Shown here in pieces: positions 1 through 64,000 of a DNA stretch of 64,000 nt (positions within the stretch are counted from its first letter, which is position 1; the number at the start of each line of letters is the position of its first letter). The translations under genes and the position numbers were made by a program. The notes beneath the pieces are model-generated. The model was given only the letters and a program-made list of their open reading frames with translations. It was not told the DNA's origin and ran no database searches. The DNA comes from Winogradskyella endarachnes. GTDB lineage: Bacteria > Bacteroidota > Bacteroidia > Flavobacteriales > Flavobacteriaceae. The DNA is taken from assembly GCF_009741275.1 (NCBI RefSeq), contig NZ_WOWS01000001.1, positions 558,001-622,000 on the forward strand. The letters run 5' to 3'.

Positions 1-2
1 CA

Positions 3-2051
3 AGAAAAACAAGTGCATACGTTTCAAAAATGCCTTTAAAAAACATTGAAAATTCGCAAGTTTACAATACAATTACCAATCAACTATTAGTATCTCAATC
101 TGTAAATACTTTTGAAGATGCCTTAAAAAATGCGGCTGGTGTTACAAAATTATGGTCATCTACTGGTAGAAGTGGCGATGGTGCAGGTTACTACTCTAGT
201 CGTGGTTTTGCTGTACAACCACAATTAGTAAATGGTGTTGCTGGTATTACTAACGGGTTTATCAATCCATCTAACATTGAGCGTGTAGAAGTTATTAAAG
301 GGCCTTCTGGCACTTTATTTGGAAGCTCTGTAACCTCTTATGGTGGTTTAATAAACATTATTACAAAAAAGCCATATAGCGGAACAGGTGGAGAAATAAC
401 TGTTTCTGGTGGTTCTTACGATTTTGCTAAATTTAATGCAGATGTTAATGTTAGTGCTAATGATAAATTATCTTTCCGTATTAACTCAGGTTTTCAGCAA
501 GAACATAGTTTTCAAGATGCTGGACTAAAAAAATCAGTGTTCTTGGCGCCATCATTAACCTATAAAATTAATAATGATGTGACTTTAAACTTTTCTTATG
601 AAGTTTCTGACAATGAGCAAACTAACGAGACGTTTTTATTCTTAAACCGTTATGGAACCTTAGCATTTAATTCTATTGACGACTTAGGTTACGACACCAA
701 TTTATCCTTTACAAGTAACGATGTAACTATAAACAATCTTACTCAAAATTTCCGTGGAGAAATCGCTTGGAAAATTACTGACCAATGGTCTTCTCAAACG
801 TTAATATCTGGTAGTTCAGCGAAGTCGTTAGGTTATTATACCTATTTATGGAACTATGCTGATTATACTGACCTTTCTGCAATTGTTGGAACTGAAAATT
901 TTGCATTATACGCGCAAGACACAGACTCTAAAACAAAAACAATTAACTTACAACAGAACTTTACAGGTACATTTAAAATTGGCGATTTAGAAAACAAATT
1001 ATTAGTTGGAGCAGATTACCTAGATTACAATATTATTGATAATAGCTCTAATTGGGGTTACTTACACACTATAAATATTGATGGTGATTTAATTTTTGGT
1101 GAACCTGAAATAAATGAAGAAAATTTAAGTGCTGCCTTATCTGGTATAGGAAATGTAGATAGCGATATTCGCCAGAATATCTTTGGTGCTTATGTATCTG
1201 ATGTTATTAATATTTTACCATCATTATCCGTTATGGGAAGTGTGCGTTATGATAGATTTGACTACCAAGGTGACAGAAATACAGATACAGACGATGATAC
1301 CGAATATACCGAGTCTACGTTTTCACCAAAATTCGGAATTGTTTTTCAGCCTATCTTAAATGAGTTATCAATTTTCGCAAATTATCAAAATGGGTTTTCT
1401 TACGTAAATCCTGAATACGTTACAACTTATGATGATTTGGGTAATGCTAATACTACATTAGAATCTTTTGATGTTGAGCAAGCTAATCAATTTGAAGTTG
1501 GAGCAAAAACCAACCTATTTAATAATAAATTAGAAGCGACTTTAAGTTATTACAATATTAATGTAGATAACAAATATTATTGGGCAACACAAACTCAAGA
1601 TTTAGAAATTAATAGTCAAGGAATTGAGTTGGAGGTTAATGCTAACCCAATTTCAAACTTAAATATTCACTCTGGCTTTAGTTACAACGATTCTGAAATT
1701 ACAGATTCACCTTCGGCAAGATTTTTAGAAGGAAATCGTTATGGCGAATCTGGTGCAGAAATTACATATAACTTTTGGGCAGATTATAAATTCTTTAAAA
1801 ACTTTGGTGTAGGTGCTGGTTTTAACGGCCAATCTAAATATGATACCATGACGGATTACCAAGCAGTAACAGGAAGTTTTTATATTCCGGCTTATACAAT
1901 CTTTAATGCATCTGTTTATTACGAAACTGATAAATTTAGAGTTAGCGTTAAAGGAAATAACCTTACCGATGAAAGTTATTACTCTGGTTGGAGTACAATA
2001 ACACCTCAACAACAGCGTGTGTTACTTGGTACTTTTACCTATAAATTCTAA
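3..2051 (+). CDS. TonB-dependent siderophore receptor (5' partial)
   Basis: Outer-membrane receptor for an iron chelate, energised by TonB. The frame is open to the left window edge: before the first ATG (position 30) it reads KTSAYVSK, which fits the family text around the plug start, so the gene begins outside the window and the ATG at 30 is internal. The plug domain shows SSRGF, then NIERVEVIKGPSGTLFGSS and GGLINIITKKP; the rest is a 22-strand-type beta barrel ending in the aromatic residue F (FTYKF). This is the FhuE/FpvA-like class. A rho-independent terminator follows, then a PepSY membrane protein, the usual partner in iron uptake. The substrate cannot be told from sequence. Confidence 0.93.
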   Translation, partial: RKTSAYVSKMPLKNIENSQVYNTITNQLLVSQSVNTFEDALKNAAGVTKLWSSTGRSGDGAGYYSSRGFAVQPQLVNGVAGITNGFINPSNIERVEVIKGPSGTLFGSSVTSYGGLINIITKKPYSGTGGEITVSGGSYDFAKFNADVNVSANDKLSFRINSGFQQEHSFQDAGLKKSVFLAPSLTYKINNDVTLNFSYEVSDNEQTNETFLFLNRYGTLAFNSIDDLGYDTNLSFTSNDVTINNLTQNFRGEIAWKITDQWSSQTLISGSSAKSLGYYTYLWNYADYTDLSAIVGTENFALYAQDTDSKTKTINLQQNFTGTFKIGDLENKLLVGADYLDYNIIDNSSNWGYLHTINIDGDLIFGEPEINEENLSAALSGIGNVDSDIRQNIFGAYVSDVINILPSLSVMGSVRYDRFDYQGDRNTDTDDDTEYTESTFSPKFGIVFQPILNELSIFANYQNGFSYVNPEYVTTYDDLGNANTTLESFDVEQANQFEVGAKTNLFNNKLEATLSYYNINVDNKYYWATQTQDLEINSQGIELEVNANPISNLNIHSGFSYNDSEITDSPSARFLEGNRYGESGAEITYNFWADYKFFKNFGVGAGFNGQSKYDTMTDYQAVTGSFYIPAYTIFNASVYYETDKFRVSVKGNNLTDESYYSGWSTITPQQQRVLLGTFTYKF

Positions 2052-2070
2052 ATTAGTTTTAAATAAATAA

Positions 2071-2103
2071 AGAGCAAGCCTTAGTGTAGGTTTGCTCTTT
2101 TTT
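2071..2103 (+). terminator. rho-independent terminator after the TonB receptor
   Basis: AGAGCAAGCC pairs with GGTTTGCTCT (one G-T pair) around an 8-nt loop, followed by a run of T. It lies between the receptor stop and the PepSY gene, so the downstream gene is probably expressed by read-through or from its own weak promoter. Confidence 0.8.
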
Positions 2104-2119
2104 AAATTAAAGACACTTT

Positions 2120-3247
2120 ATGGCTGCAAAAAAAATTATTTTTCAACTTCATAAAATTTTAGGACTAGCAACAGGACTTGTTGTATTTATTGTGGCAATT
2201 ACGGGTTGTTGTTGGGCATTTAGAGAAGAAATTGAAGCAACTTATGATGATTACAAATATGTAACACCACAAGATGCACCAATACTAACACCTACTGAAG
2301 CAAAGAACTATGCAAGCCCTGTTTTCCCAGAAAACACCATACATGGTACTGTTTTTAAAAAAAATACAGATGCTATTGAAGTTATTTTTTATGATGCCGA
2401 ACCTGAATTTTATCAAAGTGTTTTTTTAAATCCATATAACGGAGAAGTTATACAAGTAGACAACCATCTTACAGGTTTTTTTGCTTTTATTTTAAAAGGC
2501 CATATGCGCTTATGGTTGCCTAAAGCTATAGGTGAACAAGTTGTTGCTGCTTCTATATTAATTTTTATTCTTATTATAATATCTGGTTTTATTCTATGGA
2601 TACCTAAAAAACGAAAAAACTTAAAACAACGAATAACCTTCGATTGGAAAAAAACAACACGTTGGAAACGTAAAAACTTCGATTTGCACACAGTTATAGG
2701 GTTTTACATTTGCTCTTTTGCTTTAATTATTGCGTTTACAGGTTCTGTAATTTCTTATAATTGGTTAAAATATGTGGTATATGTCTCTACAGGAGGCGAC
2801 AAAGTCCCTGCTTTTATTATTCCCGAGAATGAAAGTGAATTACGCAGCAACAGTGATACTGTGCCAATGGACTACCTAATTGTAAAACTTCAAAAAGAAA
2901 ATCCAGAAGCTGTTGCTTTTGAGTTGCACTATCCTAAAACCGAAACTGAAAGTATTTATGTAGAAGTTTCTAATAGTAAAGGACTTTATTACGATGCTGA
3001 TTACAGATTTTTTGACCAAAATACCTTAAAAGAAATTGAAACTCCAGCTATTTACGGAAAATACAAAGACGCCAAATTTGCAGATAAAATTCTAAGAATG
3101 AATTACGACATTCACATTGGTGCCATTGGCGGAATTGCTGGTAAAATTTTAGCCTTTTTAATTAGCCTTATCACAGCATCATTACCTGTAACCGGTATTT
3201 TATTGTGGTATGGAAGGAACTATAAAAAGAAGAAAAATAGCAACTAA
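2120..3247 (+). CDS. PepSY-associated TM helix protein (iron-regulated membrane protein)
   Basis: An inner-membrane protein of the PepSY_TM family. Four membrane segments are visible: about residues 14-34, 140-160 (followed by the basic stretch PKKRKNLKQR), 190-215 and 340-365, with two periplasmic loops between helices 1-2 and 3-4. Members are found beside siderophore receptors and some reduce or release ferric siderophores in the periplasm; that role is inferred here from the neighbouring receptor. The gene starts 68 nt after the receptor stop, just beyond a terminator. Length (375 aa) is normal for the family. Confidence 0.85.
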   Translation: MAAKKIIFQLHKILGLATGLVVFIVAITGCCWAFREEIEATYDDYKYVTPQDAPILTPTEAKNYASPVFPENTIHGTVFKKNTDAIEVIFYDAEPEFYQSVFLNPYNGEVIQVDNHLTGFFAFILKGHMRLWLPKAIGEQVVAASILIFILIIISGFILWIPKKRKNLKQRITFDWKKTTRWKRKNFDLHTVIGFYICSFALIIAFTGSVISYNWLKYVVYVSTGGDKVPAFIIPENESELRSNSDTVPMDYLIVKLQKENPEAVAFELHYPKTETESIYVEVSNSKGLYYDADYRFFDQNTLKEIETPAIYGKYKDAKFADKILRMNYDIHIGAIGGIAGKILAFLISLITASLPVTGILLWYGRNYKKKKNSN

Positions 3248-3268
3248 ATTTAACTGAACTTAACCTTC

Positions 3269-3775
3269 TTAATTAATGGTAGGATACATTAAATATTCTA
3301 CCAATTTATATTTAAGTTTATTTTCTTCATCAATCTCGTAACTCACAAAAATTTCACCCCAAAATTCGCCATCCGTAAAATTGGCAATAATCCATTTATG
3401 GTTTAAGACTTTAATTTTGTTAATTAACAATTTAGAGTCTGTCATAGATACGTACGGTACAATTGGGTGGTCATCACCTTCATAATCATTCATATTATAT
3501 AACCCTTCAATAATTACAGGTATTAACTGCTCTGTATCATATCCTTCTGCTTCAAAATACGTTAAAGCATCCTCATTTCCACTAATATCAAAATAACTCA
3601 ATTCAAAGTTTTTGTCTTCTAATGCTTTCACCTCTTTTTCACTTTCTGCCAATTTAGCTTTTACCTTTACGATATCCGCTTCGTACTTATCTAAAATATT
3701 TTTAGAATTTACGAATTGAAAAATTAATAATAAAACTGTAAAAATGAATAAATACATTAAAATTTTACTCTTCAT
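3269..3775 (-). CDS. hypothetical membrane-anchored protein with coiled coil
   Basis: 168 aa. An uncleaved signal-type helix (about residues 5-22) is followed by a charged, heptad-like stretch (residues 28-56, DKYEADIVKVKAKLAESEKE) and a globular domain ending in a hydrophobic LVEYLMYP motif. It is therefore probably tethered to the inner membrane with the domain outside. I do not recognise the family. It begins 3 nt after the stop of the upstream metallo-hydrolase gene, so the two are almost certainly translated from one mRNA. Confidence 0.7.
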   Translation of the reverse strand: MKSKILMYLFIFTVLLLIFQFVNSKNILDKYEADIVKVKAKLAESEKEVKALEDKNFELSYFDISGNEDALTYFEAEGYDTEQLIPVIIEGLYNMNDYEGDDHPIVPYVSMTDSKLLINKIKVLNHKWIIANFTDGEFWGEIFVSYEIDEENKLKYKLVEYLMYPTIN

Positions 3776-3777
3776 AT

Positions 3778-4539
3778 CTATATAGTAATTTGTAAATTAT
3801 CGTATGCTAAAAAAACGTTTTCTGGTAAGTTTTGTTGTACATCATCATGAAAACCTAGATGATGACTAATATGTGTTAAGTAAGCACGTTTTGGTTTTAA
3901 ATTTTTAATGAGTTCTAACGCTTGATCTAAATTAAAATGTGAAATATGCTCTGTAATTCGCAGTGCATTCACCACTAAAACATCTAAATTTTGAAGCTTT
4001 TCTATTTCAGTTTCTGCAATTGTTTTCATGTCCGTGAGATATGCAAAATTATCAAAGCGATAACCAAAAACCTGTAATTTATAGTGTAAGCCATCTATAG
4101 GAATAACGTTGAGATTACCTGCCAAAAATGGTTCATTTTTAACAATATGTTTTGTAACACTTGGTACTCCAGGATATTTTTCGCCTGTTGTAAAAATATA
4201 GTCAAAACGTTTTTCTAAAGATTTAAAAACACGTTGATGGGCAAACAAATCAATATCACCTTGTTTGAAGAAAAAAGGACGAATATCATCTAATCCCATA
4301 GTATGATCAGCATGCTCGTGTGTAAAAATAACACCATCTATTTTAGTAACTTTTGCTCTAAGCATCTGTTGTCTAAAATCTGGACCACAATCTACTACAA
4401 AAGTATAATCCTCCCACTCTACTAAAACTGAAACCCGTAACCTTTTGTCTTTAGGGTTTTCACTTAAACATACAGGATGATTACTACCTATAATTGGAAT
4501 GCCTTGAGAAGTACCAGTACCTAAAAACGTGATTTTCAA
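3778..4539 (-). CDS. MBL-fold metallo-hydrolase (PhnP/RNase Z-like)
   Basis: 253-aa cytosolic metallo-beta-lactamase-fold hydrolase. The N-terminus KITFLGTGTSQGIP and the zinc motif THEHADH (around residue 75) match the PhnP-like branch, whose characterised members hydrolyse cyclic phosphodiesters. Further metal ligands are expected at VDCGPDF, at the YLTDMK Asp and at the C-terminal LTHISHHLG. Start choice: the only usable initiation codon is TTG at 4537-4539, because the frame has a TAA four codons upstream and the family motif starts immediately after. The coiled-coil membrane protein follows at 3 nt spacing. The exact substrate is unknown. Confidence 0.85.
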   Translation of the reverse strand: MKITFLGTGTSQGIPIIGSNHPVCLSENPKDKRLRVSVLVEWEDYTFVVDCGPDFRQQMLRAKVTKIDGVIFTHEHADHTMGLDDIRPFFFKQGDIDLFAHQRVFKSLEKRFDYIFTTGEKYPGVPSVTKHIVKNEPFLAGNLNVIPIDGLHYKLQVFGYRFDNFAYLTDMKTIAETEIEKLQNLDVLVVNALRITEHISHFNLDQALELIKNLKPKRAYLTHISHHLGFHDDVQQNLPENVFLAYDNLQITI

Positions 4540-4693
4540 CCTTAATTAATTTAATCGTTCTTTTTTAAAATTAATATTACCGCAATAAAACAATCTATTT
4601 TCTTTTCTATTTGAATAAAATTGAAAAAAATCATCAATTTAATTTATAATACTTTAAATTCAGAAAGTGATTTCACAAAAATAAACTTATTTT

Positions 4694-4723
4694 TTTGTTT
4701 GCAACAGTAAATTGATACCTTTG
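4694..4723 (+). promoter_or_regulatory. Bacteroidota-type promoter for the 484-aa gene
   Basis: TTTG (4694-4697) and TACCTTTG (4716-4723) are separated by 18 nt, close to the Bacteroidota housekeeping consensus (TTTG, about 19 nt, TAnnTTTG). The start codon lies 26 nt downstream. Confidence 0.75.
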
Positions 4724-4748
4724 CGAAAACGATTGAAACCCAGATTTA

Positions 4749-6203
4749 ATGAAGGAAATAACGTATAAAGGTGATACTTTAATAGAAAACATCCCATCAC
4801 TGAAAGATAAAGCATTACGCATTAATCTTAATGCTGATATCTACGGCACCTTCTCTGAGATTGGTGCAGGACAAGAAACGGTGCGTCATTTTTTTAGAGC
4901 AGGTGGAGCGTCTGGTACTATTGCTAAAGCCATGTCTGCCTATGATAAAGACTTTAGTGATGCCATTTATGGTATTGAAGACGACAAACGTTATGTAACT
5001 GAAGCTAGACTTAGAAAAATGCTAAACCATGAGGTGCGCCTTATGGAAGAGCGTATTACTAGAGATAGTAATCCTCACAAAATATTTTTCTCTTATGCAA
5101 ATACGGTAGCTACTATAGATTTTGCTAAAAAATATAAAGGCCACGGTTGGGTAGGAATTAAATACCAAGTTGCACCAGGCGAAGAATATAATGACATTAT
5201 TATACATGTAAGATTTAAAGAAACAGATGCTCGTTTACAGCAAGAAACTTTAGGCAAATTAGGTACAAATTTAATCTACGGTGCATTTTATAAATACAAC
5301 CAACCTCGCAAATTATTACGTTATCTATACGACCACTTAGATAAAGATCAACTAGAAATTGATACTATTAATTTCTCTGGCCCTGTATTTAAAGATGTAG
5401 ATAACCGTTTAATGAGTTTACAATTAGTTAAAAACGGAATGACAGATGCCGTAATGTTTGCTCCAGACGGAAACAACGTTTTACCAGCACGTGTACTTTA
5501 TAAAAAGAACATTTTAACACTAAGAGGTAGCTTTAGACCTGTAACTAAAGTAAATATGGACATGCTAGAGAGGTCTTTAGAAATGTTTATAAAAGAAAAT
5601 AAAGTAGAAAAAGAAAAAACACAAGTTATTTTTGAGATTACCTTATCTAATCTAAGAGCTGAAGGAGAAATTGATGAGCAAGATTTTATGGATCGTGCTA
5701 AACTATTATGTTCTCTCGGACAAACTGTGTTAATTTCAAATTTCCAAGAATATTATAAACTAGTAGAATATTTCTCTCAATACTCTAGAGCAAGAATGGG
5801 CTTAGCTATGGGTGTAAATAACCTCGTAGATATTTTTGACGAAAAATATTACCGTCATTTAAGTGGTGGAATTTTAGAAGCTTTTGGTAAACTATTTTAC
5901 AAAGATTTACGTGTATATTTATATCCTATGGAAAATGAGGATGGTAGCCTTACAACAAGTGAAAATCTTAAAGTACATCCACGTATGAAGGAATTATACA
6001 AGTTCTTTAAATACAATGGAAAAGTAGTTGATATTGCTGACTATGACCGCTCTAACTTATCTGTTTTTTCAAGAAAAGTACTTAAGATGATTAATAATAA
6101 TGAAAATGGATGGGAAAAAATGTTGCCTGAAGGAGTTGCTAAACTAATTAAAGAAAAGAGCTTATTTGGTTGCGAATCTGAAGAGGTTTTGCATAAAAAC
6201 TAG
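4749..6203 (+). CDS. conserved cytosolic protein of unknown function
   Basis: 484 aa, no signal peptide, no membrane helices, preceded by a strong promoter and followed by a strong terminator, so a monocistronic housekeeping-type gene. From memory, relatives are widespread in Bacteroidota and some carry automatic labels such as nicotinate-nucleotide adenylyltransferase or TonB-dependent receptor; I see neither the HxGH and SxTxxR motifs of the first nor a signal peptide, plug or barrel of the second. Notable segments are the glycine-rich HFFRAGGASGTIAKAMSAYD near residue 46, and an acidic-basic middle. Function should be treated as unknown. Confidence 0.85.
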   Translation: MKEITYKGDTLIENIPSLKDKALRINLNADIYGTFSEIGAGQETVRHFFRAGGASGTIAKAMSAYDKDFSDAIYGIEDDKRYVTEARLRKMLNHEVRLMEERITRDSNPHKIFFSYANTVATIDFAKKYKGHGWVGIKYQVAPGEEYNDIIIHVRFKETDARLQQETLGKLGTNLIYGAFYKYNQPRKLLRYLYDHLDKDQLEIDTINFSGPVFKDVDNRLMSLQLVKNGMTDAVMFAPDGNNVLPARVLYKKNILTLRGSFRPVTKVNMDMLERSLEMFIKENKVEKEKTQVIFEITLSNLRAEGEIDEQDFMDRAKLLCSLGQTVLISNFQEYYKLVEYFSQYSRARMGLAMGVNNLVDIFDEKYYRHLSGGILEAFGKLFYKDLRVYLYPMENEDGSLTTSENLKVHPRMKELYKFFKYNGKVVDIADYDRSNLSVFSRKVLKMINNNENGWEKMLPEGVAKLIKEKSLFGCESEEVLHKN

Positions 6204-6232
6204 CAACTACATACAGTTTACATTATAAAAAT

Positions 6233-6266
6233 AAAAGGTTACCTATGTGTAACCTTTTATTTTTTT
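6233..6266 (+). terminator. rho-independent terminator
   Basis: AAAAGGTTAC and GTAACCTTTT form a perfect 10-bp stem around CTATGT, followed by a T-rich tail. On the opposite strand the A-rich flank lets it also end the peroxiredoxin transcript. Confidence 0.85.
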
Positions 6267-6281
6267 AAAGTACATAAGATT

Positions 6282-6737
6282 TTAATCACCTAATATTTGC
6301 TCAGAATGCGCTTTAGTCTTCACTTTAGATATAACATCTGTAATCACAGCATTTTCATCAATTATAAATGTAGTTCTGTGAATACCGTCATATTCTTTGC
6401 CCATAAATTTCTTTGGTCCCCAAACCCCAAAAGCTTCAATTACCGCCTTATCTTCATCGGCTAGCAATGGATATTGAAAACCATATTTGGTCTTAAAGTT
6501 AGCTTGTCGCTTAGCACTATCCGCACTAACGCCAATAATTTCATACCCTAAAGATTGAAAACGTTGGTAATTATCGTTAAGATTACAAGCTTCTGCTGTA
6601 CAACCAGGTGTACTTGCTTTTGGGTAAAAGAAAACTACTAATTTTTTACCTTTATAATCTGATAATGAGACTCTATTACCTTGTTCGTCTAGCGCTGAAA
6701 AATCTGGAGCCTTATCGCCTACTTTTAAGTGTGTCAT
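6282..6737 (-). CDS. bcp: thioredoxin-dependent peroxiredoxin, BCP/PrxQ type
   Basis: Reduces hydrogen peroxide and organic hydroperoxides using thioredoxin, in the cytosol. The start is placed at the ATG of MTHLKVGDKAPDF (6737), because the family begins here; the frame extends 17 codons further upstream but without family residues and it would run into the divergent nth gene. The peroxidatic Cys is C46 in STPGCTAEAC and the resolving Cys C51 lies five residues later, the atypical 2-Cys layout of PrxQ. Length (151 aa) is normal. It is divergent from nth with a 44-bp shared promoter region. Confidence 0.93.
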   Translation of the reverse strand: MTHLKVGDKAPDFSALDEQGNRVSLSDYKGKKLVVFFYPKASTPGCTAEACNLNDNYQRFQSLGYEIIGVSADSAKRQANFKTKYGFQYPLLADEDKAVIEAFGVWGPKKFMGKEYDGIHRTTFIIDENAVITDVISKVKTKAHSEQILGD

Positions 6738-6781
6738 ATTATGTAAATTTGTATATAATGTCTTAATCGTAAAAATACAAA

Positions 6782-7438
6782 ATGACAAAACAAGAAAAAG
6801 TTAATTTCGTAATAAATACATTATATAAATTATATCCTGAGATTCCTATTCCTCTAGATCACAAAGACCCTTATACTTTATTAATAGCGGTTTTAATGTC
6901 TGCTCAAAGTACAGATGTGCGTGTTAATCAAATTACACCGCTGTTATTTGAACGTGCAGATAACCCTTATGATATGGTTAAATTAAGTGTTGAAGAGATT
7001 AGAGAAATTATAAAACCTGTTGGTTTATCGCCAATGAAAAGTAAAGGTATTCATGGTTTGTCTCAAATACTAATAGAAAAACATAATGGTAAAGTTCCAA
7101 AAACGTATGAAGAACTTGAGGAATTGCCAGCAGTAGGACACAAAACAGCTGCTGTTGTATTGTCTCAAGCTTTTGGTATTCCCGCTTTTCCTGTAGACAC
7201 ACATATTCATCGTTTAATGTACCGATGGAATCTTACCAATGGAAAAAACGTAGTGCAAACCGAAAAAGATGCCAAACGATTATTTCCTGAGGAACTTTGG
7301 AATGATTTACACCTGCAAATCATTTGGTACGGCAGACAGTATTCACCTGCACGCGGTTGGGATTTAGAAAAAGATATTATTACAAAAACTATTGGAAGAA
7401 AATCTGTTTTAGATGACTACTATAAAAAGAAAAAATAA
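6782..7438 (+). CDS. nth: endonuclease III, cluster-less form
   Basis: Base-excision repair glycosylase/AP lyase that removes oxidised pyrimidines. The helix-hairpin-helix LPAVGHKTA carries the catalytic Lys (K121) and the VDTH motif the catalytic Asp (D139). Odd: the four C-terminal cysteines (C-x6-C-x2-C-x5-C) that hold the [4Fe-4S] cluster in the E. coli enzyme are absent; the region after YGRQYSPARG has no cysteine at all and the protein ends DDYYKKKK. From memory this is shared by other flavobacterial Nth proteins. Divergent from the peroxiredoxin gene. Confidence 0.93.
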   Translation: MTKQEKVNFVINTLYKLYPEIPIPLDHKDPYTLLIAVLMSAQSTDVRVNQITPLLFERADNPYDMVKLSVEEIREIIKPVGLSPMKSKGIHGLSQILIEKHNGKVPKTYEELEELPAVGHKTAAVVLSQAFGIPAFPVDTHIHRLMYRWNLTNGKNVVQTEKDAKRLFPEELWNDLHLQIIWYGRQYSPARGWDLEKDIITKTIGRKSVLDDYYKKKK

Positions 7439-7485
7439 GCTTTTTTTGGTACAAAACTTGATGCGATAACATAAATCACCAATCC

Positions 7486-8109
7486 ATGAAAAAGTTTATC
7501 GTTATAATTTTTGTATTAGCTATTTCTTCTTGCATACCTTATAAAGTTGCTCCCAAATTTAAAAACCAAGACTACAAGGTAATGTTGGCTAAAAAGTTTC
7601 AAAAGCAAATGCCTAGGGAAACATCATTTATCTTTAACGACCCAAAAGACGCAAATGAATTTTATAATTATATTAATAAAAAATATAGATTAAATAACGT
7701 AGATGTTGGCGTTAATGTTCCATTTCAAATAGAAGATCAAATTTTATACTTAACCTATTATGAAGCAGAACGAACGGATGAAACGTTTAATTTACCTTTA
7801 GTTGTAGCAGATGATATATTAGATAACAAAACCGGGATTAAAATATTTGAGAATAATTACACAAGTAGAACGGGACATTGGTATATAATTTTAACTGTTT
7901 ATGACGAAGACATAAAAAATTGTTTAAAAAATAATCATCCGTTAAAAGAAAAAACCATTCAATATTTAAGAAAATTAAAAGCAGAGTATTTAGCTACTTC
8001 TAATTATGAAGAGTTACTTTTTACAAAAAATCCTAATACTTTTACATTAGGATTTTTAATACAACTTAATTTAGAAGTGCTTCAAACTTCAATTTATTAT
8101 AATTTATAA
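7486..8109 (+). CDS. hypothetical lipoprotein
   Basis: 207 aa with a clear type II signal peptide (KKFIVIIFVLAISSC, lipid-bearing Cys at residue 16), so a periplasm-facing or surface lipoprotein. The mature part is mixed alpha/beta without a motif I recognise; many Asn and Lys residues. It lies 47 nt behind nth on the same strand without a terminator between, so they may be cotranscribed. Function unknown. Confidence 0.75.
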   Translation: MKKFIVIIFVLAISSCIPYKVAPKFKNQDYKVMLAKKFQKQMPRETSFIFNDPKDANEFYNYINKKYRLNNVDVGVNVPFQIEDQILYLTYYEAERTDETFNLPLVVADDILDNKTGIKIFENNYTSRTGHWYIILTVYDEDIKNCLKNNHPLKEKTIQYLRKLKAEYLATSNYEELLFTKNPNTFTLGFLIQLNLEVLQTSIYYNL

Positions 8110-8266
8110 CACTTAAAGCCTTAGAGTAATTCAAAAGAAAACTTATCGTTTCATCTTTTGGTTTTAGGTTATTGTTTTTTGGGGAAACATTAGAGTAAAT
8201 TTTTGCCATTTCAATAATTTATAAGTTTATATATAGCAAAAACGTATTTCTAAATACTTTATTGTA

Positions 8267-8851
8267 TCAATTTGTTAAAATTATATTATTTTGATCTATA
8301 ACTTTTCGCATATTAATAAGTGCATAACGCATTCTACCCAATGCAGTATTAATACTTACACCTGTTCTTTCGGAAATTTCTTTAAAACTCATATCTTGAT
8401 ACATACGCATCAATAGTACTTGTTTTTGATCCTCTGGTAATTCTTCAATAATACGACGCACATCAGATTCTACCTGGTCCTTAATAATAGTTTTTTCAGC
8501 ATTTAAACTAGAGTCGCTTAAAACAGAAAAAATACTAAACTCGCCTGTATTATCAAATTTTGGCATACGCTTGTTTTTTCTAAAATGGTCTATCACCAAA
8601 TTATGCGCAATACGCATTACCCATGGTAAAAATTTACCTTCTTCGTTATATTTTCCTCGTTTTAAAGTTCTAATAACTTTTATAAATGTATCCTGAAAAA
8701 TATCTTCAGTAACATCTCTGTCATAAACTTTAGAATATATAAAACTGTAAATTCTTTGCTTATGCCTCTCAATTAATATAGAAAGTGCATTTTCATTACC
8801 GTTAATATAATTGCTAACCAACTGCGAGTCTTGGACAAGTTCTTTTTTCAT
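8267..8851 (-). CDS. RNA polymerase ECF sigma factor
   Basis: Group 4 (ECF) sigma-70 family factor that redirects RNA polymerase. Region 2 is seen in DVTEDIFQDTFIKV and WVMRIAHNLVIDHFRK; region 4 in LPEDQKQVLLMRMYQDMSFKEISERTGVS with the helix-turn-helix. The start is set at MKKELVQDSQLV (8851) rather than seven codons upstream, because a Bacteroidota promoter and an AT-rich leader precede it and the extra residues are not family-like. No anti-sigma gene is adjacent, which argues for a constitutive or separately controlled factor of the kind common in Flavobacteriaceae. Confidence 0.92.
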   Translation of the reverse strand: MKKELVQDSQLVSNYINGNENALSILIERHKQRIYSFIYSKVYDRDVTEDIFQDTFIKVIRTLKRGKYNEEGKFLPWVMRIAHNLVIDHFRKNKRMPKFDNTGEFSIFSVLSDSSLNAEKTIIKDQVESDVRRIIEELPEDQKQVLLMRMYQDMSFKEISERTGVSINTALGRMRYALINMRKVIDQNNIILTN

Positions 8852-8960
8852 AATAATTACTTTAAAACTCAATAATTACCTATTAAGTTTGGGGTTAAAA
8901 AGTTGTTTTTTTTTAAAGTAATATTATAGTATAAGCAGTTGTGTTTAAATGGATATGTTC

Positions 8961-8993
8961 CAAATATAACAACAATCATTCCGAAAAAACAAA
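8961..8993 (-). promoter_or_regulatory. Bacteroidota-type promoter for the ECF sigma gene
   Basis: On the minus strand TTTG (8990-8993) and TATATTTG (8961-8968) are separated by 21 nt. This gives an untranslated leader of roughly 100 nt before the start at 8851. Confidence 0.65.
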
Positions 8994-9242
8994 CATAAAC
9001 CCTAAATTTTAACATTTTGTCGGATAAAGTGTTCCTTTTATAGATTGAATCGTTGTTTTAGACAGGATTTTAACTTAAAACTTAAAAGTGTAAGCCGATG
9101 ACTTATATTATATACCAATTAACTTTGTTTGGCAATTCTTTCATAAATGATAATTGATTAAGTTATAAACGAATTATTTAGGTTGTTTTAATCTTCATTA
9201 GGTATTAAGTATCTTTGCAAACTTAGATACCGATTATATCCT
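8994..9242 (+). promoter_or_regulatory. intergenic region with the uvrA promoter
   Basis: The divergent gap between the sigma factor and uvrA. A TATCTTTG -7 box at 9210-9217 with TTG at 9183-9185 as a loose -33 element lies 25 nt before the uvrA start. I see no SOS-type LexA box, no RNA gene and no coding potential in the rest. Confidence 0.6.
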
Positions 9243-12032
9243 ATGAATTCTACTGTTATAGACGTTAACCCAAAAGAAAACATCATAATTAAAGGTGCAA
9301 AACTGCATAATCTTAAAAATATTGATGTGGTTATTCCTAGAAATAAGTTAGTAGTTATTACAGGGTTATCAGGTTCGGGTAAATCTAGTTTAGCTTTTAA
9401 TACCCTTTATGCAGAAGGCCAAAGACGTTATGTAGAAAGTCTTAGTAGTTATGCGCGTCAGTTTTTAGGACGACTTAACAAACCCAAAGTAGATTATATA
9501 AAAGGTATTGCACCAGCCATTGCCATTGAGCAAAAAGTAAATTCTACAAATCCACGTTCTACAGTTGGTACAACAACAGAAATATATGATTATCTAAAAT
9601 TATTATTTGCTAGAATTGGAAAAACCTACTCGCCTATTTCTGGAGAGGAGGTAAAAAAACATACAGTTTCTGATGTTATAAACTTTATTTCAAAATTTGA
9701 AGAACGTTCTAAATTACTTCTCTTAGCTCCTATATTATTAGAAGAAGGCAGAACCATAGAAAACAAACTTAAAACTTTACAACAGCAAGGTTATGCACGT
9801 ATTAAGGTAAAAGATGAAGTAGTTAGAATTGACGAAGCCTTAAAAGGAGAAATATCACCTGATAAAAATTTATTTCTTGTTGTAGACAGAATCGTTTTTA
9901 AAAATGATGAAGATTTTCTCAACCGATTAGCAGATGCTGTAGGAACTGCCTTTTATGAAGGTATTGGCACCTGCATTATAGAATCGCTTTCAGATAATAA
10001 GCAAACGATTTTTAATAATAAGTTTGAATTAGATGGTATGTCTTTTTTAGAACCTAATACTCATTTATTTAGCTTTAATAATCCTTATGGTGCTTGCCCA
10101 AAATGCGAAGGTTATGGTGATATTATTGGTATTGATGCTGATTTAGTAATCCCTAATACCGCATTATCGGTTTATGAAAATGCCATATTTCCTTGGCGTG
10201 GAGATTCTATGAGTTGGTATAAAGACCAGTTGGTTAATAACTCGCATCATTTTGATTTTCCTATTCATAAACCATACTTTCAATTAACAGATGAGCAAAA
10301 AGCGCTCATATGGAAAGGAAACAAGTACTTTGAAGGCTTAGATTCTTTTTTCGCTGAGCTAGAGTCTAAAGCTTATAAAATTCAGAATCGTGTAATGTTA
10401 TCGCGCTATCGTGGTAAAACCAAATGTAGTGTTTGTAATGGTAAACGTTTGCGAGAAGAGGCTAATTATGTAAAAGTAAGTGACGCTACTATTACAGATT
10501 TAGTTGATTTACCAATTGATGAATTAGCCGATTTTTTTAACAAATTAAAGCTTAGTGAAAGTGATGCTAAAATTGCAAAACGTTTATTAACAGAAATAAA
10601 TACACGTCTTGCATTTCTCTCTAATGTTGGCTTAAGTTATTTAACTTTAAACCGAAGATCTAACACCTTATCTGGTGGAGAAAGTCAACGTATTAATTTA
10701 GCAACATCTTTAGGTAGTAGCCTAGTTGGTTCTATGTATATTTTAGACGAGCCAAGTATTGGCCTGCATCCTAAAGATACTGAACGTTTAATAGACGTTT
10801 TAAAAACATTGCGAGATTTAGGCAATACGGTTATTGTTGTTGAGCATGATGAAGATATAATGAAAGCAGCCGATGCTATTATAGATATTGGTCCGGAAGC
10901 CGGAACTTTTGGCGGTGAAGTTATGGCAGTTGGCAATTTTAAAGACATTCTAGCAGCAGATACTTTAACTGCAAAATATTTAAATGGTCAACTAGAAATA
11001 GAGATTCCAAAAAAACGAAGAACCTCAAAGTATAGTGTGAATATAATTGGTGCTCGCGAAAATAATTTACAAAATATAGATGTTTCACTACCATTAGACA
11101 TGCTAACAGTAATAACTGGAGTTTCTGGTAGTGGAAAAAGCACGTTAGTTAAAAAAATATTATTTCCTGCAATACAAAAGAAATTAACTGGTTTTAGTGA
11201 TAAAATTGGTCAGGTTTCAGAAATTAAAGGCAATCACAGTAATATAAAACATGTAGAATTTGTAGACCAGAATCCTATTGGTCGTTCATCGCGCTCTAAT
11301 CCAGTTACCTATATAAAAGCGTATGATGATATTAGAGCTTTATTTGCTGCACAACAACTAAGTAAAATAAGAAATTATGCGGCAAAACATTTTAGTTTTA
11401 ACGTAGATGGTGGACGCTGTGAAACTTGTAAAGGTGAAGGCGAAGTGACTATAGAAATGCAATTTATGGCAGATGTGCATTTAACTTGTGATACCTGCAA
11501 TGGAAAACGTTTTAAAAAAGAAATACTAGAAGTTAAGTTTGAAGGTAAATCTATAGATGACATTCTTAATCTTACTATTGATGACGCTATTGCTTTCTTT
11601 TCAACTCACAAACAAACTAAAATACAAGGAAAATTACAACCGCTTCAAGATGTAGGTTTAGGATATGTTACTTTAGGCCAATCCTCTTCTACCCTTTCTG
11701 GTGGTGAAGCTCAACGTATTAAACTAGCTACTTTTTTAGGAAAAGGGAGTAAAAGTGATAATGCACTATTTATATTTGATGAACCTACTACAGGACTCCA
11801 TTTTCATGATATAAAGAAATTACTAAAATCATTTCAGGCGTTAATAAGTAAAGGGCATTCTATAGTTGTGATTGAACATAATATCGATTTAATAAAATGT
11901 GCCGATTATATTATTGATTTAGGACCTGAAGGCGGTAAACATGGAGGGCAATTAGTTGCCGCAGGAACACCGGAAGAAATTGCAAAAAACAAGAATTCCA
12001 TAACAGGAAAATATCTTCAAGAAAAATTATAA
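9243..12032 (+). CDS. uvrA: UvrABC system protein A
   Basis: DNA-damage sensor ATPase of nucleotide excision repair; loads UvrB on lesions. Two ABC halves are complete: Walker A GLSGSGKSS near residue 42 and GVSGSGKST near residue 628, ABC signatures LSGGESQR (about 476) and LSGGEAQR (about 816), Walker B ILDEPSIGLHP and IFDEPTTGLHF. Both zinc modules are present: CPKCEGYGD with CSVCNGKR, and CETCKGEGE with CDTCNGKR. 929 aa, normal length. It has its own promoter and is followed after 1 nt by the next gene, which suggests translational coupling. Confidence 0.98.
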   Translation: MNSTVIDVNPKENIIIKGAKLHNLKNIDVVIPRNKLVVITGLSGSGKSSLAFNTLYAEGQRRYVESLSSYARQFLGRLNKPKVDYIKGIAPAIAIEQKVNSTNPRSTVGTTTEIYDYLKLLFARIGKTYSPISGEEVKKHTVSDVINFISKFEERSKLLLLAPILLEEGRTIENKLKTLQQQGYARIKVKDEVVRIDEALKGEISPDKNLFLVVDRIVFKNDEDFLNRLADAVGTAFYEGIGTCIIESLSDNKQTIFNNKFELDGMSFLEPNTHLFSFNNPYGACPKCEGYGDIIGIDADLVIPNTALSVYENAIFPWRGDSMSWYKDQLVNNSHHFDFPIHKPYFQLTDEQKALIWKGNKYFEGLDSFFAELESKAYKIQNRVMLSRYRGKTKCSVCNGKRLREEANYVKVSDATITDLVDLPIDELADFFNKLKLSESDAKIAKRLLTEINTRLAFLSNVGLSYLTLNRRSNTLSGGESQRINLATSLGSSLVGSMYILDEPSIGLHPKDTERLIDVLKTLRDLGNTVIVVEHDEDIMKAADAIIDIGPEAGTFGGEVMAVGNFKDILAADTLTAKYLNGQLEIEIPKKRRTSKYSVNIIGARENNLQNIDVSLPLDMLTVITGVSGSGKSTLVKKILFPAIQKKLTGFSDKIGQVSEIKGNHSNIKHVEFVDQNPIGRSSRSNPVTYIKAYDDIRALFAAQQLSKIRNYAAKHFSFNVDGGRCETCKGEGEVTIEMQFMADVHLTCDTCNGKRFKKEILEVKFEGKSIDDILNLTIDDAIAFFSTHKQTKIQGKLQPLQDVGLGYVTLGQSSSTLSGGEAQRIKLATFLGKGSKSDNALFIFDEPTTGLHFHDIKKLLKSFQALISKGHSIVVIEHNIDLIKCADYIIDLGPEGGKHGGQLVAAGTPEEIAKNKNSITGKYLQEKL

Positions 12033-12033
12033 T

Positions 12034-12690
12034 ATGGAATTACCAAGAGGATTTCATAATGAAGTTATAGAAGCAAAAGAAAATTCTCTGAAGAATGATA
12101 ATTTTAAATCTTCCGTATCTACTGCTCCTTTAGTTTATGGTGGCGCAAGTTTTAAAACGAATGTTCTTGTTGAAAAATCGAGTTCAAAAGTGCTTTATAA
12201 ACCTTCTATTGGTGTTGCCCTTTTTAGTTTTATTTTTTTAGCCGTAGGGTTTGGCGTTTTATTTTTTGGTATAATCCCTTTATTTAAATCTAATTTTGAT
12301 AGCGCATCTGTAAATTGGTTCTTACTCATTTTTGGGCTAATTTTTTTTTCTGCTGGAAGTTTTATGTTTTATAGCTTTTACAAACCACGTGTTTTCGACA
12401 AACAATTAGGTGTTTATTACAAAGCTTATAATGTTGATATTCATAAAATAAGAAGGGATACTTCCAAAAAATACATTCCTTTAAACACTATTATTGCTTT
12501 ACAAATTATTGGTGAGCATGTAAAAAGTGATAAAGGTTCTTACAAAAGTTTTGAGCTCAATTTAGTTTTAAATGATAGTTCTAGAAAAAACGTTGTTGAT
12601 CATGGAAATTTAAAATCTTTAATTAAAGATGCTGAAGTTTTAAGTGAGTTTTTAAACGTCCCTATTTGGCATGCTGGTTCTACTAATTAG
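12034..12690 (+). CDS. hypothetical protein with two membrane helices
   Basis: 218 aa. An N-terminal polar segment of about 60 residues is followed by two hydrophobic helices (about 66-88 and 98-121) and a C-terminal domain rich in beta strands (ending FLNVPIWHAG) that resembles bacterial PH-like membrane domains; this is only a visual impression. It starts 1 nt after the uvrA stop, so it is in the same transcript. Its last codon overlaps the end of the convergent DUF3667 gene by 4 bp. Confidence 0.7.
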   Translation: MELPRGFHNEVIEAKENSLKNDNFKSSVSTAPLVYGGASFKTNVLVEKSSSKVLYKPSIGVALFSFIFLAVGFGVLFFGIIPLFKSNFDSASVNWFLLIFGLIFFSAGSFMFYSFYKPRVFDKQLGVYYKAYNVDIHKIRRDTSKKYIPLNTIIALQIIGEHVKSDKGSYKSFELNLVLNDSSRKNVVDHGNLKSLIKDAEVLSEFLNVPIWHAGSTN

Positions 12691-13751
12691 TAAAACATAA
12701 ATGCATACAAAGCTATTATTATAGCTGTGGTTGGTATTACAATGGTCATAAACATAAAGGTTGCAATACTACACTTAAACCAACTTACAAACCATCCTCT
12801 ACCATAAAAATTCTTTAAACCAGCCATTAAATAAAAAAATGTAGAAAGTGCTACAAGCCAGTCTATCCAATCTGGGATATCCCAAATTAAATTTACACCA
12901 AAAATAATACTGAATACGGTAAAGAGGTAAGAAAAAAAGTAAAAGCTAAATACTAAATGATGTGCATATCGTCCTTTTCTAAAATAAAGTAACTTTATAA
13001 TTAAGGCAAAAATGGGTAATAAAAAGAATAATGCAATAGGTATTGTATCATAAAACGCATGTAGAATATTTCCGCCATCTCTAGCCTTATAAAACTTTAG
13101 AGCTTGTTCATACAGTTTTGTTTTAAACCAACCGTCATCTTCTTCCAAACCCATTGCTTTATAAATCTTGGTATCTGGTGCATTAATTCTTATTAAGGAA
13201 TCTATTTCTGCTTCATTAAAATCAAATGAAATATCAGTTTTCTTTGGTAACTTTTCTAATGAAACAATAGAATCTATTTCGGCATCAGACATTCTGGTTA
13301 AATATTGATTGTCTTTTAAAGCTTTTTTAATTTTTAATCTGCTTAAAGAATCTGATTTACTAATTTTTAAAGAATCCACCACAGTAGAAACATCGTCTCC
13401 CTCTAAAGTTTTTCTTAATTCTTCGTTTAATAGTTCTGTTTGATTTCTAACGGTAAAAGAAAATATAAAAAAGAATACAACAGAAATAAACAAATACATC
13501 TGTGCAGGATGCAAATACAACAAACGTTTTCCTTTAATAAACTCTTTAGCTAAATAACCTGGTTTAAATAATAATGGAATAAAACTTTTTATAAAACGAG
13601 CATCAAACGAAAAGTAATTACTTATGGTGTTATAAAATAAAACGCCAATAGTTAATTCGTCGTTTGTTTTTTGTCCACAATGCGGACAAAACTGAAAACC
13701 TTCATCATAAGGTTGTTCACAATTTTTACAATTTGTTTGGTTGGTTTTCAT
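12687..13751 (-). CDS. DUF3667 zinc-ribbon membrane protein
   Basis: 354 aa. An N-terminal zinc ribbon (NCKNCEQPYDEGFQFCPHCGQK, two CxxC pairs) is followed by the DUF3667 signature (FYNTISNYFSFDARF, FKPGYLAKEFIKGKR, LHPAQMYLFISVVFFF), a charged loop of about 120 residues and three to four C-terminal membrane helices. The start is taken as the ATG at 13751; a TTG four codons upstream is possible but unnecessary. Members are inner-membrane proteins of unknown function, common in Bacteroidota. Tail-to-tail 4-bp overlap with the preceding gene. Confidence 0.87.
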   Translation of the reverse strand: MKTNQTNCKNCEQPYDEGFQFCPHCGQKTNDELTIGVLFYNTISNYFSFDARFIKSFIPLLFKPGYLAKEFIKGKRLLYLHPAQMYLFISVVFFFIFSFTVRNQTELLNEELRKTLEGDDVSTVVDSLKISKSDSLSRLKIKKALKDNQYLTRMSDAEIDSIVSLEKLPKKTDISFDFNEAEIDSLIRINAPDTKIYKAMGLEEDDGWFKTKLYEQALKFYKARDGGNILHAFYDTIPIALFFLLPIFALIIKLLYFRKGRYAHHLVFSFYFFSYLFTVFSIIFGVNLIWDIPDWIDWLVALSTFFYLMAGLKNFYGRGWFVSWFKCSIATFMFMTIVIPTTAIIIALYAFMFY

Positions 13752-13888
13752 TTTAGTTGGCAATCCGTTTTAAAAGTAACAAAAATTATAATATTTCTTA
13801 CATAATTTTATAATTTCAATTTCAATATTTGTAATTAAAACAAAATTACACTATTATAATTACCTAATTTTAAGCTACTTAAATATTT

Positions 13889-13904
13889 TGGCACGCTGTT
13901 TGTT
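13889..13904 (+). promoter_or_regulatory. sigma-54-like promoter
   Basis: TGGCACG, four bases, TTGTT: the GG is 10 nt before the GT of the -12 element. This matches the sigma-54 consensus TGGCACG-N4-TTGCW except for the last C (T here). The predicted start would lie about 12 nt downstream, leaving a 25-nt leader before the ATG at 13941. No TAnnTTTG box competes with it. Confidence 0.5.
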
Positions 13905-13940
13905 TACTACTAAACGAGTTTAATTTAAAACCCATTTATT

Positions 13941-15155
13941 ATGAAACGAATTCTATATTTATTTGCAGCTTTAGTAGCAATAAGCACAACTGCATTCGCA
14001 ACAACTAACACAACATCAGAAGCAGAAGCTTCAATTAATAACTATGTGAGAGGTTATGGCAATTCTTTCATATTTACAGAAGCTGGTATTGAATTTTCTG
14101 TATTTGCAGATGGTCAATTTGATTTTTATATACCAAATTACGGACCAGATGTAAATGTTAACATAGATACTCCTGGATTTAGCTTAAGTTTTAACAACGG
14201 TTACAATTACAATCCGTACATACAGTACGATGAGTTTGGTGCAATAATTCAAATAGAAAACACTCCTATTTATTATGATTATTACGGACGAGTTAACCAA
14301 ATAGGCAACATTTTTATTAACTACAACTCTAGAGGAAGAATTACTAGATTAGGTGGACTAAATGTATATTACAGAAATAACGCATTTTGGAGATATGATG
14401 GTTTTATAAATGCATATAATAGAGCATACGTTTACAGACCATGGCATAGGTTTTATGCAATTCCAAATGTTAATTTTTGTATGGTTCATGTAAATCCTTA
14501 CAGACAATTTTATACTCCTGTAAGACATATTTACTACAGACCTTACACTAATAATGTAAGACATTACAACATTGTAAGAAGAGATAATGGACATGTAACA
14601 AGACGTACTACTACTGTAAGAAATACACGTAGATATGTACAAACACCAAGAAATAAAACAGAAAGAAGCATTAGAACACGTGCAACACGAAATAACAAAA
14701 TCATTGCTACAACTAGAGCTACACGTTTAAATACAAACAATGCTGTAAGAACGTCTAGAAATAATAATACAACAACTAGAACTAGTACAAGACGCACCAC
14801 AGATAAAGTAACGCCTACTAGAACTACAAGAAATAATAGAGCAGTGACAACACGATCTACAACTAGAGTTAACACACCTACTACAACAACACGTAGTAGC
14901 ACAACGACAACTACTAGAAGCACAAGAAATAATAATGTGACCAGAACGAACAGAACTGTGTCTAATAATAGAACAACTACGAGCAAGCCTAGAACTACAG
15001 CAACACGATCAAGTAACAATAGATCTCAAAGCACTAGAAAGGTAAGCTCCGTTCAAAATAAAAGAAAAACAACGTCTGTGTCTAATAGATCTAACAGCAG
15101 TAGAAACACTAACCGAAGTGCTACTAGATCTAACACAAAACGTACAAGAGGATAA
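13941..15155 (+). CDS. secreted protein with a long Arg/Thr/Asn/Ser-rich tail
   Basis: 404 aa. A signal peptide (ILYLFAALVAISTTAFA) precedes a Tyr/Asn-rich domain to about residue 210 with repeated strands such as IQIENTPIYYDYYGRVNQIGNI. The last ~195 residues are low complexity, built from Arg, Thr, Asn and Ser with almost no acidic residues (for example RTSTRRTTDKVTPTRTTR); the calculated pI must be extremely high. Relatives of the N-terminal domain occur in Flavobacteriaceae as unknowns. The tail could bind DNA, polysaccharide or peptidoglycan outside the inner membrane; this is inference. The long reading frame on the opposite strand of the tail is a composition shadow. Confidence 0.85.
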   Translation: MKRILYLFAALVAISTTAFATTNTTSEAEASINNYVRGYGNSFIFTEAGIEFSVFADGQFDFYIPNYGPDVNVNIDTPGFSLSFNNGYNYNPYIQYDEFGAIIQIENTPIYYDYYGRVNQIGNIFINYNSRGRITRLGGLNVYYRNNAFWRYDGFINAYNRAYVYRPWHRFYAIPNVNFCMVHVNPYRQFYTPVRHIYYRPYTNNVRHYNIVRRDNGHVTRRTTTVRNTRRYVQTPRNKTERSIRTRATRNNKIIATTRATRLNTNNAVRTSRNNNTTTRTSTRRTTDKVTPTRTTRNNRAVTTRSTTRVNTPTTTTRSSTTTTTRSTRNNNVTRTNRTVSNNRTTTSKPRTTATRSSNNRSQSTRKVSSVQNKRKTTSVSNRSNSSRNTNRSATRSNTKRTRG

Positions 15156-15179
15156 AAAAGATTTTTTTGGTTGGTTAGG

Positions 15180-15231
15180 ATGTCCCATTTGATGTATGCT
15201 TTAGAGCACCTTATGGGACATTCTTTTTTAT
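15180..15231 (+). terminator. rho-independent terminator
   Basis: ATGTCCCAT (15180-15188) pairs with ATGGGACAT (15213-15221); an inner TGCT/AGCA stem stabilises the loop; a T-rich tail follows. Confidence 0.85.
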
Positions 15232-15232
15232 A

Positions 15233-15256
15233 GATTCCTGCGAAAGCAGGAATTTC
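15233..15256. repeat. short palindromic repeat, family A
   Basis: ATTCCTGC-GAAA-GCAGGAAT: a perfect 8-bp stem closed by a GNRA tetraloop, flanked by G and TTC. The same core (GATTCCTGY...CGCAGAAAT) occurs as an inverted pair at 18165-18237. Confidence 0.7.
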
Positions 15257-15305
15257 TATTTTATAATCTTATCTCCAATATTTATTATAATTGAGAAAAC
15301 GAATA

Positions 15306-16766
15306 TTACTTGAAACGTAAATACTTTTTTATCTGATTTGAAATATCCTCAGAAACATTTAATTTAAATATAAGAATTACATAAATTAATCCTATTAAAA
15401 TTGATTTCAAAATTATATTTAGTATAGGTTGAAAAGGAAAATCCCAAAAGTAAAACCCTAGAGATAATACCAATAATGTTACTACAATTTTGGTAGAACC
15501 TAAAGTGAAAGGCAACATATTAAATTTTTGTTTTACAAATAAAATTTTAACCGTATTATAGATAAAAACGGCTAAAAATGTTGCAAATGCAGAACCTTCA
15601 ATGCCATAAATAGGTATAAAAATAGCATTAAGAATAATCGCCATAATGGCTAACAACACTCCAAAAAACAACACCATTCTGTAATAATCACTATTAAATA
15701 AAATGGCATTGTTATTACCCAAACTGTTATCATACAACTTAGCTAAACTTACAATTAAAACTACAAAAAGTCCTCCTGTAAATTTATCTGGAAGAATCTC
15801 GTACAGCTGATTAATATTTAAAATAATCAACAGAAATATAAAGCCACTAATCACCAAAAGCGTCATAGAACTGCGTTTGTATAAATCTTCAAGTGAATCA
15901 TAGTCCCTCTCATTAAGATACTTTGCAGATAATGGTAACATAATTTGATGCATAGCACGCTGTGGAACAGCAATTACAGTTGCAATAAAAATAGCCACAC
16001 TATAATAAGCCACTTTCTCAATATCTGGCAACATTATACCAATCATAAACTTATCTATATCTAAAATTAACGTAGCAACAGAACCTGCTATAATCATTAA
16101 TGCTGCATATTTTAAAATAGAAAATTGACGCTCTAATTTTTGAAATTTCAAATTCGGAAATCTAACAGAATAGGCATACAATTTCATTATTACCATTCTA
16201 ATTACATATACAGCAACAAGTGCCACAATAAAACCATCTGCTGTTAACCAATTAAAATAAACAGCCAACAATAGAAACATAATGCAAACTCTATGAAAAA
16301 TCTCTTTCATTAAATTACCAAAAACGGTTTGCATTTGCACTTTGGTCCATGCAAAAAAGATTTCGAAATAAGCCATTGAAATCGCTAGTACAAAAATGTG
16401 CCAAATATAATTTTCTACTATTTGATTCTCATTAGACAACCATTCTACAATAATATCGTACGCAAAATAACTTATAAATGTAGCAGGTATAATAAACAGA
16501 AAAGGCAGAAATAACATAAACGTTAGAAAACTATTAATACCATTTCTAGTTTTAAATGTTGAATAGAATTTTACAATCGCATTATGAACTCCAAAAGCCA
16601 TAAAAGGCATCATAATATTAGCTGCAGAAAGTAAAAAAGCCACCAATCCATAATATTCGTCGGTTAGAAAATTGGTATAAAGAAAAAGCGTATTAATCGC
16701 ACCTATACCAAAACCCAAATACGTGGTTATTGTGTTTTTAAAAGATTGGTTTAATACTATTCCCAT
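15306..16766 (-). CDS. polysaccharide flippase, MATE/PST (Wzx-like) family
   Basis: 486 aa with 12 or more hydrophobic helices spread over the whole length and short polar loops, the pattern of oligosaccharide flippases that move lipid-linked sugar units across the inner membrane. It starts MGIVLNQSFKNTITTYLGFGIGA, which is typical of the flavobacterial branch. It lies downstream of a glycosyltransferase gene on the same strand (about 100 nt gap), then YfhO, so a surface glycan or lipopolysaccharide role is likely. The exported unit is unknown. Confidence 0.9.
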   Translation of the reverse strand: MGIVLNQSFKNTITTYLGFGIGAINTLFLYTNFLTDEYYGLVAFLLSAANIMMPFMAFGVHNAIVKFYSTFKTRNGINSFLTFMLFLPFLFIIPATFISYFAYDIIVEWLSNENQIVENYIWHIFVLAISMAYFEIFFAWTKVQMQTVFGNLMKEIFHRVCIMFLLLAVYFNWLTADGFIVALVAVYVIRMVIMKLYAYSVRFPNLKFQKLERQFSILKYAALMIIAGSVATLILDIDKFMIGIMLPDIEKVAYYSVAIFIATVIAVPQRAMHQIMLPLSAKYLNERDYDSLEDLYKRSSMTLLVISGFIFLLIILNINQLYEILPDKFTGGLFVVLIVSLAKLYDNSLGNNNAILFNSDYYRMVLFFGVLLAIMAIILNAIFIPIYGIEGSAFATFLAVFIYNTVKILFVKQKFNMLPFTLGSTKIVVTLLVLSLGFYFWDFPFQPILNIILKSILIGLIYVILIFKLNVSEDISNQIKKYLRFK

Positions 16767-16825
16767 AGTGATGCAAAATACGTTTATAAAAATTCAATTT
16801 GTATATTGTTTTTTGTTTAAAAATC

Positions 16826-16849
16826 ACCCTAAAATCCCGTCAAGGGAAA
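16826..16849. repeat. short intergenic repeat, family B (degenerate)
   Basis: ACCCTAAAATCCCGTCAAGGGAA resembles the CCCCTTTAATGCCCCAAAGGGG element at 28565-28586. It lies between the flippase and the glycosyltransferase. Confidence 0.35.
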
Positions 16850-16871
16850 ATCTCACCGTTACGATAAATAA

Positions 16872-18161
16872 TCAGTTATCTTTTATAAGTTGACTTAATT
16901 TTTCTGTCAATGCTTTTCGGCTGTAAGGCTGTAAACCAATAGGGTTTACAATTAAAGTTTTATTCTGAAATGCTTCAAAATAAGTTAATAATTGAGATTT
17001 TAATTCCGCCTTTTGAGTATAATTAAAATAGGTTCCTGTGTTGGTTGACGTGATAATTTTTTCTACATCAGCATCTTTAGGACCTAAAGCCAGTATTGGA
17101 GTTTCGGCAATAAGGTATTCAAAAACTTTACCTGCAATAATGGCTTTGGTGTCTTCGGAATCAATTTCTATTAATAATAATAATTGCGATTTCATTTGAA
17201 ACTTTATAGCTTCGTCATGACTCACATAACCTACAACATCTAAATGATTTTTTAATCCGAATTGATTAATAGATTCAATAACGTCATCACTAACAACACC
17301 TATTAATTGTAACCTAAAAGCTTCAGAAAAATCTTTGTTTTCTTTTATTAATTCTGAAAGGGTTTCCCATAAAACTAACGGATTTCTTTGAGATAATAAA
17401 GAACCTATATGAGATAGTGTGAATTTCTCATCCTTCCCTTCTATTCTATTATTATGACCATCATAACCATTAGTAATAACCGTAATGGGTTGTTTTGTTT
17501 TGGTCTGAAACTCTTTTTTGGTATGATGGCTTGTCACAATAATCTGGTCTGCTGAATTTAAAACGTTGTGCTCTAAAGCTAAATGTTTCGCCTTTGAAGA
17601 AGCTGTAAGTTTTAAATCTTTATGATAGCCAATAGTCGTCCAAGGGTCTCTAAAATCTGCAAACCATTTTAAATCTAATTTAGCTTTTAATTGTAAACCA
17701 ATTAAATGCAAACTATGTGGTGGACCTGTTGTAATAATGTTATCAATCTTTTGCTTCTTTATATATTGAGACAGGAAATCTACCGAAGGTTTTATCCAAT
17801 TTTTACGAGCATCTGGAATAAAGAAATTCCCTCTCACAAAAAGCATTGTTTTCTCAACAATAGATTGTTTTTTCGCTTTTGGTATAACGCCAGAACTTAT
17901 CGTTTTAGATTTGCCTTTAGAAAACAAGCTAGCCAAACCGTAAGGCTCATTAATAGGTTGCTTTAAAATAGTTATATTTTCTGGAATCTCATTGACCAAA
18001 CTATCATCTAATATTGGGTAATTTGGGTTTTTAGGACAATACACTATAGGTTCTATTTCAAAATCTGGTAAATACTTCACAAACTTTAACCAACGTTGTA
18101 CGCCTGGACCTCCTGCTGGTGGCCAATAATAGGTTATGATTAGTACTTTTTTTTTGCTCAT
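16872..18161 (-). CDS. glycosyltransferase, GT4-like
   Basis: 429 aa, GT-B fold. The N-terminal Rossmann domain starts KKKVLIITYYWPPAGGPGVQRWLKF, a motif typical of flavobacterial glycosyltransferases, and the C-terminal half carries the donor-binding region (FTLSHIGSLLSQRNP, then GKVFEYLIAETPILALGP). Start: the ATG at 18161 is preferred; the one three codons upstream (18170) is made of the TGTCAT end of a palindromic repeat. Between YfhO and the flippase on one strand: a glycan-assembly block. Donor and acceptor sugars are unknown. Confidence 0.9.
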   Translation of the reverse strand: MSKKKVLIITYYWPPAGGPGVQRWLKFVKYLPDFEIEPIVYCPKNPNYPILDDSLVNEIPENITILKQPINEPYGLASLFSKGKSKTISSGVIPKAKKQSIVEKTMLFVRGNFFIPDARKNWIKPSVDFLSQYIKKQKIDNIITTGPPHSLHLIGLQLKAKLDLKWFADFRDPWTTIGYHKDLKLTASSKAKHLALEHNVLNSADQIIVTSHHTKKEFQTKTKQPITVITNGYDGHNNRIEGKDEKFTLSHIGSLLSQRNPLVLWETLSELIKENKDFSEAFRLQLIGVVSDDVIESINQFGLKNHLDVVGYVSHDEAIKFQMKSQLLLLIEIDSEDTKAIIAGKVFEYLIAETPILALGPKDADVEKIITSTNTGTYFNYTQKAELKSQLLTYFEAFQNKTLIVNPIGLQPYSRKALTEKLSQLIKDN

Positions 18162-18164
18162 GTC

Positions 18165-18237
18165 TGTCATTTCTGCAAAGGCAAGAATCTATTAACTAAT
18201 GATTTAAATGCGGATTCCTGTCTTCGCAGAAATCACA
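18165..18237. repeat. inverted pair of family A palindromic repeats
   Basis: Copy 1 (18165-18189) read on the minus strand gives GATTCTTGCCTTTGCAGAAA; copy 2 (18212-18237) on the plus strand gives GATTCCTGTCTTCGCAGAAA. They face each other around a 22-nt AT-rich centre and fill the gap between the YfhO stop and the glycosyltransferase start. Confidence 0.65.
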
Positions 18238-18238
18238 A

Positions 18239-20704
18239 TCAGTCTTTTTTATTTTTGAAGGAATAAAATATACTTATAAGCAATAAAACACCCAAAATAG
18301 CAGAACTTCCTAAAGCAATTTTACTTCCTGTTTCAACTACTTGCGGTTCAAATTTAAATTCTATTGTATGTTTTCCTTTTGGTAATTCTAAGGCTCTCAA
18401 CACGTAATTTACTCTAAAGTGAGGTACTAATTTACCATCTATATAAGCATCCCAACCTTGTTTATAAAAAATTTCAGAAAATACAGCTAAGCCTTTATTA
18501 CTATTACTAGATTCGTATTTTAAATAGTTAGGCTTAAATTCTTTTAAATCAATTGAAGCTGTAGAATCTAAATCAAAAACATAATTATTAATAGTTTTGA
18601 TTTGTGCTTTAGGTATTGAGCTAGCAAAATTTTCAAACTCATGCCTTTCCATAACCGCTTGAGTTTTGGTATTTAAACTATCTAAAGCTAAGATTTCTTC
18701 ATTTGCATCTGCAACAACCTTCAAATTTGAAACAAACCAAGCGTTACCATTAGCATCTGTATTGGTATATGGAAAAATAGTGTTCTGTTCTTCTGCGATG
18801 ATGTATTTTGTGTTTAACATGTTTAGGACATTCATGTTGTTTTTATACACATGAAAATCTAACAACTCCTCTACGCGTCCTAATTTTGCTGCACTATATC
18901 CCATTAAAGAATTATGGTAATACGCAGCTTTTGCTGGCATTCTTTGCCCATCACTAGACATATCCATTACTCTAAAATGGCTCTTATCTTTTAAAATCTC
19001 TATATCTGCTTGATTGGGTTGATATGGCTTATCTACTCTTACAGCTGATATAAAATCATTGTTATTTACATATTTCTTATCTACTGAAACCAAATCAAAA
19101 AGTATTAAAACAGCAAAAATCACAACGACTAAGTTTTCTGACAATTTCTTTTTTAAGAATAAAAATATTGTTCCTGCAGAAAGTAAAACTAATATTAAAG
19201 TTCTTAATGTATCTGTGGTCATTAGAGACTTTCTATCTTCAATAATAGAGTCCATAAAAGCTTGTCCGTACGCACCAATATATTGGTCGTCTCTTAAACC
19301 TTCAAAATCAAATAAAGCAGATTTAAATAATAAAAATATTAAAGCCAAACCTGCTGTAATACCAACTGAGTAATATAATGCTTTTAGTTTTTCTTCATCC
19401 TTTTGAAAATCATTAAATAGTCGAGATAATGCAAATATTCCTAAGACTGGAATGCACAATTCTAGTATAACTTGTATTGAGCTTACCGCTCTAAACTTAT
19501 TGTACATAGGTACATAATCGATGAAGAAATCAGTTAAGAATCCTAGATTTTTTCCGTAAGACAACAATAAGGATAAAATTGTGCCACCAACAAGCCACCA
19601 TTTCAATCTACCCTTAACTAAAAATAATCCTAAAACAAATAGAAATATTATAACAGCGCCAACATAGGCTGGTGCTTCTACAATGGGCTGTTTTCCCCAA
19701 TACATTGGTGCATTTCTAGCAGCATCTAGTGCTTCAATTGGTGAAGCGCCTAATCTTATATATGCTTGATAAGTTTCAGAATCTTTACCAACATCTTCAT
19801 AATTTCCGCCTCCCATAAATTTTGGGATGTAAAGATTGAATGATTCTAAAATTCCGTAACTATATTCTGTTATATAATCCCTATCTAAACCTGTTGTTAC
19901 CGCTTTTGGTGATCCATCTGAATTAATAGTTAAATCACTCTGTCCACGAGCACTTTCTTTAACATACTCTTGTGTTGCCAAAATGCCTGTAGCATTAAGG
20001 CCAACAGCTAAAACAGCAGAAATAGTTAACAATGCAACTGACTTAAAAAAATGTGGTAATTCTTTTTTTCTAAAGGCATCTATTAAATAAGCTAATCCTA
20101 AAACCAAGACCAGTAACAATAAATAATAGGTCATTTGAAAATGGTTTGCAACTATCTCTAAACCCAAAGCAATAGTTGTGAGTAAAAACCCTAAGATATA
20201 TTTCTTTCTAAATGCAAGTATAATTCCGGCTAAAACCAACGGCATATATGCAATGGCATGTGCTTTTGAGTTATGCCCAACTCCTAGAATAATTATAAGA
20301 TAAGTTGAAAATCCAAAAGCTAAAGCACCTAAAGCAGCCAATTTAAAGTCTACTTTTAAAGCTACTAATAAAAAATAAAAACCTATAAAATAAAGAAATA
20401 GATAATCTGCCGGTCTTGGAAGAAAACGCAATGCTAAATCTAATTTTTTAATATAATTATGAGGATATTTTGCACCTAACTGATACGTTGGCATGCCACC
20501 AAATGCACTATTTGTCCAATACGTTTCTTCTCCTGTAGTTTTGGCAAACTCTTTTTGCTGTTGAGCCATACCAATGTAATGCATTATATCGCTTTGGTTA
20601 ATTTTTTTACCTTGTAAAACAGGACTAAAATAGGCTAATGAAACAATTACAAACCCTAATAATACAAGGACATGTGGTAAAATACGCTTAATGGAAAATG
20701 ACAT
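18239..20704 (-). CDS. YfhO family membrane protein
   Basis: 821 aa. About 12-13 membrane helices in the first 500 residues, a large extracytoplasmic domain (about 540-790) and a last helix near the C-terminus (GSSAILGVLLLISIFYSF). This is the GT-C-like YfhO family; the Bacillus member glycosylates lipoteichoic acid. The YHNSLMGYSAAKLGR stretch and the C-terminal GWDAYIDGK are family hallmarks. It heads the glycan block with the glycosyltransferase and flippase. Target unknown. Confidence 0.92.
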   Translation of the reverse strand: MSFSIKRILPHVLVLLGFVIVSLAYFSPVLQGKKINQSDIMHYIGMAQQQKEFAKTTGEETYWTNSAFGGMPTYQLGAKYPHNYIKKLDLALRFLPRPADYLFLYFIGFYFLLVALKVDFKLAALGALAFGFSTYLIIILGVGHNSKAHAIAYMPLVLAGIILAFRKKYILGFLLTTIALGLEIVANHFQMTYYLLLLVLVLGLAYLIDAFRKKELPHFFKSVALLTISAVLAVGLNATGILATQEYVKESARGQSDLTINSDGSPKAVTTGLDRDYITEYSYGILESFNLYIPKFMGGGNYEDVGKDSETYQAYIRLGASPIEALDAARNAPMYWGKQPIVEAPAYVGAVIIFLFVLGLFLVKGRLKWWLVGGTILSLLLSYGKNLGFLTDFFIDYVPMYNKFRAVSSIQVILELCIPVLGIFALSRLFNDFQKDEEKLKALYYSVGITAGLALIFLLFKSALFDFEGLRDDQYIGAYGQAFMDSIIEDRKSLMTTDTLRTLILVLLSAGTIFLFLKKKLSENLVVVIFAVLILFDLVSVDKKYVNNNDFISAVRVDKPYQPNQADIEILKDKSHFRVMDMSSDGQRMPAKAAYYHNSLMGYSAAKLGRVEELLDFHVYKNNMNVLNMLNTKYIIAEEQNTIFPYTNTDANGNAWFVSNLKVVADANEEILALDSLNTKTQAVMERHEFENFASSIPKAQIKTINNYVFDLDSTASIDLKEFKPNYLKYESSNSNKGLAVFSEIFYKQGWDAYIDGKLVPHFRVNYVLRALELPKGKHTIEFKFEPQVVETGSKIALGSSAILGVLLLISIFYSFKNKKD

Positions 20705-20788
20705 GAAAATGCTTTAAGTTGAATGATTCTGAAAAGTAGTTATTTTTTTTGAAAGAAATATATATTTCCTATGTAGGATATTAAATAA

Positions 20789-21061
20789 CTAATCAATTTC
20801 TTCGTAATCAATGTACTCACCTACTTTTTGGTTTGAAGATTTATTTTTATTTGGCATTTTATCAATTACCGTTTCTCCTTCTTTTTGCCTTGCTTGTTGT
20901 CTTTGTTGGTTTGGATTTTGAAATCCACCAAATTGTTGTCCAAATTTTTGTTCTGCCTTTTTAGCAACGAAACGCACTAATAAAGGGGCAAAAAGACGAG
21001 ATAAAATCTTAAAACCGTAATAAACCAACAAGATAATTAATATAGTTCTTAGTAATTGCAT
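20789..21061 (-). CDS. DUF4834 family protein
   Basis: 90 aa. One N-terminal membrane helix (residues 5-24, LRTILIILLVYYGFKILSRL), then a polar, Gln-rich tail (QNPNQQRQQARQ) ending GEYIDYEEID. This order is diagnostic of DUF4834, a small Bacteroidota inner-membrane family of unknown role. It lies 84 bp upstream of the YfhO gene and may be cotranscribed with it. Confidence 0.85.
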   Translation of the reverse strand: MQLLRTILIILLVYYGFKILSRLFAPLLVRFVAKKAEQKFGQQFGGFQNPNQQRQQARQKEGETVIDKMPNKNKSSNQKVGEYIDYEEID

Positions 21062-21210
21062 GGACTAAGCTGCTTCAATAATAAATTTAATTTTAATCAA
21101 AAATACAATTATAGTCATTTATAATACGTTATTATTCCTTAAAAAAAGTATAAAATCTATATATTTGACTCAAATCTACATTAAACTGAATGGTTTTAAA
21201 TCCTGTAAAA

Positions 21211-22179
21211 ATGAGAATACTCAAATCAACCCTTATTTTATTATTAGTTACGTCTTTTAATTCTGCTTTTGCGCAATACACAGAAGTTATTAATTCTAAC
21301 AGACCTGGAGTCTCAAAAAGTGCTTTTTCCGTTGGAACTGGAATTGTACAATTTGAAGCTGGAGCATATACTGTAAAAGAAGAACACGCGTTAAGTAATT
21401 ATGAAGTTTCTGGCTTTGGTTTAGATTTTGGACTGCGCTACGGTTTACTTTTTGAAGAATTAGAATTATCTCTTGATGGCATTTATCAAAATGATACTTT
21501 TACGGATAATAATGGCTTAGTTGCAGATGATAATAAACGTTCAAATTTTAAAAATTTCACCATAGGTGCTAAATATTTAATATATGACCCTTACAAAAAT
21601 GCAGAGGAAGCCAAACCTAATCTTTATAGCTACCATGCTAATAGAAAGTTTAATTGGAAGTCTTTGATACCAGCTATTTCTATATACGCTGGAGCAAATT
21701 TTGATACAAAAGGAAATCCGTATACTGATGTTGGAATTGAAGGCTTTAGTCCAAAAATAATGATTGCAACCCAAAACAATTTTAATGGCGGTTGGGTTTT
21801 TGTAATGAATTTAATTAAAGACAGAATAGGTACAGATCAATCCGATTTTTCATACATACTTACGTTAACACATTCATTCACACCACAATGGGTGGTTTTT
21901 GGAGAAACACAAGGCATACAAAGTGATTTTTATGCAGATAATATTTTTAGATTTGGAGGTGCTTACCTTTGGACTAAAGATTTTCAAATAGATGCAAATA
22001 TTGCTTTTAATACAAAAGATACACCAACTGTTTTTAATATAGCATTTGGAGCTTCTTACCGTTTAGACTTTCATAAAGACAAAAAAATTGACAATGGTAA
22101 TTCTGCAAAAGAAGAAGGTAAAAGAAAAGAGCGCAGAAACAAAAACAAAAAGAAGAAATTAGACGAATTTGATTCTTAA
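21211..22179 (+). CDS. outer-membrane protein, MetA-pathway-transporter-like
   Basis: 322 aa. Signal peptide RILKSTLILLLVTSFNSAFA, then repeated amphipathic strands with the opening EVINSNRPGVSKSAFSVGTGIVQ of a family often labelled transporter / phenol meta-pathway outer-membrane protein. A 12-16-strand barrel is likely. The ATG at 21211 is used because it gives a proper signal peptide; an ATG seven codons upstream does not. The C-terminus is a basic, Lys-rich tail (RRNKNKKKKLDEFDS). Followed after 20 nt by the GNAT gene on the same strand. Confidence 0.8.
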   Translation: MRILKSTLILLLVTSFNSAFAQYTEVINSNRPGVSKSAFSVGTGIVQFEAGAYTVKEEHALSNYEVSGFGLDFGLRYGLLFEELELSLDGIYQNDTFTDNNGLVADDNKRSNFKNFTIGAKYLIYDPYKNAEEAKPNLYSYHANRKFNWKSLIPAISIYAGANFDTKGNPYTDVGIEGFSPKIMIATQNNFNGGWVFVMNLIKDRIGTDQSDFSYILTLTHSFTPQWVVFGETQGIQSDFYADNIFRFGGAYLWTKDFQIDANIAFNTKDTPTVFNIAFGASYRLDFHKDKKIDNGNSAKEEGKRKERRNKNKKKKLDEFDS

Positions 22180-22199
22180 TTTATAGCTTTCCTAATTAC

Positions 22200-23318
22200 A
22201 TGATTACAATAAAAGAAGCCATTTCTAAAAAGGATTTAAAAGCATTTGTAACCTTTCCTTTTTCTATATACAAAAACTCTAAATATTGGGTACCTCCAAT
22301 TATAAAACAAGAACTAGAAACCTTTAATAAAGATAAAAACCCCATATTTAAAGATGCGGAAGCGCGTTTTTTTTTAGCTTATAAAGGTGATAACATTGTT
22401 GGAAGAATTGCAGCAATTATTAATTGGCTAGAAGTTGATAAACAAAACATAAAAAAGATGCGTTTTGGTTGGTTCGACTTTATAGACGATAAAGCAGTTA
22501 GCCAAAAATTGTTAGAAACTGTTGAGAATATTGGTAGAGAGCAGAAATTAAGCTATGTTGAAGGACCAGTTGGATTTTCTAACTTAGATAAGGTTGGTGT
22601 AATGACGGAAGGTTTTGACCATTTAGCAACAATGATTACATGGTACAATCATCCCTATTATATAGAGCATTACAAAGCTTTAAATTATCAAATAGAAAAA
22701 GAATACTCCGAAAGTAAATTTCCTTTTTCTAATGTACAACCAGAGTTTTTTATAAAGGCGCAACAATTAATTAAACGTAGATATAAATTAAAAGCTCTAA
22801 AGTTTACTAAAACGGAAGAGGTAATGCCTTATGTAGATCGAATGTTCGATTTGTTTAATGAAAGCTACGCCGAGCTTTCATCTTTTGTTGAAATTACGGA
22901 CTTACAAAAAGCATATTTTAAAAAGAAATTTATCAGTTTTGTAAACCCAGAATACATCAAGTTTGTTGTTGACGATAAGAATTCATTAATTGCGTTTGCG
23001 ATTGTTATGCCTAGGTTTTCAGAGGCTATTCAAAAAACGAAAGGAAAATTATTTCCATTTGGGTTTACTCATATCTTAAAAGCAAAGAAAAATAGCAAAG
23101 ATGTAATATTCTACCTCATAGGTATACATCCTGATTATCAAAATAAAGGTGTACATGCTGTAATATTTAACGAATATTATGAAACCTTTAAAGAAAAAGG
23201 AATTGAAACCTGTTATAGAACCCCTGAATTAGAAGATAATTACGCCATAAAACAAATTTGGAAACACTTTGACCCAAAGGTTTACGCAAGACGTAAAACT
23301 TTTAAAAAGGATTTATAA
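22200..23318 (+). CDS. GNAT-fold protein, YghO-like
   Basis: 372 aa, cytosolic. The N-terminal part (FPFSIYKNSKYWVPP) and the C-terminal acetyl-CoA-binding-like segment IGIHPDYQNKGVHAVIF belong to the YghO group of GNAT-like proteins; the Q-x-K-G core follows the Q/RxxGxG/A motif loosely. Databases often give a misleading GTP cyclohydrolase label. Substrate unknown. It follows the outer-membrane protein gene by 20 nt and ends at a bidirectional terminator. Confidence 0.75.
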   Translation: MITIKEAISKKDLKAFVTFPFSIYKNSKYWVPPIIKQELETFNKDKNPIFKDAEARFFLAYKGDNIVGRIAAIINWLEVDKQNIKKMRFGWFDFIDDKAVSQKLLETVENIGREQKLSYVEGPVGFSNLDKVGVMTEGFDHLATMITWYNHPYYIEHYKALNYQIEKEYSESKFPFSNVQPEFFIKAQQLIKRRYKLKALKFTKTEEVMPYVDRMFDLFNESYAELSSFVEITDLQKAYFKKKFISFVNPEYIKFVVDDKNSLIAFAIVMPRFSEAIQKTKGKLFPFGFTHILKAKKNSKDVIFYLIGIHPDYQNKGVHAVIFNEYYETFKEKGIETCYRTPELEDNYAIKQIWKHFDPKVYARRKTFKKDL

Positions 23319-23345
23319 TTAAAAGTTTGTAAAACAACAGTATAA

Positions 23346-23380
23346 TAAAAAAGGCCATCACTTTTGTGATGACCTTTTTT
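23346..23380. terminator. bidirectional rho-independent terminator
   Basis: AAAAAAGGCCATCAC, loop TTTT, GTGATGACCTTTTTT: A run on one side and T run on the other. It serves the GNAT gene (plus) and the acyltransferase gene (minus). Confidence 0.85.
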
Positions 23381-23400
23381 ATTTGGTAAAAGTGAATAAA

Positions 23401-24660
23401 TTATTCACCCATAGCAGCAATTAAAGCTGCTGACATTCTTTTATAAGTTCCATTTTCTAATCGATCTCTAATAGCATCAAAAGCATCTAATGTTTCTTTT
23501 ACATCTTCTAATGTGTGTGTAGCTGTAGGAATCATTCTTAATAAAATTAAGCCTTTTGGTATTACAGGATACACAACAATAGAACAGAATATACCATGAT
23601 TTTCACGTAAATCTTTTACCAATGCCATGGCTTCTGGAATACTACCTTTTAAATATACTGGTGTTACACAACTTTGAGTTGTTCCAATATCAAAACCACG
23701 CTCAGTTAAACCAGATTGTAACGCGTTTACAACTGTCCATAGATTCTTTTTAAGTTCTGGCATGGTACGCAACATATCTAAACGTTTTAATGCGCCTACT
23801 ACCAATTGCATTTGTAATGACTTAGCGAACATTTGAGAACGTAAGTTGTATTTTAAATAATCAATAATTTCTTGATCACCAGCAATAAATGCACCTGTGC
23901 TTGCCATAGACTTTGCAAAGGTTGCAAAATACACATCAATATCATCTTGCACACCTTGTTCTTCACCAGCTCCTGCTCCTGTTGCTCCTAAGGTACCAAA
24001 ACCATGCGCATCATCAACAAAAAGCCTAAAATTAAACTTTTTCTTTAGTTCAACTATTTCTTTTAATCTACCTTGCTCACCACGCATACCAAATACACCT
24101 TCAGAAATCACTAAGATTCCGCCACCTGTTTGTTCTGCCATTTTAGTAGCACGCTCTAAGTTTTTTTCTAAACTTGCTACATCGTTATGTTTATATGTAA
24201 AACGTTTACCCATATGCAAACGCACACCATCTATTATACATGCATGTGCATCAACATCATAAACAATAATATCGTCTTTAGCAACCAAAGCATCTATGGT
24301 AGATACCATTCCTTGGTAACCAAAGTTCAAAAGGTAAGCAGCTTCTTTACTAACAAAATCAGCTAATTCATTTTGTAATTTCTCGTGTAATTCTGTGTGA
24401 CCAGACATCATACGTGCTCCCATTGGATATGCAGAACCGTATTCTGCAGCAGCTTCAGCATCTACCTTTCTAACCTCTGGGTGATTGGCTAAACCTAAAT
24501 AATCATTTATACTCCAAGTAATAACATCTTTTCCTTGAAACTTCATTCTATTAGAGATTTCACCTTCAAGCTTTGGAAATACAAAATATCCTTCTGCCTG
24601 TTCTGCCCATTTTCCTAATGGTCCTTTATCTCTATAAATCTTTTCAAATAAATCTTTCAT
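23401..24660 (-). CDS. alpha-oxoamine synthase: SPT/KBL-like, probable cysteate acyltransferase
   Basis: 419-aa PLP enzyme that joins an amino acid to an acyl-CoA with loss of CO2. Fold-I hallmarks: NDYLGLANHPEV, GMMSGHTELHEKL-type segment (written here as GARMMSGHTELH), DDAHGFGTLG and the PLP lysine K250 in TFAKSMAST. The family includes serine palmitoyltransferase, AONS and the Flavobacterium cysteate acyltransferase that makes 3-ketocapnine. The neighbouring gene encodes a cysteine/cysteate-synthase-like enzyme, which favours the capnine (sulfonolipid) role over sphingolipid synthesis. That assignment is inference; biotin synthesis is unlikely because no bio genes are near. Confidence 0.8.
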   Translation of the reverse strand: MKDLFEKIYRDKGPLGKWAEQAEGYFVFPKLEGEISNRMKFQGKDVITWSINDYLGLANHPEVRKVDAEAAAEYGSAYPMGARMMSGHTELHEKLQNELADFVSKEAAYLLNFGYQGMVSTIDALVAKDDIIVYDVDAHACIIDGVRLHMGKRFTYKHNDVASLEKNLERATKMAEQTGGGILVISEGVFGMRGEQGRLKEIVELKKKFNFRLFVDDAHGFGTLGATGAGAGEEQGVQDDIDVYFATFAKSMASTGAFIAGDQEIIDYLKYNLRSQMFAKSLQMQLVVGALKRLDMLRTMPELKKNLWTVVNALQSGLTERGFDIGTTQSCVTPVYLKGSIPEAMALVKDLRENHGIFCSIVVYPVIPKGLILLRMIPTATHTLEDVKETLDAFDAIRDRLENGTYKRMSAALIAAMGE

Positions 24661-24931
24661 GCTTGTTAATTGCTATCAATCCCTATCTCTAATATCATTT
24701 TTAAATCTATCTAATATTGTTTAAACTTTAAAGTAAGCAAACCGATATTATTTTTTTCGGTTTCAAATATAGTTTTCTATTCAATATTTATTTTATTCAA
24801 ATTCAGCTAAAATTAGCTCGTAGAGATCCTTTTAATAATTGTTAAATTAGTTATGTTAGTGTCTGCAAAATTAGGTAATAATATTATGACTGCATAATTT
24901 ATTTATTTATACTATTAACTAAGTTTTAAAC
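24661..24931 (-). promoter_or_regulatory. promoter region of the acyltransferase gene with inverted repeat
   Basis: On the minus strand a TATATTTG -7 box (24764-24771) is followed at once by AAACCGA-N11-TCGGTTT (24739-24763), so the inverted repeat would cover the transcription start. The leader is about 100 nt. No matching -33 box at the usual distance. The rest of the gap shows nothing recognisable. Confidence 0.4.
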
Positions 24932-24968
24932 AAAAAAAACCTATCACATAAAATGTAATAGGTTTTAT
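24932..24968 (-). terminator. rho-independent terminator
   Basis: Read on the minus strand: AAACCTATTACA, loop, TGTGATAGGTTT, then a run of T. It ends the cysteine/cysteate-synthase-like transcript, so the downstream acyltransferase gene has its own promoter. Confidence 0.8.
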
Positions 24969-24982
24969 ATATATATCATTTT

Positions 24983-26020
24983 TTACTTTACGTATTCTAT
25001 GGTAGCTTGTACTTCTGATTTACTGTCAAAAAAGCCTTGATCTTCCATCCATTTATCGTTATAAACTTTACTCATATAACGCGATCCATGATCCGGAAAT
25101 ATTACCACAATTTTATCTGATGGCTTAAATTCACCTTCTTCTTGCAGTTGTTTTATAGCTTGCATTGCTGCACCACTTGTGTAACCTACAAATAGACCTT
25201 CTGTATTAGAAACCTCTCTTGCAGTGTGTGCACTTTCCTCGTCAGTAACTTTAATAAACTTATCTATTAAATCGAATTCAGTTGCAGTTGGTATTAGATT
25301 TTTACCTAATCCTTCTATTCGGTATGGATAAATTTCCTTATCATCAAACTCACGTGTTTCGTGATATTTCTTTAAAACAGAACCATATGCATCAACACCA
25401 ATTACTTTTACATTTGGGTTTTGCTCTTTTAAGTATTTTGAAACACCAGAAATAGTTCCTCCTGTTCCACTACAAGCTACGAGATGTGTTATTTCTCCTT
25501 CGGTTTGTTCCCAAATTTCTGGGCCTGTAGAATGGTAATGTGCATCAATATTTAATTGATTAAAGTACTGATTAATATAAATAGAACCTTTATTTTCTTC
25601 GTGCAGACGTTTTGCTACTTCGTAATAAGAACGAGGATCATCTGCCTTTACGTGTGCAGGACAAACATAAACTTTTGCGCCCATTGATTTTAACATGTCT
25701 ATTTTATCTGCAGATGATTTAGAACTTACAGCTAAAATACAATCGTAACCTTTTATAATACTAACTAAAGCAAGACTAAAACCTGTATTACCAGAAGTGG
25801 TTTCAATAATTGTATCACCAGGTGATAAAATACCTTGACGTTCTGCTTCTTCTATAATATGTAACGCAATTCTATCTTTAGAAGAATGACCTGGATTAAA
25901 TGCCTCTACCTTTGCGTAAAAATCGCCGTCAAAGTCAGCAGTCATTCTGTTTAATTTGATAAGAGGTGTGTTTCCTATTAGTTGAAGTACATTATCAAAT
26001 ACATTTTTGTTTTGCTTCAT
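24983..26020 (-). CDS. PLP-dependent cysteine synthase / cystathionine beta-synthase family; candidate cysteate synthase
   Basis: 345-aa fold-II PLP enzyme. The PLP lysine is K48 in NPGHSSKDR, the substrate loop is TSGNTGFS, and the phosphate cradle is GTGGTISG; no CBS regulatory domains. Family members exchange a beta-substituent of serine derivatives (sulfide, homocysteine or sulfite as nucleophile). Position next to the cysteate-acyltransferase-like gene makes a sulfite-using cysteate synthase plausible; ordinary cysteine or cystathionine synthesis remains possible. A TACATTTG -7 box (26073-26080, minus strand) gives a short leader. A terminator separates it from the acyltransferase gene. 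Confidence 0.8.
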
Positions 26021-26095
26021 AAAAAATATTTTACAGTAACCTAGTTTTATAAATTAGACACCTAAAACCTCGCAAATGTAACACTTTTTTTAAAA

Positions 26096-28159
26096 CTAGT
26101 TGGTAATTCCTTCTAAATCTAGCAAGAATGCAAACTCTTCGGCATCTTCTTTTAAACTTTCAAATCGTCCGGAGGCACCACCATGACCAGCATCCATATT
26201 AGTTTTTAAATACAACTGATTGTTGTCTGTTTTCATATCTCTAAGTTTAGCAACCCATTTTGCCGGTTCCCAATATTGAACTTGCGAATCGTGCAAACCC
26301 GTTGTTACTAACATATTTGGATATGCTTTAGCTTCTACATTATCATATGGAGAATATGACTTAATATAATTATAATACAAAACATCATTAGGATTTCCCC
26401 ATTCGTCATACTCACCTGTTGTTAAAGGAATTGAATCATCTAACATGGTTGTAATGACATCTACAAATGGTACTGCTGCAATAACACCGTTATATAATTC
26501 TGGCGCTTTATTAATAATTGCTCCCATTAGTAAACCACCTGCGCTTCCTCCCATGGCATATAAGTGCTTAGAAGATGTATAACGCTCTTTAATTAAATGT
26601 ACTGAACATGCTATAAAATCTGAAAACGTATTTTTCTTGTTGAGTAACTTTCCGTTTTCATACCAATCTCGTCCAAGATATTCACCGCCTCTTATATGTG
26701 TGATCACATAAATAAATCCACGGTCTAATAAAGTTAACCTTATAGTTGAAAAGTATGGATCTACGGTAGAACCATAACTTCCATAGGCATATTGTAATAA
26801 GGGATTAGTACCATCTTTCTTAATTCCCTTTTTATAAACAATAGACATTGGGATTTTTGTACCATCTTCTGCTGTTGCCCAAATACGTTCAGACACATAA
26901 TTGTCTTTATCAAAATTTTTATCTAACACCTGTTGTTCTTTTAAAACGGTTTTAGTTTTGGTACGCATATTAAATTCAATAACCGAAGAAGGCGTTGTCA
27001 TAGCATTATAGCCATAACGCAATAATTCCGTATCAAAATCTACATTTGTCCCTGTATAGGCTGTATACGTTTCATTATTAAAAGGCAAATAGTAATCTTC
27101 AGTGTTATCCCAACGTTTTATTCTAATTTCGTTAAGTCCGTTTTTACGTTCACTAACAACTAAATAGTCTTTAAAAATATCAATGCCTTCTAGCAGAACA
27201 TCGTTTCTATGTGCAATAACTTCTGTCCAATTTTCAACTGTAGTATTAGTTATTAAAGTTTTCATTAATTTAAAATTGGTCGCCTTGTCCTTATTAGTAG
27301 TAATATAGAAATGGTCATTATAATGAGAAATACTATATTCTAATCCTCTAATTCTTGGTTGAAAAACTTGAAACTCACCTTCAGGATTATCCGCATCTAA
27401 AATATGATACTCGTTTGTTAATGTACTATAACAAGCAATAATAATGTACTTTCTAGATTTAGATTTGTAAACGGCTGCACCAAATGTATCATCGCCTTCT
27501 TCAAAAACAAGTTTGTCCTTAGATGTATCTCCTAAACGGTGTTTAAAAATTTGAAATGCTCGCAGTGTAACCTCATCCTTTTTAGTATAAAACAAGGTTG
27601 CATTATCATTTGCCCAGCTTGAAGAACCTGTAGTCCCTTCTATTCTATCGTCTGCTACTTTATTAGTTGTTAAATCCTTTACATGGATGGTATAATTTCG
27701 TCGTCCTGTTTTGTCAATTCCGTATGAGACTTTTTTATTATCTGGACTAATACTTATACCTGCTAATTTGAAATAAGATTCTCCTTCTGCCATTTTATTA
27801 CAGTCAAATAATAATTCTTCAGGATTATCTAAACTTTCTTTTTTACGTGTATAAATTGGATAGTCTTTTCCTTTTTCAAACTTGGTAATATACCAATAGC
27901 CATTATATTTATAAGGTACTGAAGAATCATCTTCTTTTATTCTGGCTTTCATTTCTTCAAACAAATCCTTCTGAAACGCTTTGGTATGTGCCATTTTTCC
28001 ATCGCAATACGCATTTTCGGCATTTAAATAGTCAATAACCTCTGGATGTTCTCTGTCTTTCATCCAAAAATAATTATCAACACGCACGTCGCCATGCTTT
28101 TCTAATTGATGCGGAATCTTTTTGGCAATTGGTGGTTTTAAATCTGAAATTTTTGTCAT
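26096..28159 (-). CDS. ptrB: oligopeptidase B (S9 prolyl oligopeptidase family)
   Basis: 687-aa serine peptidase that cleaves short peptides after basic residues. No signal peptide. The N-terminal beta-propeller is followed by the alpha/beta-hydrolase domain with the triad S538 (GGSAGG), D623 (GLHDSQVQYWEP) and H658 (DAGHGGASGRF). The N-terminus APPIAKKIPHQ-type start (here KPPIAKKIPHQLEKHGDVRVDNYFWM) is typical. Length matches E. coli PtrB (686 aa). Single gene between the synthase and YbaB. Confidence 0.93.
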   Translation of the reverse strand: MTKISDLKPPIAKKIPHQLEKHGDVRVDNYFWMKDREHPEVIDYLNAENAYCDGKMAHTKAFQKDLFEEMKARIKEDDSSVPYKYNGYWYITKFEKGKDYPIYTRKKESLDNPEELLFDCNKMAEGESYFKLAGISISPDNKKVSYGIDKTGRRNYTIHVKDLTTNKVADDRIEGTTGSSSWANDNATLFYTKKDEVTLRAFQIFKHRLGDTSKDKLVFEEGDDTFGAAVYKSKSRKYIIIACYSTLTNEYHILDADNPEGEFQVFQPRIRGLEYSISHYNDHFYITTNKDKATNFKLMKTLITNTTVENWTEVIAHRNDVLLEGIDIFKDYLVVSERKNGLNEIRIKRWDNTEDYYLPFNNETYTAYTGTNVDFDTELLRYGYNAMTTPSSVIEFNMRTKTKTVLKEQQVLDKNFDKDNYVSERIWATAEDGTKIPMSIVYKKGIKKDGTNPLLQYAYGSYGSTVDPYFSTIRLTLLDRGFIYVITHIRGGEYLGRDWYENGKLLNKKNTFSDFIACSVHLIKERYTSSKHLYAMGGSAGGLLMGAIINKAPELYNGVIAAVPFVDVITTMLDDSIPLTTGEYDEWGNPNDVLYYNYIKSYSPYDNVEAKAYPNMLVTTGLHDSQVQYWEPAKWVAKLRDMKTDNNQLYLKTNMDAGHGGASGRFESLKEDAEEFAFLLDLEGITN

Positions 28160-28237
28160 TTGTTTTAAGAAAATTTTAATCTAAAAAGTCGCGCAATTTA
28201 CTAATTTTACAGCGTAAAAATTTAAAAGACACAATAT

Positions 28238-28561
28238 ATGTTTGGAGATATGATGGGAATGATGGGCAAATTAAAAGAAGCTCAGAAAAAAGTTGAAGAA
28301 ACTAAAGAACGTTTGCACACCGTTTTAATTGACGAAGCAAGTAACGATAATAAACTTAAAGTAACGATTACTGCTAATAGAACTATTAAATCTATTGACA
28401 TTGCTGATGAGTTGCTTGAAGATAAGGATATGCTTGAAGATTATCTCATTCTTACACTAAATAAAGCCATAGAAAAAGCTACCAATGTGCACGAAACTGA
28501 AGTTGCTGCTGTTGCCAAAGAAGGCATGCCTAGCATTCCTGGGATGGATATATTTAAGTAG
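28238..28561 (+). CDS. YbaB/EbfC family nucleoid-associated protein
   Basis: 107 aa. [17 protein letters not shown] coiled coil, then the conserved [14 protein letters not shown] and the C-terminal GMPSIPGM. Members are small dimeric DNA-binding proteins in the nucleoid. In many bacteria the gene sits with dnaX-recR; here it stands alone, divergent from oligopeptidase B. Confidence 0.92.
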
Positions 28562-28564
28562 AAG

Positions 28565-28586
28565 CCCCTTTAATGCCCCAAAGGGG
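28565..28586. repeat. short palindromic repeat, family B
   Basis: CCCCTTT-N8-AAAGGGG hairpin followed by AAAACC, directly after the ybaB stop. Lacks a T tract, so probably not a terminator. A degenerate relative lies at 16826-16849. Confidence 0.55.
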
Positions 28587-28645
28587 AAAACCAATACTTT
28601 AAAAATACTGTTGAAATAGTAACTTTTTTTTAAGGCATACATTAT

Positions 28646-29662
28646 TTATAAGGATTTTAAAACTCCCATTAACTTGTCATGCATTTGGTCTGTATAATCC
28701 AAATGTGTGACCATGCGAAGCTTATTGCTTCCCATGCCTATAATTCTAATATTCTTTTCGTTTAGATTATTTAGGAATTGTGTTTCATCCACATCATCGT
28801 TTAATTCAAAAATAACGATGTTAGTTTCAATGGGTTCTATTTTTTTAATAATCTGCAATTTAGATAGAACCTCTCCTATTTCCTTGGCACGCTTATGATC
28901 GTCTGCAAGGCGTTCTATGTTGTTATCTAAAGCATACAAACCAGCTGTTGCTAAATAACCTATTTGTCTCATATTGCCACCAAATAGTTTTCTCAAGCTT
29001 AAGGATTGTTTCATAATGTCCTCGTCTCCTATTAAAACAGAACCCACAGGGCAACCTAAACCTTTGCTTAAACATACCGAAATTGTATCGAAAACATTTC
29101 CGTATTGCAACGTGGTTTCATTTTTAGCTACCATAGCATTCCAGATTCTTGCACCATCAATATGAAAACCTAAATTATTGGCTTTGCAGACTTTCTTTAT
29201 GTTTTCAAATTCTTTAAAATCCCAACAGGCTCCTCCTCCTTTATTGGTTGTATTTTCTACTTCTACTAAACTAGATTGACTATAATAATATTCTGGTGGA
29301 TTAATAGCTTCTATAACTTGTTCCGCAGTAAACATACCTCTGTTACCATCTATTAATTTACAAGAGGCTGCACTGTGAAAAGCCACACCTCCAACTTCAT
29401 AATTATAGATATGTGCGTATTTATCACAAATTACTTGTTCGCCAGGATTGGTGTGTAATTTTATGGCAATTTGATTTGCCATACTTCCTGATGGAAAAAA
29501 CAAAGCCTTTTCCTTTCCAAACATTTTAGCCAATCGTTCCTCTAACTCATTTACAGTTGGGTCTTCTCTAAAAACATCATCACCCACACGTGCAGACATC
29601 ATAGCTTCTAACATGCGTTTTGTTGGTTTTGTAACTGTATCGCTTCTTAAATCTATAATCAT
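28646..29662 (-). CDS. ltaE: low-specificity L-threonine aldolase
   Basis: 338-aa fold-I PLP enzyme that splits L-threonine and L-allo-threonine to glycine and acetaldehyde. Family start [43 protein letters not shown] and the PLP lysine in [12 protein letters not shown] (around residue 200). Length is normal. A TATTTTTG -7 box lies at 29688-29695 on the minus strand, giving a leader of about 20 nt. Confidence 0.93.
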
Positions 29663-29980
29663 TTCAGCAAATTCTATTAAATATTAGCAAAAATAGTTTT
29701 ATTTCATAAGTTATATTTCACCTATATTAAAAATTCTACTCAATATGCAAAATCAACAAAACTTACATTAATAGTATTATTATATATCTAAATTGAATTA
29801 TTTATCAAAAAAAACCATCATTAAATATGTAATTAATAAATATCAAACTTATATGGTTCTGAAATAAAAACAGTTTATCGAAGATTAAAGTCTGTTGTAG
29901 CCATATATAGTTATTTCATCGATAAAATAAACACCACTTTTCTATTTAACTGAAATTTTAGAGTTCTCAACAGTTTTTTT

Positions 29981-30000
29981 TTAACATAACTTTATGTTAA
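29981..30000. promoter_or_regulatory. 20-bp palindrome, probable operator
   Basis: TTAACATAA-CT-TTATGTTAA: perfect 9-bp arms around 2 bp, 48 bp before the lipoprotein start at 30049. It is followed by TAATTTCG, a weak -7-like box. The rest of the 386-bp gap (29663-29980) is AT-rich without recognisable genes. Confidence 0.5.
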
Positions 30001-30048
30001 GATAATTTCGTCTAACTATTAATCATATATTACTTAATACAATTGAAA

Positions 30049-31212
30049 ATGAGAAAATTATCAAAATTAATTTTACTTTCTGTACTAATCGGTTTTACAT
30101 CGTGTCAAGATGAGTCTATAGACGAGTCACAAAATCAGCAAGTTGAATTAAATTTTAGAGATGGCAATGTTGTCTCTGATGGACTTTTAGAAAAAGATGA
30201 ATTAGTATTTACTGATAAAAGTGAATTACTAAGTGTACGCAACGAAGAGTTTATTCAGAAATCTGTAGTAGCATGTACTCCTGATTTATTAGAAACAGGA
30301 TACGATCCAACAGTAAACATTGAAGTAATTAGTAAACCAGGAACTAATGGTTACTTTGATGTATCTTTAGATGGTGGTGACATTGTTCAGGCATATTGTT
30401 CTGATAGATTACCAAGTCTTAGTGCTGAGGACGATTTTTTAGATTTTAGTGTTATTTCTAGCTACGACGACGCTATTTTAGCTGGTGGTACTTTTGAAAA
30501 TGTTTACACTAATCCACAAAATTTCGATAAAGTTAACTGGATTCTTAACAATATCGATATCAGTGATGAATCTGTTTACACATACGGACACGTACAATAT
30601 GCAATTTGGAAATTAATTGAGGGGCCATTTTACAATGATTTTACAGATTATTTAACGCCAACTCCTGGTGATTGGGTAAACTATATTGATGATGCATTAG
30701 GTGATGATATCTACGACTTGGCTGTTGCAAACGGTGAAGGATATACACCATCTTGTGGCGAAAAATTAGGATTACTTTTAATTCCTGCAAATCCAGATGA
30801 CGTTCAATCAATTTTAATAACAAAAGACTTACCTGCTGCTCCTGTTGAAGAATGTGATGATTGTTTAGGTAAAGTAACTGATTTAACTTTAAAATGGGAT
30901 TGGCATAACGACTACAGAGTTAGAGTATACCAGCGTTACGAAAATACTTGTTATGCTGTAAAAGTATTTGATAGCGTTGTAGGTCTTAACGATGAAATTG
31001 CTGTAAGCGGAGTTAACAGTAATGGTACTTTTGGCAAATACTTATATGTTTATGTAGGTAACTGCTATTACACTAAAATTAAAACAAACTGTAACTTAAA
31101 CATTGGACCTGGCTACAAGAGAGGAGTTCTAGAAGTAGTTGAAGGACAAAGTTCTTTAGGTGGTGAATTATGCGATTATGTACCACCACATAACTATTGC
31201 TACTGGTGGTAG
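30049..31212 (+). CDS. surface lipoprotein with thioester-like domain and GKVT-type C-terminal domain
   Basis: 387 aa. The frame also allows a TTG two codons upstream, but the ATG at 30049 gives a clean lipoprotein signal (LLSVLIGFTSC, lipid Cys 19). Residues 90-200 contain a YC (C117 in QAYCSDR), NWILNN and HVQYAIW (Q183), the order of the Cys-Gln thioester/TQXA domains of Gram-positive adhesins; the T of TQ is V here and the Cys-Gln distance (66 residues) is shorter than usual. Residues 268-387 (CLGKVTDLTLKW, NCNLNIGPG, LEVVEGQSSLGGELC) match a flavobacterial C-terminal domain I recall as DUF7467. Possibly a covalent surface adhesin; inference. Confidence 0.75.
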   Translation: MRKLSKLILLSVLIGFTSCQDESIDESQNQQVELNFRDGNVVSDGLLEKDELVFTDKSELLSVRNEEFIQKSVVACTPDLLETGYDPTVNIEVISKPGTNGYFDVSLDGGDIVQAYCSDRLPSLSAEDDFLDFSVISSYDDAILAGGTFENVYTNPQNFDKVNWILNNIDISDESVYTYGHVQYAIWKLIEGPFYNDFTDYLTPTPGDWVNYIDDALGDDIYDLAVANGEGYTPSCGEKLGLLLIPANPDDVQSILITKDLPAAPVEECDDCLGKVTDLTLKWDWHNDYRVRVYQRYENTCYAVKVFDSVVGLNDEIAVSGVNSNGTFGKYLYVYVGNCYYTKIKTNCNLNIGPGYKRGVLEVVEGQSSLGGELCDYVPPHNYCYWW

Positions 31213-31235
31213 TCAATACTAATAAATATAATTTT

Positions 31236-31266
31236 AAAAAGAGGTGCTTACAGTACCTCTTTTTTT
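31236..31266 (+). terminator. rho-independent terminator
   Basis: AAAAAGAGGT, loop GCTTACAGT (partly paired), ACCTCTTTTTTT directly after the lipoprotein gene. Confidence 0.8.
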
Positions 31267-31382
31267 ATTCTTAAATAATAAAAAATTTGACTTTTATCCT
31301 TTAATACTTGGGATATAATATTTTATAAATATCTATCTTATAGCTTAACAGAACGCTTTACTAATTAAAAATATTGATTCAA

Positions 31383-32522
31383 TTAATTCTTAAACTTGGC
31401 TTTTAATAACTTTTTTGTTCTCCAAGCGTAAATAAAGAGCATTGGTATAGGATCCTTGAAAACAAATTTCAAAGGTGTACTATGTAGAATGTATTTTACT
31501 TTTAATAACGTCGCAGGTTTATTTGAAACTAGGCGCGCTAAACCTCTTAAATTAACATAAGAAATTTCTTTAGCCTTTTTATAATCAAATAGTTTGTTTA
31601 ATGTTAATAAGCAATGCAAATATGGAAAGTTAACTTGCGCCATAGAAGATGCGTCAATATTCATCCAATACCTACTATTTATTTCTATTATTTTAAAACT
31701 GTTATCATCCTTATCATATCTGCAATCTATATTTGCTACACCAGACCATTCTAAACCCTTCATTACTTTTTTAATAATCTCTAATAATTGAGTATTATCA
31801 ACAAATTTAAATCCTGTTTGAGGTTCTAAATCTTGATGTTCAATTTTCTCAGTACTTTGAACTGAATACGCTTTTATTTCTCCCTTATCGCAAAGAACAT
31901 TACAACATAAATCGTAGCCATTGACATAATTTTGATAAATAACGTTACAATTATATTTAATTAATTTGTTATAATTTTCAACTTCCTCTGGGTTCTTTAA
32001 TATTTTAATTTGGTTACCGCCACTATAGCCATTAACGGGTTTAGCTATTATTGGAAATTTTAAGTTATTAAAATTAGGAAGCTCATTAGGCTTAGTAATT
32101 TCACTTTCAGGACAGGGAAGATTATTAATCTTTAAAAATCGATATAAAAGACCTTTATCAATAGCGGTAAAATAATTTTCATTTGAAGGTAAAACACAAA
32201 CTTTACATGCGTCTTTCAGTAAGCTTTTGTTTTTAATAATACGCGCAATACCACCATCAAAAATGGGCATAATAAGATCAATCTTATGTCTTTCAACTTC
32301 TTTATTAATATTACTTATCCATGTTGCGGTACTTCCATTAGGATAATAGGAAAAATGTTTAATTCTTCTAGAATATCGTAAATGACTATTCTTGTTAGAA
32401 GACATAATATAAATCTTAATAGCTTTATAAAAGGATAGACAATTTACTACTTGATATGCTAAAACTTTTTGGTCGTCACTATCAGGTATTAAAATTGAAA
32501 AGTTCTCTAAACCTTCATTCAT
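31383..32522 (-). CDS. ATP-grasp domain protein
   Basis: 379 aa. A pre-ATP-grasp Rossmann-like domain (residues 1-115, FSILIPDSDD) is followed by an ATP-grasp fold: IIAKPVNGYSGGNQIKIL (phosphate loop), VIYQNYVNGYDLCCNVLCDKG, and the metal-binding FKIIEINSRYWMN. A C-terminal extension of about 80 residues ends in the basic TKKLLKAKFKN. It is a carboxylate-amine ligase of the carbamoyl-phosphate-synthase-like branch. Single gene; no partner cluster, so substrate unknown. Confidence 0.82.
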   Translation of the reverse strand: MNEGLENFSILIPDSDDQKVLAYQVVNCLSFYKAIKIYIMSSNKNSHLRYSRRIKHFSYYPNGSTATWISNINKEVERHKIDLIMPIFDGGIARIIKNKSLLKDACKVCVLPSNENYFTAIDKGLLYRFLKINNLPCPESEITKPNELPNFNNLKFPIIAKPVNGYSGGNQIKILKNPEEVENYNKLIKYNCNVIYQNYVNGYDLCCNVLCDKGEIKAYSVQSTEKIEHQDLEPQTGFKFVDNTQLLEIIKKVMKGLEWSGVANIDCRYDKDDNSFKIIEINSRYWMNIDASSMAQVNFPYLHCLLTLNKLFDYKKAKEISYVNLRGLARLVSNKPATLLKVKYILHSTPLKFVFKDPIPMLFIYAWRTKKLLKAKFKN

Positions 32523-32863
32523 TTATTAGTAATTTATTGCAAAGAAAATTAAAATTAATCACTAAAACCTCAATGCCCATTAATATACGATATAACAACA
32601 ATATCCTCGGTTAATCAACTATAATTAACCTGTTATCTTAAATAAAAACACTAGCAAATTGTTACTGAGTAAATCAAAAAAACATTTACAATTTTACTCA
32701 AATTTTAAAAGACGTAATTAGCCTATTCTTTAAGAAATGGTATTGCTATGTCACGTATCCACCTAATTATTTCCAATTTTACCATATAGAATTCATTAAA
32801 AAAACAATTCAAAATTATGGCACTTTAAATCCACTGCATATATTTGTAGAAACAACAAAATAT
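32523..32863 (+). promoter_or_regulatory. divergent intergenic region upstream of prfB
   Basis: AT-rich gap between the ATP-grasp gene and prfB. A TATATTTG -7 box at 32839-32846 lies 17 nt before the prfB ATG, without a clear -33 box. The prfB frame happens to be open for more than 50 codons upstream of the ATG, but it has no ATG/GTG/TTG start that I found and no family residues. Nothing else seen. Confidence 0.5.
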
Positions 32864-33968
32864 ATGATTACATCAGATCAAATTAAAGATCTTAATTCCC
32901 GTCTAGACATACTTAGACAATATCTTTGACTTAGATGCTAAGCTCATAGAAATATCTAACGAAGAAGAGCAAACCTTCGACCCTAATTTCTGGAACGATT
33001 CTAAAGCTGCAGAATTGGTAATGAAATCCATTAGAGAGAAAAAAAGTTGGGTTAACGATTATAACGATGCTAAATCGCTTTTTGAAGATTTAGAAGTTAT
33101 ATACGAATTTTACAAAGAAGACGAAGCTCCTATGGAGAACGTTGTAAACCGTTTTGAAGCTGCTGTAAATGCCATTGAAAAACTAGAATTTAAAAATATG
33201 CTTTCTGAAGAAGGCGATAGTTTAAGTGCCGTTTTACAAATTACTGCAGGTGCGGGCGGAACAGAGTCTTGCGATTGGGCAAGTATGCTAATGCGTATGT
33301 ATTTAATGTATGCAGAAAAAAGCGGATTTAAAGTTAGAGAACTCAACATGCAAGAAGGCGATGTTGCAGGCATAAAAACTGTAACGTTAGAGATTGAAGG
33401 CAACTATGCTTTTGGCTGGCTTAAAGGTGAAAACGGTGTACATCGTTTAGTGCGTATTTCTCCTTTTGATAGTAATGCAAAACGCCACACTAGCTTTGCT
33501 TCAGTATATGTTTATCCGTTAGTAGACGATTCTATTGAAATAGATATTAATCCTTCAGATATTGAAATAACAACAGCTAGATCTAGTGGTGCTGGAGGTC
33601 AAAATGTCAATAAAGTTGAAACAAAAGTTCAGTTATTACACAAACCCTCTGGCATACAAATTCAATGTTCAGAAACACGTTCTCAACACGATAATAGAAC
33701 TAGAGCAATGCAAATGTTAAGATCTCAATTATACGAAATTGAATTACAGAAGCAAATGGCGCAACGCGATGATATTGAAGCTAGTAAAATGAAAATTGAA
33801 TGGGGAAGCCAAATAAGAAACTATGTTATGCATCCTTATAAATTAGTAAAAGACGTGCGCTCGGCACACGAAACAGGAAACGTAGATGCCGTAATGGACG
33901 GGGACATAGAACCTTTTTTAAAAGCTTATTTAATGATGATGGGTCAAAAAGAAGATTCGGCATTATAA
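32864..33968 (+). CDS. prfB: peptide chain release factor 2 (programmed +1 frameshift)
   Basis: Recognises UGA and UAA stop codons and releases the peptide. Translation starts at the ATG 32864 ([14 protein letters not shown]), meets an in-frame TGA at 32927-32929 after TAT CTT, and must slip +1 to read GAC; coding then continues from 32928 to 33968, in total 367 aa, the usual RF2 length. The decoding tripeptide SPF ([13 protein letters not shown]) and the catalytic GGQ ([13 protein letters not shown]) are intact. The second part alone looks like a gene starting at 33015, which would lack the N-terminal domain. Confidence 0.96.
32915..32930 (+). promoter_or_regulatory. prfB recoding site
   Basis: The slip sequence TAT CTT TGA C is identical to the classical RF2 site. 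Upstream, where most bacteria have an internal Shine-Dalgarno (AGGGGG), this gene reads AGACAA, so the ribosome-pairing stimulator looks lost. Confidence 0.9.
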
Positions 33969-34012
33969 TTGTAATTAACAAAATAAAGTTATCGCTTATT
34001 CTGTAAATAAAT

Positions 34013-34354
34013 ATGATTAAAATATACCATAACCCAAGATGTTCAAAATCTAGACAAGGTCTAGCAATTATAGAAGATTCAGGCAAAGAATTTGAAACAA
34101 TAAAATATCTAGAACAACCATTAAGTGTTATAGAATTAGAATCTATTATTTCAAAATTAGGTGTTAAACCAATAGACATAGTTCGTAAAAATGAAGCCAT
34201 TTGGAAATCCGATTTTAAAGGAAAAATCCTTTCAGACAAAAACATTATTGAAGCTATGGTTAACCATCCTAAATTAATTGAAAGACCAATTGTGGTTAAT
34301 GAAGATAAAGCTGTTGTTGGCAGACCGCCAGAATCAATCACCGAAATCATTTAA
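34013..34354 (+). CDS. arsC: arsenate reductase, ArsC (glutaredoxin-type)
   Basis: 113 aa. The catalytic Cys is C10 in YHNPRCSKSR, and the substrate arginines are seen in IVRKNE, IERPIVV and VGRPPE. Reduces arsenate to arsenite with glutathione/glutaredoxin-type reductant. No arsR, arsB or acr3 neighbours, so it is a stand-alone house-keeping copy; YffB/Spx-like roles are less likely because all three arginines are kept. 44 nt after prfB on the same strand. Confidence 0.9.
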   Translation: MIKIYHNPRCSKSRQGLAIIEDSGKEFETIKYLEQPLSVIELESIISKLGVKPIDIVRKNEAIWKSDFKGKILSDKNIIEAMVNHPKLIERPIVVNEDKAVVGRPPESITEII

Positions 34355-34365
34355 TACAATAAAAA

Positions 34366-34824
34366 ATGAAAAAGACTACTTTACTATTATTTATGGTACT
34401 ATTTGCTTTAAGTACAAATGCACAAATGCGCAGAAACTCTAATAGAATTCCTCAAGCAAGTAGTGAACCAACAGAAGAACAATTAGAAAAACGTGCGCGC
34501 GAAATGGAAGAGCGCAAAGAAGAATTTATTAATAATTTCTTAACCACATTAGAAGCAGACGAATTTCAAAAGCATATTATTAAGCAAAACATTAATAGTT
34601 TTTTTGAAGCCAAAGTGGCACTTTTTAAAGTAAAATACGACCATAGTATAGACAGAAAAAATGCTATTGAAAATCTTGAAAACAATCATTTTAAAGATTT
34701 AGAAGAATTAATTTCTGATGCTGATATGGCTAAGATCAAAGAAATGATTAAAGGTAAATTTGACGAAAAAGAAGTGATAAAAGAAAAGCGTAAAAAAAAG
34801 AAGAAAAAAAAGGACGAGGACTAA
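34366..34824 (+). CDS. hypothetical exported protein, charged
   Basis: 152 aa. Signal peptide KKTTLLLFMVLFALSTNAQ, then a helical charged region (EPTEEQLEKRAREMEERKEE; FFEAKVALFKVKYDHS) and a Lys-rich C-terminus (KEKRKKKKKKKDED). It starts 12 nt after arsC, so probably the same transcript. The helical layout resembles periplasmic Spy/CpxP-type proteins only loosely. Function unknown. Confidence 0.7.
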   Translation: MKKTTLLLFMVLFALSTNAQMRRNSNRIPQASSEPTEEQLEKRAREMEERKEEFINNFLTTLEADEFQKHIIKQNINSFFEAKVALFKVKYDHSIDRKNAIENLENNHFKDLEELISDADMAKIKEMIKGKFDEKEVIKEKRKKKKKKKDED

Positions 34825-34950
34825 TTTTTTAAAATTAGAATTCATACAGACTTTTTTAACACATTGCTTTAACAAAAGATTAACCATTTACGATTGAACT
34901 AAAGGTATTTTTGCTAGTCCTATATCAATACTAACCTTTAAAAAATTGTA

Positions 34951-37512
<2,562 letters not shown>

Positions 37513-37534
37513 ATCTTTAATACATTAGTAATTT

Positions 37535-37575
37535 AAAAAGGCACAAAACGTAATTTTCTACATTTTGTGCCTTTT
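37535..37575. terminator. bidirectional rho-independent terminator
   Basis: AAAAGGCACAAAA with TTTTGTGCCTTTT, plus inner GTA/TAC pairing around ATTTTC. Lies between the convergent receptor and metalloprotease genes. Confidence 0.85.
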
Positions 37576-37601
37576 ACATTTTATATAAAATAGAACTTAT
37601 T

Positions 37602-40196
37602 TTATTTCACTTCCTTTAAAGCATTATCTATTAACATACGTAAATGCTGCTTATGTGCTTTACTAGAAACATTGCCACTTGGAGCTGCCATACTTCTAAT
37701 TTGTTTTAAATTGTACAACGCCATTGATTTTGCATTATTGGTATAACGGCTATTTTGCTTCCCTATCAACATATCTATTAGCATATTGGTATAAGCTAAT
37801 TGTAAATTTTGTCTAAATGAATTTACATTTCCAAAAATATCAGCTTTAAAAATAGACGAATTTAAATCGGTCATAAATTTAGACAAGCTATAATCATTAC
37901 CATACAATTCACTATCTGTTATTCTCTGTAACGTATTTCTATGTAATAAATGTCTTAACACATTACGCTGATATGTTAAAACCTGATTATGAATTTTTGG
38001 ATCTTCTGGTCCTCTCATAAATCCATATCCACGTCTTTGCATTGCTAAATCATTATATAAATCATTTGGTGCACTAAAGGCTTCTGGTGCAAAGGCATAT
38101 TTTTTTAAAGCATCCATGGCGCGTTTTTGATCCTCTAAACTTACAGGAGTAAATGGTTGTGTACCGCCTTCTTGCCCAACCATAGCACGATCCACATAAA
38201 CACCACCAATAAACCTAGAAATTACATTAACAGCAGTTGCTCGTTGACCACTTAAAATATAATATGCTCTCCTTAATTCTTGATAAGATTCTCCTTCTTT
38301 TGAAAATTTAGATTTTACAACTTGCATCATACTATCTACTAACTTTATTCTATCAATAGAGTATCCTATTTGATCATTAGATAAATCACCAATCATTACC
38401 CTTGGGTCGATTGCTTTTCCTGGAGCACGCATATCATCAGCATCGTTTCCAAAAATTAGTTGTGGTTCTGTACTTCTATTGAGTAAAGCTACTTTTTCAT
38501 CTTCAGATTTAAATGGTGTATATCCAAATTGTATTGCCCAAACATCATAAGGTCCTACAGAAGTGTCATAATATTGTCCTTGTTTGGTTCTATCGTTAGT
38601 GATATTAATTCCGGCATAATCCATCACAGAACCTGTTAAACATTTTCCTTCAATAAAATCTTTGTTTGCTAATTCTTCCGGCGAAAATAACTGGCTCGCT
38701 TTCATGTTATGATTTAAACCTAAGGTATGGCCAACTTCATGCATAATTAAGGCTAACATAGCTTCTTCTTTCATTCTCTCCATTTCTAATTCAGAACCTC
38801 CAGCAGCTTCAACTACTGCTTGTCCAAACATAGTATTCTCGTGCATTACATGTCCAAAAGAACATAATACTTTATTTTTCTGTAAATATTCTGAGGCATC
38901 AAATTCTGCATCTGCTTTTGCTAAATCAAATAATTGATCGTAGAACACTCTATTTGTAAAATGTACATACTCTAACATAATATCAGCACCAATTATTTCA
39001 CCAGTTTTAGGGTTTACAAAACTTGGACCATAACCGCCAAATGGTGGATTTGGTGAAGACGTCCAACGTAGTACATTATAATTAATATCGCCAGCATCCC
39101 AATCTGCATCATCTGGTTGTAACTTTACAACCATGGCATTTTTAAATCCTGCTTTTTCAAAAGCCTTGTTCCATTCTAATACACCTTGTGTAATAGTTTC
39201 TCTCCACTCTACAGGTGTTGAGTTCTCCATCCACCACGTAATTGGCTTTACTGGCTCTGAAATTGCAGCATTTGGATCTTTCTTTACTAAATTCCAACGA
39301 TGTACTAAATCTTTATATGGTGTAGAATTTGTAGCAGTTTGATCATTAACTTGCGTAGTAAAATACCCAACTCTTGGATCATCTAAACGAATCTCATAAT
39401 CATTATCTGGCATAGCAATTAAACTATGAAACACTTTAATACTAACATTTCTACCATCTGTTACACCTCTAGAACCTCCATTTAATACTGAAGGTTTGGA
39501 GTACACATACTCTACTTCTAAATTAGTGTTATCGTTATAATTTTTAATAGAATTAATTTTGGTTTTATTTTTATCTAAATTACCTAGCGTAAACGACATT
39601 GGACTAGCACCTGGAAAACGTGGTGGTTTTACCTGAGAGAAGGTTTCTTTTAAAAACAAACCATCTGCCTTTATTAAATATAAACCTTCCTTGTTATCAT
39701 GCGCTTCAATTTTTACAGCAGCCATTATACCTTCACTAGTATTTGCATCCTTAGATTTTGAAATAGCATTGTCTGGATCAAAATAAAATGATGTGTTCTG
39801 GGATACAAACTCTATTTTATTATAGAATTTCTTAACTTTAAAAACCTTAGAACCTCCATAAGCTCCTCTAAATCGGCCAGCGTCAATTACACCATTAGAT
39901 ACTTGATTGAAGTGAATGTACTCTTTTCCTAGTTGCTCTTCAGTAATAACCATTTGTAAAGAACCTGTAATAGTATCTCTGTACATTGTAAAAAGCCCTT
40001 CTATTTTTTTGCTAGATTTTGTAAGATCTTTTATCGATTTAGTTTTAGATTTTGGTTTTGGAGCAGATGCTTCAATTTGATTTTTCTTCTTCTTTTTCTT
40101 TTTATTTTGCGCTTCTAGGTGATTTGTTGCCATAAAAGCACACATAACTAAAGTAATAGACAAAAGTCTTAAGACATTACGTTTTTTGATTTTCAT
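37602..40196 (-). CDS. secreted zinc metalloprotease (DUF5117/DUF5118 type)
   Basis: 864 aa. Signal peptide followed by a Lys-rich segment (QNKKKKKKKNQIEA) and a large propeptide-like domain. The metzincin zinc motif HEVGHTLGLNH gives H486, E487, H490 and H496; MDYAGIN supplies the downstream Met-turn. This order is that of the Bacteroidota DUF5117/DUF5118-containing peptidases. Periplasmic or outer-membrane-associated; no type IX C-terminal sorting domain seen. Substrate unknown. Single gene on the minus strand. Confidence 0.88.
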   Translation of the reverse strand: MKIKKRNVLRLLSITLVMCAFMATNHLEAQNKKKKKKKNQIEASAPKPKSKTKSIKDLTKSSKKIEGLFTMYRDTITGSLQMVITEEQLGKEYIHFNQVSNGVIDAGRFRGAYGGSKVFKVKKFYNKIEFVSQNTSFYFDPDNAISKSKDANTSEGIMAAVKIEAHDNKEGLYLIKADGLFLKETFSQVKPPRFPGASPMSFTLGNLDKNKTKINSIKNYNDNTNLEVEYVYSKPSVLNGGSRGVTDGRNVSIKVFHSLIAMPDNDYEIRLDDPRVGYFTTQVNDQTATNSTPYKDLVHRWNLVKKDPNAAISEPVKPITWWMENSTPVEWRETITQGVLEWNKAFEKAGFKNAMVVKLQPDDADWDAGDINYNVLRWTSSPNPPFGGYGPSFVNPKTGEIIGADIMLEYVHFTNRVFYDQLFDLAKADAEFDASEYLQKNKVLCSFGHVMHENTMFGQAVVEAAGGSELEMERMKEEAMLALIMHEVGHTLGLNHNMKASQLFSPEELANKDFIEGKCLTGSVMDYAGINITNDRTKQGQYYDTSVGPYDVWAIQFGYTPFKSEDEKVALLNRSTEPQLIFGNDADDMRAPGKAIDPRVMIGDLSNDQIGYSIDRIKLVDSMMQVVKSKFSKEGESYQELRRAYYILSGQRATAVNVISRFIGGVYVDRAMVGQEGGTQPFTPVSLEDQKRAMDALKKYAFAPEAFSAPNDLYNDLAMQRRGYGFMRGPEDPKIHNQVLTYQRNVLRHLLHRNTLQRITDSELYGNDYSLSKFMTDLNSSIFKADIFGNVNSFRQNLQLAYTNMLIDMLIGKQNSRYTNNAKSMALYNLKQIRSMAAPSGNVSSKAHKQHLRMLIDNALKEVK

Positions 40197-40407
40197 AACT
40201 TATTATTCATTTGATTTTCACCAAGATATTGAATAATTATAAAACTATTTTATTCTTAAATGTTAAATTAATTGATTTGCCAGAGCTCTAAATCCTATTA
40301 CTTTGGATAAAATTCAAAATTTTCTATTGTATTTTTAGATATATCAATTTAGCAAACTTACAATGTGTTTAATGTTTTTCAATTTAAATTTTAGCTAACT
40401 TACTAAC

Positions 40408-42282
40408 ATGAATACTATTGCTAAACGTATATATGATTTTCTTAAGGACTTCCCTCCTTTTAACATGCTAACCAGACATCAACTCTTTTCTATTGCTGAA
40501 GCTGTAGAAGTTGGCTATTTTGAAAAAGACCAAGCATTGTTCAACATTGACCAAGCAATTAAAAATCATTTTTACGTTGTAAAAAATGGTGCTATTGGAT
40601 TGTACACAAGTCAAGGAACTATAGTTGACCAATGTGATGAAGGTGACATTTTTGGACTTAGAGCTTTACTGAGAAAAGACAATTATATTTTAGATGCTAT
40701 TGCCATTGAAGAGAGTATTGTCTATTCAATTTCATCACAATTATTAGAAGAATATATTACAACCAATTCAGATGCTAGTCGGTTTTTAATGACTAGTTTT
40801 ATTTCTAACACTAAACAATTAGAATCTGATGCTTCATCAATAGTTTCTTCAGAATTTACAAGCCTTCAATCTGTAGATTATTCTAAAAATCCAATTACTT
40901 GCACTATTGAAACTACCATTCAATCTGCTGCACAAATAATGACAGACAAACGTATTGGTTCTATTGTCATTGAAAAAGATTCTAAACCTATAGGAATTAT
41001 AACAGATAAAGATTTACGAATAAAGATTGCAACAGGTCGCTTTTCAATTTCAGAATCTGTTTCTAAAATTATGTCTTCGCCTGTAATCACCTACCAAAAA
41101 AACACCACTGTTGCCGAAGCGCAAATTGCCATGTTGAAACATCAAATAACCCATTTGTGTATTACAGAAGATGGCACCAACAATTCTAAATTAACAGGCA
41201 TTTTATCTGAACATGATATTATTGTTTTAAGGGAAAACAGCGCTTCGTCTTTAGTTAAGGAAATAAAGCGAAGTGCAACAGCAGAGCAATTAAAAGCTAT
41301 TAGAGCAAAAGCCGAAAAATTATTAAAACGGTATTTAGAACAAGACTTACCTATTGAGTTTGCAGCCAAACTAATCTCAACCATCAACAATGTTATTACT
41401 CAAAAAATAATAGACTCAGCGATTAATAAACAAGACACAAAACCTCCTACTGAATTCGCTTGGCTAGCTATTGGCAGTCAAGGCAGGCAAGAGCAATTGT
41501 TACTAACAGACCAAGACAATGCCTTGGTCTACAAAGATGTTTCTAAAGATAAACAAGAAGCGACTAAAACTTATTTTCTAAACTTAGCCAAGCAAATTAA
41601 TAACGATTTAGCTACTGTTGGTTTTAAATTATGCCCTGCAAATATGATGAGTAGCAATCTTAAATGGTGTTTATCGGTTTCAGAATGGAACCTTCAGTTT
41701 AACAGATGGATAACAATACCAGACCAAGATAATTTAATGCTCTGTACCATTTTCTTCGATTTTGAACATGTATATGGTAATAAAACACTTATTGAAAAAC
41801 TAGCTCAAAATATTTTTAAAAGTATAGAAAACCACGATATATTTTTAACCTATTTAGGAAGAAACGCATTACAAAACCCTCCTCCTTTAAGCTTTTTTAG
41901 ACAGTTTTTAGTTGAAGATGATGGCGAACATAAAAATCAATTTGATATTAAAGCACGCTCCATGATGCCTTTAGTTGATGCTGCACGTTTACTTATTCTT
42001 TCGCACAATATTAAATCTACAAATAACACCGTAGAACGTTTTAAAAAATTGGTAGAATTAGAACCACAAAACAAAGACATCTACCTATTTTGTATTGAAG
42101 CCTACAAAGACCTGTTATGGTTTAGAACAGAACAAGGTTTACAAAATTCTGATTCCGGACGATTTATTGATGTAAAGTCGCTAAGCAAAGTAGATAGGCT
42201 GAAATTAAAACAAAGTTTTAAAGCCGTAAAATCAGTGCAAGAGCTTATTCAAACAAGATTTAAACTTTCTCAATTAATGTAA
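40408..42282 (+). CDS. cNMP-binding / CBS-pair / DUF294 nucleotidyltransferase-like protein
   Basis: 624 aa, cytosolic. Cyclic-nucleotide-binding domain (about 15-125), a CBS pair (about 160-285, SAAQIMTDKRIGSIVI and KIMSSPVITYQ), a DUF294 nucleotidyltransferase core (LAIGSQGRQEQLLLTDQDNA, the G-S-x-RxE-xDxD motif, about 350-370) and the DUF294 C-terminal helices. Such proteins are encoded beside acs/actP-type acetate genes in many proteobacteria and are thought to be regulators. The stop is followed by 1 nt and the exonuclease start, so the pair is translationally coupled. Confidence 0.9.
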   Translation: MNTIAKRIYDFLKDFPPFNMLTRHQLFSIAEAVEVGYFEKDQALFNIDQAIKNHFYVVKNGAIGLYTSQGTIVDQCDEGDIFGLRALLRKDNYILDAIAIEESIVYSISSQLLEEYITTNSDASRFLMTSFISNTKQLESDASSIVSSEFTSLQSVDYSKNPITCTIETTIQSAAQIMTDKRIGSIVIEKDSKPIGIITDKDLRIKIATGRFSISESVSKIMSSPVITYQKNTTVAEAQIAMLKHQITHLCITEDGTNNSKLTGILSEHDIIVLRENSASSLVKEIKRSATAEQLKAIRAKAEKLLKRYLEQDLPIEFAAKLISTINNVITQKIIDSAINKQDTKPPTEFAWLAIGSQGRQEQLLLTDQDNALVYKDVSKDKQEATKTYFLNLAKQINNDLATVGFKLCPANMMSSNLKWCLSVSEWNLQFNRWITIPDQDNLMLCTIFFDFEHVYGNKTLIEKLAQNIFKSIENHDIFLTYLGRNALQNPPPLSFFRQFLVEDDGEHKNQFDIKARSMMPLVDAARLLILSHNIKSTNNTVERFKKLVELEPQNKDIYLFCIEAYKDLLWFRTEQGLQNSDSGRFIDVKSLSKVDRLKLKQSFKAVKSVQELIQTRFKLSQLM

Positions 42283-42283
42283 T

Positions 42284-42946
42284 ATGAGCTGGTTTAAACG
42301 AAAAACGTATCCACAATTTTGGCAGAATTATCTTTCTCATTTTAAAGTTCAACAAAAAAATGAATTAGAAGCTATTCGGTTTTGCGTTTTTGATACGGAG
42401 ACCACAGGACTAAACACCAAAGAAGACCGAATTTTATCCATTGGTTGTGTTGGTGTTGAAAATTTTAAAATTAAAATTGCAGACCAATTAGAATCTTATG
42501 TGATTCAAGAACATTTTAATGCTGAAACCGTAAAAATTCATGGTTTATTAAAAGCCGGACAATTATCAAAGCTTGAAGAAGAGGAAGTCATCATTCAATT
42601 TTTAGATTATATAAAAGATGCTGTTTTAGTAGCACATCATGCCGCTTTCGATGTTACTATGATTAATAATGCTTTAAAAAGAATGCAATTACCCAAACTA
42701 AAAAATAAAGTATTAGATACAGGACATCTATTTCAAAAAACAAAATTAGATACAGCCAAAGAACATTTTAGTTTAGATGAACTTTCAAAACGATTCAACA
42801 TTCCTTTACACGACAGACACACAGCTTCTGGTGATGCCTACATTACAGCCATTCTATTTTTAAAACTACTTGCCATTTTAAATAAAAATAAAGATTTAAC
42901 CTTAAAAAGCTTATTGCGTTCGCATAAAAGGATTGGTTTGTTGTAA
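42284..42946 (+). CDS. 3'-5' exonuclease, DnaQ/Pol III epsilon-like
   Basis: 220 aa. DEDDh exonuclease: ExoI FDTETTG (FCVFDTETTGLNTKEDRILSI), ExoII HHAAFDVTMIN, ExoIII HDRHTASGDAYIT with the catalytic His. It is shorter than the replicative proofreading subunit and lacks the alpha-binding tail. It is coupled (1-nt gap) to the cNMP-CBS-DUF294 gene, an association seen near acetate genes in other phyla. RNA or small-nucleotide substrate is possible. Confidence 0.9.
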   Translation: MSWFKRKTYPQFWQNYLSHFKVQQKNELEAIRFCVFDTETTGLNTKEDRILSIGCVGVENFKIKIADQLESYVIQEHFNAETVKIHGLLKAGQLSKLEEEEVIIQFLDYIKDAVLVAHHAAFDVTMINNALKRMQLPKLKNKVLDTGHLFQKTKLDTAKEHFSLDELSKRFNIPLHDRHTASGDAYITAILFLKLLAILNKNKDLTLKSLLRSHKRIGLL

Positions 42947-42948
42947 AC

Positions 42949-42980
42949 AAAAGACACACTCCCAAAAGAGTGTGCCTTTA
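42949..42980. terminator. bidirectional rho-independent terminator
   Basis: AAGACACACTC, loop CCAAAA, GAGTGTGCCTT: GC-rich 9-10-bp stem between the convergent exonuclease and aceA genes; T runs on both sides. Confidence 0.8.
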
Positions 42981-43022
42981 ACTAACTAATTTAAAATAAA
43001 AAATTAAGATTTATTTTACCGT

Positions 43023-44654
43023 TTAAGCGACTACGCTTAGTTTTTTATTCATCTTTGTTGCATTTGAATTCGTTTCAAACTGATTAGATGTATTATTTAC
43101 ACCACCTGCTTTTAGTGCTTTCTCACCTGCAAAAAATGTTTTGTGGTCATCACCTAAATCAGAACCAGCCATTCTTTGGTGTTTTACACAAGATACATTT
43201 TTTCTAATCTCTTGTCTTTGCACACCTTTTACATACGCTAACATACCTTGGTCTCCAAAATAACCTTCGGTTAAATCATTCATATGCAATGCTGTTGTAT
43301 GATATGTTGGTAATGTAATTAAGTGATGAAAAATACCAGCTTCTCTTGCGCCATCCATTTGGAAGGTTTTTATTTTCTCATCTGCTCTATGGCATAATTC
43401 TGAATGATCATACTGCGCATCCATTAAATTATTTCTATCATAAGCTGTCATGTTTTCACCTTCAGCCAACATTTCATCAAATACTTGATTACGGAAATTC
43501 AACGTCCAGTTAAATGATGGTGAATTATTGTAAACCAATTTAGCATTTGGCACCACTGCTCTAATTCTATTTACCATATGCGCAATTTGCTTCACGTTTG
43601 GCGTTGGTGTTTCAATCCACAATAAGTCAGCTCCATTTTGCAAACTAGTAACACAATCTAAAACTACTCTATCAATATTAGAACCGTCTTTAAATTTATA
43701 TAAACCGTTTGCTAACCTAATAGGACGTACCAATTTACCATTACGCTTTAATAATACTTCATCTTGTTTGACATCTTCAATAGCCACTTCTTCCGCATCC
43801 ACAAAAGCTAAATACTGAGAGGCTAAATCTCCTGGTTCTTGACTTACGGGTAATTTTTGAGTTAAACCAGCACCTTCAGAATCTGTTCTTGCCACAATAA
43901 TTCCGTCTTCTACTCCTAACTCTAAAAAAGCATAGCGTACAGCATTCAATTTTGCTATAAAATCTTCATGAGGAACGGTAACCTTTCCATCTTGATGTCC
44001 ACATTGTTTAGCATCAGACACCTGATTTTCAATTTGAATAGCACAAGCACCAGCCTGAATCATTTTTTTAGCCAATAAATAGGTTGCTTCTTCATTACCA
44101 AATCCAGCATCAATATCAGCAATGATTGGAACAATATGCGTTTCAAAATTATCTATTTCATGTTGTACATCTTCGCCATTTTCTAATCTTCGGAACAAAT
44201 CATTTAGCTCAATCGCATCTGCCTGACGTAAAAAATCATAAATTTCTTCAATTAAACCTGCAACAGCAGTTTTCTCGTGCATTGACTGATCTGGTAATGG
44301 TCCAAATTCTGAACGTAATGCAGCTACCATCCAACCAGAAACATACAAATAACGTTTGCTCGTTGTTTTGTGGTGTTTTTTAACAGCAATCATTTTTTGC
44401 TGCGCCACAAAACCATGCCAGCAACCTAAAGATTGTGTGTAATTTGATGAATCTGCATCATAAGCTGCCATATCTTCTCTCATAATTGCTGCTGTATATT
44501 TTGCAATATCTAAACCAGTTCTAAATTGGTTTTGAGCTACCATTCTGGCAGCACTCTCAGGTTTAATGGCATTCCATGTTTGTCCGTACTTAGCTTTAAG
44601 ATTTCTTACGGTTTCTAATGCAGAACGATAGTTACTTTGTCCTAAATTTTTCAT
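43023..44654 (-). CDS. aceA: isocitrate lyase
   Basis: Glyoxylate shunt: isocitrate to succinate and glyoxylate. 543 aa, the long form known from Pseudomonas rather than the 434-aa E. coli form. Active-site Cys C218 lies in AKQCGHQDGKV; Mg binding is expected from IADIDAGFGN. The C-terminal third contains the family AYDRNNLM-QYDHSELCH stretch. It follows aceB on the minus strand with an 84-nt gap and ends at a shared terminator. Together with aceB it allows growth on acetate, fatty acids or ethanol. Confidence 0.97.
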   Translation of the reverse strand: MKNLGQSNYRSALETVRNLKAKYGQTWNAIKPESAARMVAQNQFRTGLDIAKYTAAIMREDMAAYDADSSNYTQSLGCWHGFVAQQKMIAVKKHHKTTSKRYLYVSGWMVAALRSEFGPLPDQSMHEKTAVAGLIEEIYDFLRQADAIELNDLFRRLENGEDVQHEIDNFETHIVPIIADIDAGFGNEEATYLLAKKMIQAGACAIQIENQVSDAKQCGHQDGKVTVPHEDFIAKLNAVRYAFLELGVEDGIIVARTDSEGAGLTQKLPVSQEPGDLASQYLAFVDAEEVAIEDVKQDEVLLKRNGKLVRPIRLANGLYKFKDGSNIDRVVLDCVTSLQNGADLLWIETPTPNVKQIAHMVNRIRAVVPNAKLVYNNSPSFNWTLNFRNQVFDEMLAEGENMTAYDRNNLMDAQYDHSELCHRADEKIKTFQMDGAREAGIFHHLITLPTYHTTALHMNDLTEGYFGDQGMLAYVKGVQRQEIRKNVSCVKHQRMAGSDLGDDHKTFFAGEKALKAGGVNNTSNQFETNSNATKMNKKLSVVA

Positions 44655-44737
44655 AATTTTGCTTTTGATTATTAAGTTTATTCCAAATTTTGATAATTAG
44701 TCTCGTAATCTATTCCAGTAGTTGCGAGACATTTTTT

Positions 44738-46336
44738 TTATATTAATTGATACGCTGAAAGGGTTAAAAACTCTTCAAATTCAGTTTGTGTTACTAACCT
44801 TTTGAATAATGAGATAGCTTCAGAAAATTTGGTGTTCTTTATTTTCCCCTCACCTACTTCTCTTATTATTTTCTCGACTTCATCATCAAATAATGCATCA
44901 AATAAGGCTTTATTAAAAACTCTTCCATCTTCTAAAATCACTTCGTTTTTTAACCATTGCCAAACTTGTGTTCTCGAAATTTCTGCTGTAGCTGCATCTT
45001 CCATTAAGTTATAAAGTGCTACTGCTCCATAACCTCTTAACCAAGCTTCGAGATATAGAATACCAACATTGATATTTTTTCTAACGCCAGCTTCTGTAAT
45101 AGTTCCTTGAGGAATTTCTACTAAATCTGCTTCAGTGACCACAACATCTTCGCGCTTCTTAAAAATTTGATTTGGTGTTGGCATATATTTATCAAATTCT
45201 TTCATAGCAACTTCAACTAACGCAGGATGCGCCACCCAAGTACCATCGTGTCCGTTTTTGGCTTCGCGCTCTTTATCTACTCTTACTTTTTCTAGCGCAG
45301 CATTATTTGCTTTAGGATTGTTTTTAATAGGAATTTGTGCTGCCATTCCTCCCATGGCATGAATACCTCTTTTATGACAACGCTGAATTACCAAATTAGA
45401 ATAAGCTGCCATAAACGGTGATGCCATAGTCACTTGGTCTCTGTTTGGCACTACAAAGTCTTTATGATTTCTAAACTTTTTGATGTATGAAAAAATGTAA
45501 TCCCAACGCCCACAGTTTAGACCTACAATATGGTCTTTAAGTTCATAGATATATTCGTCTAATTGAAAACTTGCTGTAATAGTTTCTATTAATAAGGTCG
45601 CTTTAAAAGTTCCATATGGAATTTGCAAATAGTTTTGAGCAAATTCAAACACCTCGTTCCACCAACGCGCTTCTAAATAGTGTTCTAATTTTGGTAGATA
45701 AAAATAAGGTGCAGAATTGTTTTCCATTAAGGCAACCGTATTGTGGAATACGTATAGTCCAAAATCGAACAAGCTACCAGACATTTCTTCGCCATTTACC
45801 AAAATATGACGCTCATTTAAATGTAATCCTCTTGGTCTTACAATTAATACAGCAGTTTGGTCATTTAGTTTGTAGTGCTTGCCTCTAGCTTCGTCTAACA
45901 ACTCAATAGTTTTTAAATTGGCATCAATTAAGTTTTGTTGCCCTTCTAAAGTATTTTTCCAACTTGGCGCATTACTATCTTCAAAATCTGCCATGAATGT
46001 TTTGGCTCCTGAATTGAGTGCATTAATCACCATTTTACGGTCTACAGGACCAGTAATTTCCACACGACGGTCTTTTAAATCATCTGGAATAGCAGCTGCT
46101 GTCCAATCAGATTCTCTAAGAGATTTTGTTTCTGAAGGAAAAGACGGAAAACCACCTTTATCGAAAATAAGTTGCTGTTGTTCTCTTCGTTCTAATAAAG
46201 ATAAACGCGAAGCATTAAATTTTTCTTGCAATACTGTAAGAAACTCTATAGCGTCTTCAGTTAAAAGTTCTGGATAGAAATTAGTCACCTCTGGTGCAAA
46301 TTTCAATTTTTGTTGTGTTGTTACTGAGATTTCCAT
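44738..46336 (-). CDS. aceB: malate synthase A
   Basis: Condenses glyoxylate with acetyl-CoA to malate. 532 aa, like E. coli AceB (533). Conserved stretches: ADFEDSNAPSWKN, RPRGLHLNERH (active-site region), GLNCGRWDYIFSYIKKF and the C-terminal RTQVWQWLKN. First gene of an aceB-aceA transcript on the minus strand. The promoter (TTGT...TAACATTG) abuts an operator-like palindrome shared with the divergent RamB/ScfR-like regulator gene. Confidence 0.97.
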   Translation of the reverse strand: MEISVTTQQKLKFAPEVTNFYPELLTEDAIEFLTVLQEKFNASRLSLLERREQQQLIFDKGGFPSFPSETKSLRESDWTAAAIPDDLKDRRVEITGPVDRKMVINALNSGAKTFMADFEDSNAPSWKNTLEGQQNLIDANLKTIELLDEARGKHYKLNDQTAVLIVRPRGLHLNERHILVNGEEMSGSLFDFGLYVFHNTVALMENNSAPYFYLPKLEHYLEARWWNEVFEFAQNYLQIPYGTFKATLLIETITASFQLDEYIYELKDHIVGLNCGRWDYIFSYIKKFRNHKDFVVPNRDQVTMASPFMAAYSNLVIQRCHKRGIHAMGGMAAQIPIKNNPKANNAALEKVRVDKEREAKNGHDGTWVAHPALVEVAMKEFDKYMPTPNQIFKKREDVVVTEADLVEIPQGTITEAGVRKNINVGILYLEAWLRGYGAVALYNLMEDAATAEISRTQVWQWLKNEVILEDGRVFNKALFDALFDDEVEKIIREVGEGKIKNTKFSEAISLFKRLVTQTEFEEFLTLSAYQLI

Positions 46337-46358
46337 GCTGTAGTTTTATTTGATGAAG

Positions 46359-46390
46359 CAATGTTACAACCAATTTTTCAAAAAAACAAG
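46359..46390 (-). promoter_or_regulatory. aceB promoter
   Basis: On the minus strand TTG at 46387-46389, 20-nt spacer, TAACATTG at 46359-46366 (one mismatch from TAnnTTTG). The -33 element touches the GCGAACGTTCGC palindrome. Confidence 0.6.
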
Positions 46391-46435
46391 CGAACGTTCG
46401 CTAAATATATATTTTCGCTATTTATATAAGTTCGC
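46390..46435. promoter_or_regulatory. TTCGC-repeat operator of the aceBA / regulator intergenic region
   Basis: GCGAACGTTCGC (46390-46401) is a perfect palindrome; TTCGC repeats in the same orientation at 46397, 46414 and 46431, exactly 17 bp apart, each followed by A/T (TTCGCTAAAT, TTCGCTATTT, TTCGCAAATA). The core resembles the RamB motif TTTGCAAA known from Corynebacterium. Confidence 0.65.
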
Positions 46436-46444
46436 AAATAGTGT

Positions 46445-46452
46445 TATATTTG
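46445..46452 (+). promoter_or_regulatory. -7 box of the regulator gene
   Basis: TATATTTG ends only 5 nt before the ATG at 46458, so the transcript would start at or very near the start codon (leaderless). Confidence 0.45.
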
Positions 46453-46457
46453 TTATT

Positions 46458-47936
46458 ATGGAACAAGATTATATTAAACTGATATTTGGATTAAAACTGA
46501 AGCAAATACGCACAGACAAAGGGCTTTCGCTTTTTGGTTTATCTAAATTGTCTGGACTTTCAAAATCGTATTTAAACGAAATTGAAAAAGGAAAAAAATA
46601 TCCTAAACCAGATAAAATTGCTGCACTTTCTGAACATTTAGATGTTCCTTACGATGAAATTGTGTCTTTAAAGCTAGATAAAAACTTAGCTCCAATTGGT
46701 GAGATATTACAATCTAAGTTACTTAAAGAAATTCCTTTAGAGTTATTTGGAATTCAAGAAAGCACTATGATTGATATTATCTCTAATGCACCAGCAAAAG
46801 TAACAGCGTTTATTAGTACAATTATTGAAATTGCAAAAAACTACAACTTTAGTAAAGAGAGTTTTTATTTGGCTTCTGTACGCTCTTACCAAGAAGCCAA
46901 CAATAATTACTTTGATGATTTAGAACAAGCGGTTTTAAAATTTGCAAAAACCTACCACGTTGACTTAAATCAACCTTTAAAATCTATTGAACTTGAAGAA
47001 ATTTTAATTGAAGAATTCGGTTACACTATAAACTCTACGGAACTTACTTCTCATACAGAATTAGCTAATTTACGTTCTGTATATGTCCCTAAAACAAAAA
47101 CACTTTTATTAGCTAGACATATAGATGATGCCCAAAAAACATTTATCTATGCTAAAGAAATTGCTTATAATTATTTAGAAATTAGCGACCGTCTTTATAC
47201 ATTTTCTTGGATTAAATTCGAAAATTTTGATCAAGTACTAAATAATTTTCATGCTTCTTATTTTGCAGGTGCATTAATTATACCTAGAGCCAGTTTAGTT
47301 GAAGACTTGAAAGATTTATTTTCAAAAAAATCATTTAAACCTAAAGATTTTGAGCGCATTATTAGAAATTACAATGCTTCACCAGAGTCTATTTATCAAC
47401 GATTAACTAATGTTTTAACTAAAGATTTTAATCTTAAAAGCTTATTCTTTTTAAGATTTTCTCATCAAAAGGACTCAAATCATTTCAAATTAAACAAAGA
47501 ATTACATTTATCAAAGCAACAGTCGCCGCATGCCAATGAAACCAATCAACATTATTGTAGACGTTGGGTTTCTCTTAAAGTATTGGAAGAAATTAGTAAA
47601 AGTAACAAACCACATGAATTTGACATACAAATCTCTAATTACCCAAATGAAGATAAAAGCTATTTAATCTTTTCTTCTGCAACGGCAGACCCTTTTGTTG
47701 CTAACAGTTATAGAAGTGTAAATATTGGTTTACAAATTAATAATCAACTTAAACGAAAAATTGCGTTTACCGAGAGTGAATCAATTTCTAAAGCTGACGT
47801 TGGAGTTACTTGCGAACGTTGTGCAATTAGTAATTGTAATGTTAGACAAGCCCAACCAACTAGCATCTTATCTGCACAAAAGGATGCAAAAATTGCTGAT
47901 ATTGTTAACGAGATTCAAGAAAAATTTAGCAAATAA
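46458..47936 (+). CDS. XRE-family acetate/short-chain-acid regulator (RamB/ScfR-like)
   Basis: 492 aa. The N-terminal HTH (residues 12-66: LKQIRTDKGLSLFGLSKLSG, KSYLNEIEKGKKYPKPDKI) is followed by a degenerate ImmA/IrrE-like domain (the HEXXH region reads YAKEIAYNY, so no protease activity) and a C-terminal Cys-containing domain TCERCAISNCNVRQAQP of the DUF2083 type. RamB and ScfR regulate acetate, propionate and glyoxylate-shunt genes in actinobacteria. Start at 46458: a longer reading exists from 46350, but it would cross the shared promoter/operator. Divergent from aceBA, so auto- and cross-regulation is likely. Confidence 0.88.
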   Translation: MEQDYIKLIFGLKLKQIRTDKGLSLFGLSKLSGLSKSYLNEIEKGKKYPKPDKIAALSEHLDVPYDEIVSLKLDKNLAPIGEILQSKLLKEIPLELFGIQESTMIDIISNAPAKVTAFISTIIEIAKNYNFSKESFYLASVRSYQEANNNYFDDLEQAVLKFAKTYHVDLNQPLKSIELEEILIEEFGYTINSTELTSHTELANLRSVYVPKTKTLLLARHIDDAQKTFIYAKEIAYNYLEISDRLYTFSWIKFENFDQVLNNFHASYFAGALIIPRASLVEDLKDLFSKKSFKPKDFERIIRNYNASPESIYQRLTNVLTKDFNLKSLFFLRFSHQKDSNHFKLNKELHLSKQQSPHANETNQHYCRRWVSLKVLEEISKSNKPHEFDIQISNYPNEDKSYLIFSSATADPFVANSYRSVNIGLQINNQLKRKIAFTESESISKADVGVTCERCAISNCNVRQAQPTSILSAQKDAKIADIVNEIQEKFSK

Positions 47937-48593
47937 TTACGAAATAAGATTAACAATTTTAGAGTAACTAATTTCCTCAAAGCTAGAAACCACCATATTT
48001 GCTAAGGAATAATCTTGCCCAGAGGAATGCTTACTTTTAAAACCTGTACAAAAAATTCCGGCTGAATGCGCAGCTTTTATACCATTGGTAGAATCTTCTA
48101 TGACCATACATTCTGATTTTTTAAAACCAGTGAATTCTGCCGCTTTTAGAAAAATTTCGGGATGTGGTTTGGATTTCTCTAAATCTGCACCACTAAATTT
48201 AGCACTGAAATATTGGTTTAAATCAAAGTAATTAAAAATTTGTTGAATTCCTGGCATTGATGCTGAAGACGCAACAACCAAAGTAACATTGTTGGCATGA
48301 TAATCTTTAATTCTATCTAAAACACCATCTATTAATTGTAAATCGTCATTTTCAAAAATACTATTATAATGCTTGCGTTTTAAACTTACCAAATATTCTG
48401 GTGTTTCATTTAAAGAAAAATAATCTACTAATCGTTTGCATATATTTATAGTTGATTGCCCTGTAAAAGAGGTATATAAATCTTCTTTTACATCAATTGC
48501 AACTTCTTCAAACATTTGGTGATAGGCTTTTCTGTGCAAGGGTTCTGTATCCACAATTACACCATCCATATCAAATAAAACTGCTTTTAACAT
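47937..48593 (-). CDS. HAD-IA family phosphatase (beta-phosphoglucomutase-like)
   Basis: 218 aa. HAD motifs: FDMDGVIVDTEP (D8, D10), VVASSAS, KSKPHPEIF and MVIEDSTNGIKAA. The alpha-helical cap after motif I is the class used by beta-phosphoglucomutase and phosphoglycolate phosphatases; substrate uncertain. A perfect TATCTTTG -7 box at 48607-48614 (minus strand) is present. Its stop directly abuts the stop of the regulator (0-bp gap). Confidence 0.88.
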   Translation of the reverse strand: MLKAVLFDMDGVIVDTEPLHRKAYHQMFEEVAIDVKEDLYTSFTGQSTINICKRLVDYFSLNETPEYLVSLKRKHYNSIFENDDLQLIDGVLDRIKDYHANNVTLVVASSASMPGIQQIFNYFDLNQYFSAKFSGADLEKSKPHPEIFLKAAEFTGFKKSECMVIEDSTNGIKAAHSAGIFCTGFKSKHSSGQDYSLANMVVSSFEEISYSKIVNLIS

Positions 48594-48622
48594 TGTATTT
48601 TTTTTTCAAAGATAAAAAAGCA

Positions 48623-48659
48623 AATGGCATTGCCGAAAAGAAGAACGAACAATGCCATT
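48623..48659. promoter_or_regulatory. inverted repeat in the HAD / small basic protein promoter region
   Basis: AATGGCATTG (48623-48632) and CAATGCCATT (48650-48659) are perfect 10-bp arms around a 17-nt GA-rich loop. The first arm lies in the spacer/-33 region of the HAD promoter, so it may be an operator; as RNA it would form a hairpin. Confidence 0.45.
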
Positions 48660-48712
48660 ACCTTTATATTAAATTATGCTTAGTTTTGCATATAATTTAT
48701 AATTACTATAAA

Positions 48713-48874
48713 ATGGCCAAAAAAGGACGCGAAAAAAATACAGCAAACAAGGCTAAACACAGTAAATTAATTGCTCAGAAAAAGAATAGAATTAAATCTA
48801 AATCTGAAGAACGAAAGGCAAAACTGAAAGCCATTATTGAATTAGCTAAAACCAGAAAAGCCAATGCGTCTTAA
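48713..48874 (+). CDS. small Lys-rich basic protein (53 aa)
   Basis: 53 aa: starts MAKKGREKNTANKAKHSK, ends KAIIELAKTRKANAS; about one third Lys/Arg, a single long helix expected. The reading frame runs further upstream from 48497 but that part overlaps the HAD gene and is a shadow; a TAGTTTTG -7 box (48681-48688) lies between, and the ATG at 48713 gives a conserved-looking start. From memory such a protein occurs in other Flavobacteriaceae. Likely nucleic-acid or ribosome binding; inference. Stop is 3 nt from the acs stop (convergent). Confidence 0.75.
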   Translation: MAKKGREKNTANKAKHSKLIAQKKNRIKSKSEERKAKLKAIIELAKTRKANAS

Positions 48875-48877
48875 AAG

Positions 48878-50785
48878 CTATAAAACATTATCTATAATAT
48901 TTTGAACAACTTCAGGATTTAACAACGTGCTTGTATCTCCCAAATTACTTGTATCATTACTCGCAATTTTTCTAAGAATACGACGCATAATTTTTCCACT
49001 TCGTGTTTTTGGTAAGGCATCTGTAAATTGAATTTTATCTAACTTAGCAATTGGCCCTATTTGTTCTGTAATGATTTGATTAATTTCTTTTCTTAGATTA
49101 TCATGATTTCTGTATTCACCTGTTTCTTTTAGACTTACATAACCATATAATGCGTTTCCTTTAACATCGTGTGGGAAACCAACAATTGCACTTTCTGAAA
49201 CTGCTGGATGCTCGTTAATAGCATCTTCTATTGGTGCAGTACCAAGGTTATGACCAGATACAATAATAACATCGTCTACTCTACCTGTAATTCTGTAATA
49301 ACCAACCTCATCTCTTAAAGCGCCATCTCCTGTAAAGTATTTATCCTTGTATGCCGAAAAGTATGTATCCTTATAACGTTGATGATTTCCCCATATGGTT
49401 CTCGCCATACTTGGCCAAGGAAATTTAATACACAAACGTCCATCTACCTGATTTCCTTTAATTTCTTTACCATTTTCATCCATTAAAGCTGGTTGAATAC
49501 CAATAAAAGGTAGTGTTGCATAGGTTGGTTTAGTTGGTGTTGCAAAAGCGATTGGCGTAATCATAATACCGCCTGTTTCTGTTTGCCACCACGTATCTAC
49601 AATTGGTGCTTTTTTCTTGCCTACGTTATCATCATACCAGTGCCACGCTTCCTCGTTTATTGGCTCTCCTACTGTTCCTAATACTTTGATTGAGGATAAA
49701 TCGTGTTTTTCTAAATGGTCAACACCTTCTTTAGCTAATGCTCTAATTGCTGTTGGAGCTGTGTAAAACTGATTTACCTTGTGTTTTTCTACAATTTCCC
49801 AGAAGCGCCCAAAATCTGGATAACTTGGTACACCTTCAAACATTACAGTTGTTGCTCCATTACACAATGGCCCGTAAACAATATAACTGTGACCTGTAAT
49901 CCACCCAATATCTGCTGTACACCAATACACATCTTCTTCTCTATACTGAAATACATTTTTAAACGTATAAGCTGAATACACCATATAACCACCAGTGGTA
50001 TGAACCATTCCTTTAGGTTTACCTGTAGAACCAGATGTATAGAGAATAAACAAAGGATCTTCTGCATTCATTATTTCTGGGTCGCAATCATGATAAGCTT
50101 CATTTAATAAAGGTTGTAACCAATAATCACGGCCATCTTTCATGTTTATTTCTGAATTAATTCTGTTAACAACTAAGACATTATTTACACCATCACATTC
50201 TTCTAAAGCTTCATCTACTATACCTTTTAAGTCTATTGTTTTTGCACCACGATATGAACCATCTGAAGTTATTACCATTTTACAATCACTATCATTAATT
50301 CTTGTTGCTAATGCTGTTGATGAAAAACCAGCAAATACCACAGAATGTATTGCTCCAATTCGTGCACATGCTAATAGAGAAATTGCTAATTCAGGAATCA
50401 TTGGTAAATAAATACAAACGCGATCTCCTTTTTTAACACCCTTTTCTTTTAAAACGTTAGCAAATTGACACATACGCTCGTGTAATTCTCTGTATGTAAT
50501 ATGTTCTGATTCATCTTCTGGATTATTAGGTTCAAAAATAATTGCTGTTTTGTCACCTCTTGTGTACAAATGCCTATCTATACAGTTTTCTGTAATATTA
50601 AGTTTTGCACCTTCAAACCATTTTACTTCTGGTTTTTCAAAATCCCAACTTAGCACATTGTCCCATTTTTTTCGCCACATAAAATGTTCTTCAGCAATTT
50701 CTTCCCAAAAATTTTCAGGATTTCGGACAGACTTACGATAGACTTGATAATATTCTTCTAAGTGTTTTATGTGATAATTACTCAT
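48878..50785 (-). CDS. acs: acetyl-CoA synthetase
   Basis: AMP-forming acetate-CoA ligase, 635 aa. ATP-binding motif YTSGSTGKPKGMVHTTGGY, WWQTETGG, YFTGDGA and the C-terminal PKTRSGKIMRRIL with K598, the lysine that is acetylated to switch the enzyme off in other bacteria. It is the final gene of a minus-strand run that includes the transporter, the kinase/receiver pair and porin; a 197-bp gap and a hairpin separate it from the 69-aa membrane protein, so it probably has its own promoter. Supplies acetyl-CoA for aceB/aceA. Confidence 0.97.
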   Translation of the reverse strand: MSNYHIKHLEEYYQVYRKSVRNPENFWEEIAEEHFMWRKKWDNVLSWDFEKPEVKWFEGAKLNITENCIDRHLYTRGDKTAIIFEPNNPEDESEHITYRELHERMCQFANVLKEKGVKKGDRVCIYLPMIPELAISLLACARIGAIHSVVFAGFSSTALATRINDSDCKMVITSDGSYRGAKTIDLKGIVDEALEECDGVNNVLVVNRINSEINMKDGRDYWLQPLLNEAYHDCDPEIMNAEDPLFILYTSGSTGKPKGMVHTTGGYMVYSAYTFKNVFQYREEDVYWCTADIGWITGHSYIVYGPLCNGATTVMFEGVPSYPDFGRFWEIVEKHKVNQFYTAPTAIRALAKEGVDHLEKHDLSSIKVLGTVGEPINEEAWHWYDDNVGKKKAPIVDTWWQTETGGIMITPIAFATPTKPTYATLPFIGIQPALMDENGKEIKGNQVDGRLCIKFPWPSMARTIWGNHQRYKDTYFSAYKDKYFTGDGALRDEVGYYRITGRVDDVIIVSGHNLGTAPIEDAINEHPAVSESAIVGFPHDVKGNALYGYVSLKETGEYRNHDNLRKEINQIITEQIGPIAKLDKIQFTDALPKTRSGKIMRRILRKIASNDTSNLGDTSTLLNPEVVQNIIDNVL

Positions 50786-50982
50786 AATGTTGTTGTTTAT
50801 TTTTATTAGTTATTCATCAAATTAGTTGATTGTAGATAGTTTTATTTATTAATATTTAGTAATTTTTTTTAGTACTTAATTATGTATTAAAGCATTCTTA
50901 TAATGTCTGGTTATTACATATACCAGGCAGAATCTGCAATTCATTTAATATAAAAAAAAAGATGCTGAATGGCTTTACTTTT

Positions 50983-51192
50983 TTAAGATTTAAGTAAGCC
51001 AAACCAATTAGGATTAAGCACTTTAAGTTTTACCAACGCCCAAATTATCACTACAAAGCAAACTCCCATAACTATAGAAAGCATTGGGCTAACATCTGCC
51101 GTATTTTCAAATTTAAACCTTAGGTATAAAGTAGCAATAACATAGATACTAATAATAATATCTGATGCTAAAGGATTTATTTGAAATTTCAT
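50983..51192 (-). CDS. small membrane protein, two helices
   Basis: 69 aa. Two hydrophobic segments (about 10-26 and 38-58), short polar ends KSNPNW-type tail (here KVLNPNWFGLLKS). No known family recognised. It lies between the receiver gene (73 nt) and acs (197 nt) on the same strand, so it probably belongs to the acetate-sensing transcript. No function proposed. Confidence 0.65.
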   Translation of the reverse strand: MKFQINPLASDIIISIYVIATLYLRFKFENTADVSPMLSIVMGVCFVVIIWALVKLKVLNPNWFGLLKS

Positions 51193-51265
51193 GTCATTAA
51201 ACTTTTAATTAAACTTGTTTGTTTGCATACAAAACCAATTTATTAAAAGTCTTAGTTGACTATAT

Positions 51266-51631
51266 CTATTCTGTAAGTTCCAAAATTTCTGAAACTATTT
51301 TTTTTACTGAAAAAGGTTTTGTTAAATACTTATCTGCTCCGAGTTTTAAACCCTTTTCAATATCTGAAGCTTTATTTTTAGCTGTTAAAAAAACAACTTT
51401 AGTATGTTTTAAATTCTCTGTGTTTTTAATATGTTTTAAAGTTTGATAACCATCTACATTTGGCATCATAATATCTAATAAAACTACACTTGGTGTTTGA
51501 TGTTTTAATATCTCTAAAGCCTCACTTCCATCTCTTGCAATGAATACTTCAAAATTTTGTTTTTTGAAAGTATATTCTAATGACATTACAATATTTGGTT
51601 CGTCATCTACAATTAAAATTTTCTTCTTCAT
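51266..51631 (-). CDS. response regulator, receiver domain only
   Basis: 121-aa CheY-like receiver: acidic pair VDDEPN (D9, D10), phospho-acceptor D53 in VLLDIMMPNVDGY, T83 in FLTAK and K105 in TKPF. It ends after the last helix (EILELTE) and no HTH or output domain follows in any frame up to the next gene. It sits 16 nt after the transporter-kinase gene, so this is its cognate partner, but the DNA-binding step is missing, unlike CbrB (NtrC-like) or CrbR (LuxR-like). Confidence 0.92.
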   Translation of the reverse strand: MKKKILIVDDEPNIVMSLEYTFKKQNFEVFIARDGSEALEILKHQTPSVVLLDIMMPNVDGYQTLKHIKNTENLKHTKVVFLTAKNKASDIEKGLKLGADKYLTKPFSVKKIVSEILELTE

Positions 51632-51647
51632 ACTTTATGAGAACAAT

Positions 51648-54338
51648 TTACTTAAATGGTATCGTAAAAACAAGTGAGGCACCAATTTTAACGTCTTTTT
51701 TTGCCCAAATTTTACCGTTATGTTTTTCTACTATTTGCTTGGTAATAGCTAAACCCAATCCACTTCCTTGTGGTTTTCTAGTGTTTTGGTCTTTAGACTG
51801 GTAAAATTTATCAAAAATATAATCATAATCTTCTTCAGGAATCCCTTTACCATTGTCCGTTACAGATATTTCAACTGTTTCATTTCCTAATTTATAATCT
51901 ACTATAATTTTTCCAGATTTAGGGCTACAAAACTTGATAGCATTTGAGAGTAAATTAGTTAAAACTTGAAGTATGCGGTCTTCATCATAATTGGTGCTAA
52001 AACTATGTGTGTTATTATTTGTTATGGTGACCTCTTTTCTAGCGGCTATTTGAGAAATACTAGAAATTGCTTTTACAATTGTTTCTTGAATATCTTTGTA
52101 TTGTATATCTAAATGTAAACGACCTGTTTCTAATTTTTCAAAATCTAAAATATTATTAATTAAGCGTCCTAAACGGTCTGAATCTTGAAGGATATTTTTT
52201 AAAAATTGTGTCTTAGTTTCCTTAGGCATATCATCGTTGTCATCCATCAATAATTCTGTAGCTGCTCGGATACCAGTAATTGGTGTTTTAAGCTCGTGGG
52301 CAACGGTATCTAAAAACTCATCCTTTTGTCGGTCTTTGCTAATTAATTCTTTATTAGCATCCTTTAATTTTGAAGATAATTGAGACAATTCATTAGATTT
52401 TTCGAGCAAAACTTTATTACTCACTATATTTTCTTTGGATTCTTCTAAAATCTTTAGCACTTCAACCAAACTAATTTGCTCTTCCTTTACAACGCTGGCT
52501 ATTAAAATTTTTGCAGAAGCAGAACCTATACTTCCTGTTAAGAGTTTTTCGGAAAAATTAATTAATCGCGCATCAGCTAATTGTGTGTCTTTGGGTAATT
52601 TGTATTTAGTAAAGAAAATATTTAATGCTCTAGTTGCTCTTTTCTCACCTAAAAATCTAATGAGTACATTTTTAATATCAGAAACATAAGCTTCCCCTTT
52701 CCATACTAATGCACTATCTTGAAGCGTTGTAAAATTCTTACTATCTACAAACATTTCTGCATAATTTCGTTCTCTATAATTTCCCTTTGATGTTAATGAA
52801 AACGTTAAATAACACAAAAGATTAAAAGTCATACTCCAGAAAAATGCATGTGCAGGAGGACTCAAAAAATCAATACCAAATAAAGCATAGGGTTTTAAAT
52901 TAGAAATACCCATTAAACCATATTGTGTAAAATCATCGGTACCTGTATATGCTGCAATAGTAAATGGAAGTACCAATGTGTAAACCGAAACAAAAAAACC
53001 TACTATAATGCCAATTATTGCTGCCTTTGCTGAACCTCTATTCCAATACAAACCGACAAAAAAAGAAGGCGCGAGTTGTGCTATAATAACAAAAGAAATT
53101 AAGCCTATAGAATATAGAGACAGTTCTTTTGAAAAAGACACATAAAAGAAATAGGCTGTAATTATGATTATAAAAATAGAAATACGTCTAATATTCTTAA
53201 TATACTTAGAGTTACGCTCTGGTTGATTTTTTATAAACTTATCTAAAAAACCATAAGGTATTATTAGATTATTACTCACCATAGTAGACAAAGCTAAAGT
53301 TGAGACAACCACCATTGATATAACTGCTGAAAATCCACCTAAAAAAACAAGAGTAGCTAAAAACAAATTGCCATTTTTTAAAGGTAGTAACAAGGTAAAA
53401 TATTCTGCATTAATAGAGCTACCAAAAGTTAATTTCCCTGCCCAAGCTATAAATACAACAAAAATATTGAACAACAATAAATACAAAGGAAACAACCAAA
53501 TTGCCTTTTTTAAATGCTTCTCTCTATTATTTTCTAAAACCGAAACTTGGAATTGCCTTGGCAATAAAAATATGGCCATTGCTGACAAAGCTATCATAAA
53601 AGACCAATTAAAGCCGTCTTCTAATTCTCCTATCCTTATGAGTGAACTAAAATTTTCTGCTGAAGCTATTTTATTGTAAATATCGGTAGTACCATCGAAT
53701 AAGTAAAAGCTAATATATATGCCAATAACGAGAAAGAATACCAATTTTAAAATAGACTCAAAAGCTACAGTTGCTATTATTCCTTTATGTTTTTCTGAAG
53801 CATCTGCATTCTGAGTTCCAAAAAATGCTGCAAAAATAGCTAATATTAAAGCCACATAAAAAGTAGAATCATCAAAGACAGTGGTAGAAATATAGCTGGT
53901 CTCATCAGACATAATTTCAAAAGTTTCAGAAACAGCTTTTAGCTGTAAGGAAATGTATGGCAAGGTTCCAAAAAGACAAACAATAGTCACTAAAGCACCT
54001 AACAACCTACTATTTCCGTATCGTAAGGAGATAAAATCTGCGATAGAAGAAATTTTATGCTGTTTAGAAATTCTTATTATTTTTCTTAAAACCACAATCC
54101 AAAGTGGTGCAACAATTACAGGCCCTAAGTAAATTGGCAAAAAATCTATACCAGAATTAGCCGCAATACCCACACTGCCATAATACGTCCAAGCAGAACA
54201 ATAAACAGCTAATGATAGTGTATACACATAAGGATTATTAACCCACTTACTTTGCTTCTTTTTTTCAGCTATGAAAGCTATGTAAAATAACACAGCCAAA
54301 TAAACAATAATAACAAGAACTAATGCGTAGTTATTCAT
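51648..54338 (-). CDS. SSS-transporter-fused sensor histidine kinase (CbrA/CrbS-like)
   Basis: 896 aa. Residues 1-~480: a 12-13-helix sodium:solute symporter-like domain; a linker with a coiled coil (KILEESKENIVSNKVLLEK); then DHp with HELKTPITGIRAATELL (His near residue 680), N box NLLSNAIKFC, G1 DNGKGIPEEDYDYIFDKFY and G2 GSGLGLAITKQIVEKHNGK. CrbS in Vibrio and CbrA in Pseudomonas share this plan and control acs or carbon use. It overlaps the upstream 64-aa gene by 8 nt and is 16 nt before the receiver gene: one operon. Confidence 0.93.
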   Translation of the reverse strand: MNNYALVLVIIVYLAVLFYIAFIAEKKKQSKWVNNPYVYTLSLAVYCSAWTYYGSVGIAANSGIDFLPIYLGPVIVAPLWIVVLRKIIRISKQHKISSIADFISLRYGNSRLLGALVTIVCLFGTLPYISLQLKAVSETFEIMSDETSYISTTVFDDSTFYVALILAIFAAFFGTQNADASEKHKGIIATVAFESILKLVFFLVIGIYISFYLFDGTTDIYNKIASAENFSSLIRIGELEDGFNWSFMIALSAMAIFLLPRQFQVSVLENNREKHLKKAIWLFPLYLLLFNIFVVFIAWAGKLTFGSSINAEYFTLLLPLKNGNLFLATLVFLGGFSAVISMVVVSTLALSTMVSNNLIIPYGFLDKFIKNQPERNSKYIKNIRRISIFIIIITAYFFYVSFSKELSLYSIGLISFVIIAQLAPSFFVGLYWNRGSAKAAIIGIIVGFFVSVYTLVLPFTIAAYTGTDDFTQYGLMGISNLKPYALFGIDFLSPPAHAFFWSMTFNLLCYLTFSLTSKGNYRERNYAEMFVDSKNFTTLQDSALVWKGEAYVSDIKNVLIRFLGEKRATRALNIFFTKYKLPKDTQLADARLINFSEKLLTGSIGSASAKILIASVVKEEQISLVEVLKILEESKENIVSNKVLLEKSNELSQLSSKLKDANKELISKDRQKDEFLDTVAHELKTPITGIRAATELLMDDNDDMPKETKTQFLKNILQDSDRLGRLINNILDFEKLETGRLHLDIQYKDIQETIVKAISSISQIAARKEVTITNNNTHSFSTNYDEDRILQVLTNLLSNAIKFCSPKSGKIIVDYKLGNETVEISVTDNGKGIPEEDYDYIFDKFYQSKDQNTRKPQGSGLGLAITKQIVEKHNGKIWAKKDVKIGASLVFTIPFK

Positions 54339-54525
54339 AGTGTCGTTTTAATACTACATATGAAACAACTACCGATACTAACCAAAGCGAAAATATTGAA
54401 AAATAAAACACAGGAACACCAAAAATGACATCTTCATTATTAAAAATTAATACTAATGGAATATTAAAAATTAACAGTAGCGCAATTGATAAAACTACCA
54501 ATTTTTGTTCGTGCCTTTTTTTCAT
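54331..54525 (-). CDS. small two-helix membrane protein, CbrX-like
   Basis: 64 aa: basic start MKKRHEQK, helix 1 (about 9-27, VVLSIALLLIFNIPLVLIF), helix 2 (about 34-56, FGVPVFYFSIFSLWLVSVVVSYVV), end LKRHYE. Its stop overlaps the start of the kinase gene by 8 nt, so translation is coupled. Pseudomonas has a comparable small ORF (cbrX) overlapping cbrA; whether they are homologous needs a profile search. Possible roles are a kinase subunit or a coupling ORF. Confidence 0.7.
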   Translation of the reverse strand: MKKRHEQKLVVLSIALLLIFNIPLVLIFNNEDVIFGVPVFYFSIFSLWLVSVVVSYVVLKRHYE

Positions 54526-54606
54526 ATACTGTATATACTAAATAAGATTTAACTCTTCTTTAAAATCACTAAATCTATAAATTTGCAATTATTCTACTAA
54601 TATAAG

Positions 54607-54656
54607 AAATCAGCACTACATGAGTAATGCTGATTTTTAACTCACAATATTGAGTT
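54607..54656 (-). terminator. double hairpin after the symporter gene (possible terminator or processing site)
   Basis: AAATCAGCA/TGCTGATTT (54607-54636) and AACTCA/TGAGTT (54639-54656). On the minus strand the second hairpin comes first, followed by the longer one; the T tail is weak. It may reduce read-through from the transporter into the kinase genes. Confidence 0.4.
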
Positions 54657-54682
54657 AGAATCATAATAAGACGAACTCTAAT

Positions 54683-56449
54683 TTAATGAGTTGAAGCTTC
54701 ACCTGCTCCAGATGGTATTCTTATACTTTCCACCATATCTTGAACATTTTGAGGAGGTGCTGATGTTAATCTAGACACTACTACCGAAATTACAATGTTA
54801 ACGCACATTGCAATGGTACCAAATCCTTCTGGAGAGGTGCCAAACCACCAATCTTCACTGGTACCACCTCCAAACATGTTTAGTTTAAACTTCATCATGT
54901 AGAATAACATTAAAACAATACCTACAACCATACCTGAGATTGCTCCTTGACTGTTCATTCGCTTATCAAAAATTCCTAAAATAATAGCAGGAAAGAATGA
55001 GGCGGCAGCGAGACCAAATGCCAAGGCGACGACTGCGGCGACAAATCCTGGTGGATTAATACCAAAGTATCCTGCGATTAAAATTGCTACAAAAATTGAA
55101 ATTCTTGCTGCTGTTAATTCGCCTTTATCAGAAATGTCTGGCTTTAATTGTTTCTTAATTAAATCGTGAGAAATTGATGTAGAAATTACTAAAAGTAATC
55201 CTGCTGCTGTTGATAAAGCTGCTGCTAAACCACCTGCTGCTACAAGAGCAATCACCCAATTTGGAAGATTTGCAATTTCTGGATTAGCTAATACCATAAT
55301 ATCTCTATCAACATATAGTTCATTCTTTGCTTCACTTGCATTAGAAATCATTCGTTCACCATTTAAACCTCTAGCATCTGTATAAATAGGCTTTTTGCCG
55401 TCTAAAGCATTCCCTTTAACATATTGAATTTTTCCGTCGCCATTTTTATCAGACCAAGCAATTAACCCAGTATTCTCCCAATTTTTAAACCAAACCGGAA
55501 TATCAGAATATTGTTGATTGCTGACTGTTTCAATTAAATTAGTTCTAGAAAATACTGCGATTGCAGGTGCTGTGGTATATAAAATTGCAATTAAAAATAA
55601 AGCATAACCTGCAGATTTACGGGCATCTTTCACTTTAGGCACTGTAAAGAAACGCACAATTACGTGAGGTAATCCTGCTGTACCTGTCATTAATGCTAAA
55701 GTAATGGCGAATACATCCCAAGTAGATTTTGTTCCACTTGTATATTCATTAAAGCCTAATTCTGTATGAAGTTTATCTAATTTATCTAAGAGAAATTCAC
55801 CACCTTCAACAGTTCCTCCCATGCCTATTTGCGGAATAATATTTCCTGTCATTTGCATAGAAATGAAAAATGCAGGCACCATAAATGCAAAGATTAAAAC
55901 ACAGTATTGTGCCACTTGCGTATAGGTGATACCTTTCATACCTCCTAATAATGCAAAGGTTAAAACTACTGTCATTCCTATAATAACACCTATATTAATA
56001 TCTACTTGTAAGAATTGAGAAAACACAATCCCAACACCACGCATTTGACCTGCAACATAGGTAAATGAAACAATTAAAGCACAAATTACAGCTACTGTTC
56101 TTGCCGTGTTTGAGTAATATCTATCTCCAATAAAATCTGGTACTGTAAATTTCCCAAACTTCCGTAAATATGGCGCAAGTAATAATGCTAAAAGCACATA
56201 GCCACCTGTCCAACCCATTAAATAAACAGAGCCATCATAACCTGCAAAGGAAATAATACCTGCCATACTAATAAAGGAAGCCGCACTCATCCAATCGGCA
56301 GCAGTTGCCATACCATTTGCTAATGGAGAAACGCCTCCACCTGCAACATAAAATTCTTTAGTTGAGCCTGCTCTGGCCCAAATTGCTATTCCGAAATATA
56401 GGGCAAATGTAACCCCAACTAATATCCAAGTCCACGTTTGTACGCTCAT
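54683..56449 (-). CDS. sodium:solute (acetate-type) symporter, VC_2705 subfamily
   Basis: 588 aa, about 13 membrane helices, SSS family. N-terminal WTWILVGVTFALYFGIAIWARAGSTKEFYVAGGGVSP is typical of acetate permease-like members. A periplasmic loop near residue 325 has DKNGDGKIQY, an EF-hand-like D-x-N-x-D-G segment. The small DUF4212 subunit gene is 29 nt upstream, the arrangement known for the VC_2705 subfamily. Uptake of acetate or another short carboxylate is inferred from acs and the glyoxylate-shunt genes nearby. Confidence 0.9.
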   Translation of the reverse strand: MSVQTWTWILVGVTFALYFGIAIWARAGSTKEFYVAGGGVSPLANGMATAADWMSAASFISMAGIISFAGYDGSVYLMGWTGGYVLLALLLAPYLRKFGKFTVPDFIGDRYYSNTARTVAVICALIVSFTYVAGQMRGVGIVFSQFLQVDINIGVIIGMTVVLTFALLGGMKGITYTQVAQYCVLIFAFMVPAFFISMQMTGNIIPQIGMGGTVEGGEFLLDKLDKLHTELGFNEYTSGTKSTWDVFAITLALMTGTAGLPHVIVRFFTVPKVKDARKSAGYALFLIAILYTTAPAIAVFSRTNLIETVSNQQYSDIPVWFKNWENTGLIAWSDKNGDGKIQYVKGNALDGKKPIYTDARGLNGERMISNASEAKNELYVDRDIMVLANPEIANLPNWVIALVAAGGLAAALSTAAGLLLVISTSISHDLIKKQLKPDISDKGELTAARISIFVAILIAGYFGINPPGFVAAVVALAFGLAAASFFPAIILGIFDKRMNSQGAISGMVVGIVLMLFYMMKFKLNMFGGGTSEDWWFGTSPEGFGTIAMCVNIVISVVVSRLTSAPPQNVQDMVESIRIPSGAGEASTH

Positions 56450-56478
56450 AATCTTTTTGTTTTTAAGTTAGTTAAGGA

Positions 56479-56739
56479 TTACTCGTCGTAACCATATTTT
56501 TTATCTAGTCTGTTCATAATTCTTACATAAACGAATATTAGAATTACGAATACATATATGGATCCTTGTTGTGCAAACCAAAATCCTAGTTTAAAGCCTC
56601 CTAGTTTAAATTCATTTAATGCTTCTTTAAATAATATGCCACACCCAAAGGATACTACAAACCATATAGTTAATAGAATAACCAAATACTTTAAATTTTC
56701 TTTCCAGTACGCCGTTGCGTTTTGTTGTTTTTCACTCAT
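56479..56739 (-). CDS. DUF4212 small subunit of the symporter
   Basis: 86 aa. Two helices (about 14-34, LKYLVILLTIWFVVSFGCGILF, and 50-70) with YWKENLKYLV at the start; ends RIMNRLDKKYGYDE. Typical DUF4212, always coded directly upstream of an SSS symporter as here (29 nt). 12 nt behind the porin gene, so porin, DUF4212 and symporter form one transcript. Confidence 0.93.
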   Translation of the reverse strand: MSEKQQNATAYWKENLKYLVILLTIWFVVSFGCGILFKEALNEFKLGGFKLGFWFAQQGSIYVFVILIFVYVRIMNRLDKKYGYDE

Positions 56740-56751
56740 CGTTATTCGTTT

Positions 56752-57999
56752 TTATAGATAAATCATAGCCTGAAGCGAAATAGTATTTGCATCTAAAGCA
56801 CCAAACTGTTGATTTTTATATTCTAAAGTTAATTTTGAATTATGTCCACTCATATAAGCATTTACACCTACACCTAAAGTAGTTCTATCATCACTTACAG
56901 CATCATAACTATGAGTTCCATAACTGATGTATGGTTGATATCTTGTTTTGGCAGCATCACCTTTTAAAACATAACCAACATGACCGTAAATCATGCTTCC
57001 TGTACCGTAAGCACTGTAGAGATAGTTCTTACCGTAATCGTTATTTTGAAATACTGCGTATGCTGTAAGCGCACTTCCATTCTCTCCAATTGGAGCATCA
57101 TAAAAAGCATCGACTGCAAAAATTGAGACATCTTCGCCCTCTAAATTGGGTGACAAAGCAGTACCTGTATCTATAACGGAACCTTTTGGATGCAGAAAGA
57201 AACCTGCACCAATATTAAAGACTTTTTTTCCTCCAAGATAAGAACCTACTTTATATGGTAAAAAGTTTGACTCTTGATCAAGGAAATGATAATCGAAATA
57301 ACCTGCATAAGTTTTACCTGCATCTTTAGAACCTAGGTTTAAACGTCCATTATACACAGCATCTCCTCCTGCTGTTGCTGTTCTAGAATCTAATGTAGAA
57401 GAAGCAGCATCATTAATTGCCACGCGATATTGTAGCTTATCAAATTTTCCTTTTAAAAATACACCTAAATGACGAGCAAACTGATCAGACAAACCTATTG
57501 TTGCCCATGATTGTCGATTATTATCTAAGGTCATCATGTTTAAAGTACTCTGATTATTTAATCTAGAGATACCATTAAAATAATGAAGCCCTCCACCAAT
57601 AGTGTGGTCTTTACCTAAATTATATTGCGCCCAAACATCATGAAAAAAAAGTTGCGACCCTTCTCCTGTACCTGTAGGACTTAACGTAGTACTTGTTAAA
57701 CTATTTAATCCAAAATGTGTTAAGATTAAAAAGTCTTTGTTGATTTGCGCAAACATTAAAACTCTTGCACGACGTAAATTGAAACTTAATTTACTGTTTT
57801 CATTTCCGTTTGAATCGAAAGAATCATCTGTATTATAATTGGCTTGTACTTGTGCCCAAGAAATAAGCCGAAGATATTTAGAGCCATCTTCGTTAAATTT
57901 AAACTTAAGACCACCAGAGTAATCTGGTGAGCCTTGAGCCTTCAATAATTGAAAGGATACTAAAAGAAGTCCAATCAATATAAAGTGTTGTTTTCTCAT
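56752..57999 (-). CDS. outer-membrane porin, OprO/OprP-like
   Basis: 415 aa. Signal peptide KQHFILIGLLLVSFQLLKAQ, then alternating strands typical of 16-strand porins (KLSFNLRRARVLMFAQINKDF is the OprP-family mark, GLHYFNGISRL). C-terminal strand ends LQAMIYL. First gene of the porin-DUF4212-symporter operon: it would let the substrate cross the outer membrane. Despite the OprP resemblance, phosphate transport is not implied; the linkage favours an organic acid. Confidence 0.87.
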   Translation of the reverse strand: MRKQHFILIGLLLVSFQLLKAQGSPDYSGGLKFKFNEDGSKYLRLISWAQVQANYNTDDSFDSNGNENSKLSFNLRRARVLMFAQINKDFLILTHFGLNSLTSTTLSPTGTGEGSQLFFHDVWAQYNLGKDHTIGGGLHYFNGISRLNNQSTLNMMTLDNNRQSWATIGLSDQFARHLGVFLKGKFDKLQYRVAINDAASSTLDSRTATAGGDAVYNGRLNLGSKDAGKTYAGYFDYHFLDQESNFLPYKVGSYLGGKKVFNIGAGFFLHPKGSVIDTGTALSPNLEGEDVSIFAVDAFYDAPIGENGSALTAYAVFQNNDYGKNYLYSAYGTGSMIYGHVGYVLKGDAAKTRYQPYISYGTHSYDAVSDDRTTLGVGVNAYMSGHNSKLTLEYKNQQFGALDANTISLQAMIYL

Positions 58000-58105
58000 T
58001 GTTTAAAAATTTAGTTAGTTATAAATTGGTTTTGTATGCACCACTAAATTCTATAAAACAATCAGTTAAAATAAACTTAATATATTTTATTGTTAATTTA
58101 CTATA

Positions 58106-58525
58106 CTAATCTTTAAAACGCTCCCATTTAATTAACATAAACTTATCGCCCAACTCAGTAACAATAACGCCTGCTCCCTTAATATTATTTGCTTCGCTAA
58201 AATACAATCCAAGCTCTGTTGCGTTGAGTATTTTGTAGGTTGGATGATAGTTTGAATTATAAGGCCTTTTAATATTATACTTTTTCACCCAATTCATAAT
58301 ACTAACATGAGAAACTCCTAGAATACGTTCAATCTCTCGATAGGTTAATCCTTCTAAATACAGCTGAAGTGATTTATTAACATAGTAATCATCTATTTGC
58401 TTTCCTATTTTATTCACAGAAAAAAAATAATTACACTTTTTACACTTATAGCGCTGTCTACCATTAACTACACCACTCTTAATGTAGTGGTCAGACCCGC
58501 AATTTGGACAACAATCAATATTCAT
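58106..58525 (-). CDS. IS1-InsA-like zinc-ribbon/HTH protein, probably domesticated
   Basis: 139 aa. N-terminal zinc ribbon (CPNCGSDHYIKSGVVNGRQR, YKCKKCNYFF; two CxxC pairs), then a resolvase-type HTH (LYLEGLTYREIERILGVSHVSIMNWVKKY), as in the IS1 InsA/InsB N-terminus. A further 50-residue C-terminal part (LNATELGLYFSEANNIKGAGVIVTELGDKFMLIKW) is not that of IS1. No DDE domain, no second reading frame and no terminal inverted repeats were found, so not a mobile element. It lies upstream of the porin operon and may be its regulator. Confidence 0.8.
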   Translation of the reverse strand: MNIDCCPNCGSDHYIKSGVVNGRQRYKCKKCNYFFSVNKIGKQIDDYYVNKSLQLYLEGLTYREIERILGVSHVSIMNWVKKYNIKRPYNSNYHPTYKILNATELGLYFSEANNIKGAGVIVTELGDKFMLIKWERFKD

Positions 58526-58783
58526 ATATACTTATTTAGCATAAATATACCAAATTAGCAATAAAAAATATAGACAATTGTTAAAAAAGTGAATATCTAT
58601 TAAAATATTCGCCAAATAATAAATAATTACACTAATTTTTATACCTATACAAAGAATAATTAAAATACCCTTTTAAGGCAAACTAGTAGTTATTAAAGAC
58701 AATTAGAAAGACATTACCATTACTTTAAGAAGCGGAGAGATTGTATTGACGAAAATATACAGATTAAAAAAACTACCACTAGT

Positions 58784-60160
58784 CTATAAAGTCTTTAAAT
58801 TTTTAACGTAACGCTTTAATTCCACAATTACTTTTGGTGCTAGAATTATCGTTGCTAACATTGTTGGTATGGCCATAAACGCAAATACGCCATCAATAAG
58901 ATTTATCATCATACTTAAACTTGTAGTTGCTCCTATTAAAATACTTAAAATATAAAAGTAATTATAGAAATGTTTTTTATCTGCTCCAAAAAGAAAAGAC
59001 ATACATTTAGTTCCGTAATACGAATAGGAGAATAAAGAACTCAAACTAAAAACAGATATACAAATAAGTAGTAAATATTTACCAAAAGTAGGCATTACAC
59101 TACCAAAAGCAGCAGCCGTTAAGCTAACACCATTATCTGAGGTTGACTCCCAAACACCAGTTACTAAAATTGCTAAAGCAGTAAGTGTGCAAACAATTAA
59201 TGTATCTATAGCAGGTCCAAGCATTGCTACTAAACCTTCTCTTATTGGCTCGTCTGTTTTGGCTGCTCCATGCGCCATAGGTGCCGTACCTATACCTGCT
59301 TCATTAGAAAATGCGCCTCGCTTTATCCCATGGAGAATTAGCGCTCCTAAAACTCCTCCTAAAAATGTGTCGTCTTTTGGATAATAATTAGCGGCAAAAG
59401 CATCTGTAAAAATGAGTTTTAAATAATATACTAAGACATCGCTATGCGTTACAAGAATTATTATCACCAACACAAAATACAACGCTACCATACTTGGCAC
59501 TAAACGAGAAGCAACGTTCCCTATTCGTTTAATACCTCCTAAAATAACCATACCTGTTATAAACACTAAGATTACACCAATTGTAAGATTAGTATACAGC
59601 CCAACTTCTACGCCATTAGGAACTAATAAAATATCATTTAAAGCTTGTGTTAGTTGATTAACATTAAATACTGGTAATGCTCCAATGAGACCACAGAGGC
59701 TAAAAAACATAGCTAATGGTTTCCAAGATTTCCCTAAGCCCTCTATGATAAAATACATTGGTCCACCTTGTATTTCTCCATTAGTATCTTTACCTCTGTA
59801 CATTATAGCTAAAGATGAAGTGAAAAATTTTGTAGACATACCAACTATAGCACTCATCCACATCCAAAATACAGCGCCTGGCCCACCTACTGCTATAGCC
59901 ACAGCAACACCTGCAATATTTCCCATACCTACTGTTGCCGATAAAGCTGTTGTTAATGCCTGAAAATGAGAAATCTCACCAGGATCATTTGGATCATCAT
60001 ATTTGCCTCTTAACACATTAATGGCGTGACCAAGGTATCTAAATGGCAAAAAATGAGAACGAATTAATAAATAAAGTCCACCTCCTATTAACAATATAAG
60101 TAACGGCAGTCCCCAAGCTAATGAGGAAAAATCACTGAGTAATTGGTTTAAAAATTCCAT
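58784..60160 (-). CDS. AGCS family sodium:alanine/glycine symporter
   Basis: 458 aa, 10-11 membrane helices. Family marks: LPFRYLGHAINVLRGKYDDP, ALSATVGMGNIAGVAVAI, GGPMYFI, FSNEAGIGTAPMAHGAAKT. Takes up small amino acids such as alanine or glycine with sodium. Length normal. A 258-bp gap separates it from the InsA-like gene; it has no neighbours that suggest a special role. Confidence 0.93.
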   Translation of the reverse strand: MEFLNQLLSDFSSLAWGLPLLILLIGGGLYLLIRSHFLPFRYLGHAINVLRGKYDDPNDPGEISHFQALTTALSATVGMGNIAGVAVAIAVGGPGAVFWMWMSAIVGMSTKFFTSSLAIMYRGKDTNGEIQGGPMYFIIEGLGKSWKPLAMFFSLCGLIGALPVFNVNQLTQALNDILLVPNGVEVGLYTNLTIGVILVFITGMVILGGIKRIGNVASRLVPSMVALYFVLVIIILVTHSDVLVYYLKLIFTDAFAANYYPKDDTFLGGVLGALILHGIKRGAFSNEAGIGTAPMAHGAAKTDEPIREGLVAMLGPAIDTLIVCTLTALAILVTGVWESTSDNGVSLTAAAFGSVMPTFGKYLLLICISVFSLSSLFSYSYYGTKCMSFLFGADKKHFYNYFYILSILIGATTSLSMMINLIDGVFAFMAIPTMLATIILAPKVIVELKRYVKNLKTL

Positions 60161-60338
60161 AGACGTTAAAATTAGTAAACCGTTTTAATTAACAGCATTG
60201 TTTTCATATTAATTATGAATATTTGACTAGTCGATATATTATATAAAAATAGCTTAATACGCTATATTTGTAAAAGCTCTTTAAGAAAATCATTAATTTA
60301 TGGTGATTAAAATATAATACTTAACTAGATGAAATATT

Positions 60339-60773
60339 ATGCTTAAAACTGCAGTAATTCACCCAACTATTATGGAAGTCCTTGCACGCTCTGGTCATTT
60401 TGCACAAGTTGTAATTGCTGACGGAAATTTACCTGTTGGCGCAATGACAGGTCCTAATTCCACAACAGTACATTTAAATTTTAGACCTGGATTATTAGAC
60501 GCAATTACCGTATTAGAAGGTATTTTAGAAGTATGCCCAATACAAGGTGCTATTGTAATGGAGAAACCAGTTGAAGCAAATGCAGAAATACACCGAGCCT
60601 ATAAGAAATTATTAGGTGATGTCACTTGGGAAGAAATGGAACGCTGGTCTTTTTACGACAAAATAAGAAACCCAAACACTACATTAATTATTCAAACAGG
60701 AGAACAACGTAGATTTGCTAATTTAATTTTAACCGTTGGTGTTGTTAAAATGGCAGAAGAAAGCAATTTTTAA
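60339..60773 (+). CDS. RbsD/FucU family sugar mutarotase
   Basis: 144 aa. The family start IHPTIMEVLARSGHFAQVVIADGNLP (here with catalytic His near 20 and Asp in IADGN) and GLLDAITVLEGILEVCPIQ fit RbsD/FucU, enzymes that interconvert pyranose and furanose forms or anomers of ribose and fucose. The TGEQRRFANLILTVGV end is the subunit interface. A TATATTTG -7 box is at 60263-60270. No kinase or transporter for ribose or fucose is nearby; the next gene is a lyxose-isomerase-like cupin. Confidence 0.88.
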   Translation: MLKTAVIHPTIMEVLARSGHFAQVVIADGNLPVGAMTGPNSTTVHLNFRPGLLDAITVLEGILEVCPIQGAIVMEKPVEANAEIHRAYKKLLGDVTWEEMERWSFYDKIRNPNTTLIIQTGEQRRFANLILTVGVVKMAEESNF

Positions 60774-60984
60774 AAGCAGAATAAAGATATTTTGTCTAAG
60801 ACACATTTTAAATTTTATGTTCCTCTTTTTTTAATATTACTTATGTGTTATTGAAGATTTAAAAAATAATTTAGCTAGGATTTTCAATTCAATTTAAACA
60901 AATTAAAAAAACAAATAGACCTTTTAATACATTTATAAATACACTATATTTAAACAGCTTATAACCTCAAAATATTCTTTTTTT

Positions 60985-61683
60985 ATGAATAAGTCTTTAA
61001 TATTATTAACACTTTTAAGTTTTACTTTAATTACCAATTGTAAAGAAAATACTGAAACAGTTACAGAAATAGTGCCAGAGTCAATAGTATCAGATAATTC
61101 TAAAAAGGAATTAAAATTTACAAACGACCAATTCTATGATTCTGAAGGTAATTTTCTAAAAGAAAAAGCTAAAGATGCTTTAATTGAAATGTTAGAGTAC
61201 CATAATTATCCTGTTTTTGATGGTTTAAGAGAAAAAATTTGGTTAACCGATTATAACCAAGGTAATTATGCAGAACTGGGATTAGCCTCTGTTATGTTTG
61301 TAAACAATACGGAAGATAAATATATGTTAATGGATATATTTCTACTACCAAATCAGATGCTAGGTGAGCATATGCATTTTGCCGCTGAAGGAAATCCTGC
61401 AAAAATGGAAGGTTGGCTTGTAAGACATGGTAAAAGTTATATTGCAGGTATTGGTATAAACAATCGTGATGAGTTTCCACAAGTTGTAGTACCAAAGGAA
61501 CATTGGGATGGTAAGGTAACTACCAACCATATTATTGAAGCTAATGAAGGTGATTTTGCATCATTACAAAAAGTAGAATCTCCACATTGGCAAATGGCTG
61601 GTCCTGAAGGTGCTGTTATAACAGAGGTTGGTAATGTACATACTGGTTCTGGTGTATTGAGATCTGACCCAAAAATGAATTAA
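60985..61683 (+). CDS. cupin lipoprotein, D-lyxose-isomerase-like
   Basis: 232 aa. Type II signal (LSFTLITNC, lipid Cys 19). The mature part has a cupin core similar to D-lyxose isomerase: WLTDYNQGNYAELGLASVMF, metal-binding HMHFAAEG (GEHMHFAAEGNPAKMEGWLV), and HWQMAGPEGAVITEVGNVHTG. Sugar isomerases are cytosolic, so an exported, lipid-anchored version is odd. It may act on extracellular sugar or be a binding protein. Lies 211 bp after the mutarotase on the same strand. Confidence 0.78.
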   Translation: MNKSLILLTLLSFTLITNCKENTETVTEIVPESIVSDNSKKELKFTNDQFYDSEGNFLKEKAKDALIEMLEYHNYPVFDGLREKIWLTDYNQGNYAELGLASVMFVNNTEDKYMLMDIFLLPNQMLGEHMHFAAEGNPAKMEGWLVRHGKSYIAGIGINNRDEFPQVVVPKEHWDGKVTTNHIIEANEGDFASLQKVESPHWQMAGPEGAVITEVGNVHTGSGVLRSDPKMN

Positions 61684-61748
61684 AAATCTAAACTTAAAAA
61701 ACCTTTAATTCAATAAATCATATATTTACATCCCAACCCAATGATTAA

Positions 61749-62846
61749 TTGAAAGTAAAACGATTATATTTTATAGATGCTGTTAGAGCGTTTGCCATCT
61801 TAATGATGCTACAAGGGCATTTTATAGATACACTACTCAACCCTATTTATAGAAATCAAAACCACTTAGCGTTTAATATTTGGGAGTACTTTAGAGGTAT
61901 TACAGCACCAACATTTTTCACCATTTCTGGCCTCATTTTTTCGTATCTTCTGATAAGAGCTAAACAAACGGATTCTATAAATTACAGAATGCGAAAAGGC
62001 TTTATGCGAGGTTTAATGCTAATTGGTATTGGCTATATTTTACGAGTTCCTATTTTTGAATGGCTATTTGGGAAATTCAGCAGTTATTTTCTCATTGTTG
62101 ATGTTCTACAGTGTATAGGCTTATCGCTTATTCTAATCGTTTTAGTATATCAAATAACCTTAAAGAAAACGTTATTATTTTCTATATTAATGTTGATATT
62201 GGGTGGTATCGTTTTTATGACAGAACCTTTATATCGTTTCTTGGAATTACCTGGTTTACCTATTGCCATTTCAAATTATTTATCAAAATCTAATGGGTCT
62301 GTATTTACCATAATTCCATGGTTTGGTTATGTAGCCTTTGGCGCTTTTATAGCCACTTTATTTTACCGTTATGTAGAACGCCCTAAATTTAAAATCGCTA
62401 TTGTCTCTGGGTTTTTCCTTGTGGGAATTGCATTAATTTTTAAATCTTCTTACGTATTAATGAAACTTTATTATTGGTTAGATATTTCATTATTTAAAGA
62501 GGTAGCATATTACAATTATTTATATACCAGACTCGGGAATGTCTTAGTTTTGTTTTCTATATTTTATTTAGCAGAAAATTATATTAAACAGCCTTTAATC
62601 CTAAAAATAGGACAAAAGACACTTTCAATATATGTAATACATTTTATAATAATATATGGCAGTTTTACAGGACTAGGATTGCACCAAATTATAGGCAAAT
62701 CCCTAACACCTTGGCAAGCCTTAATTGGTGCACTACTCTTTTTATCATTGGTTTGTTTTTTATCATTTCATTATGCAAAAACCAACGCCTTTGTATATTC
62801 TAATACACGAAAATTAATGGATAAAATTAAACGCTACACCAGCTAA
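61749..62846 (+). CDS. DUF1624 / heparan-alpha-glucosaminide N-acetyltransferase-like membrane protein
   Basis: 365 aa, 10-11 membrane helices. The start RLYFIDAVRAFAILMMLQGHFIDT (the D-R and GH residues) and FRGITAPTFFTISGLIF are hallmarks of the HGSNAT/YeiB group, which moves acyl groups across the membrane onto sugars. Start is the TTG at 61749: an in-frame TAA directly precedes it, and the family begins four residues later. Followed by the YcxB-like gene after 17 nt: probably one operon. Confidence 0.85.
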   Translation: MKVKRLYFIDAVRAFAILMMLQGHFIDTLLNPIYRNQNHLAFNIWEYFRGITAPTFFTISGLIFSYLLIRAKQTDSINYRMRKGFMRGLMLIGIGYILRVPIFEWLFGKFSSYFLIVDVLQCIGLSLILIVLVYQITLKKTLLFSILMLILGGIVFMTEPLYRFLELPGLPIAISNYLSKSNGSVFTIIPWFGYVAFGAFIATLFYRYVERPKFKIAIVSGFFLVGIALIFKSSYVLMKLYYWLDISLFKEVAYYNYLYTRLGNVLVLFSIFYLAENYIKQPLILKIGQKTLSIYVIHFIIIYGSFTGLGLHQIIGKSLTPWQALIGALLFLSLVCFLSFHYAKTNAFVYSNTRKLMDKIKRYTS

Positions 62847-62863
62847 TTTAAATTATTAAAAGA

Positions 62864-63403
62864 ATGAATTTAAAATACGATTTAAGCTTTTCTGACTTTT
62901 TAGAGTATCAGCTTTATTTTTCTTCAAAATCTAAAGTTCAACAGAAAAATCGTAAAAAATCAAGAATTATTGTTCCTATTATATATGCGGTTTTAATTCT
63001 AATCGCCATACTTATTGGCAACTATATTTTAGCAATTACTTTTGCTATAATTGCTATTATTTGGTATCTAATTCATCCTGTATATGCTAAGTACAGATAT
63101 AAAAAGCATTTTGAAAACCATATAAAAGAAAATTACAAAAACAGAATAGATAAGGAAATCTCATTAACCTTTAATCAAAATTCTAGAGCTATAGAGGGAA
63201 TTGAAGAAGGTACACAAAGCACAATAAATTATTCTGAATTTGATGTTTTAATTGAAATAAAAGAACACTTTTTCTTAAAGCTAAAATCTAATGTCTCGTT
63301 TATCATCCCCAAACGTGCAATTGATGACTTGAAAGGATTTAAAAAAATATTTACTGATATTAATATCGAGATAGTTGACCAAACCGATTGGATATGGAAA
63401 TAA
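62864..63403 (+). CDS. YcxB-like membrane protein
   Basis: 179 aa. Opens with a YDLSFSDFLEYQLYFSSKS motif, then two helices (about 44-60 and 63-82) and a C-terminal domain with beta strands (ISLTFNQNSRAIEG, IEIKEHFFLKLKSNVSFIIPKRAI), matching the YcxB layout (TM pair plus PH-like domain). Function in the family is unknown. 17 nt after the DUF1624-type gene, 59 nt before the NTF2-like gene. Confidence 0.8.
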   Translation: MNLKYDLSFSDFLEYQLYFSSKSKVQQKNRKKSRIIVPIIYAVLILIAILIGNYILAITFAIIAIIWYLIHPVYAKYRYKKHFENHIKENYKNRIDKEISLTFNQNSRAIEGIEEGTQSTINYSEFDVLIEIKEHFFLKLKSNVSFIIPKRAIDDLKGFKKIFTDINIEIVDQTDWIWK

Positions 63404-63462
63404 ACAAAATTTTAATTATTATATTAAAATAATTGCTTTTGTCAACTAAATATAGAATTCTT

Positions 63463-63939
63463 ATGAAAAGACTTATTGAAACATTTTATACCGCATTAAG
63501 CAATTCTGATGGAGAAACAATGATAAATTGCTACCATGATGATGTAGTTTTTGAGGATCCAGCATTTGGAGTTCTAAAAGGAGAACGTGCAAAATATATG
63601 TGGTTAATGCTTTGTGCCTCACAAAACGGAAAAGATTTTAAAGCAGAGTATTCTAATATAATTACTAATGAAAAAACAGGGTCTGCACATTGGGAAGCGT
63701 TCTATACTTTTAGTAAAACAGGCAATAAAGTTCACAATAAAATTGATGCTACTTTTGAGTTTAAAGATGGTTTAATAATAAAACATACCGATGTATTTAA
63801 TTTACGCGATTGGGCAAAACAAGCTATGGGATTTAAGGGATTCTTGTTTGGAGGTATGTCTTTTTTTAAGAATAAACTTCAACTACAAACAAATTCATTA
63901 TTAGATAAATTTATTACTAAAAAAAAGCAACCTAATTAA
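63463..63939 (+). CDS. NTF2-like (SnoaL-type) protein
   Basis: 158 aa. ETFYTALSNSDGETMINCYHDDVVFEDPAFG is a typical NTF2/SnoaL cone start; DGLIIKHTDVFNLRDWAKQAMGF is the end of the fold. The ATG at 63463 is used; the frame could begin at a TTG 30 nt upstream, but that adds no family residues. A small ligand-binding or isomerase-like protein of unknown substrate. The terminator overlaps its last codons. Confidence 0.85.
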   Translation: MKRLIETFYTALSNSDGETMINCYHDDVVFEDPAFGVLKGERAKYMWLMLCASQNGKDFKAEYSNIITNEKTGSAHWEAFYTFSKTGNKVHNKIDATFEFKDGLIIKHTDVFNLRDWAKQAMGFKGFLFGGMSFFKNKLQLQTNSLLDKFITKKKQPN

Positions 63940-63953
63940 TTAGATTGCTTTTT
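63921..63953. terminator. rho-independent terminator overlapping the NTF2-like gene end
   Basis: AAAAAGCAA pairs with TTGCTTTTT around a CTAATTAATTAG palindrome (one mismatch). It ends the 60.3-63.9 kb rightward transcripts. Confidence 0.75.
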
Positions 63954-64000
63954 GTAACAATGTTTCTTTTTAGTGACTTATAGTTTACTTTATGTTTCAT

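Follow-up and report, generated by a model that had tools for sequence, protein, structure and literature searches.

The 121-bp gap that separates the divergent aceBA genes from a PrpR/RamB-like regulator (46337-46457 of the window, i.e. the whole 64-kb stretch of DNA analyzed here) contains a perfect 14-bp palindrome, AGCGAACGTTCGCT, followed towards the regulator by two spaced copies of its TTCGC half-site. The core of this predicted operator is conserved together with the regulator in class Bacteroidia and outside it. We consider it fairly likely that the gap is a two-way switch, through which the adjacent ScfR-type regulator would activate aceBA and repress its own gene. The palindrome represents a concrete candidate cis-element for glyoxylate-shunt control in Bacteroidota. 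The features of the locus are as follows.

43023-44654, minus strand: aceA, isocitrate lyase (NF005074, 990.1 bits, cut-off 446)
44738-46336, minus strand: aceB, malate synthase A (TIGR01344, 777.2 bits, cut-off 594.5)
46359-46366, minus strand: predicted aceB -7 box TAACATTG (TAnnTTTG except that the fifth base is not T; register kept in 72 of 75 gaps)
46387-46389, minus strand: aceB -33-like TTG, sharing the outer base of the palindrome (TTG in 67 of 75 gaps)
46389-46402, no strand: predicted core operator, the 14-bp perfect palindrome, with arms GCGAA (46390-46394) and TTCGC (46397-46401, copy 1) (sequence read, conservation of the 12-bp core, co-occurrence of the 14-mer)
46414-46418, plus strand: half-site TTCGC, copy 2, at +17 (sequence; exact at +17/+18 in 52 of 75 close gaps)
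46431-46435, plus strand: half-site TTCGC, copy 3, at +34 (sequence; 65 of 75 gaps have it exact, at +34 to +37)
46445-46452, plus strand: predicted regulator -7 box TATATTTG (all 75 gaps have T as the fifth base)
46458-47936, plus strand: HTH regulator with a PrpR-like sensor half, PrpR/RamB-like, 492 aa (domain, profile and fold searches)

The palindrome and half-sites in the window

Reading of the sequence bore out the arrangement described in the first-pass annotation: direct TTCGC copies begin at 46397, 46414 and 46431, in two steps of 17 bp, with an inverted GCGAA at 46390-46394. The palindrome does touch the aceB -33 element, its outer base being shared with the TTG, and the array lies upstream of the regulator -7 box as proposed, ending 9 bp before it. 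Predicted start sites fall at about 46354 for aceB and about 46457 for the regulator, the latter giving a leader of a single base.

TTCGC is short, and this is all that speaks for a chance repeat in an AT-rich gap. Among 20,000 dinucleotide shuffles of the gap, at least three TTCGC were present in 8 and GCGAANNTTCGC in 6, whereas no shuffle held an evenly spaced triple or the exact 12-bp core. Together with the class- and phylum-wide conservation reported below, these counts rule out chance or composition as the origin of the array, and we give that explanation a negligible probability.

The only exact copy of AGCGAACGTTCGCT in the 3.6-Mb assembly is the one at 46389-46402, and a further evenly spaced TTCGC triple (period 5-30) was found on neither strand of the window. 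Nothing else in the window, acs included, comes within two mismatches of the 12-bp core. A wider regulon in this genome is not supported: near-matches to the core number 21, against 32 in the reversed control, and are thus not in excess. The genome holds one place with two mismatches to the core (C1:220077), and its sole other GCGAANNTTCGC lies within a reading frame that appears MerR-like by eye.

Conservation of the operator with the regulator

We retrieved 80 relatives by their regulator protein, of which 78 have an unaltered 12-bp core. A tblastn match to aceB lies divergently upstream of the regulator in 77; two relatives (L035 and L052) have none and one (L020) is too near a contig end. 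The motif is likewise present in all 45 aceB/regulator gaps compared at the class level, and this conservation in relatives that keep the gene pair supports the earlier proposal that the array is the operator of the adjacent regulator.

The exact 14-mer occurs in 42 of 299 genomes of the host family (Flavobacteriaceae), once in each, and its reversed control in 0. Matches to the regulator were found in 45 of the 299 genomes and matches to aceB in 43, and both sets include all 42 genomes with the 14-mer. By coordinates, every one of the 42 palindromes is located between aceB and the regulator, which was confirmed in 30 out of 30 that were fetched.

Three of the 45 regulator genomes lack the exact 14-mer. 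In one of these (G013; L170, 1836-2948), the 3' end of aceA directly adjoins the C-terminal half of the regulator, and aceB, the promoters, the HTH and the site are absent, as if by deletion. The other two, both Xanthomarina (G038 and G261, which are L052 and L035, respectively), have no aceB match and keep a full-length regulator. Each carries ACGAACGTTCGC, a near-full palindrome with a one-letter core variant, at the place of copy 3 in the regulator promoter, 34 bp before the regulator start codon. A third Xanthomarina (L025) has aceB and a normal site. In G289, aceB is present downstream of other genes, with no regulator match and no site. The exceptions G289, G038 and G261 therefore indicate that the site follows the regulator, not aceB.

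The malate synthase of G289 (C42:16572-18125, L169) is 57% identical and is flanked by TolB-like and lactate permease-like genes (by eye); it was probably acquired separately.

These distributions bear on the idea that another transcription factor recognizes the array and that the neighboring regulator is a bystander. The operator letters do differ from the characterized family boxes compared, as given in the accessible parts of the source papers. We nevertheless regard a bystander as very improbable: the 14-mer and the regulator co-occur genome by genome (42/42), and of the three regulator genomes without the exact 14-mer, one is a deletion remnant and two have no aceB but carry a core that differs in one letter. 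Loss of aceB leaves the site in place beside the regulator, and the aceB that has no regulator has no site.

At the class level, the regulator profile matched 61 of 395 Bacteroidia genomes and 60 upstream stretches were fetched, of which 15 were left out for having no aceB match in 2.2 kb (some contigs end earlier, and L212 has only 17 bp upstream). A relaxed palindrome, GCGAAnnTTCGC, with the GCGAANNTTCGC core, is found in 45 of the 45 remaining gaps, which represent 16 families; 40 copies are exact and 5 have a single mismatch. The outer bases of the palindrome are A in 45/45 and T in 41/45, and its center is TT (14), AT (13), AA (7), CG (6) or TA (5). Six of the 15 regulators with no aceB match in 2.2 kb have a site, and the other nine, L212 with its 17 bp included, have no GCGAANNTTCGC at one or fewer mismatches within 700 bp.

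Several loci differ in their arrangement. Some class members with no adjacent aceB have the regulator beside acetyl-CoA synthetase-like (L194, L228, L230) or aconitase-like (L216) genes, by eye, and the divergent acs cases L228 and L230 have no GCGAANNTTCGC site. G647 holds a second copy (L225), a regulator paralog with AGCGAACGTTCGCT about 70 bp before it, in the gap to a divergent pckA-like gene (PEP carboxykinase, by eye). In L121, an exact GCGAANNTTCGC precedes aceB and a one-mismatch form precedes the regulator; both an exact and a one-mismatch form are also present in L122, an unannotated record.

At the phylum level, the regulator was found in 70 of 395 genomes. The 40 places analyzed comprise 4 from the same order and 36 from the 38 genomes outside the class, fragment matches in G877 and G988 being left out. 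The site is exact in 4/4 of the former, which belong to a second family of the order, and within 600 bp upstream of 33/36 regulators outside the class, where 21 of the 36 stretches have no aceB match within 2.2 kb. In our judgement, a core that is exact in several classes represents unusually deep conservation for a bacterial operator.

Half-site spacing, promoter registers and the proposed switch

We compared half-site spacing in 75 close gaps, the window included; 6 of 81 were left out, L035 and L052 for their missing aceB and L076-L079 for their longer gap. Exact TTCGC copies are located at offsets 0, +17 (46 gaps), +18 (6), +34 (35), +35 (14), +36 (15) and +37 (1), and nowhere else in the 60-bp scan. 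The exact 17-bp period noted in the first-pass annotation is thus true of the window and does not extend to the relatives, whose offsets are 17/18 and 34-37. A spacing that floats in this way does not support an exact 17-bp helical register as the key to the array, and rigid helical phasing was rejected as the constrained feature.

With L076-L079 restored, an in-register half-site is present in 66 of 79 close gaps and absent from 13, L076-L079 among them. In the 40 class gaps outside the host family, 36 have half-sites oriented like the nearer palindrome arm at 16-18 or 33-36 bp, either on the regulator side (+17 in 13, +34 in 9, +35 in 6) or on the aceB side (17 in 13, 18 in 4, 36 in 1). By locus, they are found to the right only in 19 gaps, to the left only in 13, on both sides in 4 and on neither in 4. 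Binding of several protomers to the array, as suggested earlier, remains plausible in view of these oriented half-sites. In five further members of the host family, the core is exact in 3 and has one mismatch in 2, and in-register half-sites are absent in 3 of the 5.

The half-sites might be leftovers of common descent, the palindrome alone being functional; their spacing varies and some lineages lack them. We find this unlikely, since 13 of the 15 families outside the host family again show the offsets 17/18 and 34-36, while in the 40 gaps matching half-sites placed elsewhere total 6 and wrongly oriented ones 5, and the letters between half-sites drift among relatives. Sequence comparison points to the palindrome as the main element of the predicted operator and to the direct repeats at +17/18 and +34-37 as real but secondary parts of it.

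In other classes, half-sites occur to the right at 17 bp (8) and to the left at 17-19 bp (10), but the half-site background is much higher there, wrongly oriented copies within 80 bp numbering 17, and the signal is weak: an in-register half-site is lacking beside 19 of 33 exact palindromes. Three loci of the second family of the same order (L231-L233) lack the direct half-sites and have a near-palindrome, GCGAATAATCGC, in their stead, 35 bp downstream of the core site. One family of another class has, in three loci (L262, L263 and L269), everted half-sites, TTCGCTT...AAGCGAA, on the regulator side, downstream of the core palindrome.

The promoters are held at fixed distances from the outer sites. 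In 72 of 75 close gaps, the start of the palindrome and that of a TAnnNTTG box on the aceB strand are exactly 35 bp apart. Copy 3 is followed at a distance of exactly 14 bp by a TAnnTTTG box on the strand of the regulator in 70 of 75 (64 exact, 6 with one mismatch). Between them, the distance from the palindrome to copy 3 varies from 34 to 37 bp, by 1-3 bp gained or lost. Two fixed registers with a floating middle indicate that each outer site belongs to its own promoter. The fifth base of the aceB -7 box is A in 69, C in 4 and G in 2 of the 75 gaps, never the consensus T, which the regulator -7 box has in 75/75. No conserved -33 element was seen for the regulator promoter in the 75 close gaps.

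In Flavobacterium psychrophilum, the -7 box spans -12 to -5, according to the accessible part of that report (PMC9723704). If the boxes here are placed likewise, the palindrome is centered at -41.5 for aceB and copy 3 extends from -26 to -22 for the regulator. The former is the position of a class II activator, and box placement gives this geometry, relative to start sites that are predicted only, in 72 of 75 host-family gaps. In the 40 class gaps outside the host family, an exact TAnnTTTG lies on the aceB strand 30-35 bp from the palindrome start in 32 (in 11 of them at 35 bp) and, in one more gap, at 53. The predicted -41.5 register is thus a feature of the host family, outside which the aceB promoter stays close but is not fixed.

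The regulator itself has an N-terminal HTH_3 domain (PF01381, 42.5 bits, cut-off 23). A C-terminal ScfRs domain (PF09856, 22.3 bits, E 1.3e-4) scores just under the curated cut-off of 24, as does a middle Peptidase_M78 (IrrE-like) domain (21.7 bits, cut-off 22), and the structural model aligns with IrrE and PprI at Z 13.2-14.0. The AlphaFold2 model has a mean pLDDT of 78.7, and residues 73-130, nearly all below 50, likely form a flexible linker. Its closest fold is MtPrpR (6cyy; Z 25.7 over 303 residues, rmsd 3.9; Foldseek E 1.2e-13). PrpR was found by fold alone: a sequence-profile search of the PDB gave 14 matches, all to the HTH part, with PrpR absent. A protein search of PLSDB returned two Persicobacter records and nothing more. 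The earlier label of RamB-like is therefore right at the level of fold, but the protein is not a RamB equivalog, its 57 bits falling far below the cut-off of the NCBIfam model NF038139 (700). All 26 of the 26 sequences compared share cysteines C367, C452, C455 and C460, with the C-X2-C-X4-C spacing and one upstream cysteine of PrpR, C367 being paired with PrpR Cys363 by order and not by residue-level alignment. We read the protein as an ScfR-type regulator that probably carries a [4Fe-4S] cluster and senses CoA compounds.

We infer that a regulator dimer would bind AGCGAACGTTCGCT, centered at -41.5 of the aceB promoter, and activate aceBA from the class II position. Further protomers of the same, probably tetrameric, protein would reach the +17 and +34 half-sites through flexible linkers, and filling of the +34 half-site, just upstream of the regulator -7 box, would repress the regulator gene. 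The choice among occupancy states may be governed by a short-chain acyl-CoA in a pocket that the putative [4Fe-4S] cluster holds together. Tolerance of 17/18 and 34-37 spacings would follow from a flexible linker, which is our main reason for not leaning on helical phasing.

The regulator could instead mainly repress both divergent promoters and be released by acetyl-CoA-type ligands. The palindrome overlaps the aceB -33-like TTG in 67 of 75 gaps and is often nearer than -41.5 outside the host family, where the aceB side holds a half-site at 17/18 bp in 17 of 40 gaps, immediately before the aceB -7 box. Moreover, Mycobacterium RamB represses icl1, as stated in the accessible text of PMC6765138. 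We consider such double repression improbable, although less so than the leftover origin of the half-sites, because the center at -41.5 in the host family and the off-consensus aceB -7 box (75/75) fit activation better than repression, and because RamB of Paracoccus, which shares the gene layout and is the best precedent for function, is an activator.

The switch with activation of aceBA and autorepression therefore remains our preferred reading for the host family. Outside it, the half-sites on the aceB side (left only in 13 of 40 gaps) mean that copy 3 as an autorepression site is not universal. A phylum-wide operator code is conceivable, if rather doubtful, in which a dimer nucleates on the near-invariant AGCGAAnnTTCGCT at the -33 edge and activates the shunt, while linker-tethered heads of the same oligomer take half-sites in 17-bp steps on either side, those on the regulator side serving autorepression, as in the host family, and those on the aceB side repression of the pathway, as in other families. 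If this is true, relocation of a half-site from one side to the other would rewire activator into repressor logic with protein and core unchanged. The half-site shift between promoters offers a natural experiment on how one oligomeric sensor activates or represses.

Marine flavobacteria with proteorhodopsin raise their glyoxylate-shunt enzymes in the light. The predicted operator would make the regulator behind this response directly testable, a Dokdonia relative (L074) also carrying the palindrome.

Comparison with known systems

No described glyoxylate-shunt regulator of Bacteroidota was among the matches listed from an open-license library, judged by titles and the starts of abstracts. Among the matches listed, none was on the topic by title for the operator letters, those for RamB with Bacteroidetes were unrelated by title, and those for proteorhodopsin concerned other bacteria by title; malate synthase with Bacteroidetes regulon gave no match.

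Some of the closest HTH structures to the regulator are the restriction-modification C proteins C.BclI, C.AhdI and C.Esp1396I (Z 13.9, 13.3 and 11.1, respectively). In C proteins, a strong site activates and a weaker neighbor represses their own gene. They consist of an HTH only, with no sensor domain, and their target genes are unrelated.

The layout resembles that of Paracoccus denitrificans RamB, a class 2 ScfR, likewise a regulator divergent from malate synthase and isocitrate lyase (PMC10370305). According to the accessible text of that study, RamB occupies the gap between the divergent ramB and malate synthase genes and acts there as an activator, also activates isocitrate lyase, and is a tetramer that is shifted to dimers by CoA and CoA esters (PMC10370305). 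Its operator has two near-identical 14-bp boxes with a TGACAA core, 18 bp between them, both required for activation; their distance of 32 bp from center to center is comparable to that of the palindrome and the +34 half-site here. The gap described here has one full palindrome with half-sites at 17/18 and 34-37, and other letters. The Paracoccus boxes TGACAAACCTTACA and TGACAATACTGACT, which we derived from the wild-type and mutant oligonucleotides, differ from the consensus AGCGAAnnTTCGCT, and the portion of the paper available describes no 17-bp half-site array (PMC10370305).

M. tuberculosis MtPrpR, which shares the fold (Z 25.7) and the C-X2-C-X4-C motif with an upstream cysteine, is a tetramer, and its site between prpR and prpD likewise occupies a gap between regulator and metabolic gene (PMC6765138, accessible text). 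MtPrpR controls the methylcitrate cycle, and its sites, TTTGCAAA and TTTGCgAA, are one base apart (PMC6765138). RamB of Corynebacterium glutamicum is also a regulator of acetate metabolism, and the NCBIfam RamB model matches the regulator here over most of its length, if weakly, but its site, AA/GAACTTTGCAAA, differs (PMC4448153, accessible text). In the sources as accessible, the actinobacterial RamB/PrpR core, TTTGCAAA or TTTGC(A/G)AA, does not match the TTCGC core found here.

In summary, the layout and the protein family are known, and the operator letters differ from those of the three characterized family operators compared, as given in the accessible parts of those papers. What is new is that another phylum has a distinct and very deeply conserved predicted operator, whose array of half-sites switches sides.
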